DNA of 36,177 bases, taken from contig JABIYX010000019.1 of the NCBI GenBank assembly GCA_018666575.1, forward strand, positions 1 to 36,177, read 5' to 3'. Position numbers and translations under genes: made by a program. Source of the stretch: Methanobacteriota archaeon (GTDB lineage Archaea; Thermoplasmatota; Poseidoniia; Poseidoniales; Poseidoniaceae). Position 1 is the stretch's first letter. Every line of letters starts with the position of its first letter. Positions 1-36,177 of the stretch are shown here, piece after piece. Below the pieces are notes generated by a model that was not told the DNA's origin, searched no databases, and saw only the letters and a program-made list of their open reading frames with translations.

Positions 1-1155
1 GGCGAAGCAAATGGAAAGCCAGATGGCGTTCCAATGGAGCGAAGAAAGGCGCTTGCTTTGCAAGCCTACGAGCATACTGCTTCCTATGATGTTGCTATTG
101 CCAATACACTGCATTCACGTTGGAATGGCCTACCTGAATCGTATGTTGATGTAGCAGAGCAAGCAAAACGACATCACACTACACTTCTTGCATCTGCAAA
201 CAAAATGTCAGCGTTACGATACGGTGAAAACGCTCACCAAAGCGCATCCCTCTATGTTTCAAATGAGGCTCTTGGCGGCCATTCAACACTGGTTACCGCC
301 CATGTTGAAGGAGGGAAGGCGATGTCCTACAACAATTATTCTGATGCTGATGCAACCCTTCGATTATGCCGTTCTTTATCGACAAATGAATGGCCAGAAA
401 CCCCGCATGCCTGTGTCATTGTAAAGCACAACAACCCTTGCGGCGTAGCTCTATCAAACACACAAGTTCAATCCTTCAAGGATGCATTAGCAAGCGATCC
501 TGAATCTGCATTTGGTTCCATCATATGCTTTAATGAGATTGTCACCCTTGAAACCGCACAAGCAATGTCAAACCTATTCATCGAAGTTCTCATTGCTCCT
601 GGTTATGCTGATGACGCGAAGGAATACATCATGCAAAAAGCGAATCGTCGCCTTCTTACAATCGAATCCCCTCAAAATCGTCTCGCCCCTTTAGCGCGAG
701 AACGTGTCCTAAAGCCAATTGAAGGAGGTTGGATTGTTCAAACTGAAGAGCCACCAATCATCGATTGGGCTTCTGCCAAGACCGTTACTAAGAAGCAAGT
801 GACTCAAGCAGAAATTGACTCGATGAAATTCGCTGTTCGAGTATGTGAACAAGTCAAATCAAATGCTATTGTTATGGTACAGGGGCTGGCAACTGTTGGC
901 ATCGGACCTGGACAAACAAGTCGAGTTGAAGCGGTTCGAATTGCTGCTCGACGTGCCGGAGAAAAAGCGAAAGATTGTGTCCTTGCTAGTGATGCTTTCT
1001 TCCCATTTGCTGATGGCTTGGAACAAGCCGCAATGGCAGGAGCATCTGCTATTGTTCAACCCGGTGGTTCGATTCGTGACCAGGAAGTTATCGATGCAGC
1101 GGATATGTTGGGAATCTCGATGCTTTTTACCGGACACCGCTTATTCAGACATTGA
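1..1155 (+). CDS. purH: Bifunctional AICAR transformylase/IMP cyclohydrolase PurH, 5'-truncated by the window edge
   Basis: Frame 1 is open from base 1 (GEANGKPDGVPMERRKALALQAYEHTASYD...). PurH motifs KHNNPCGVA, ESAFGSIICFNE and GPGQTSRVEAVRIAARRAG. Confidence 0.95.
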   Translation, partial: GEANGKPDGVPMERRKALALQAYEHTASYDVAIANTLHSRWNGLPESYVDVAEQAKRHHTTLLASANKMSALRYGENAHQSASLYVSNEALGGHSTLVTAHVEGGKAMSYNNYSDADATLRLCRSLSTNEWPETPHACVIVKHNNPCGVALSNTQVQSFKDALASDPESAFGSIICFNEIVTLETAQAMSNLFIEVLIAPGYADDAKEYIMQKANRRLLTIESPQNRLAPLARERVLKPIEGGWIVQTEEPPIIDWASAKTVTKKQVTQAEIDSMKFAVRVCEQVKSNAIVMVQGLATVGIGPGQTSRVEAVRIAARRAGEKAKDCVLASDAFFPFADGLEQAAMAGASAIVQPGGSIRDQEVIDAADMLGISMLFTGHRLFRH

Positions 1156-1219
1156 CTCAAATCACCCCTCATTAAACACAGGGCGTTTTATTCATGTACT
1201 ATTGGTACTTCGAAGGTTC

Positions 1220-2401
1220 ATGAGCGACCACGTGATTGCAGTCCTTCCGGGAGATGGAACTGGAAAGGAAGTTGCCATAGAAGCCCAACGCATTCTTGAC
1301 ACCATACAAGAACACACAAATCACGGCTTTGAGCAAACTGTAATCCAATGTGGTGGACAGCATTATCAAGAAACTGGAGAAGAATGGGCTGAAGGTTCAT
1401 TTGACTTTTGCCGAGATGATGCTGATGCTATCTTCATGGGCGCAATTGGCCAGCCTGGGGCACGTTTACCAAACGGTGATCTTGCCGGGGGTTCCGTTAT
1501 TCTTGGTATGAGAAGTGGGCTCGATTTGTATGCCAATGTTCGACCTATTCGATTGTATGAAGGTGTACCACACAAAGTTCACGGTCGTTTCACGAACATT
1601 TGGGATCCTGAGCTCGTAGATATGGTTATTCTACGAGAAAACACCGAAGGATTGTACCATTCCCTTCTTCACCGAAGTGCACAGCGTGCAATGGGTTTGG
1701 AAGGATATGAGCCTCCATCGATTGAATTCCCTGGCCTACATGGCGAAATTGCTTACGACCCACGGCCAATCTCATCGCATGGTTCTGAGCGTTTGATTCA
1801 GATGGGTTTTGACATTGCTCAAACCAGAAAAGGCGCGCCTGGTGATGGTGTGAACAGAGTTTCGTGCATCGACAAGAGCAATGTAACTCGTGGATGCCAA
1901 TTGTTCCGTAGATCATACGACAAAATTGCAGATAAGTATCCTGAAATGACTCGTGATTATGGATATATTGACGCTTTCACACAATGGCTTACTCGAACAC
2001 CAGAACATTACAATGTCGTTGTTACATCAAACATGTTTGGTGATATTGCAACCGATCTTGCTTCAGTCCTACAAGGTGGAATGGGCATGGCTGCATCTGG
2101 AAATATTGGAGACAATCACGCATTCTTCGAACCTGTTCATGGATCTGCACCAAAGCATGCTGGACAGAACAAAGTCAATCCAATAGCGAGTATTAATTCG
2201 ATTCAGATGATGTTAGACTGGCTTGCTCGCCGATCAAATGATGATGATTTGCTTCACGTTTCGAAACTCATCGACCAAAGTGTTGCTGAGCATCTTAAGG
2301 ATGGGAAATCACTGACATACGATCTTGGTGGAACAACTTCGTGCAGTGGTGTCGGGATTGCTGTCGCAGATCGACTTGCAGCTCATCTGAAAGAACTCTA
2401 A
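1220..2401 (+). CDS. Isocitrate/isopropylmalate dehydrogenase family protein (LeuB/tartrate dehydrogenase-like)
   Basis: MSDHVIAVLPGDGTGKEVAIEAQRIL..., VILRENTEGLY, NMFGDIATDLASVLQGGMGMAASGNIG, FEPVHGSAPKHAGQNKVNP. The track ORF starts at 845, but family similarity starts at ATG 1220. Confidence 0.9.
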   Translation: MSDHVIAVLPGDGTGKEVAIEAQRILDTIQEHTNHGFEQTVIQCGGQHYQETGEEWAEGSFDFCRDDADAIFMGAIGQPGARLPNGDLAGGSVILGMRSGLDLYANVRPIRLYEGVPHKVHGRFTNIWDPELVDMVILRENTEGLYHSLLHRSAQRAMGLEGYEPPSIEFPGLHGEIAYDPRPISSHGSERLIQMGFDIAQTRKGAPGDGVNRVSCIDKSNVTRGCQLFRRSYDKIADKYPEMTRDYGYIDAFTQWLTRTPEHYNVVVTSNMFGDIATDLASVLQGGMGMAASGNIGDNHAFFEPVHGSAPKHAGQNKVNPIASINSIQMMLDWLARRSNDDDLLHVSKLIDQSVAEHLKDGKSLTYDLGGTTSCSGVGIAVADRLAAHLKEL

Positions 2402-2907
2402 TTCGGTTGAGGAACAAGTTCGATGGTTGGAACTTTCCAACCTACAAACCAAATTCCGATTAATGCAACTAGAGCAATGGTTGTCTGGCCAAATCCAGGA
2501 TCTCCTAATTTAGTAACGGTCCAAATTGATAATGCTGAAACGACTGAGATGATCCCTATAATGACGATTTTCGAATGAAGGGGAAGGGCTTTTCCTGCTT
2601 TGTAGTACTCTAACAAAGCATTTCCAAAAACTCGGTTTGTTAAGAGCCAGCGGAACATCTTACGAGAAGAACGTCCAAAACAAAACCCTGCGGCTACAAG
2701 CCATGAGGTTGTAGGCCATCCTGGAATTACGGTTCCAATGGCTGCAAAAATTACAAAAATTCCACCGAGAACATTCCATATCCAACGAACTAAAATGTTA
2801 CGAGAGGGTTTGTGTAAATCGAGAATATAATCCAATATTTCCTCGTCAGATTTACCCTCAATATCCAAAGAAATGGAAGATGTGGAGTTCGCTTTCGAAG
2901 AACTCAT
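2398..2907 (-). CDS. DUF454/YbaN-like small inner-membrane protein
   Basis: IFVIFAAIGTVIPGWPTTSWLVAAGFCFGRSSRKMFRWLLTNRVFGNALLEYY is characteristic of DUF454; several hydrophobic segments. Confidence 0.75.
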   Translation of the reverse strand: MSSSKANSTSSISLDIEGKSDEEILDYILDLHKPSRNILVRWIWNVLGGIFVIFAAIGTVIPGWPTTSWLVAAGFCFGRSSRKMFRWLLTNRVFGNALLEYYKAGKALPLHSKIVIIGIISVVSALSIWTVTKLGDPGFGQTTIALVALIGIWFVGWKVPTIELVPQPN

Positions 2908-3011
2908 GTGACCACTTGCTCATTTTGTCCCGCGCGCTGGCTACTCATAAGTAATAGGGCGAACCCGTACGTAAGACGAAGGTCTCAAATCAGACATCGT
3001 TTAGCAAGAAC

Positions 3012-3656
3012 ATGGCAGGCGAACCACTTATTCCGCGTATCGGAACGCCTGAAAACCCGATTCGAATTGCCGTCCTGTTTTCAGGCTCGGGAACCGGTAT
3101 GAATGCCCTATTTCAACATCAAGGAAACCAGTCATGTACTCATAAGACCGTCCTCAGCATAACCAACAAGAGCGATGCAGGAGGGATTATGTTTGCAAAT
3201 GAACGTGGCATTCCTGTTGTAATCGAAACTGTCGACCCCATACTTGCCAAACAAGAAAGAAGAATTGAACAAGAACGGCGAATTATGAAGCATCTCGAAC
3301 AATACAGTGTTGAAGTTATTATCCTGTCAGGCTACATGCGAATCCTATCTGAAGAATTTGTATCGGCGTATTATCCCAAAATTATCAACATTCATCCATC
3401 TCTTTTACCAGCGTTTCCAGGTGCTGATGCTCATTCCGATGTTCTCTCAAGCCAAGTTCGTGTGAGTGGATGTACGGTTCATGTTGTAGACTCTGGAATG
3501 GATTCTGGGACAATACTCGGACAATCCAGAGTCCCTGTTTTTACTGGAGACTCGCGTGCAAGTCTTGCTAAGAGAGTGCAAATAGAAGAACATCGGCTTT
3601 ACCCAGAAATTATTGATTTGATTTGTTCAGGGCATGAAGTTGTTCTGGAAGATTAA
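3012..3656 (+). CDS. purN: Phosphoribosylglycinamide formyltransferase PurN
   Basis: IAVLFSGSGTGMNAL, ILSGYMRILSEEFV, INIHPSLLPAFPGADAH, GCTVHVVDSGMDSGTILGQ. Confidence 0.93.
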   Translation: MAGEPLIPRIGTPENPIRIAVLFSGSGTGMNALFQHQGNQSCTHKTVLSITNKSDAGGIMFANERGIPVVIETVDPILAKQERRIEQERRIMKHLEQYSVEVIILSGYMRILSEEFVSAYYPKIINIHPSLLPAFPGADAHSDVLSSQVRVSGCTVHVVDSGMDSGTILGQSRVPVFTGDSRASLAKRVQIEEHRLYPEIIDLICSGHEVVLED

Positions 3657-4134
3657 AATTCGTTAATTCAATTCCATGTTCACTCATATCGTTTCGTGAA
3701 AATGATGCAAAGAGATCTCTTAGAGTTGGATGTGCCGCCGGAGTCCAACCTGAATGTGTACGGGCAAGAGTATATTGTTCCCTTCCATTATGATCAACAG
3801 GGATCCCCGGTTGTTGGTTGAGAATGGATTGGAGGGAGTCTGTTGAGAGTAGATACATGTCGCATGGGAAAAATTGTATTTCTCCCTCAATCAATTCAAC
3901 AAACGATTTGATTGCGTCTGGAAGTGAATTGACATCAACGGAATCGGGAATGCAAGTTCCATCGAACAAATCGATTCGCTCTTCACTTCCACAAGCAATG
4001 ATTGTCGTATATCCTAATTCAGTTAACTGGCGGTAAAGTTCCTTAACATTGTCAAAAAGAAGTGCTTTGTCCTCGTTCATTCGTGCGCTTTTCCCACCTG
4101 CAAGAATGATGCATGTGCAGGACATTTCACTCAC
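3610..4134 (-). CDS. mobA: Molybdenum cofactor guanylyltransferase MobA-like NTP transferase
   Basis: CIILAGGKSARMNEDKALL signature, FFPCDMYLLSTDSL, PAAHPTLRDLFAS. Confidence 0.8.
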   Translation of the reverse strand: MSEMSCTCIILAGGKSARMNEDKALLFDNVKELYRQLTELGYTTIIACGSEERIDLFDGTCIPDSVDVNSLPDAIKSFVELIEGEIQFFPCDMYLLSTDSLQSILNQQPGIPVDHNGREQYTLARTHSGWTPAAHPTLRDLFASFSRNDMSEHGIELTNFNLPEQLHALNKSNQ

Positions 4135-4340
4135 ACTAGTTCGTCAAGGGCAGACATTGCCTGTTCAAGTTCATCAAGAAGGTCTCGAACACGATCGAGG
4201 AGGGCTTGTCGTTCACGACTTGATCGTGCTTGTGGGAGCCACTCTAGAAGCCGGCGTACGTCACGGGCATCACGTTCGACAGTCCACGTAAGAACCTGTT
4301 CAAGGACAGGGTCTTCTGTGGGCAGGAACCTCTCGGCCAT
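4131..4340 (-). CDS. Small helical protein of unknown function (69 aa)
   Basis: ORF overlaps the mobA start by 4 bp in the same direction; sequence is charged/helical (RDLLDELEQAMSALDELV). Confidence 0.55.
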   Translation of the reverse strand: MAERFLPTEDPVLEQVLTWTVERDARDVRRLLEWLPQARSSRERQALLDRVRDLLDELEQAMSALDELV

Positions 4341-4364
4341 GATGTTCCATAGTCATCAAGGTCA

Positions 4365-4991
4365 TCAAGATATACGCTCGAGAAGGCGGCTGCGAATTCT
4401 TTCAAACAGTTCACCTCCTTGAGGTGCTGTTTTGATTAATTCAAGATGATCCAGGCATCGTGATTCATCGATTGATAAAATTAGAATCATGAGTTGACAC
4501 CATGTATTACTCTGTTTAGATGCATCAATAATCCATGAATCGGTTGGTATGGAGCGCCCTCCTCGACCTAATTCTTCTGCAATCTCAAGAAAAGCTTCAA
4601 CTGCTATTTTATCTTGAATTAATTGAAGAAGTATTGTCCAACAATCTTCTCCTAATTCTTCATCTGACATGTTCGCTAACAACAATCCTACTAACTTCAG
4701 ATCTTCGCGACCATGCCGTTTCCAAATTTTTGGAATGAGTCTTGCAATGCGTTTCCGATTTGGTTCAACCGTAAGCATCCAGGAAGCGATACGTCTCATC
4801 TCTGGGTCTGGCGTGCCTATATGAAAAGCATATTGTCCTGAGAAGGCTAATCGATCTGTCATTGATTTGGTTATGATTCCTGGAACACCATACGTGTACG
4901 CTTCTCGTAACAAGTTTAACGCTGATTTCTTTCGCTTAGGAAGCGTTGTAAAGTCGCTTAAATACGCATCAAGCGAAGGTGTTTCCATCAA
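4365..4991 (-). CDS. Helical (HEAT/armadillo-like) protein of unknown function
   Basis: 208-aa ORF starting 4 bp inside the preceding TerB-like gene (ATGA overlap); leucine-rich helical pattern. Confidence 0.6.
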   Translation of the reverse strand: MMETPSLDAYLSDFTTLPKRKKSALNLLREAYTYGVPGIITKSMTDRLAFSGQYAFHIGTPDPEMRRIASWMLTVEPNRKRIARLIPKIWKRHGREDLKLVGLLLANMSDEELGEDCWTILLQLIQDKIAVEAFLEIAEELGRGGRSIPTDSWIIDASKQSNTWCQLMILILSIDESRCLDHLELIKTAPQGGELFERIRSRLLERIS

Positions 4992-5485
4992 CTTTCACCA
5001 TGGTTCTTCTTTCGAACATTGTCGAATAATGTTGTAACGAGTCGTACAGAATCACGCAGTGTACTCAGTGTCTTTTCAACAACATTTGGATCTTCAAATC
5101 GTTGTTTAACCATGTCACGAAGTTCGTCTTCAACTTGTTGATGCTCATCATCATCAATCGAAAAAATATTGCGTAAATGAGCCATAACCCTGAACTCGTC
5201 TTTTGACAAGGAAGCGTTAATAATCGCAATCTCAAAGATTGTTTTGTACACCTCCCTCTGTTCGCTCTCTGATAATTTGTCACCGTCCTCTGTTTTCTTA
5301 CCATCGATAATGGCTTGATAAATCTCGGCGGGTTGATGTGATTCCAGATTCAAACAAGAGGAGAGGCGAATAATGAGTCGCTTTTCTTCTCGGGTTAAGA
5401 CGCCGTCTGCAAGCATCACCTCTATCGTACTGCGAAAGGCAGCAAGACGGTGTATATTTGAGTCCGACACAGTTTTGCTAGGCAC
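4988..5485 (-). CDS. TerB-like (tellurite-resistance TerB family) helical protein
   Basis: RSTIEVMLADGVLTREEKRLIIRLSSCLNLE...IFEIAIINASLSKDEFRVMAHLRNIFSIDDDE: the TerB 'xADGxLxxxE' repeat pattern. Confidence 0.6.
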   Translation of the reverse strand: MPSKTVSDSNIHRLAAFRSTIEVMLADGVLTREEKRLIIRLSSCLNLESHQPAEIYQAIIDGKKTEDGDKLSESEQREVYKTIFEIAIINASLSKDEFRVMAHLRNIFSIDDDEHQQVEDELRDMVKQRFEDPNVVEKTLSTLRDSVRLVTTLFDNVRKKNHGES

Positions 5486-5599
5486 ACCTTCTTCTTGAAA
5501 CCATGTGGTGAAATTTGACGATTAATGCATTAAATTGTAGTTGATTTGATTAAATTACAAAGAAAATCTAACCTCTTCGTTTTGTCAAAAAGAAAATAT

Positions 5600-6340
5600 T
5601 CAATCTTCGGTCATCTTTTGATCGGGAAAGGGTTCTTTGTTTAACAATCGCATTTTGAACAACCAAAGATTGTGCATGAGATTCTGCTTATGGAATGTCA
5701 GGAGTAGCCAGATTGATTTACCCAACTTATGATTTGGTGAAGGTGGCATTTTTGCTAACTTTGGTTCGGGTGAAATACGAAATGTTGCAATTTCCTTTTT
5801 TCCCATTTTGTGAAATTGTAAATCATGCATCTCAAACATCTCGCCCCATCGCTCAATGGTTGATTTTTCAATTGCTCGTTCAGCATCGTCGACTATGATT
5901 TGCGTATTTTCGCTTATGTGATCAATCGCTTGCAATATAGTGGCTTCTCTGGAATAAAGAAACCCTGGTGGCCCGTCAATTAATACCAAATCAAAGGATT
6001 TGGGTGCGTTTTTTTTAAGATACGACCCTATTTTGTATGAGATATAACGGCGACCGAAGAGCTTCATTATTCTCAACGGCCCAAAACGAACATGGATGTT
6101 TTTCGCATTTTTGTTGACTCTTGATGCTGTAATTTTTCGATATCTTCTACTGTTTTCAAATGAGATGACATGAGCTTTTGACAATTGTTCGGACCAAAAT
6201 TCGGTCGAAACCCCGCTACCAAATTCAAGTATGGTTCCAACCTCGTTATTGTCGATATAGTCTTTGAAAAATTCTAAGGTTGCTAAGTTAATTGAAACTG
6301 GGTTAATTCGGTGCTTGAAATTATCTCCGATATCTGTCAT
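5600..6340 (-). CDS. Class I SAM-dependent methyltransferase-like protein
   Basis: TILEFGSGVSTEFWS (motif I), VISFENSRRY (motif II-like), FDLVLIDGPPG (motif IV-like). Confidence 0.65.
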   Translation of the reverse strand: MTDIGDNFKHRINPVSINLATLEFFKDYIDNNEVGTILEFGSGVSTEFWSEQLSKAHVISFENSRRYRKITASRVNKNAKNIHVRFGPLRIMKLFGRRYISYKIGSYLKKNAPKSFDLVLIDGPPGFLYSREATILQAIDHISENTQIIVDDAERAIEKSTIERWGEMFEMHDLQFHKMGKKEIATFRISPEPKLAKMPPSPNHKLGKSIWLLLTFHKQNLMHNLWLFKMRLLNKEPFPDQKMTED

Positions 6341-6586
6341 TTAAGCGCCCCCAGTTGTTATGTTGATTTGCAGATATTGACATCGATTTCAGTGAAGGAA
6401 ATGAATCCTCCATATTGTAGGGTTTCACTAATAGAACTTCAACATTGTTGCGTTACTTTTACTCCGAATCGTATCGAGGGGATTCCTACTCTGATTCTAG
6501 TGAAAATTAAGTTCGACGTTCGCAATGGTTGATATTGGCCAAATAAAGGCTTATTTTTTAAGCCAAAGAAGCGGTGAAACAATATA

Positions 6587-7183
6587 ATGTTCGGTATTCG
6601 TCAAACCATGAAGAAATTAATCATGCGTCAATATTGGCGGATACAGCAATCCCAAGCTGTTGTCTCAATGGCGTTCTGGACAACTACTCTTACCTTGATT
6701 ATATGGCCTTATGTAAAGTGGAGATTCGATGATAGTTGTAATGGTTCCCTCTGTTTTTCCGATGAGATTTTAGGAATCTCCTCTACTTATTTCGGACTCA
6801 TGATCATTGGTATTATCGTTCTTCTCACTGTGTTTTTGATTGGGTATGTTTACGACGTTGGTTTTGGTTTATGGAAGGAACATTTGACCATTTCAACAGA
6901 GCGGAATCCGTTTGGCGTATATCTAATATCGCCTCCAACGGGGTTGATTCTAGCACAAACAAATCTATTGCTAAAGCATTTAGTTCCAGAAGATGAAGAT
7001 GTTCAGCGACATGTTGCTTTCGTAGAGAGATGGCTCGAATGGAACGCTGATGAAGAAATATGGGCTCGTGCAATGGATGCATGGAAGAATAACATGGGCG
7101 ATGAAGATCCACACATGCCATTCCTAAGTAAGGAAATGAGAGAAGACTTAGAATCTCGTTCTTCCACACTTCCTAAAGAATGA
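6587..7183 (+). CDS. Membrane protein of unknown function with two TM segments
   Basis: 198-aa ORF with hydrophobic stretches VVSMAFWTTTLTLIIWPYV and YFGLMIIGIIVLLTVFLIGYVYDVGF. Confidence 0.55.
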   Translation: MFGIRQTMKKLIMRQYWRIQQSQAVVSMAFWTTTLTLIIWPYVKWRFDDSCNGSLCFSDEILGISSTYFGLMIIGIIVLLTVFLIGYVYDVGFGLWKEHLTISTERNPFGVYLISPPTGLILAQTNLLLKHLVPEDEDVQRHVAFVERWLEWNADEEIWARAMDAWKNNMGDEDPHMPFLSKEMREDLESRSSTLPKE

Positions 7184-7292
7184 GAAATCCACAAGAATTC
7201 TCTTTTTCTAGCCGCAGCCTTGAAAAGGTGGAGAGTCTAGGACATATTGCCGAATCACATTCACTTGGTTGGCCGCTTTGCGGAAAACCGTT

Positions 7293-7350
7293 GTACTGTA
7301 TCGCCTAATTGGGGCGGAAAAGTACTGTCTTTGAGGAAGCCGAAAGGAGG
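7293..7350 (+). promoter_or_regulatory. Possible structured leader upstream of dnaG: nested stem plus a strong SD-like AAAGGAGG
   Basis: Outer stem GTACT (7293-7297)/AGTAC (7321-7325), inner stem CGCC (7302-7305)/GGCG (7313-7316), followed by AAAGGAGG ending at 7350. Confidence 0.35.
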
Positions 7351-7399
7351 AATTAATCTGGCTCGTAAAAATCATTCAGGAAATAAACAAGGAAACGCG

Positions 7400-8590
7400 A
7401 TGAAATATCTCATCAAAGCTGATATCAAAGTAAACGGAACTGTTCAACGCAAGGACATCATTGGCGCTATTATGGGCCAAACAGAAGGTCTTCTCGGCGA
7501 TGAACTTGAACTTAGAAAATTGCAACGAACTGCTCGTGTCGGGCACGTCGATGTTGAAACGGAAACAAAGGGCGGCAAAGTGCATGGCCTCATTCTCATA
7601 CCAAGTAGTATGGATAACGTTGAAACTGCAATTATTGGATCTGCACTCGAAACAATCGATCGTATTGGTCCATGTCAAGCAAAAATCACTGTCGTAGAAA
7701 TCTCCGACGTTCGTGCAACAAAGCGTACTGCTGTTGTTGACCGTGCAAAGGAACTCTTGCTCCAACTCGTCAATTCTGGCGAGGCTGCTAGCAAGACTGT
7801 TGTCGAAGAAGTTCGCTCGGTCCTAACCGTAGGAACTGCAACAAATTTCCATGGCTTAACATGTGGACCAAATGTTCAGAGTTCCGATTCGCTCATTATT
7901 GTCGAAGGACGTAATGATGTCATCAATCTACTCAACTGTGGTGTGAAGAATGCAATCAGTGCCGATGGCGCTGGAAATATTAAGCAAGAACTCATTGATC
8001 TCGCAAATGGGAAGCAATCCGTTACGCTAGCAATCGATGGAGACCGTGGTGGAGAAATGCTCTTCCGACAACTCCACGCTATCTTGCGTGTTGACTTTGT
8101 CGCGCAAGCACCAACCGGTCAAGAATGGGAACTTCTTCCACAGAAGACCATTACTAAGTCTCTCTCTATGAAAGTCGAAGCTGCCAAGTTTGCAAAGATT
8201 ATGGCGAAGGAAGATAAAGAAGACAAAAAGAAGCACGGCGGCTCAGACAAAGGTGAATGGGCTGAAGAAATGCCTGAAGTCTTCGAGACTGAAGTTGCGC
8301 CAGCTGAAATCCAAGAAATGTTTGACCACCTCGATGGGCTTGGTAAGAACAAGGCCTTGTTTGTCCTATCTGACGGAAGTGTCGGTGAAGAAATGGGTGC
8401 TGCTGGTATTGCTAAGACCGCTTCTGCTACAGAAGGCGTCAAGGTACTCATCATCAACGGACCAGTCAATGAACGCATCCAAGAGATCGCTTCTGAGGCT
8501 TCCATTGAAACTGTTGTAGGAACCAAACCCGGAAAGGGATTCAGCAAAGACGGGGCTGCAAAGTCTTGGTTTTCCGAAATGCACAGATAA
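7400..8590 (+). CDS. dnaG: Archaeal DnaG-type primase
   Basis: MKYLIKADIKVNGTVQRKDIIGAIMGQTEGLLGDELELRKLQ..., Toprim motif SLIIVEGRNDVINLLN and TLAIDGDRGGEM. The track start at TTG 7247 is upstream of the homologous start. Confidence 0.93.
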   Translation: MKYLIKADIKVNGTVQRKDIIGAIMGQTEGLLGDELELRKLQRTARVGHVDVETETKGGKVHGLILIPSSMDNVETAIIGSALETIDRIGPCQAKITVVEISDVRATKRTAVVDRAKELLLQLVNSGEAASKTVVEEVRSVLTVGTATNFHGLTCGPNVQSSDSLIIVEGRNDVINLLNCGVKNAISADGAGNIKQELIDLANGKQSVTLAIDGDRGGEMLFRQLHAILRVDFVAQAPTGQEWELLPQKTITKSLSMKVEAAKFAKIMAKEDKEDKKKHGGSDKGEWAEEMPEVFETEVAPAEIQEMFDHLDGLGKNKALFVLSDGSVGEEMGAAGIAKTASATEGVKVLIINGPVNERIQEIASEASIETVVGTKPGKGFSKDGAAKSWFSEMHR

Positions 8591-8629
8591 TCAGGTACGT
8601 TGATGGTCTGATTGACCTTAGACCTGAGC

Positions 8630-9868
8630 ATGGACACCCTTGTTGAGACGCCTTGGGGCGAAGATTCTGAAGACGAAGAAGTGGTCGAACCGTCCCCTGA
8701 TGTTGAAGAAATCGACGAGATATCAAAGGATGATCCTTTGGAAGAAAAAGAAATTCATGATGTGCTCGCTCTCCCTATTCGTGCTAAACCACTCTTTCTG
8801 AATAACGAGGAAGATGTTGTTGAATTTACATTATCTGAGTCAAAAGATGGTTTAGAATCTGCTTCAATTATCGTTGGAGAAGGGTTGTTTCGGGTTGTCG
8901 AAACAAAAATGCATCAAGATGGAGTTCCACGTATCGATCTAAAGATGGCATTAGACAGTGAAGTCACTGGGTTCCAACATATTGTTGAGAAACCAACAGC
9001 GATCGAAATGGGAGTAAGTGGAGGCCTACTTCTTATTGGATTGATCTTGTGCATCTTTCCGTTTTCTTTTACGATGATTTTGGGTATTGCAACTATCTTA
9101 TTCGGAATTAAATTCGCTCCTAATTATTTAGAACGGCACCGTCTTGTATTTTCTTCCTGTGGAAACACACATGTGTATGAGATCAATCCAATCTACGTCT
9201 TTAAACCAACATTTCGGGCAAGTATGGCCTTAATCGGACCGGCATTAGCAGAATACATGAAAACAGGAGAAATTGATTCCTCCACTATTGATGAATTGCA
9301 TTTAGGTTTGAGAGCTCCGAGTCCTGCACATGAACCACTGCAAATAGCAGCGCCTCCTCAGTTGAATGAACAGATGCCTGTCGGGCCGCCAGCTCTCGTT
9401 GAAATTCCAGTTGCATCATCTTCTCCAATAATGGAAACGACTACTCCTAACATACAAACACAAACTCCAGCAGAAGTCGCACCTACAGAGGGAGAGACTG
9501 TCATAATTCCGGCGCCTCCACAGGCTATTCCGCAGCCAAACCCGCTGCCACCTCCACAGGCTATTCCGCAGCCAAACCCGCTGCCACCTCTACAGGCTAT
9601 TCCGCAGCCAAACCCGCTGCCAACTCCTCAGGCGATTCCACAACCTACTCCATTACCGCCACCACCTCAAATTGTGCCACAACCGACACCACTACCCCTC
9701 CCGCCAGCAATGCTTCCTTCACAGCCATCAATGCAGGGATTTGACACTGCATCCTTACCGTTGGATGCGCCGTTACCAGAAGCGCCTCGGATTCCTGTAG
9801 CTGCTGCTCCTCAAGAGCAAACAATTTCACAGGAAGAACAAGATGCACTAATGGATGAATTACTGTGA
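8630..9868 (+). CDS. Membrane protein with acidic N-terminus, TM hairpin and proline-rich tandem-repeat tail; function unknown
   Basis: TM hairpin GVSGGLLLIGLILCIFPFSFTMILGIATILFGIKFA; (P)PPQAIPQPNPLP repeats; C-terminal SQEEQDALMDELL. Confidence 0.65.
   Translation: MDTLVETPWGEDSEDEEVVEPSPDVEEIDEISKDDPLEEKEIHDVLALPIRAKPLFLNNEEDVVEFTLSESKDGLESASIIVGEGLFRVVETKMHQDGVPRIDLKMALDSEVTGFQHIVEKPTAIEMGVSGGLLLIGLILCIFPFSFTMILGIATILFGIKFAPNYLERHRLVFSSCGNTHVYEINPIYVFKPTFRASMALIGPALAEYMKTGEIDSSTIDELHLGLRAPSPAHEPLQIAAPPQLNEQMPVGPPALVEIPVASSSPIMETTTPNIQTQTPAEVAPTEGETVIIPAPPQAIPQPNPLPPPQAIPQPNPLPPLQAIPQPNPLPTPQAIPQPTPLPPPPQIVPQPTPLPLPPAMLPSQPSMQGFDTASLPLDAPLPEAPRIPVAAAPQEQTISQEEQDALMDELL
9515..9697 (+). repeat. 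In-frame tandem repeat, 36-bp unit (12 codons, PPQAIPQPNPLP), about 5 copies
   Basis: Copies at 9515-9550, 9551-9586 (identical) and 9587-9622 (one substitution), diverged copy 9623-9658, and a 39-bp degenerate copy 9659-9697. Confidence 0.9.
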
Positions 9869-12496
9869 TCAGTTGATGCCACCTGCGGCATTCAAATCTA
9901 ATGCATCAACAAGTCGTTGAACACTCTTCGTTAAGTCTCCTAGATTCGAGGGAGATGGAAGGGGAAGTGTGTCAGCAGCAAGTGGGACTTTGACTCCTGG
10001 CCCTGGTGTGCGTTGCAATGCATTACCCAATTGTATTGAGTCCTCAAGGAAATTTCCTGTCGCTCCAGAATGACGTGCTTCGAGTCGCATCCGAATCCAT
10101 TGTTGGTATTTCGGTAATACTTGTCCAATCTTATCAATCAGTACTGCGCGTTGGTCGTTTGAATCGTCCTCAAAAGGTAAAAGACGAAGTAAAAGACGGA
10201 ACATTCGGTCAACGCGGACATCTCTCGGTTCAACCCCTACATGCTCTGCAAGCGTTCTTCTGAGATGTTTTGTATCGAGTGCTCCTTGAGCATTAAACGC
10301 CATACCATCGGAAAGGGATAGTCGATCTAAAATGGTTTGAAATGCGTTTAGTAATCGCGGATTAACAGTGGTTTCTACAATTTGTTCTTGTTTTATGGAG
10401 CGTTGTTGAACTGGTTTTTCTTGAGGTTGTTCTATAACGATGGGATTGGAAGGCTGAGTAATGACTTCTTTTTTACTTTCAATTTCTTTTACCGCAGGTT
10501 CTAGGATTTCAGGTTCTGCTTCTTCTTCCATAGCTTCAAGGATTGCTTCTTGTGCATCTTCGAGGGTCGTTTGTGGTTGAATCTTTATTGGCTTTTTTAT
10601 TGGAATTTGATTTCCTTTTTTAGGAAGGAGAACTGGCCTTTGAGTCGGCGCCCATAATGGGTAAGTGAAATCATCGTCTTCGATTGGTCGGCTCGATAAA
10701 TGACGAATAAGGGCAGGAATTTGGGTTTCGATGCCTTTGAGAGATATTGGGTTTCGAATCATCTCAGATATTTCAAGACCTTTTGTCACATCCCTTCGCC
10801 AGTCTAGGGCAGAAAGCCTTCTTTGGATTTTAGAAATGTTGGAAATTACGCCCCTAGAAGATGAAAATTGTTGAATAAATCGTCTCGGATCTGAATCTGC
10901 TAATGCGGCAAGTTCTCCAATATTCCAACCTTGAGACTCGAGTGATTGAAGTTCATGCTGTGCATTGCTAATTATTCTGGAAGAAGAATGTTCAATCTGG
11001 TGGCTTTGTCCTTGTCGTTCTATCGAAGCAATCGCTTGCTCAAAAGAGTGGAGATCGGAGAAATCTGGTTCCTTTGTCGTTTTACCCTCTCTCATGGAAT
11101 GACGCCATTCCCGCTCTAACATACGTCGATGACGGGTATTTCTTAGAGTGCGTTTCTCGATATAGTCTTCCATTTCGGATAGAATCTCTGTACCCAAGTC
11201 TGCTGTTTGAAGAAGGATTGTTCGTTGTTCAACATCTTCTTCGCCACCTAATGAAGTATCAAGATTGAACAATGAATCCATCAATTTAGACGCCTTTTCT
11301 AGATGAGGTGTGTATAATGTGAGCTCTGCTAAAGCAGACCGGGGCTCTTCAGTAGCTTTGTATCGCCAAATGTCCAAGTCGAATCCGTATTGTTCCCAGT
11401 GTTCAATAATTGAAGCAGTCTGAAGTTCAAGGTTTGTCCATTCTTGTTCTAGCTCCTCTATTTTCTCAAGAAATGTTTCTGTGTGCTCAAGTTTACCAGC
11501 AATATTCTGGATTTCGTTATTCTCTAATTCCCAGGATTTGGAAATCATCTCCCATCGTTCCATAGCAGTAGAGTGAATATTGAACGATTGTTCAATCTCT
11601 GGCAACATATGCTCCCACTCAAGTAATTCAGACGGTTCAATTCGAGTGGTTGAATGATAAGTGAATCCCAAGTTGTTCCAATTTGCTAGAATTCCATTCA
11701 TTTCTGCAAGACGTTCTTTGAGATGGTGAGTGATTGTCTGGATATTCTTCTCAATCTTTTCCATCGATTCTGAATCCTCAATTTCAAGATCATGTGCTCG
11801 TTTTTCCAGTTTTTCAGAGAGTATTGGGTCGAAGGGTTGAATGGAGTTTTTTATCTCTAGCAAAATGTATTCTTTGCGATCGGAAATTGTTTGATAGTGT
11901 TCTACCTTCGAAAGTTGTTCGATAAAATTCCCTTTTGGTTTCTCGATATCGAACCCTTGTTTGAGCAAGGTAGATACTGCTTCATCCAACATTAGTCGCT
12001 GTCGTGCTTCGCTTTCTTCTATTTTGGAAACTTCATGAAGTATTTCCTCATAGGTTTCGGGTTCTGCTAAGAATGGTGTCAACAGTTGTATTGCAGGCCA
12101 ACTCGATTCATCAAATGATGAAAATTTTTCCAACAAATCCCAATATTGATTCTCTTTCTGATGATCTGAAATCCATAGAGCATGGTATCGAAAACAAGCG
12201 GACTCCCATGGTAAATTTGTTGCACTCCATTCAACAAATTCACGTTCGACATCTTCTGTATTGAAGGGATTTGTTAGGCGGTCTCGATAAACGTCCTCCA
12301 CCTCTGCTAAAACTAGTCGCTTTCTCAATGTTTCACATCGATGAATAATTGCTTCTACATCAGCGATATCGGACAATCTGATACTCCCATTGAAATGATT
12401 TGAAATCGCTTCGTAGTCATATCCATTATCGGACCACGACGAGGCATATTCCTCTAAATCCTTGAAAGATGAAGAAGTTGTCTCATCGCTCGACAT
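9869..12496 (-). CDS. 875-aa coiled-coil-rich protein with degenerate 'W-x3-G-[YFW]' repeats; function unknown
   Basis: Single long ORF with ATG, extended Glu/Leu heptad-like segments and repeated WSDNGYD / LKQGFD / WNNLGFT / WEQYGFD / ESQGWN motifs. Confidence 0.75.
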   Translation of the reverse strand: MSSDETTSSSFKDLEEYASSWSDNGYDYEAISNHFNGSIRLSDIADVEAIIHRCETLRKRLVLAEVEDVYRDRLTNPFNTEDVEREFVEWSATNLPWESACFRYHALWISDHQKENQYWDLLEKFSSFDESSWPAIQLLTPFLAEPETYEEILHEVSKIEESEARQRLMLDEAVSTLLKQGFDIEKPKGNFIEQLSKVEHYQTISDRKEYILLEIKNSIQPFDPILSEKLEKRAHDLEIEDSESMEKIEKNIQTITHHLKERLAEMNGILANWNNLGFTYHSTTRIEPSELLEWEHMLPEIEQSFNIHSTAMERWEMISKSWELENNEIQNIAGKLEHTETFLEKIEELEQEWTNLELQTASIIEHWEQYGFDLDIWRYKATEEPRSALAELTLYTPHLEKASKLMDSLFNLDTSLGGEEDVEQRTILLQTADLGTEILSEMEDYIEKRTLRNTRHRRMLEREWRHSMREGKTTKEPDFSDLHSFEQAIASIERQGQSHQIEHSSSRIISNAQHELQSLESQGWNIGELAALADSDPRRFIQQFSSSRGVISNISKIQRRLSALDWRRDVTKGLEISEMIRNPISLKGIETQIPALIRHLSSRPIEDDDFTYPLWAPTQRPVLLPKKGNQIPIKKPIKIQPQTTLEDAQEAILEAMEEEAEPEILEPAVKEIESKKEVITQPSNPIVIEQPQEKPVQQRSIKQEQIVETTVNPRLLNAFQTILDRLSLSDGMAFNAQGALDTKHLRRTLAEHVGVEPRDVRVDRMFRLLLRLLPFEDDSNDQRAVLIDKIGQVLPKYQQWIRMRLEARHSGATGNFLEDSIQLGNALQRTPGPGVKVPLAADTLPLPSPSNLGDLTKSVQRLVDALDLNAAGGIN

Positions 12497-12666
12497 GGGT
12501 TCACCTATCGTAGCAAAATACGGCTTAGTCTTTCAATGTGAGCCGTCTTTTGATGGTATTTTGTTGAAATGAGAGGGGCTGGAGATGGGCGGGCCCTTCC
12601 AAAAACGACATATGAACTGTCAATTATACCGCAGGACATAAAGGCAGACTGTGTGCTTTCAGAGTA

Positions 12667-14952
12667 ATGGAACCAATATCAATTACTTTGTTCAGTCTAT
12701 TCATCATAACTGGATGTGGGCTTGGATGGCAGATTTTTGCTGCTCGGGAGGCCCTTCAAGCAGTTGTTGATCGCACAATGGTTCTCTCTGAATCTCAAGG
12801 AGCGCATGCAAAGCAAACAACAGAGGCTGTATCTGCTCTTCAAGATAAAATTCAATCCTATGATGCCTTGATTCAAGCTTTGCGTTCAACTCAACCTGAA
12901 ATTGATAGTGGGGTTGATGCTTTTCAAAATATTCAGAATTTAAAAATCGAAGAAGAAGACCCACTCAGTTCATCGATTACTGCAATTAAATCTGTTTGTT
13001 CAATAATCTCGGTATCAGAAATTACCCCTGATCTAACCGTTATGCAAACCTCTCTTGCTGATCGTTTATTCGGAGTGTTAGAATCACGAGAAATATCTGC
13101 AGAAGCATTGCACTTAGATGGTCGCCAAGCACTTCAACTCGGAATATGCGCACTTCACCTTCAAAAATTAGATTGGGCGTCTGCTGCATTCGGAACTGCT
13201 CATCAATCCTTACCAGGTAACGACATTGTACTACAGGGATTGGAACAAATTGCTCTACTCAAATCAGATGAAGTACTACGTCAGCATTGGCTTGAAGCCA
13301 GATTGCGTAATGATCCCGACAATCCTGAATTGTTGAGAACCCAAGCACACATCCTTGTTCGTCAAGGAGACGAAGGTGCTGAAAAGGCTGTTCGTCGATT
13401 GGAGGCCTTAGGTGTTGACACTCCCGCTGACCGCTCTCTTCTGTCAGGACTTCGACATCGTGCAGGCTCTCCAAATGAGGCGATTGAAGCAATCGAGCAG
13501 GCACTGGAAGAAGACAATCAAAAACCCGATTATTGGCTCCATTATGCTCTCCTATTGAGGGGAGAAGGGGAGAATGAACGTTCTTTGGAGGCCGTTGACA
13601 GTTGCTTAAATCTTGATCGGCAGGTTGGAGATGCGTGGGCTCTTCGAGCAGAACTCCTCAGCACCCGTAACGGTCGTGAGGCTGAGGCGTTGAAAGCTGC
13701 TATTCACGCTGTTGCGCTTGAATGTGGTGGTGCAAAAATCATCCTATTGAAGGCAGACCTTCTAGCAGAAAGTGGTGATTTAATTGGTTCTGAAACATGT
13801 CTTGAACAGGCTGTCGAGAAATATCCAATGGATCCTGAATTACGCAGTATTGTAGCCTCGAGAAGATTGGCAGAAGGTCGAATTGATGCGGCCCAGGCAT
13901 TGCTTGATAATACGCCGCAAATAATTGATCATCCTGAACTTCATATCGTAGAGGGCCGACTTCATCTTGCTCGAGCCGATCGAACAAGAGATGGAACTGG
14001 TGAGACTGATAAACTTCTACTTTCTTCTGCAATTGAGTCATTCAACGCAGCGTTGTCTATGAATAGAGAACTTGGGGTTGCATGGCTGGGGCTTGCTCGA
14101 ACACAACGATTGTTGAAGAATACTGATGAAGCCAACGAGTCTCTTGTTCGTGCACGAAGATTGTTAGGTGACACTGAAGCATCTGTATCTGTAGAATCTG
14201 CACTTCTTGCAATTGATATGGATGACTTGAATGCTGCTACTCGCTACATTGATGCTGCTGGAATCCAAGGAACTAGCACGACAATTTCGTATGTTCGAGG
14301 GAATATTGCAATTCGACTCGGAGAACTTGATCGGGCTGTCAGTCTTTACAATGAAGTCCTAGAGGAGAATCCTAAGCATATTCGAGCCCGTCTAAATCGT
14401 ATCAGTTGTCATTTAGCATTGAATCAAGCAGTCGAAGCAAAAAGCGATGCTGTGACGCTTCTTTCTCTCGCTCCTGAATTAACTGTTGCAGTGTTCGCGC
14501 GTGCTGATGCTCAATCGAGACTCGGTGAATGGGAGGATGCGAAAGATGGGTTCAAGACTGTTATAGAAAAAGCGCCTCATCACCATCAAGCGCTTACCAA
14601 ACTTGCAGCATGTTACATCGCTCTTGATCGACATGAACGCGCTGAAGCACCTCTAAACGAGGCTCTTCGTATCGCCCCGGAATTTAGTGATGCATGGCAT
14701 CAACGAGGGTTGCTCTATCTTGAATGGGATCGACTAGAAAATGCCCTTGGAGACTTTGAAGCCGCTATTCGTGCCGACGGAAACCACCTTGAAGCAAGAC
14801 TTCGTGCTGCTGCAATCCATCATACTCATGGAAAAGTCGACATGGCTTCCGCTGCTTGGAGAGGGATACTTGCAATTGAGCCCGACCACCCAGTGGCTCG
14901 AGCGAGACTCAATGAATGTGAGCAGCAGTTGGCAACAACAACCACACGATGA
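12667..14952 (+). CDS. N-terminally membrane-anchored TPR-repeat protein
   Basis: N-terminal TM (ITLFSLFIITGCGLGWQIF), then many 34-residue TPR-like units (e.g. AWHQRGLLYLEWDRLENALGDFEAAIRADGNH). Confidence 0.85.
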   Translation: MEPISITLFSLFIITGCGLGWQIFAAREALQAVVDRTMVLSESQGAHAKQTTEAVSALQDKIQSYDALIQALRSTQPEIDSGVDAFQNIQNLKIEEEDPLSSSITAIKSVCSIISVSEITPDLTVMQTSLADRLFGVLESREISAEALHLDGRQALQLGICALHLQKLDWASAAFGTAHQSLPGNDIVLQGLEQIALLKSDEVLRQHWLEARLRNDPDNPELLRTQAHILVRQGDEGAEKAVRRLEALGVDTPADRSLLSGLRHRAGSPNEAIEAIEQALEEDNQKPDYWLHYALLLRGEGENERSLEAVDSCLNLDRQVGDAWALRAELLSTRNGREAEALKAAIHAVALECGGAKIILLKADLLAESGDLIGSETCLEQAVEKYPMDPELRSIVASRRLAEGRIDAAQALLDNTPQIIDHPELHIVEGRLHLARADRTRDGTGETDKLLLSSAIESFNAALSMNRELGVAWLGLARTQRLLKNTDEANESLVRARRLLGDTEASVSVESALLAIDMDDLNAATRYIDAAGIQGTSTTISYVRGNIAIRLGELDRAVSLYNEVLEENPKHIRARLNRISCHLALNQAVEAKSDAVTLLSLAPELTVAVFARADAQSRLGEWEDAKDGFKTVIEKAPHHHQALTKLAACYIALDRHERAEAPLNEALRIAPEFSDAWHQRGLLYLEWDRLENALGDFEAAIRADGNHLEARLRAAAIHHTHGKVDMASAAWRGILAIEPDHPVARARLNECEQQLATTTTR

Positions 14953-14991
14953 AAAGCGAAGACCTAAGAATTAGGTCGTCAGGCACGTAGT

Positions 14992-15531
14992 ATGACCCTT
15001 CAAGTTGGAGACAAAGCGCCTGATTATTCACTGAAAAACTCAAACCTAGAAGTAGGCGGAGAAACACTTTCACTCTCAAATTCCTTGAATGAGAACGGCT
15101 GTGTTGTCGTATTCGAATGCAATCATTGCCCATACGTCGTTGCTAGCGTAGACCGAATTAACGCCATGTCTGACTACTGCAGCGAGCGAGAGATTGGGTT
15201 TGTCGGGATTAATTCAAATGACCCTGTTAATTATCCTGCGGATTCGTTTGAAAATATGGTAAAGCGTGCTCAGAAAGGCATGCCATATCCATACCTCCAT
15301 GACCCAACGCAGGTAACTGCAACAGCATGGGGTGCAGAAAGAACTCCAGAATTTTTCTTGTTAAATTCAGAAGGCATTGTCGTATATCATGGACGCATGG
15401 ACGATAGTCCTCGAGATCCTACACAGGTTACAACATCTGAATTGAAAGATGCTATTGATGCAATGGTTTCTGGCGTTACCCCTGCAGTAGTTTCAACTGA
15501 ATCAATCGGTTGTTCTGTTAAGTGGAAGTGA
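14992..15531 (+). CDS. Thioredoxin-fold (AhpC/TSA/redoxin-like) protein
   Basis: LQVGDKAPDYSL, VVFECNHCPYVVASVDRINAM, FVGINSNDPVNYPADSFENM, TPEFFLLNSEGIVVYHGRMDD. Confidence 0.82.
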   Translation: MTLQVGDKAPDYSLKNSNLEVGGETLSLSNSLNENGCVVVFECNHCPYVVASVDRINAMSDYCSEREIGFVGINSNDPVNYPADSFENMVKRAQKGMPYPYLHDPTQVTATAWGAERTPEFFLLNSEGIVVYHGRMDDSPRDPTQVTTSELKDAIDAMVSGVTPAVVSTESIGCSVKWK

Positions 15532-15535
15532 TGAT

Positions 15536-16054
15536 TTGAGCGGTTGCATTCGTCAATGTGACTGGGATGATTATGACGTGTGTAGAAGCTGTGGAACCGA
15601 CTATTCCCCTCCAAAAACCGAAACTCCTCCAAAGAAACTCAGACCGTTTCACCTTGCCTTTCCAGTAGATGATCTCACCTCAGCAAAGAAATTCTACACC
15701 GAAGTCCTTGGTTGCTCAATCGGTAGGGAAAAGGAAGAGTCGTGTGTTTTCAACTTCTATGGTCATCAAATAGTGGCTCATAAAGTAACTGAAATGCCCG
15801 ATGTTTCGGTTAGTCCCGTTGATGGAAAGGAAATACCAGCATTGCATTTTGGCCTCGTAATGGAATGGGAAGATTGGCATCAATTGAAAAATAAATTAGA
15901 ATCAAATCATACTGAATTCGTAATCGGCCCTTATACACGTTATGAAAATCAACCAGGTTCACAAGCCACGATGTTCGTCAAAGATCCATCTGGAAATCAT
16001 CTGGAATTCAAATCATTCAAAGATGATAACGCTATATTCGACACATCTTGGTAA
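15536..16054 (+). CDS. DUF1289-like Cys motif fused to a VOC (glyoxalase/bleomycin-resistance) domain
   Basis: TTG start; CIRQCDWDDYDVCRSC (C-x3-C-x7-C-x2-C), then HLAFPVDDLTSAKKFYTEVLGCSIG ... FVKDPSGNHLEFKSF. Confidence 0.78.
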   Translation: MSGCIRQCDWDDYDVCRSCGTDYSPPKTETPPKKLRPFHLAFPVDDLTSAKKFYTEVLGCSIGREKEESCVFNFYGHQIVAHKVTEMPDVSVSPVDGKEIPALHFGLVMEWEDWHQLKNKLESNHTEFVIGPYTRYENQPGSQATMFVKDPSGNHLEFKSFKDDNAIFDTSW

Positions 16055-16055
16055 T

Positions 16056-16874
16056 CTATTCGCTCTCTGTGAGTTGCTCCCTAAGCAATTCAATCTGTTG
16101 AGAAAGCTCAGTAATGTTTTGATTAATTCGACGCATTTCGGTGTTTGTTCCTTCTTCTGAATCTGCTTCTAAAGCAACAACTGTGTTCGTAAAAATAGCC
16201 ACGAACATATTCAAGAAAGTAAACGTAGTCATGAAGATGAAGACAACGAAATACGCCCCAACCCACCAGCCTTCCGTTTCAATTAAATTTCGTACAATTC
16301 CATTTGACCATGATTCCAAAGTCATAACTTGAAAGAGAGAAAATAAGGACTTTCCTAAGGACCCAAAATAAGTTGCTCCGTCGGGTCCAGAATTTTGGAA
16401 GAGGACTGTAGAGAGGACTGCAAATACGTAAATCACGACCATGAGTAAAGTGGCAACAGCTGTTAAACCTCGAACAGAATAGAATAGTGATTCTGCAACT
16501 AGTTTTAGTTCGGGAATTCTCGAAACGAGCCTGAACGCTCTTAGAACCCTGAATACTCGGAACACCCGGAATACTCCTGATGAGGGGAATAATGCTATTG
16601 CGACAATGATAAAATCAAACAAGCACCACGGATCTCGGAAGAAGTCAAATCTCATCGCATATATCTTGAACAAAATTTCTGTGACAAAAATCGACATAAA
16701 AAACCAATCGAGGTAAAGAAGAAAATTATTTCCTTTGGAACCCCAATCATATGTTTCAAAACCTATTGAAATTGAACTAGCAAGAATTGCGATGAATACG
16801 ATATTGTTAAATCGCTCAGAATCTACAATTTGACGCACTCTGGAACGTTCGATAGGAATTGTCAAATTTTGCAT
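16056..16874 (-). CDS. BacNav/NaChBac-type voltage-gated cation (sodium) channel
   Basis: Six TM segments; S4 RVFRVFRVLRAFRLVSR with Arg every third residue; pore FQVMTLESWSNGIVR; S6 FTFLNMFVAIFTNTV; C-terminal coiled coil. Confidence 0.9.
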   Translation of the reverse strand: MQNLTIPIERSRVRQIVDSERFNNIVFIAILASSISIGFETYDWGSKGNNFLLYLDWFFMSIFVTEILFKIYAMRFDFFRDPWCLFDFIIVAIALFPSSGVFRVFRVFRVLRAFRLVSRIPELKLVAESLFYSVRGLTAVATLLMVVIYVFAVLSTVLFQNSGPDGATYFGSLGKSLFSLFQVMTLESWSNGIVRNLIETEGWWVGAYFVVFIFMTTFTFLNMFVAIFTNTVVALEADSEEGTNTEMRRINQNITELSQQIELLREQLTESE

Positions 16875-17054
16875 GTCGTTCCTTATGCAAGAAAGAATAT
16901 CAACTCTTTCCCGCCGAATTTAGAAAGATTGCTTTCTTTCAATTACTTGGAAGTGCTCAGCTTAAAGCGACGGTTTATGTGAACATATTTGATTCGTGTA
17001 ACAATTAATAGCATCGTTAGGTTTATTGCCATTAATTATCGAGCGTGAATTAGT

Positions 17055-17690
17055 ATGGAATTCAATGACCTTCACGATTCTGAGAATATCTATCTCTATG
17101 CTGGTGACCTTCCAGAGGGTAATCGAGAGAATGTGCCTTTCATCGGCCTGACATTGAAGCCTGAGGCGGAATGGTGGAATGAATTCCACATTAATCACGA
17201 CGTCACAGCGATGATAGATTTGCCCGATAACAGCGTAGATATATTTCAATCAGAAGATGTTTTTGAACATATTGAATACGATCAGTTAAAATCCACCATC
17301 AACGAGATTTATCGGGTTTTAAAGCCAGGAGGTTTGTTTCGACTTTCCATGCCCGATTATCGATGTGATATTCTCTATGAAAGGTCAAAAAAGGATAAAA
17401 ATGGCAATATTATTTTTGATTGGGGTGGTGGTGGCAAGTACCACAGAAGAAAGAAAAAGGTTGTTGGTGGAGGGCATGTTTGGTTCCCAAAGTACGAAAC
17501 AACTCGGGCTTTATTGGAAAGTACAGAATTTACCGATCTCGATTTTTTGCACTATTACGACACCGATGGAACTCCAGTCCTCAACAAAATAGATTATTCA
17601 AAATGTTTAGTTGGACGGACTCCTGATTTTGATGAACGGGTTTCTTCACCGAGGCGACCGATGTCAATAGTTGTCGATTGTCGTAAATAA
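17055..17690 (+). CDS. SAM-dependent methyltransferase (Methyltransf_11-like)
   Basis: LPDNSVDIFQSEDVFEHIEYDQLKSTINEIYRVLKPGGLFRLSMPDY. Confidence 0.78.
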   Translation: MEFNDLHDSENIYLYAGDLPEGNRENVPFIGLTLKPEAEWWNEFHINHDVTAMIDLPDNSVDIFQSEDVFEHIEYDQLKSTINEIYRVLKPGGLFRLSMPDYRCDILYERSKKDKNGNIIFDWGGGGKYHRRKKKVVGGGHVWFPKYETTRALLESTEFTDLDFLHYYDTDGTPVLNKIDYSKCLVGRTPDFDERVSSPRRPMSIVVDCRK

Positions 17691-18003
17691 TTGCAGTAGA
17701 TGTTGATCAATAGGTACCTGAACTACGTTTTCCTTCCTTGATTACGCCCCCACAAACCAGCGTTTTCCTATGTCTGGACAGTTCGGCCTAGAACTCCTTT
17801 AGAAGATTCTTATCCTTCGATCAATGGGCATCGTTCATCATCAAGTTCTATGACGTGTGTTGCCCAAAGATATCCTGTTCGTGCAACCATTATTCTTTCA
17901 TCGCTTTGCATATTCTCAATAGTTAATATCTCACTGTTCCATTATCAAACTATTGAACACATTCCATCAAAGAATTGAGATATGGAGAGTTGGTGGGCAA
18001 AGT

Positions 18004-19767
18004 ATGGGGCGAGAGTTCAGCATCGCATTGGGCTTTGTTTGTTTGATGTTATTTGCTCCGCTCTCTGGTTGTTTTGGAGGAAATCCTGAAGAACCGCTCT
18101 CATCCGAATCCCTAAATATTTCACCTAATATGTTAACAGGGGGTATTTTCCAAACGGTTACGTTTGAAGCTACTGGCGACCTTTCCGTCTTCATTCCATA
18201 TCTAATAAAGGATAAGTCAACAGGATATGTCATCAATTCCACAGTTCTCAATTTAGAAGATGGTGATTCTGTAGAATTGTCAATATTAGCGCCACCCCGC
18301 ACAAATCGTGGTGTCCTGATGCTCGCTGAATATGGAACAGAGTTGTGGCCTCTTCGCGAAACGACCGAATCATGGGGAACTTGGGTCGATCGTAGTGGAT
18401 TCATGGATTCAATCGGAACAGCTGTTCGCTTTGTTCCATCAGATAATTCGAGTTCCTTTACTTATGAAATTCATGATGGAGGATTTGAAATTCTTCCGTT
18501 TGAATTTATGATACAGCGTGAACAAATGCCAGCATACTCGGAAGACGAGGGTGGAAGGCACTCTACTGGTGTTGTTAACGGCCGAACAACGTACAATTAT
18601 TTGTCGATGTTGTCTGATGAAACAGCAGATCCAACAGATGCTGCTGATGGAGCTCTTGGATTCCTTGATCGGTGGGCGGGACAAGGTAACCTTGCATACG
18701 AAGATGCAGCGTTGCATCTGATTCAAACGCTGGAAAATTTCGGGCTTGAGGTCATCACTCAGCGATTTGTCTATGATTCAATACAAACTGGTGCTCAGAA
18801 TCCTGAAGCGTACAACATTTGCGGATATCGATTTGGAGAAGTAGATCCTGACAAATGGATGGTTTTCGGCGCACACTTTGACATCGCACCTCCAGTAAAT
18901 GCTGTCGCTCTTGACCCGCACATCTTTGGAAGAACGTATGGAACTCGAGTAGGTGCTTACGACAATACTGCTGGAACAAGTATGGTTCTTACAGTCGCCG
19001 AGGCTATGGCAGGGTATTCAACAAGAAATACAATGGTTTTCTGTCTCTGGTCTGGTGAAGAAGGTGGAAAAAGAGGGAGTGACTTCTGGACAGATGAATG
19101 GGTAAAGGAAGAAAATCCAAATGTTGAAGTTACCAATTATGTTAATCTCGATATGGCTGGAGTAAACTGGCCAGGTGGTGGAGGCGCGCCTTGTGGTGAC
19201 GGTCATGGCGGCGGTGAAGGAAACTGCGACCCGCAGCCAGAAGTAGATCCTGATGGCTATCCTAAAGACGATGAAGTATGGCCAATGAGAGTCTATATTG
19301 GCCCAAGTCAAGATCATGATATCATGAATCAACCGGCAATGGTCAATTTGGCCATGTGGATTGGTTCGGATGCAATTGGCGTAGAAGAGCAAATGTCTCC
19401 ATTGATTGGAACTGGTTACGACGCAGAAACCTGGAAGGTCGATGATTGGATGGAGAAAGACCGCCCTGAGATTATCGTATACGAAGATACCACTGCCCGA
19501 TCCGATCATGCTACCTTTCAAGATAACCTTGGAACAGTAACGATGGGTTTTGGCGGCCTTGTTGATGGGTATTGGTGCTACCACCAAACCTGCGATACGC
19601 TCGATGAAATGGAAGACTGGATGGATACTACTGGCAAGGACTACGGGGATGAGCAAAGTGGAAAAAGCAATCTCGTTGATGCACTCGATACAATTACTTG
19701 GTGGGCTACGTATTCATTCTTCCATCTTGATGAGTCGCCGATTACCAATTCATATAACCAAGAATAA
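18004..19767 (+). CDS. Secreted lipoprotein, M28-family zinc (amino)peptidase
   Basis: Lipobox-like signal MGREFSIALGFVCLMLFAPLSGCFGG; M28 ligand pattern VFGAHFD, GAYDNTAGTS, LWSGEEGG, NLDMAG, SDHATF. Confidence 0.85.
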   Translation: MGREFSIALGFVCLMLFAPLSGCFGGNPEEPLSSESLNISPNMLTGGIFQTVTFEATGDLSVFIPYLIKDKSTGYVINSTVLNLEDGDSVELSILAPPRTNRGVLMLAEYGTELWPLRETTESWGTWVDRSGFMDSIGTAVRFVPSDNSSSFTYEIHDGGFEILPFEFMIQREQMPAYSEDEGGRHSTGVVNGRTTYNYLSMLSDETADPTDAADGALGFLDRWAGQGNLAYEDAALHLIQTLENFGLEVITQRFVYDSIQTGAQNPEAYNICGYRFGEVDPDKWMVFGAHFDIAPPVNAVALDPHIFGRTYGTRVGAYDNTAGTSMVLTVAEAMAGYSTRNTMVFCLWSGEEGGKRGSDFWTDEWVKEENPNVEVTNYVNLDMAGVNWPGGGGAPCGDGHGGGEGNCDPQPEVDPDGYPKDDEVWPMRVYIGPSQDHDIMNQPAMVNLAMWIGSDAIGVEEQMSPLIGTGYDAETWKVDDWMEKDRPEIIVYEDTTARSDHATFQDNLGTVTMGFGGLVDGYWCYHQTCDTLDEMEDWMDTTGKDYGDEQSGKSNLVDALDTITWWATYSFFHLDESPITNSYNQE

Positions 19768-19800
19768 TCATTAATCTCTTTGTAAAGGGATATATGTTAT

Positions 19801-20367
19801 ATGCAAATATCGCGAGGAGCGCCTATGGAAGATGCTCAAACACCCTTTATAGGTTGGGTCAAATCGAACATTCCGACTGCAAATCTGTTGTCGATTGTCT
19901 TGCTCCTATTCGCTGCATGGGCAGCTGTTGAAATCGTCTCAAACGTCAACGGAACTGAAATCCCACCAACAACTGGTGTACTTTCGAACGAGGATGATCA
20001 AGATGGCCAACGCATTAACAACGGTCTAATCATTGGATTAGGAGCTGTGGCTGGAACTACAGGGCTTATCTTGCAACTGATTATACCAAGGTTTTCGGAA
20101 GGTGGAGATGTTAATTCTGAACCTGTAGAAGATGAAGAAATTGATGAAGTCGTAGAAGATTTGATGGAAGAAACTTCTGAAGAAGACGAAATTATTGTCG
20201 AAGAAATTATTGTCGAAGAGGAAGATATCCTGGAAGAAGAAACTCCTGAAGAAGAGGAGAGTCTTGAAGAAGAGGAGAGTGCCCCTGAGAACCAAGGCGA
20301 GGAAGATTCGGAAGATGATGCCCCTGCCAAAAAAGTAGAAACTCCTATTAAAAAGAGGAAATTTTGA
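19801..20367 (+). CDS. Small two-TM protein with a Glu-rich low-complexity cytoplasmic-type tail
   Basis: TM segments NLLSIVLLLFAAWAAVEIV and NGLIIGLGAVAGTTGLILQLII; tail VEEIIVEEEDILEEETPEEEESLEEEESAPE. Start could be 19825. Confidence 0.6.
   Translation: MQISRGAPMEDAQTPFIGWVKSNIPTANLLSIVLLLFAAWAAVEIVSNVNGTEIPPTTGVLSNEDDQDGQRINNGLIIGLGAVAGTTGLILQLIIPRFSEGGDVNSEPVEDEEIDEVVEDLMEETSEEDEIIVEEIIVEEEDILEEETPEEEESLEEEESAPENQGEEDSEDDAPAKKVETPIKKRKF
20188..20280 (+). repeat. Short in-frame tandem duplications encoding EIIVE and (P/L)EEEES
   Basis: GAAATTATTGTCGAA at 20188-20202 and 20203-20217; C(C/T)TGAAGAAGAGGAGAGT at 20245-20262 and 20263-20280. Confidence 0.85.
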
Positions 20368-20378
20368 GGTGAAGAAGA

Positions 20379-22415
20379 ATGTGGGAACATCGAGCAGTAT
20401 CGCATAAGCAATTCAAACAAAGTGGTAGAATTAACCCTACCGAGACCTATGTTCAGTTGATGGACAAAGTGGAAGACGCCGTTAAAGAGGCTCAAAAAAT
20501 GCCTTTTGACCATGAAGAATTCCTAAAGTACATTCCTCAACACGGTCCTTGGGAGCCAATTCATGCAACTGATGATACCAAGGCTGATCCTCGTACAAGA
20601 TATATTGGGCCTGGACGCCCTAAACTTCTCAACACGAACTTGATTTTTGGTTCTACATGGATTGAATCTGAGCGATTCAAGTTTGAGCGCCGAATTTCAT
20701 CACTTTCTGATTTCCTGAAGCAGAAGACTGTCGTCAACGCAAACATGTGGACGCCGAAGCAGTTGGTAACAACTCAAACCTTCTTCTTTTGTTCAACCGG
20801 TGACGAAGAACGCTTAGGTGGTTCTCTCCTAACAGGAGAAACTGTCAGTGCTAACCATCCATTCCTTGGTGGCGGCGAAGAGGGGCTTGCAGAGTGGGAG
20901 CCTGTTCTTTGGGGACTCGGACACCGTGGTGTCGTTCCTGATTCAGATCCACAAGACAAGGTCTACTATCCTTCATTGATGCATCGAGGTGTAGCTTTCA
21001 ACAACAGACTCGGATGGATTCGATATTCTCCTGCAGGATTTGGAAAGGATGCTAGTGGATACCTCATGACAAAGCCAACAACTTGGATTCATCCTGCTGT
21101 TGACGGCAACAGAGACACTGCAACCTCGTTCAACCTCCTTGTCAATCTTCCTGACAGAAGAATTTCATTCGGAGAAGAAGGAATTACTGACGTTTTCATG
21201 ACGACTGGGAAGACCTCCCTTTACACAATGATGGGAATGATGAGTTCCTCAACTGTTCGACAAATGTTTGGAGCAGGTTCTGAAATGGTCCCTCTAGAAT
21301 TCCACTGCATCGAGCCTGGACTTGATGAATGGATTAAGAATTCTAATGATGAAGACAAGTATGCTCGATTATTCGAAGTAACCGCCTGTCTCGGATACAT
21401 GCTCACCGATCCTAAGGTTGGATCTCTTGGTGGAGCTGCTAAGCGCCGACGTCTGTTGATGTATCCTCATGATCAAGGGAACCTCTTGACTTGTGTTAAC
21501 GCAAGCCAAGTTGCTGACCACGCATTGAAATCTAATTATGCTGCTACAGTGTTCACAAAGCTCGACCAGGCTGACTTCATGAACAGAGTCGCTCGCCGAT
21601 ACAAGGCATATGCTGACCTAGTTACTGCAAGCGACTTCGCTAAGGGTGCTCGATGGATTAGCCAAGCAATGATTGGAGACGATAAGATCCTCGGTCCAAA
21701 CGTACACTCTATCCTCGCAGTTCGTGGATATGATATTCTCAACCTCGACGAGTACATGGAAAGTTTCAACGACGTTTCTGCATCTCCTGAGCGATTGATT
21801 CGAAGAGTTGTTCAATCCGTTGCAACAAACGCACTCAAGACACTGTATCCAATGGATATGCTCGGAGAGAGTAGTGGGGCACAACCATTCTCCCACATCT
21901 TCGCACCAGCTGGAAGCAATGAACAAGCGCTTGTTTACTACACAGACATTCGTTTCCTCGTCCCAACATCTATCGATAAGTTGCGAATGATTACGGGCGC
22001 ACGTGGTGCAGACCGTGGACGAATGCGTGAAGCGTATGCACAGTTGACTGGTGCAGATCCAATGACTGGACTGTCAATCATTGACCTTTGCCTACCATTC
22101 CTTGCAGATCTTGGAGAAGAATCTTGGCAAACAGGAACCGGTCTTAACGAAGACGAAATTATCGTTGAAGTCACTATGGCCGTTAATCCAGCAATTGTTT
22201 GGAAGAATCTCCTTGAGCCAACAACTCTAGAAATCTTTGACTTGCCTAAGGGCAAGAAGGGAACTGCTGCAAACGTATGGGGTGACATGTTCATGACGAA
22301 CGATGCACTTCATGACAAGATGACAAAAGACGGTCAAGGCCACTATCTCAACCTACTCAGATTGTGTTACAATTGGAGTAACGATAAGGCTCATGACATT
22401 CATGGTCTAAACTAA
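20379..22415 (+). CDS. 678-aa soluble protein of unknown function
   Basis: Long ORF preceded by an SD-like GAGGTGAAGAAG; no TM, no Walker motif, no family I recognise. Confidence 0.8.
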   Translation: MWEHRAVSHKQFKQSGRINPTETYVQLMDKVEDAVKEAQKMPFDHEEFLKYIPQHGPWEPIHATDDTKADPRTRYIGPGRPKLLNTNLIFGSTWIESERFKFERRISSLSDFLKQKTVVNANMWTPKQLVTTQTFFFCSTGDEERLGGSLLTGETVSANHPFLGGGEEGLAEWEPVLWGLGHRGVVPDSDPQDKVYYPSLMHRGVAFNNRLGWIRYSPAGFGKDASGYLMTKPTTWIHPAVDGNRDTATSFNLLVNLPDRRISFGEEGITDVFMTTGKTSLYTMMGMMSSSTVRQMFGAGSEMVPLEFHCIEPGLDEWIKNSNDEDKYARLFEVTACLGYMLTDPKVGSLGGAAKRRRLLMYPHDQGNLLTCVNASQVADHALKSNYAATVFTKLDQADFMNRVARRYKAYADLVTASDFAKGARWISQAMIGDDKILGPNVHSILAVRGYDILNLDEYMESFNDVSASPERLIRRVVQSVATNALKTLYPMDMLGESSGAQPFSHIFAPAGSNEQALVYYTDIRFLVPTSIDKLRMITGARGADRGRMREAYAQLTGADPMTGLSIIDLCLPFLADLGEESWQTGTGLNEDEIIVEVTMAVNPAIVWKNLLEPTTLEIFDLPKGKKGTAANVWGDMFMTNDALHDKMTKDGQGHYLNLLRLCYNWSNDKAHDIHGLN

Positions 22416-23384
22416 AGCAGCCAACCATTTGACGAGAGTCATTGGTGAGTAAGGTGTTGTCAAATAGATGAGAACAGGTGTTAGGAAAACCAAGAACAAG
22501 GTCCACCAAACTCCTGCGTTCCAGTCTTTTACCTTCAAGCCATCCAGAGGTCCGAAAGGAATCATGTTGAAGATTCCAAGAACCAAGTTGGCTCCAATCC
22601 AATACACGACTGCATCGTAAACCATTGCTTGCCAAACAAGTGATCCATTGGTAATGTATTCTATTGAACTGTAATCTTGAGCATTTGTAAGAATGAAAAT
22701 AAGTGCTCCTAATGGAATTCCAATGATGAATAATCCAAGATTAACAAGTGGTCCAGCGATTGCTATGTGACCATTTTGGCGTCTAGTAACGAGTCCGGCA
22801 ACCATAACAGCCCCTGGAGCCATAAACAAAATTCCCAAAAAGAAGGCGAGTACCATTCCAAATTGGAGACCTTTTGGATCTGCTCTGAATTCTGCCCAAC
22901 AACCATTCTTCTTAGCCACAACCTTGTGACCGATCTCGTGGAGAACAAATGCGGGACCAACTGCAATAAGCATAATTGGCATTGCGATGAGCACTTGTAT
23001 GAGCCATGGAGAAAACCCTTCTCTCATGCCAGCGAGCCCTCCTGCACTCATGAATCCAAGAGCAAGGGTGAATGCTCCTGTTGCGTAGAGAAGATGTTGC
23101 TTTTCTACATCGCTGAAATGCCAAATTCCACCTTTGTGAAGTTTGGGCTTCGTCTGAGACATGGCCTGAAAGAATCCTTCCATTGGATGACGTGTTGCTG
23201 CTGAGGGTTCGTTTGCATGAACTCGATGAATTCGTGGCTGAGACCCTGCAAAGGGGTTGGACTCGAGAATGTCTGCTCTAGGGTCCCGAACCATGCTATT
23301 CTCAATCATTGGTGCCCTTTGAAGCCTCGCTCGCGATGTACGAGAGTTCATGAGGTTGAACATATAGGGACAATAGAATCTCAT
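22407..23384 (-). CDS. Site-2-protease-like M50 membrane metallopeptidase
   Basis: FVLHEIGHKVVAKKNGC (HExxH), NMIPFGPLDGLKV (the N-x2-P-x3-LDG motif), multiple TM segments. Start uncertain. Confidence 0.87.
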   Translation of the reverse strand: MRFYCPYMFNLMNSRTSRARLQRAPMIENSMVRDPRADILESNPFAGSQPRIHRVHANEPSAATRHPMEGFFQAMSQTKPKLHKGGIWHFSDVEKQHLLYATGAFTLALGFMSAGGLAGMREGFSPWLIQVLIAMPIMLIAVGPAFVLHEIGHKVVAKKNGCWAEFRADPKGLQFGMVLAFFLGILFMAPGAVMVAGLVTRRQNGHIAIAGPLVNLGLFIIGIPLGALIFILTNAQDYSSIEYITNGSLVWQAMVYDAVVYWIGANLVLGIFNMIPFGPLDGLKVKDWNAGVWWTLFLVFLTPVLIYLTTPYSPMTLVKWLAALV

Positions 23385-24081
23385 GTCGATGCCCCGTCGT
23401 GCAATGAAAAATATGGGCTTACAGGCTTGTTGTCTTCGTTGTGATGAACCTGATGATGCAGGAAGTATGCGATGTAAGACCTGTATAGGGCACCATGAAT
23501 CTATGCGTGACAAGATTGCTAAAGCTCCTCAGGATGATGCATTGTATCAATTTGCTAGAGAATTGTTAGCCATGACTGCGACACCACACCGCTTCGATAA
23601 TGATCCTGTTCACGGGCGTGCACTAGAAGAACAACAAATTTTAGCTTCAAATCTCGTTGAGAAACCCACACCACTTACTGAGGAGGATATTGTTGAAACC
23701 TTTCAACAACAGCGTTTAGCGACCAAAACGAATCTCATTCAAGCTGTCGCAAATAAAAACAAATGGAAAGATTCTCCTCCAAAACCAGATGTTGCCCGTC
23801 ACATTGGTGAAGAGGCATGGAGAGATGAAGATCTTGATGATTCAGAGTACCATACTGGAAGGACCGTTCCAAGTCAAAACATCCCCTCTGTCGACCGTTC
23901 TGATAGAGTTGGAGAAGATAATAAGATGGTTACCAGGGTCGATATTCAAGCTAAAGGAAAAGGTGTTGAACAGGAGTTATTAGACATCATCGAGACTGAA
24001 GAATTACATCAACAGAAACAGAAAAAAGATGCTTGGAAATCTACACTTTCTGATGTTGATGATTTACTAAATGATGATTAG
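23383..24081 (+). CDS. Protein with N-terminal zinc-ribbon-like Cys cluster; function unknown
   Basis: CCLRCDEPDDAGSMRCKTC followed by a charged, mostly disordered/helical region. Start may be 23383, 23404 or 23413. Confidence 0.65.
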   Translation: MSMPRRAMKNMGLQACCLRCDEPDDAGSMRCKTCIGHHESMRDKIAKAPQDDALYQFARELLAMTATPHRFDNDPVHGRALEEQQILASNLVEKPTPLTEEDIVETFQQQRLATKTNLIQAVANKNKWKDSPPKPDVARHIGEEAWRDEDLDDSEYHTGRTVPSQNIPSVDRSDRVGEDNKMVTRVDIQAKGKGVEQELLDIIETEELHQQKQKKDAWKSTLSDVDDLLNDD

Positions 24082-24131
24082 TGTTTATTATTTAATTAAG
24101 AAGTAATTAAAACATAAATTAATTATAAAGA

Positions 24132-24860
24132 TTAATTCTTGATAATGTAGGATACTCTTTGCTTACCTTTACCTTTCGATTTCTTCCCGGTAAATTCGAT
24201 TTCACCAATCTCGGATATGTTTCTAACGTGCGTTCCAGCACACGGACACATATCTTGCTGATCTCCAATCGTTACAACTCTAAGATCGTTGATAAACGCT
24301 GGTAAAAGATCCATATTTGTACGTTCTTGCGGCATTATTGCATTGATTTCATCTCGAGTCATTTGAGAATCTGTGACTTCGAGAGATTGAAGAATTTTTT
24401 CATTCACTTCCGTTTGTAATTGTAACAACATATCTTCAGTGAATTGAATAGGATGGAAATCAATTCTGGAACGATCGGTGTGGATTTGGTTACCAACTGT
24501 TCGAACTCCATCAAATAATTCGTATGCAATACCACTGACAAGATGTTGGGCTGTGTGCATTTTCATGTGCGCATATCGACGTTCAAAATCAATTTTCCCA
24601 GTTATCTCCTCGCCTACTTCCAGTCCGTAGACAGCATCAACCGTGTGCTCAATAATATCTCTACCACGAACTTCTGTAACGTTCATCTCGCCGTTTGGGC
24701 TATTGAGAACGCCTAAATCCCAGTTTTGACCACCTCCAAGTGGATAGAAAAGGGTTTGATCAAGAGAGATTTTATTTTCTTCTACCTTTGTAACAGTAGC
24801 AGTGAATTCTTTCTCATAAGCCGCATCTATTGATGATAAGTACAGTCGCTCTGTTGTCAT
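24132..24860 (-). CDS. alaX: Alanyl-tRNA editing protein AlaX
   Basis: FYPLGGGQNWD, HMKMHTAQHLVSG (HxxxH), RIDFHP, CPCAGTHVRNISEIG (CxxxH). Confidence 0.9.
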   Translation of the reverse strand: MTTERLYLSSIDAAYEKEFTATVTKVEENKISLDQTLFYPLGGGQNWDLGVLNSPNGEMNVTEVRGRDIIEHTVDAVYGLEVGEEITGKIDFERRYAHMKMHTAQHLVSGIAYELFDGVRTVGNQIHTDRSRIDFHPIQFTEDMLLQLQTEVNEKILQSLEVTDSQMTRDEINAIMPQERTNMDLLPAFINDLRVVTIGDQQDMCPCAGTHVRNISEIGEIEFTGKKSKGKGKQRVSYIIKN

Positions 24861-25564
24861 ATATCCGTCTCCATCAGTTTGTTCCATAAATTCATACCAT
24901 TCAAAAATCGTTGTTCGCATGACCACATGTTCTGATCAACAGGAAGATAAGTTGACATTATCTCTAGAATTTTGAAATTAGATGATTCTTTTTGCTCACT
25001 ATACCAGGACTCAATCAATCCATCATAGCGTTCAAGCTTTAATTGGGCGTCAGAGAAGTTTTCTACTTCTGTATCGATATGAAGAAACCCTGTAGCTGGC
25101 TTCCTTTCTACATCATAGCGAATACTTACTTCGGTGAGATTATGTTGTTTAGCCCAGGGAACCCAAGTATCCTTTGTTGTATCAATAACCATATCGAACA
25201 TGTGTTCTCCTTCCATTTGACTGGCGCCCTTCAAGTGAACACTAAATCCGCTTTTTGATTTTACTGTTGATACGATTCTCGCTTTGTTAAGAAGGATGAC
25301 TCCTTGTTTGGCAAGTTGAATATTCATTGATTTCATAATCCATTCGTGCCTAAATCCCGTGTCTTTTCCTTCGAATCCCTGTTCAGTTGCAAAATTTAAT
25401 GGAATATTGTCACGATTATGCAGAAGGCTTGGCCATACATTGGGTAGACCAAATTCTGTGTTATGATCAGCAACGAATACTTTATTCCCTTCTTTCAAAG
25501 CTGAATATACGCATCCATATGCGATAAGACCAGCACCAACGATGAGAACTCTAACTGGAATCAC
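24857..25564 (-). CDS. FAD/NAD(P)-binding oxidoreductase-like protein
   Basis: N-terminal Rossmann VRVLIVGAGLIAYGCVYSALKEGNKVFVADH; GTG start overlapping the ferredoxin stop; 4-bp overlap with alaX. Confidence 0.65.
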   Translation of the reverse strand: MIPVRVLIVGAGLIAYGCVYSALKEGNKVFVADHNTEFGLPNVWPSLLHNRDNIPLNFATEQGFEGKDTGFRHEWIMKSMNIQLAKQGVILLNKARIVSTVKSKSGFSVHLKGASQMEGEHMFDMVIDTTKDTWVPWAKQHNLTEVSIRYDVERKPATGFLHIDTEVENFSDAQLKLERYDGLIESWYSEQKESSNFKILEIMSTYLPVDQNMWSCEQRFLNGMNLWNKLMETDI

Positions 25565-25773
25565 CTCTCCATAATATTCAATGCATCAACTGGACATGAT
25601 GGAATACAATGTTCACAGTAGGTACACAACTCCTGTTCAACGATTGCGAGGAGTTCTTTCATCGATAGTGCATTAGTAGGACAAAGACCAATACACGCTC
25701 CGCAACCATAACACCGGTCATCGTCAACGATGAACTCAAGTGTTCCCATAATGGTTCCACTGGACATCATCAT
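25561..25773 (-). CDS. 2x[4Fe-4S] ferredoxin
   Basis: CYGCGACIGLCPTNAL ... CTYCEHCIPSCPVDAL. The upstream in-frame extension to 26013 looks non-coding. Confidence 0.9.
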   Translation of the reverse strand: MMMSSGTIMGTLEFIVDDDRCYGCGACIGLCPTNALSMKELLAIVEQELCTYCEHCIPSCPVDALNIMER

Positions 25774-26038
25774 ATTTGTTCTTCGTCGTCGAGAATCTAT
25801 TTTACAATAAAAAAAATTCCACACGAAACCAAAAATATTCATTTTAAATTCAAAAGACGAGCTTGTCGATAGACCCCTTCGTTTCCACTGGAGACAATTA
25901 ATTGATCGAGAAGAAACAACAAAACAGAAGAGAAAAACAAAAACAACAAAAACCAACTGAAGATTATCGCGTAGAGTGTATATTATTATTGTAGAAAAGT
26001 GATGAGAAATCAATGTTCGAAACCTCTTCTACCTTCCA

Positions 26039-27409
26039 ATGGAAACACAGGGGTGTGACCCACAAGTTCTTCAATTCCGAATGAATCGTCTAAACATGGT
26101 CGTTTATGCACCCGGTCGTACAACTAAATATCCTTCATCGCCTCCCGATAAAGGATTGAGGTACCACTATCTCGGAGGAGGAAACGAAGTCGGGAATGTA
26201 GGAATTGTTCTCGAAGATCCTTCTTCAAATCGTATGTTACTCGATTATGGTCTTGCACCAACCAAACCGCCACGTTATCCTGATGAAGCACCGTATGTCT
26301 CGGATGCAATCATAACTCATTCTCACATTGATCATCTTGGTATGGTTCCGTGGTTGGCTTCAAATCATAATACAAAATTACATGCGACCGAATTAACCGC
26401 TGCAATTTCTGAAATGATGTGGTACGATTGTCACAAAGTTTCGTCGATTGAACGCTATCCATTACCATGGGATAAGAGAGATATTGATATCGCACTATCC
26501 GCTTGGAATACTCACAAATTCAACAGTCCATGGGAGCAAAATGATTGGAAAATGGAATTACATCGAGCAGGACACATACCAGGTGCAGCTATGTTACATG
26601 TAGATACGGGGAGTAAGAAAGTTCTCTTCTCCGGAGATTTTGATACACGCGATTCTCAGTTAGTCCTTGGTGCAAAACCAGTAAAAACCGATGTCTTGTT
26701 TGTTGAGGGAACTTATGGAGGTCGTGATCATCCTTCCAAAGAAGAAGAAAATTTGAGATTCATCAAACGAATTTCAGAAGTTGTAGAAAGAGGTGGAACC
26801 GCTCTTGTACCTGCCTTTGCAAATGGACGTACGCAAGATGTTGTCATGTTACTCCACAAGCATTTACCCCATCTAGAAGTTCATGTAGACGGTATGGGGA
26901 AGCGCGTTGCAAAACTGCAAATGGAACACCCAGAAACATTACGTGATCCTGCAGCGCTTGAAGATGCATGGAGGTGGAGCAGAAGAGTTTCAAGTAAATC
27001 AGATCGAAAGAAAGCTCTTGCTGCAGATGTTATCGTATCCACGTCAGGAATGCTTGACGGAGGACCGTCCATCTGGTATCTAAACCGACTTCGACACGAT
27101 CCAAAAAACGCTCTTTTACTAACAGGATATCAAGCAAAGAATACAGGTGGTCGACGATTACTTGAAGAAAATCGAATCCCGATATTTGGTAACTTAACTT
27201 CAATAGATCTGGAAATTGATCAATATTCATTTTCAACACATGCAGGGCATAGTGAAATTGTCCAGTTTGCGAAAGACTGCGAGGCTGAAGATGTTGTAAT
27301 CTATCATTCAGACCCAAGTATTGCCCGCCCACCACTTGCAAAGGCTCTCGAGGAGAATGGACATAATGTTCATGTTCCAGAAAACGGTATATCTGGTATT
27401 CTCGAATGA
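26039..27409 (+). CDS. MBL-fold beta-CASP ribonuclease-like protein
   Basis: GGGNEVGNVGIVLED, ITHSHIDHLGMVPWL, HRAGHIPGAAML, LFSGDFDTRDSQ, ALVPAFANGRTQDV, STSGMLDGGPS, FSTHAGHSE. Start could be 26084 or 26096. Confidence 0.88.
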   Translation: METQGCDPQVLQFRMNRLNMVVYAPGRTTKYPSSPPDKGLRYHYLGGGNEVGNVGIVLEDPSSNRMLLDYGLAPTKPPRYPDEAPYVSDAIITHSHIDHLGMVPWLASNHNTKLHATELTAAISEMMWYDCHKVSSIERYPLPWDKRDIDIALSAWNTHKFNSPWEQNDWKMELHRAGHIPGAAMLHVDTGSKKVLFSGDFDTRDSQLVLGAKPVKTDVLFVEGTYGGRDHPSKEEENLRFIKRISEVVERGGTALVPAFANGRTQDVVMLLHKHLPHLEVHVDGMGKRVAKLQMEHPETLRDPAALEDAWRWSRRVSSKSDRKKALAADVIVSTSGMLDGGPSIWYLNRLRHDPKNALLLTGYQAKNTGGRRLLEENRIPIFGNLTSIDLEIDQYSFSTHAGHSEIVQFAKDCEAEDVVIYHSDPSIARPPLAKALEENGHNVHVPENGISGILE

Positions 27410-27753
27410 TTCATTCAGCCGAAGAGGTTGAATATACCGACCTAAAGGGACTGTTGATACTCATGGCGGCAAAAGCACCAGGTGGAAAGAAACGCCCACG
27501 AAGGAAACGTAAGTTGAGACTCAGTCTTCGTCAAAGTAAAATCAAGAAAGCTGATAGTTATACAGACAGTCTTGGTTGGTCGACAGATGTCGGTCGAACA
27601 TTGGAAGATGCACCAAAAAAAGCAGAACCAGAGACAATCTCAATCCAATGTGATATGTGTGGTTCGATGTTAAAAATTCGAAAACCTACAAAAGCACGCT
27701 ACTCTGTAACTTGTTCATATCCAGAATGTGGAAACGTCATGTCTTTTGATTAA
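27406..27753 (+). CDS. Small basic protein with C-terminal zinc ribbon
   Basis: GGKKRPRRKRKLRLSLRQSKIKK plus CDMCGS...CSYPECGNVMSFD. Overlaps the nuclease stop by 4 bp; alternative start 27463. Confidence 0.7.
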   Translation: MIHSAEEVEYTDLKGLLILMAAKAPGGKKRPRRKRKLRLSLRQSKIKKADSYTDSLGWSTDVGRTLEDAPKKAEPETISIQCDMCGSMLKIRKPTKARYSVTCSYPECGNVMSFD

Positions 27754-27754
27754 G

Positions 27755-28585
27755 ATGAAACGAGTCTTTTTTGTTCTCTTTGTATTCATACTCCCCTGTC
27801 TACAGGGCTGTTTAGGGGCTTCTGAGGAAGTTTCGGATCAAACAATACGTCTCGCAACCACGACCTCAATGCGAGATTCAGGGCTGTTAGCAGAACTGTT
27901 GCCAGCTTTTACGGCTGAAACTGGAATTGAAGTTGATGTCATCGCAGTTGGATCAGGTGCGGCTATGAATCTTGCAAAAACAAATGATGTGGACATACTT
28001 ATCACCCACTCTCCTGCGAATGAAATAGAGTTCGTTGAGGATGGTTATGCCATAAACAGGACCACATTTGCCTGGAATCGATTTGTCCTTATTGGACCAA
28101 ATCAATTATCTGGAAATTTAACAGAATCAATGTCTTCCCTCGTTCTTGAAAATAAGTGCTTTATCTCAAGAGGAGATTCCTCTGGGACACATATCAAAGA
28201 ACAAGATGTGTGGCGAAATGTCGCCCTTGTCAGCAATCTATCATTTATCAACAATGAATTAGGATATCATCCAGAATGGGAGGGATACCAGTCAATTGGA
28301 CAAGGAATGGGGGCTGCAATTACAATTGCAAATGAGTTAGAATGCTGGACTTTATCAGATAAAGGAACTGCATTATTTCGTTCCAATAATATCGAACTAA
28401 TGATACAAGAATTTGAATCACCTGAATTAGTAAACCCTTACTCTGTTCTCCTCTTAGACAATGATAAATTATCAGAGACTACCCTTTTCAGAGATTTCTT
28501 ACTCAACAGTGCTGATTTAATCAACAACTACACCGTTTCGAATCAAACTTTGTTTGAAAGCGGAATTCCCTTGAATTCTGTGTGA
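27755..28585 (+). CDS. tupA: Tungstate ABC transporter substrate-binding lipoprotein TupA-like
   Basis: Lipoprotein signal MKRVFFVLFVFILPCLQGCLGAS; TupA-type TTTSMRDSGLLAELLPAFTAETGIEVDVIAVGSGAAMNLA. Confidence 0.87.
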   Translation: MKRVFFVLFVFILPCLQGCLGASEEVSDQTIRLATTTSMRDSGLLAELLPAFTAETGIEVDVIAVGSGAAMNLAKTNDVDILITHSPANEIEFVEDGYAINRTTFAWNRFVLIGPNQLSGNLTESMSSLVLENKCFISRGDSSGTHIKEQDVWRNVALVSNLSFINNELGYHPEWEGYQSIGQGMGAAITIANELECWTLSDKGTALFRSNNIELMIQEFESPELVNPYSVLLLDNDKLSETTLFRDFLLNSADLINNYTVSNQTLFESGIPLNSV

Positions 28586-28587
28586 AT

Positions 28588-29916
28588 TCAACCGATCCAT
28601 TTCCCAGACTTTATTTGCTGAGCAACCTTACTTTCATCATCAATTTGTTTACCTTGATGGATAAATATCGTCCGTGTTGCTAGTCGCTTCGCCTGTAGGA
28701 CATTATGGGTTGCGAAAAGAACACAGCCCCCACGCTGTTTGAATTTGAGAACTTCTTTCTCAATCCTTTCGATCGATAGACCATCAAGCTCAGATGTAAA
28801 TTCATCAAGAATCAAAATTTTACGATTCATAGCCAAAGCCCTCAAGAACACGAGTCTCTGTTTCTCTCCTCCAGACAATGTATCATTCCGTTGCCTCTCT
28901 TTCTCTTCCAAACCACATATTGCCGCCAATTTCTTACCAGCATCTGGTAAATGGTTGTGTATTATTATTGGTAATTGCAATTCCATAGCTACAGTATCCA
29001 TCACAAGTGTTGGTTGCTGTGCAACATATGCAATGTCATGACCAATCCCCAAATCACTTCCATCAAGACCACAAATTCTTCTCAAGAGGGTAGATTTACC
29101 CGATCCAGACTCACCCATCAAGGCAATAATTTCCCCTTGCCTAAGTTCTAGTGAATAGGAATCTAAAATTTTAATTCCATCTTTTTCTACATTTAAATTT
29201 CCAAGAGTTATAGTGAAGTCATCAAACGATTCATTATCACGATTATCTTCTCCAAAACTACCACTTCCAAAGAAATGAACTCGTTGTAATAATTGTATGG
29301 ATAACGCAACAAGTAGCGACAAAACTAGAAGAACACCACCGAGTTGTAACGCCGTGTCCATTTCTCCAATAGAGGTTTCAAGAACCACACTTGTCGTGAG
29401 GACTCGAGTTTTTCCAGCTATATTTCCACCAACCATCAAAACAGCACCGACCTCTGCAATAGCGCGCCCAAAACCCAACAAAATAGCGTTAACGATGCCT
29501 TTGCGAGCACAGTACATTTCAAGCATAATTCGCTTACTCCTTTTCACATTCATCACCCGAAAAACATCTCGCTTATCCTCTGAAACGCGTTCTAAAGCAC
29601 CCCACGCAACTCCTAGAATGAGCGGAAAAATAAGAAGAGTCTGTGCAAAAATCATACCTTCAATTGTGAACAACCAGTTGAGATCTGATAGCAAACCATC
29701 TTTTGAAAGAGCAAGATAAACCAAGACTCCAACGACTACTGGTGGTAATCCATACAGAGCTTGAACAATGACACGTAGGATTTCTTTCCCACGCCATTTT
29801 GTATTTGCCAAGACAAGAGCGAGGGCAAGAGCAAAAAGAGTTGCGATAAGTGTAGCAGTCCCACTTGTGACCACGGTTCGTACGACCACATCCCATAGAC
29901 TTGAAGTAGAGACCAC
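28588..29916 (-). CDS. Fused tungstate ABC transporter permease-ATPase (TupB-TupC in one polypeptide)
   Basis: N-terminal permease (LPPVVVGVLVYLALS, GFGRAIAEVGAVLMVGGNI), C-terminal ATPase (MGESGSGKSTLLRRI, LSGGEKQRLVFLRALAMNRKILILDE). GTG start. Confidence 0.88.
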   Translation of the reverse strand: MVSTSSLWDVVVRTVVTSGTATLIATLFALALALVLANTKWRGKEILRVIVQALYGLPPVVVGVLVYLALSKDGLLSDLNWLFTIEGMIFAQTLLIFPLILGVAWGALERVSEDKRDVFRVMNVKRSKRIMLEMYCARKGIVNAILLGFGRAIAEVGAVLMVGGNIAGKTRVLTTSVVLETSIGEMDTALQLGGVLLVLSLLVALSIQLLQRVHFFGSGSFGEDNRDNESFDDFTITLGNLNVEKDGIKILDSYSLELRQGEIIALMGESGSGKSTLLRRICGLDGSDLGIGHDIAYVAQQPTLVMDTVAMELQLPIIIHNHLPDAGKKLAAICGLEEKERQRNDTLSGGEKQRLVFLRALAMNRKILILDEFTSELDGLSIERIEKEVLKFKQRGGCVLFATHNVLQAKRLATRTIFIHQGKQIDDESKVAQQIKSGKWIG

Positions 29917-29994
29917 GTCATCCCCAAGCGAGACAAACCTTTGAGGTTGGTGAACTGACCCACAGCCTGAAGCACATCCATAGGAGGCCCAAAA

Positions 29995-31200
29995 ATGTCT
30001 GAAACACCATACTACATTTCACTCGAAGAAGCGATTAACATTGCACACAAGTTTCCGCTTAACACTGAAATAGAACAAGTATCCTTGGATGAAGCCCATG
30101 GCCGAATACTTGCGGCGGATTTATCTTCAAAGGTTAATGATCCCCCCTTTGATAATTCAGCCATGGATGGTTTTGCAGTACGTTTCAACGACACCAATAT
30201 AGCGCCAACAACTCTCTCAATCATAGCAACATCACAGGCTGCAGCTTCAGAAGATTCGATTTCGATTTCAATCGGCGAAGCAGTTCAAATTATGACTGGA
30301 GCCCCATTACCAAATGGAGCAGATGCAATTATCCCAATTGAAGCATGTACTATTGATGGGGATTTAGTCACGTTGAATCAACCTTCTAAACCAAATTTTA
30401 TTCGTCGCTGTGGTGAGAATATCAAGGAAGGAGTTATTGGTTTGAAAGAAGGAAGTCATCTTTCTCCACAATCGATTTCAATGTGTGCTACAATGGGATA
30501 CGATCAAATTCCAGTTGTGAAGAAACTCAAAATTGGAATAATATCTACTGGTGATGAACTGAAATCTCCCGGAGAAACTCTATCATTTGGGGAAATATAT
30601 GAATCCAATTCATACGGTCTTTCAGGCCTTGTAAAGGCTCTTGGCCATACGCCTATTCGATACCCATCCGTAGTCGATTCGTTGGATGATTTACGAAGAC
30701 AATTCGATCAAGCCTCCTCTGAGTGCGATCTCTTCCTTACTTCTGGCGGTGTTTCTATGGGCGAGTGGGACTTTGTTCGAAAACTCATGGAAGAGGAGGG
30801 TGATGTCGCTTTCTGGAGAGTACGTATCCGCCCAGGCTCACCCCCACTCTTCGGCCATTGGAATGAAACTCCAATGTTCGGCCTTCCAGGAAACCCAGTT
30901 AGTAGCCATGTTGTTTTCCGTATGCTTGTAACCCCTTACCTCAGAGATTCACTTCGAACCTCTTTCCCAATCGATCGCATTGTTCATGCCAAATTATTGA
31001 CCGACGTACGTTCAACAAACGACTGCCTGACCCTTCGAAGAGTAACACTCCTCTCCACCAAAGAAGGGTTCCTTGCTGAACAACCGAAACATCAAGGTTC
31101 GGGAAATATCGATAGTTTATCTTCTGCAGATGGTCTTACCTTACTTCAACCAGGCCAATCCGGTAAGACGGGGGAATGGATTGAAGTGCTCTTGCTCTGA
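29995..31200 (+). CDS. moeA: Molybdopterin molybdenumtransferase MoeA
   Basis: PPFDNSAMDGFAVR, IMTGAPLPNGADAIIPIE, IGIISTGDEL, LTSGGVSMGEWDFV, GLPGNPVSSHV. Confidence 0.93.
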   Translation: MSETPYYISLEEAINIAHKFPLNTEIEQVSLDEAHGRILAADLSSKVNDPPFDNSAMDGFAVRFNDTNIAPTTLSIIATSQAAASEDSISISIGEAVQIMTGAPLPNGADAIIPIEACTIDGDLVTLNQPSKPNFIRRCGENIKEGVIGLKEGSHLSPQSISMCATMGYDQIPVVKKLKIGIISTGDELKSPGETLSFGEIYESNSYGLSGLVKALGHTPIRYPSVVDSLDDLRRQFDQASSECDLFLTSGGVSMGEWDFVRKLMEEEGDVAFWRVRIRPGSPPLFGHWNETPMFGLPGNPVSSHVVFRMLVTPYLRDSLRTSFPIDRIVHAKLLTDVRSTNDCLTLRRVTLLSTKEGFLAEQPKHQGSGNIDSLSSADGLTLLQPGQSGKTGEWIEVLLL

Positions 31201-31209
31201 GGTGAATGT

Positions 31210-32094
31210 ATGCGAGTAACTGTTTCAGAGGAAGGGCCGTTACTCGACCATCTCAAAAAAATGCAGCCATCCACAAGTAACAACGTCTTACGAAAAATGC
31301 TCACGAGTCAACGTATTCAAGTCGATGAGAGTGTTATTTATAGAGCAAAACATATTGTTCAGGTGGGCCAAATCATTGAAATTCTACCCCGGCCAAAGCT
31401 AACCATCGAAGAGAAACAAGAGGTTTCAGCAAAAGAACATGATTTGGATATTATCCACGAGGATGAACATATTTTAGTTGTTTCAAAACCCGCTGGCCTT
31501 CTTTCGGTTGCGACGGACAAACTCGAACACTACACACTCCACAACAGATGCGTTGAATATTGCAAGGCCAATGATCCAAGAGGATGGTGCTTTATTGTCC
31601 ATCGTTTAGACAAGGCAACCTCTGGTATCATGATATTTGCCAAAGATGAGAATTCAAAACGATACCTACAGGAACAATTCGCAGAACGCCAAGTTCATCG
31701 AGACTATGTCGCCCTTGTCGAAGGAATAGCAGAAGATGGAAACGCAACCCACCATCTCGTAGAAGACAAGACATTGAGGGTCCATATTTCAGAAGTACAA
31801 ACAAAGGAGAGTAAACTTGCAATCACCTCCTGGCAAGTGATGAAATCAAACGACATTGCCACACTTCTACACGTTTTGATAGAAACAGGAAGGCGCCATC
31901 AGATTCGCGTCGCTTTAGCAGATCATGGAACACCTGTCGTTGGTGATAGGATGCATGGTGCTGAAAACAACCTTTTCGGAAGGATTTGTCTCCATGCAAC
32001 TGCCCTTGAATTCCTTCATCCGTTCGACGATGAACCAGTTCGTTTCGAATCAGAATATGACGTGGCGTGGAACCACGGATTGAAGAACCCTTGA
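31210..32094 (+). CDS. RluA-family pseudouridine synthase with N-terminal S4-like domain
   Basis: HRLDKATSGIMIFAKDENSKRYLQEQF...HRDYVALVEG, ETGRRHQIRVALADHGTPVVGD. Confidence 0.9.
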   Translation: MRVTVSEEGPLLDHLKKMQPSTSNNVLRKMLTSQRIQVDESVIYRAKHIVQVGQIIEILPRPKLTIEEKQEVSAKEHDLDIIHEDEHILVVSKPAGLLSVATDKLEHYTLHNRCVEYCKANDPRGWCFIVHRLDKATSGIMIFAKDENSKRYLQEQFAERQVHRDYVALVEGIAEDGNATHHLVEDKTLRVHISEVQTKESKLAITSWQVMKSNDIATLLHVLIETGRRHQIRVALADHGTPVVGDRMHGAENNLFGRICLHATALEFLHPFDDEPVRFESEYDVAWNHGLKNP

Positions 32095-32115
32095 CAACAC
32101 GCTACATTTGTTCCT

Positions 32116-35049
32116 ATGGCTGTGAATCACGAGTGGATAGAGGTGCGAGGTGCTCGCACACACAATCTACAAGACATCGATGTCAAACTTCCGAGAGGGA
32201 AGTTTGTTGTCATCTCAGGTGTTTCAGGTTCAGGAAAATCTAGTTTAGCATTCGACACACTCTATGCAGAAGGTCAACGAAGGTATGTAGAATCACTCTC
32301 ATCTTACGCTCGCCAATTCATTGGACAAATGAAGAAAGCTGACTGCGACGGAATTGAGGGCCTTTCACCGGCCATTTCAATCGATCAGAAGCAAGGTTCA
32401 CACAATCCGAGATCAACAGTTGCAACAGTGACGGAAATCCAAGATTATCTTCGTCTACTCTGGGCAAGAATTGGGAAACCACACTGCCCAGATTGCGGCC
32501 AAGAAGTAGCAAGACGAACAGTACAAGAAATCGTAGACGATATCTTTTGGAATTATGAACAACACACCATTGCTGTTTGGAGCCCAGTCGTTCGAGCAAG
32601 AAAGGGAACTCATGCTGAATTATTCAGACAATTTGTTGAGCAAGGATATATGCAAGGCCGAGTCAATGGACACGAAGTTGATTTCGAAAAACCTCCGACC
32701 CTTGACAAGAATATGCGCCACGATATCGACGTCCGGATTGATCGCTTTATTCTCTCAAGAGAGCGACGTCAGCGATCAACTGAGAGTGTAGAAAACGCAT
32801 TACGTCTGGGCGGTGGGGCACTTGCTGTAACCAGCTTAAAGACTCCTTCAAAACCTGATGAACTAGAGGGGAATAATCGCCCTGTACACAATGAAGGAGA
32901 TACTGTTTCATGGTCAGAAGATTTTGCTTGCCCTGAACATGGGGCATTTATGCCAGAATTGTCGCCCAGAGTCTTCTCGTTTAATTCACCACTAGGAGCC
33001 TGTCCAGATTGCCAAGGACTTGGAATTCAGAGACAATTCAATCCAGACTTAATCATCGATGATACACTTGCAGTATCGAATGGTTGTGTCTTACCATGGC
33101 GCCAGTCAATGTCACCTGGGTGGTACAAGAAATTACTACAACAAGTGTGCGAACACTACGGCATATCGACGACAGTTCCATTTGGCCTCCTCGATGAAGA
33201 TTCTAAAGATATCTTACTCCATGGTTCAGGTTCAACAATCATCCACTTCCATTTTGAATCAGATAATGGTTCAGTTTACAAAATGAATAGGCCTTGGGAT
33301 GGAATCATCTCTCGACTTGAACGAACCTACTCTGAAACATCTTCAGATCGTACTCGAAATCGGCTCATAGCGTGTATGACAGATCTTGATTGTCATGCCT
33401 GTAACGGAGAGAAACTCAACCCTGCAGCTCGTTTCGTGACTGTTGGTGGAATACGCCTTCCAGAAGTTAGCCGTAGTTCAGTCCATGAAGCATATCAACT
33501 CATCAAAGCATTCAATCCAGAAGCAGATGGTCCGCCTGAGCAATATGCTGACGTTTTAGAACCACTCAACGATCGAGCACTCTTCATCGGAAATGAAATC
33601 CTAAAGGAAATCGAAAACAGACTAAGCTTCCTTGATAATGTAGGGCTTGACTACCTAACACTGGATCGTAAAGCAAACACACTGTCCGGAGGAGAAAGCC
33701 AGCGTATACGATTAGCGACTCAAATAGGGTCAAGGCTAACTGGGGTCATGTATGTTCTCGATGAACCTTCTATTGGCCTTCATCAGAGAGACAATGAACG
33801 ATTGTTGGAGACTTTACGCGAACTCACTACATTAGGTAACACCCTGCTCGTAGTCGAGCATGATGAAGATACATTACGTCAAGCAGATTGGATTTGTGAT
33901 TTAGGTCCCGGGGCAGGTCTTGAAGGAGGCCACATCGTTGCAAACGGAATACCAAGTAAAGTCATGAAAGCAAAAGATTCCGTTACAGGAGCATATCTTT
34001 CAGGAAGGCGTTCAATAAAAGTTCCAGAAAAAAGGCAAAAACCTTCAAAGAAATGGCTCACAATCAAAGGGGCAGAGCACAATAATCTAAGCAACATCGA
34101 TGTTAAACTTCCACTGGGCTGTTTTACATCTGTTACTGGAGTTTCAGGCTCAGGAAAATCTTCGCTCATCTCAGGAATCTTAGCTCCATCTCTTCAACGA
34201 TACCTTCACAACAGCGAAAAACTCCCAGGTAAACACAAAGAAATCAAAGGTCTAGAACACGTTGACAAAGCCATCATAATCGATCAGTCTCCTATTGGGA
34301 GAACTCCTCGTTCAAATGCAGCAACGTATACCAAGGTCTTTGATGAAATCAGAAAACTTTTCTCAAACACAACCTTAGCAAAAGAGCGAGGATACACTAC
34401 CGGAACCTTCAGTTTTAATGTGAAAGGTGGGCGATGTGAAGCATGTTCTGGAGCAGGTTCGATAAAATTAGAAATGAATTTCCTCCCCGACGTATGGATT
34501 GAATGTGATATTTGTAATGGAAAGCGCTACACAAGAGAATGTCTTGAAGTGACATGGAAAGGAAAGAACATCCATGATGTATTGCAAATGCCTGTTGGTG
34601 AAGCGGTAAAATTCTTTGAACACCATCGCAAAATTCACCGAACACTCGAAACCCTTCATTCAGTTGGGCTATCTTACATTCGACTTGGTCAGCCAGCAAC
34701 AACATTGTCGGGCGGTGAGGCACAACGAGTGAAACTTGCAAGTGAATTACGCAGACCTCCACACAAACATACTGTTTACATTCTCGATGAACCGACTACC
34801 GGATTAGCATTTAGCGATGTTCAAATGCTCATCGATGTTCTTCTCGAATTACGAACGAAAGGTCATACAGTGATTGTTATTGAACACCATCTCGATGTCG
34901 TCAAATGCAGTGATCACGTTATCGATCTTGGCCCAGAAGGCGGCGATAGAGGTGGACAAATTGTTACCTCAGGAACGCCTGAAGAAGTGGCCGAAGAAGT
35001 CAATAGTTTCACAGGAAACTTCCTCAAAACACTTCTTTCTTCCCAGTAA
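32116..35049 (+). CDS. uvrA: Excinuclease ABC subunit A UvrA
   Basis: ISGVSGSGKSSLAFDTLYAEGQRRYVESLSSYARQF, LSGGESQRIRLATQIGS, CEACSGAGSIKLEMNFLPDVWIECDICNGKRY, LSGGEAQRVKLASEL. Confidence 0.97.
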   Translation: MAVNHEWIEVRGARTHNLQDIDVKLPRGKFVVISGVSGSGKSSLAFDTLYAEGQRRYVESLSSYARQFIGQMKKADCDGIEGLSPAISIDQKQGSHNPRSTVATVTEIQDYLRLLWARIGKPHCPDCGQEVARRTVQEIVDDIFWNYEQHTIAVWSPVVRARKGTHAELFRQFVEQGYMQGRVNGHEVDFEKPPTLDKNMRHDIDVRIDRFILSRERRQRSTESVENALRLGGGALAVTSLKTPSKPDELEGNNRPVHNEGDTVSWSEDFACPEHGAFMPELSPRVFSFNSPLGACPDCQGLGIQRQFNPDLIIDDTLAVSNGCVLPWRQSMSPGWYKKLLQQVCEHYGISTTVPFGLLDEDSKDILLHGSGSTIIHFHFESDNGSVYKMNRPWDGIISRLERTYSETSSDRTRNRLIACMTDLDCHACNGEKLNPAARFVTVGGIRLPEVSRSSVHEAYQLIKAFNPEADGPPEQYADVLEPLNDRALFIGNEILKEIENRLSFLDNVGLDYLTLDRKANTLSGGESQRIRLATQIGSRLTGVMYVLDEPSIGLHQRDNERLLETLRELTTLGNTLLVVEHDEDTLRQADWICDLGPGAGLEGGHIVANGIPSKVMKAKDSVTGAYLSGRRSIKVPEKRQKPSKKWLTIKGAEHNNLSNIDVKLPLGCFTSVTGVSGSGKSSLISGILAPSLQRYLHNSEKLPGKHKEIKGLEHVDKAIIIDQSPIGRTPRSNAATYTKVFDEIRKLFSNTTLAKERGYTTGTFSFNVKGGRCEACSGAGSIKLEMNFLPDVWIECDICNGKRYTRECLEVTWKGKNIHDVLQMPVGEAVKFFEHHRKIHRTLETLHSVGLSYIRLGQPATTLSGGEAQRVKLASELRRPPHKHTVYILDEPTTGLAFSDVQMLIDVLLELRTKGHTVIVIEHHLDVVKCSDHVIDLGPEGGDRGGQIVTSGTPEEVAEEVNSFTGNFLKTLLSSQ

Positions 35050-35105
35050 AGCCCGCCGTAGTGTTCAAAGAGCGTATGCGATGAACTCTGTTTGGGTCGG
35101 AAGCA

Positions 35106-36177
35106 ATGACAGTCCACGATGTTCGAATCGAAGTCACGCCTTTGCAAACGTAAGGAATGCGCGATGTACGTGGAGACGTTGTACGTCGGCAACTTATTGC
35201 CGACCATGGAGTCGACGTTGGCATCGTTCGCAGCATCTGCGGATATCTCATTCGCAGTCAATACGATGCGTCTTCAATCGCACCTCGCGTCCAAGATATC
35301 TTTTCCGATCCAATCATTGAATTTGGGGCAGTTGACACTCCAGTAATTCATGATTCCAACTTCTTTGCCCAACCCCCTCCTCTCTGTGTAACAATTGGCT
35401 TCAAGCCAGGAGTCACTGATAATCCAGGTGCTGCAGCAAACGACGGATTCCAAGTACTCTTCCCGGATGTTAGTGCAGCAATATCCACCTACACCACATA
35501 TGTGTTCACAGATCTCCCAGAGACTGTTGACAATGTATGGCTTGCCTCAACTCTTCACAACCCATTAATCGAGCGAGCAATCTTAGTAACTCGAGACGAT
35601 CTCTCTTCAGGAAATGCTTCAATTATCGCCTTCCCAGAGAGGCCAACAATTGTTCGCCAGTCCCCATCAATCATTGATTTAGAGGTGGCGAATGAGGAAC
35701 TCATTCGTCTATCGGTTGATGGTTTACTCGCTCTTAATCTTACAGAGATGCAGGCAATACAAGCGCACTATCGAATGGCTGAACATCAAACAGCCCGTCA
35801 CTCTGTGGGTATCTCCACAAACGCTCCTACAGATGTTGAATTGGAATGTCTCGCACAAACTTGGAGTGAGCACTGTAAACACAAGATATTTGCAAGCAAA
35901 ATTCATCACATTGATACTGAAACAAATGAAGACACGATTATCGATTCATTGTTCAAGACACACATCATGAATCCTACTCACGATATGGCGAAAGAAGTCG
36001 ACTGGCTTCTCTCAGTGTTCCACGATAACTCAGGCGTTATCGCGTGGAATGACGATTGGAGCGTCTGTATGAAAGCAGAGACGCACAACTCTCCTTCAGC
36101 CCTTGACCCATACGGGGGTGCTATGACGGGTATCGTAGGTGTGAACAGAGATATCCTAGGAACTGGACTTGGTGCAA
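35106..36177 (+). CDS. purL: PurS-PurL-type phosphoribosylformylglycinamidine synthase, 3'-truncated by the window; in-frame TAA at 35151-35153 (translation may start at ATG 35157)
   Basis: Not in the ORF track because no stop falls in the window. My translation: MTVHDVRIEVTPLQT*GMRDVRGDVVRRQLIADHG...TWSEHCKHKIFASKIHHIDTE...KAETHNSPSALDPYGGAMTGIVGVNRDILGTG. Confidence 0.85.

Follow-up and report, generated by a model that had tools for sequence, protein, structure and literature searches.

The locus examined here raises the question of whether a marine archaeon owns a voltage-gated sodium channel of the bacterial type and, if so, what such a channel would conduct and do for the cell. Prokaryotic voltage-gated sodium channels serve as structural models for nerve and muscle channels, and to our knowledge those studied so far are bacterial. 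The window, by which we mean the whole stretch of 36,177 nucleotides that was analysed, is all of contig 9 of a MAG of 1.87 Mb in 202 contigs, estimated to be 89% complete with 0.2% contamination. The first-pass annotation had proposed that positions 16056-16874 encode a complete single-domain BacNav (NaChBac-like) channel, archaeal in ownership and possibly acquired horizontally. The reading frame found there starts with an ATG at 16874, ends with a stop at 16056-16058 on the minus strand and has no internal stops. Its parts are the following, with the basis of each assignment in brackets.

16056..16874, minus strand: BacNav-type channel gene, 272 aa, one domain (Pfam Ion_trans, NavMs alignment)
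16518..16817, minus strand: voltage-sensor domain S1-S4, residues 20-119 (model helices; conserved F63/E66 in S2 and D87 in S3)
16518..16568, minus strand: S4 arginines R103-R119 (sequence and archaeal alignment)
16302..16322, minus strand: selectivity filter TLESWSN, residues 185-191 (sequence; position 7 is Asn, not Met)
16164..16268, minus strand: S6 pore-lining helix, residues ~203-237 (model helix; conserved N222)
16071..16136, minus strand: C-terminal coiled coil, residues 247-268 (4-3 hydrophobic repeat, model helix, alignment with the NavMs C-terminus)

The protein is of the BacNav type by sequence, tree and predicted fold. Pfam Ion_trans matches it at 2.2e-44 (151.9 bits, cut-off 25). 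The best one-domain match in the PDB is NavMs (7.6e-53, 182 bits), with an alignment that spans residues 12-270 (259 residues) and includes the coil; NavAb is next among the one-domain matches (~1e-48, ~168 bits). T-type calcium channels rank above NavMs in this search via their four summed domains, the best single domain reaching 83-90 bits versus 182 for NavMs. No NCBIfam model matched the channel protein. An AlphaFold2 monomer of moderate confidence (mean pLDDT 79, pTM 0.47) contains the expected helices, including a continuous helix at 203-271 in which S6 runs on into the coil, and Foldseek placed NavMs and NavAb/CavAb entries at the top for this model (probability 1.00).

All motifs quoted in the first-pass annotation are present. 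The S4 segment, GVFRVFRVFRVLRAFRLVSRIPELK, holds six arginines: R103, R106, R109, R112 and R115 at the 3-residue spacing described earlier, and R119 in addition. R106, R109, R112 and R115 are invariant across the archaeal homologues and match the canonical arginines, while the other two are lineage-specific, R103 being an extra outer arginine found only in the close group of the window's channel and R119 being present throughout archaeal clade A. The charge-transfer centre (F63 and E66 in S2, D87 in S3) is invariant in 18 archaeal homologues, as are the F218-F224 block and N222 of S6, and the archaeal alignment shows the filter Glu and Trp to be invariant as well. The pore segment FQVMTLESWSNG carries TLESWSNG at residues 185-192, and the C-terminal segment MRRINQNITELSQQIELLREQLTE (residues 247-270) has the 4-3 register M247/I250/I254/L257/I261/L264/L268. 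The protein therefore has the features by which BacNavs are recognized: a single 6TM domain of ~270 aa with an S1-S4 sensor and an S5-P-S6 pore, at least four S4 arginines at 3-residue spacing together with the charge-transfer centre, and a helical coil C-terminal to S6. Its filter, TLESWSNG, conforms to TLESWxxG, the motif that defines the BacNav filter (PMC4225499).

In trees built without CatSper, EukCat or TRP sequences, the protein clusters with BacNavs and not with Cav or Kv channels. Grouping with K+ or TRP channels had been named in advance as an outcome that would overturn the assignment, and it did not occur in these trees. The general nature of the Ion_trans fold and a weak PKD_channel match (2.1e-7) are what a K+ or TRP-like channel reading can draw on. 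The filter, however, is not of the GYG type, the best sequence and fold matches are NavMs and NavAb, and the Kv-like Poseidoniales proteins with the filter TLTSTGYGD group apart on a very long branch, so that this reading is extremely improbable. Those Kv-like proteins form a separate family within Poseidoniales, with a C-terminal tail that contains CxxC-type cysteine pairs.

Whether the gene belongs to the archaeon was assessed from its site and from its distribution. The genes that mark its setting are listed below.

15536..16054, plus strand: VOC/glyoxalase-family gene, one flank of the presence/absence site (synteny)
17953..19767, plus strand: M28 peptidase gene, the other flank of the presence/absence site (synteny)
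7247-8590: DnaG primase gene (NCBIfam DnaG, above cut-off)
24132-24926: AlaX gene (AlaXM match at 1.3e-65, below the NCBIfam curated cut-off)

The earlier suggestion of an archaeal setting had cited the last two of these as neighbours; the primase is present, whereas AlaX has a strong AlaXM match that falls below the curated threshold. Within the genus the gene order TPR, redoxin, VOC, channel, M28 peptidase and 678-aa protein is kept. Four congeneric genomes, including one that is 93% complete, lack the channel and carry VOC immediately next to M28. In one of these empty sites an 11-base stretch just behind the VOC stop is identical to the last codons of the channel, which tentatively suggests that the channel was deleted there. 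The channels of other genera occupy different sites, which are genus-specific where several copies could be compared, and among the neighbourhoods compared no partner gene or operon is common across genera.

Several other observations were made in this region. A methyltransferase-like gene at 17055-17690 (plus strand), between the channel and M28, occurs only in the window and is absent from the site in the other genomes compared. A short inverted repeat, GAAAGAGTTGATATTCTTTC, lies at 16891-16910, 16 bases ahead of the channel start codon. A second species carries an almost identical copy just ahead of its channel, although the gene itself has diverged strongly at synonymous positions; the repeat is possibly a promoter or operator. 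The 678-aa protein (20379-22415, plus strand) has no Pfam or NCBIfam match. Its identity across the genus, 91-98%, clearly exceeds that of most neighbours, and judging from this conservation it appears to be strongly constrained. Farther along, at 27728-31200, a tungstate/molybdate-type substrate-binding protein, a permease-ATPase fusion and moeA are grouped together. In the fusion (28588-29916) a TupB-like permease and an ABC ATPase form a single polypeptide; these are more often separate chains.

Orthologues named in Candidatus Poseidoniales/Euryarchaeota MAGs are 80-94% identical to the window's channel, and the gene was found in 9 of the 24 genomes of its genus. Across the order, 39 of 319 genomes yield a match at 1e-10 or below; all except two belong to the window's family, and one of the two exceptions is a short fragment. 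A draw of 293 genomes across the phylum gave no match stronger than the weak Kv-like level outside that family; the clade-B copy in the order's second family surfaced only in the fuller survey of 319 genomes. By identity to the window's channel the archaeal copies fall into two groups, A (68-94%) and B (~42-47%), and a clade-B member was also found in a genome that consists of one 2.06-Mb contig. One clade-A channel, 80% identical, sits at a different site in a 55% complete MAG of another genus, the other copies observed in that genus being clade B; transfer between genera or a binning error would both be possible explanations for it.

These data also bear on whether the gene could be a bacterial contaminant or the product of a chimeric MAG, the second outcome that had been named as fatal to the proposal. 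A MAG split into 202 contigs and a family that is common among bacteria would be compatible with such an error. Against it stand the shared gene order of independent archaeal MAGs in the genus, the sister genomes with both flanks and an empty site, the membership of all archaeal copies in one clade, the clade-B copy in the one-contig genome and the low identity (only ~33-44%) of the bacterial relatives found. Contamination was rejected on the grounds of synteny, empty sites and the one-contig genome, and we give it next to no credence. The gene is instead native to the archaeal lineage. Its third-position base composition (0.37) lies within that of its neighbours (0.35-0.41), and dN/dS against the nearest orthologues is ~0.02, a rough value since dS is near saturation; the gene is under strong purifying selection. 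From the synteny, the empty sites, the composition, the dN/dS and the lack of a common partner, we conclude that it is a long-resident, constrained, solitary and dispensable archaeal gene. A search of IMG/VR with the archaeal profile gave no relative, and phage records yielded a single distant match at 30% identity.

The relationship of the archaeal channels to the known groups was examined using a tree of 77 sequences (archaeal A and B, Proteobacteria, Bacteroidota, NavAb, NavMs, NaChBac and Cav3 domain II), rebuilt without the very long rows that had disturbed the first tree. The archaeal copies form one clade with support of 100/97 among the one-domain Nav channels and away from the Cav outgroup. 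The tree joins this clade weakly (90/55) with NaChBac and the TLEDWTD channels, and the penalty for grouping it instead with the NavAb-like set is only 0.22 log units (p-AU 0.434); the bootstrap is not fully settled, and the very long outgroup branch makes the rooting unreliable. As to subgroup, the tree is compatible with either placement of the clade, with NavAb and NavMs or apart from them, and the filter has Asn where the NavAb-like TLESWSM has Met at position 7.

A question of subgroup, separate from the BacNav identity itself, is whether these are archaeal AnclNavs of the CavMr/NavPp kind and not members of the canonical BacNav groups. A 2020 paper describes AnclNavs "even in archaea" and defines them by filters richer in acidic residues (PMC7041947), and the weak join to NaChBac and the TLEDWTD channels points the same way. 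The filter here, however, is TLESWSN and not the acidic TLEDWTD or TLEGWVD, and placement with NavAb-like channels is nearly free of cost; we consider an AnclNav assignment quite unlikely.

The earlier suggestion of horizontal acquisition is plausible from the distribution. BacNavs are common in Pseudomonadota (116 of 349 genomes; 61 of 190 in the class to which one relative belongs), which makes a bacterial origin the simplest reading, although neither a donor nor a direction finds support in the tree (AU p 0.434). As an observation on the bacterial side, plasmids of two Rhodobacterales, Ruegeria conchae and Qingshengfaniella alkalisoli, carry a TLESWSM BacNav within a type VI secretion cluster that reads tssH, hypothetical, channel, sheath, and Leisingera plasmids carry similar channels.

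The feature that sets the archaeal filter apart is position 7, N191 in the window's channel and the equivalent of NavAb Met181. Wherever the archaeal filter is intact this residue is Asn, apart from two copies that have His (TLESWSH); it is Met in the sampled bacterial TLESWS/TLESWA channels (Proteobacteria, Bacteroidota) and Ser in NaChBac. A 2026 study found that NavAb M181A weakens monovalent selectivity and divalent exclusion, with PCa/PNa of 0.36-0.47, and that CavMr, CaChBac and CavAb have Asp at the equivalent site (PMC12919392). Looser divalent exclusion is therefore plausible here, position 7 being the very site at which M181A raises Ca2+ permeability. This control of divalent exclusion, the PCa/PNa of 0.308 of NavPp, an AnclNav with a TLEDWTD filter (PMC7041947), and the invariably polar archaeal residue could be taken to indicate a mixed Na+/Ca2+ voltage-gated channel that serves mainly calcium entry or signalling. 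We regard this as quite unlikely, since the TLESW core is retained and the additional acidic residues that mark Ca2+-selective filters are missing, and NaChBac is sodium-selective in spite of its polar Ser (PMC4225499). The clade-wide Asn may loosen Ca2+ exclusion relative to NavAb and still leave the protein short of being a calcium channel. Plausibly the channel prefers Na+ and lets Ca2+ pass somewhat more readily; a plain Na+ channel would also be compatible.

Taken together, the gene very probably encodes a subunit of a homotetrameric, voltage-gated, sodium-permeable BacNav channel native to Marine Group II (MGII; Poseidoniales), in which the tetramer, the gating and the Na+ preference are what we infer. 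Depolarisation would move the S4 arginines outward past the F63/E66/D87 charge-transfer centre, and the S4-S5 linker would then open the S6 gate. Na+ would enter down its gradient via the high-field site at Glu187 of the TLESWSN filter, and the C-terminal coil would hold the tetramer together. In alkaliphilic Bacillus such channels return Na+ inward for pH homeostasis and motility (PMC4225499 and references there). MGII is predicted to use a Na+-driven A1AO ATP synthase (PMC6336850), and gated Na+ entry would therefore need to open sparingly. The proposed role is tightly gated Na+ entry that would provide fast Na+ and charge balance in a marine cell that uses sodium, a function that some species would do without.

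A role in motility was considered and set aside. The archaellum motor is driven by ATP, and since archaellin is nearly universal (138 of the 146 genomes of the family), its presence cannot discriminate a link between channel and archaellum. Chemotaxis genes are also not identifiable in MGII (PMC6461757), which leaves the motility role without support.

A bolder proposal is that the Poseidoniales channels are a fourth major prokaryotic Nav branch beside the NavAb-like, Bacillus and AnclNav branches, in which the position-7 Asn creates a native Na+ channel that excludes divalent ions less strictly and serves electrical or calcium signalling in an archaeon; we hold this to be unlikely. With its canonical TLESWS core the archaeal clade offers an independent natural variation series for filter selectivity, in which Asn naturally replaces Met at the position of NavAb 181, and it raises the question of what use an abundant uncultured ocean archaeon, thought to run a sodium-driven ATP synthase, makes of a gated sodium leak.

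AnclNavs have already been reported from archaea (PMC7041947), so the mere occurrence of one-domain Nav/Cav relatives there is no novelty. In the open-access literature we found neither TLESWSN nor Poseidoniales together with a sodium channel, and no report of an archaeal clade with a TLESWS filter; voltage-gated sodium channels are also not a topic in the main text of two principal MGII genome papers (PMC6461757, PMC6336850).

Among known channels, NavMs (Magnetococcus, PDB 5hvx/6sxg) shares the single domain, the helix plan, the FQVMTLESWS-GIVR pore, the S4 arginines and the C-terminal coil, at 34-39% identity in fold alignments, but has Met at position 7 in place of Asn and lacks R103 and R119. 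NavAb (Arcobacter, PDB 3rvy) has the same layout and TLESWS filter, and differs in Met181 and in its position outside the archaeal clade. NaChBac (Bacillus halodurans, PDB 6vwx) shares the layout, the TLESW filter, a polar position 7 and a C-terminal helix; its filter, however, reads TLESWAS instead of TLESWSN, and the tree puts it with the TLEDWTD channels, weakly linked to the archaeal clade. The AnclNavs (CavMr, NavPp; PMC7041947) are likewise prokaryotic one-domain channels of bacteria and archaea with a polar or acidic position 7, but have the acidic filters TLEGWVD and TLEDWTD, the archaeal AnclNavs being compared here by the description in that paper. Domain II of T-type Cav3 channels (Cav3.2/3.3) shows clear per-domain homology, yet belongs to a four-domain eukaryotic chain with the filter TQEDWN, on a long branch away from all prokaryotic channels. 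Set beside these systems, the window's channel is a real, archaeal BacNav with a private filter variant, and nothing observed demands a new category.
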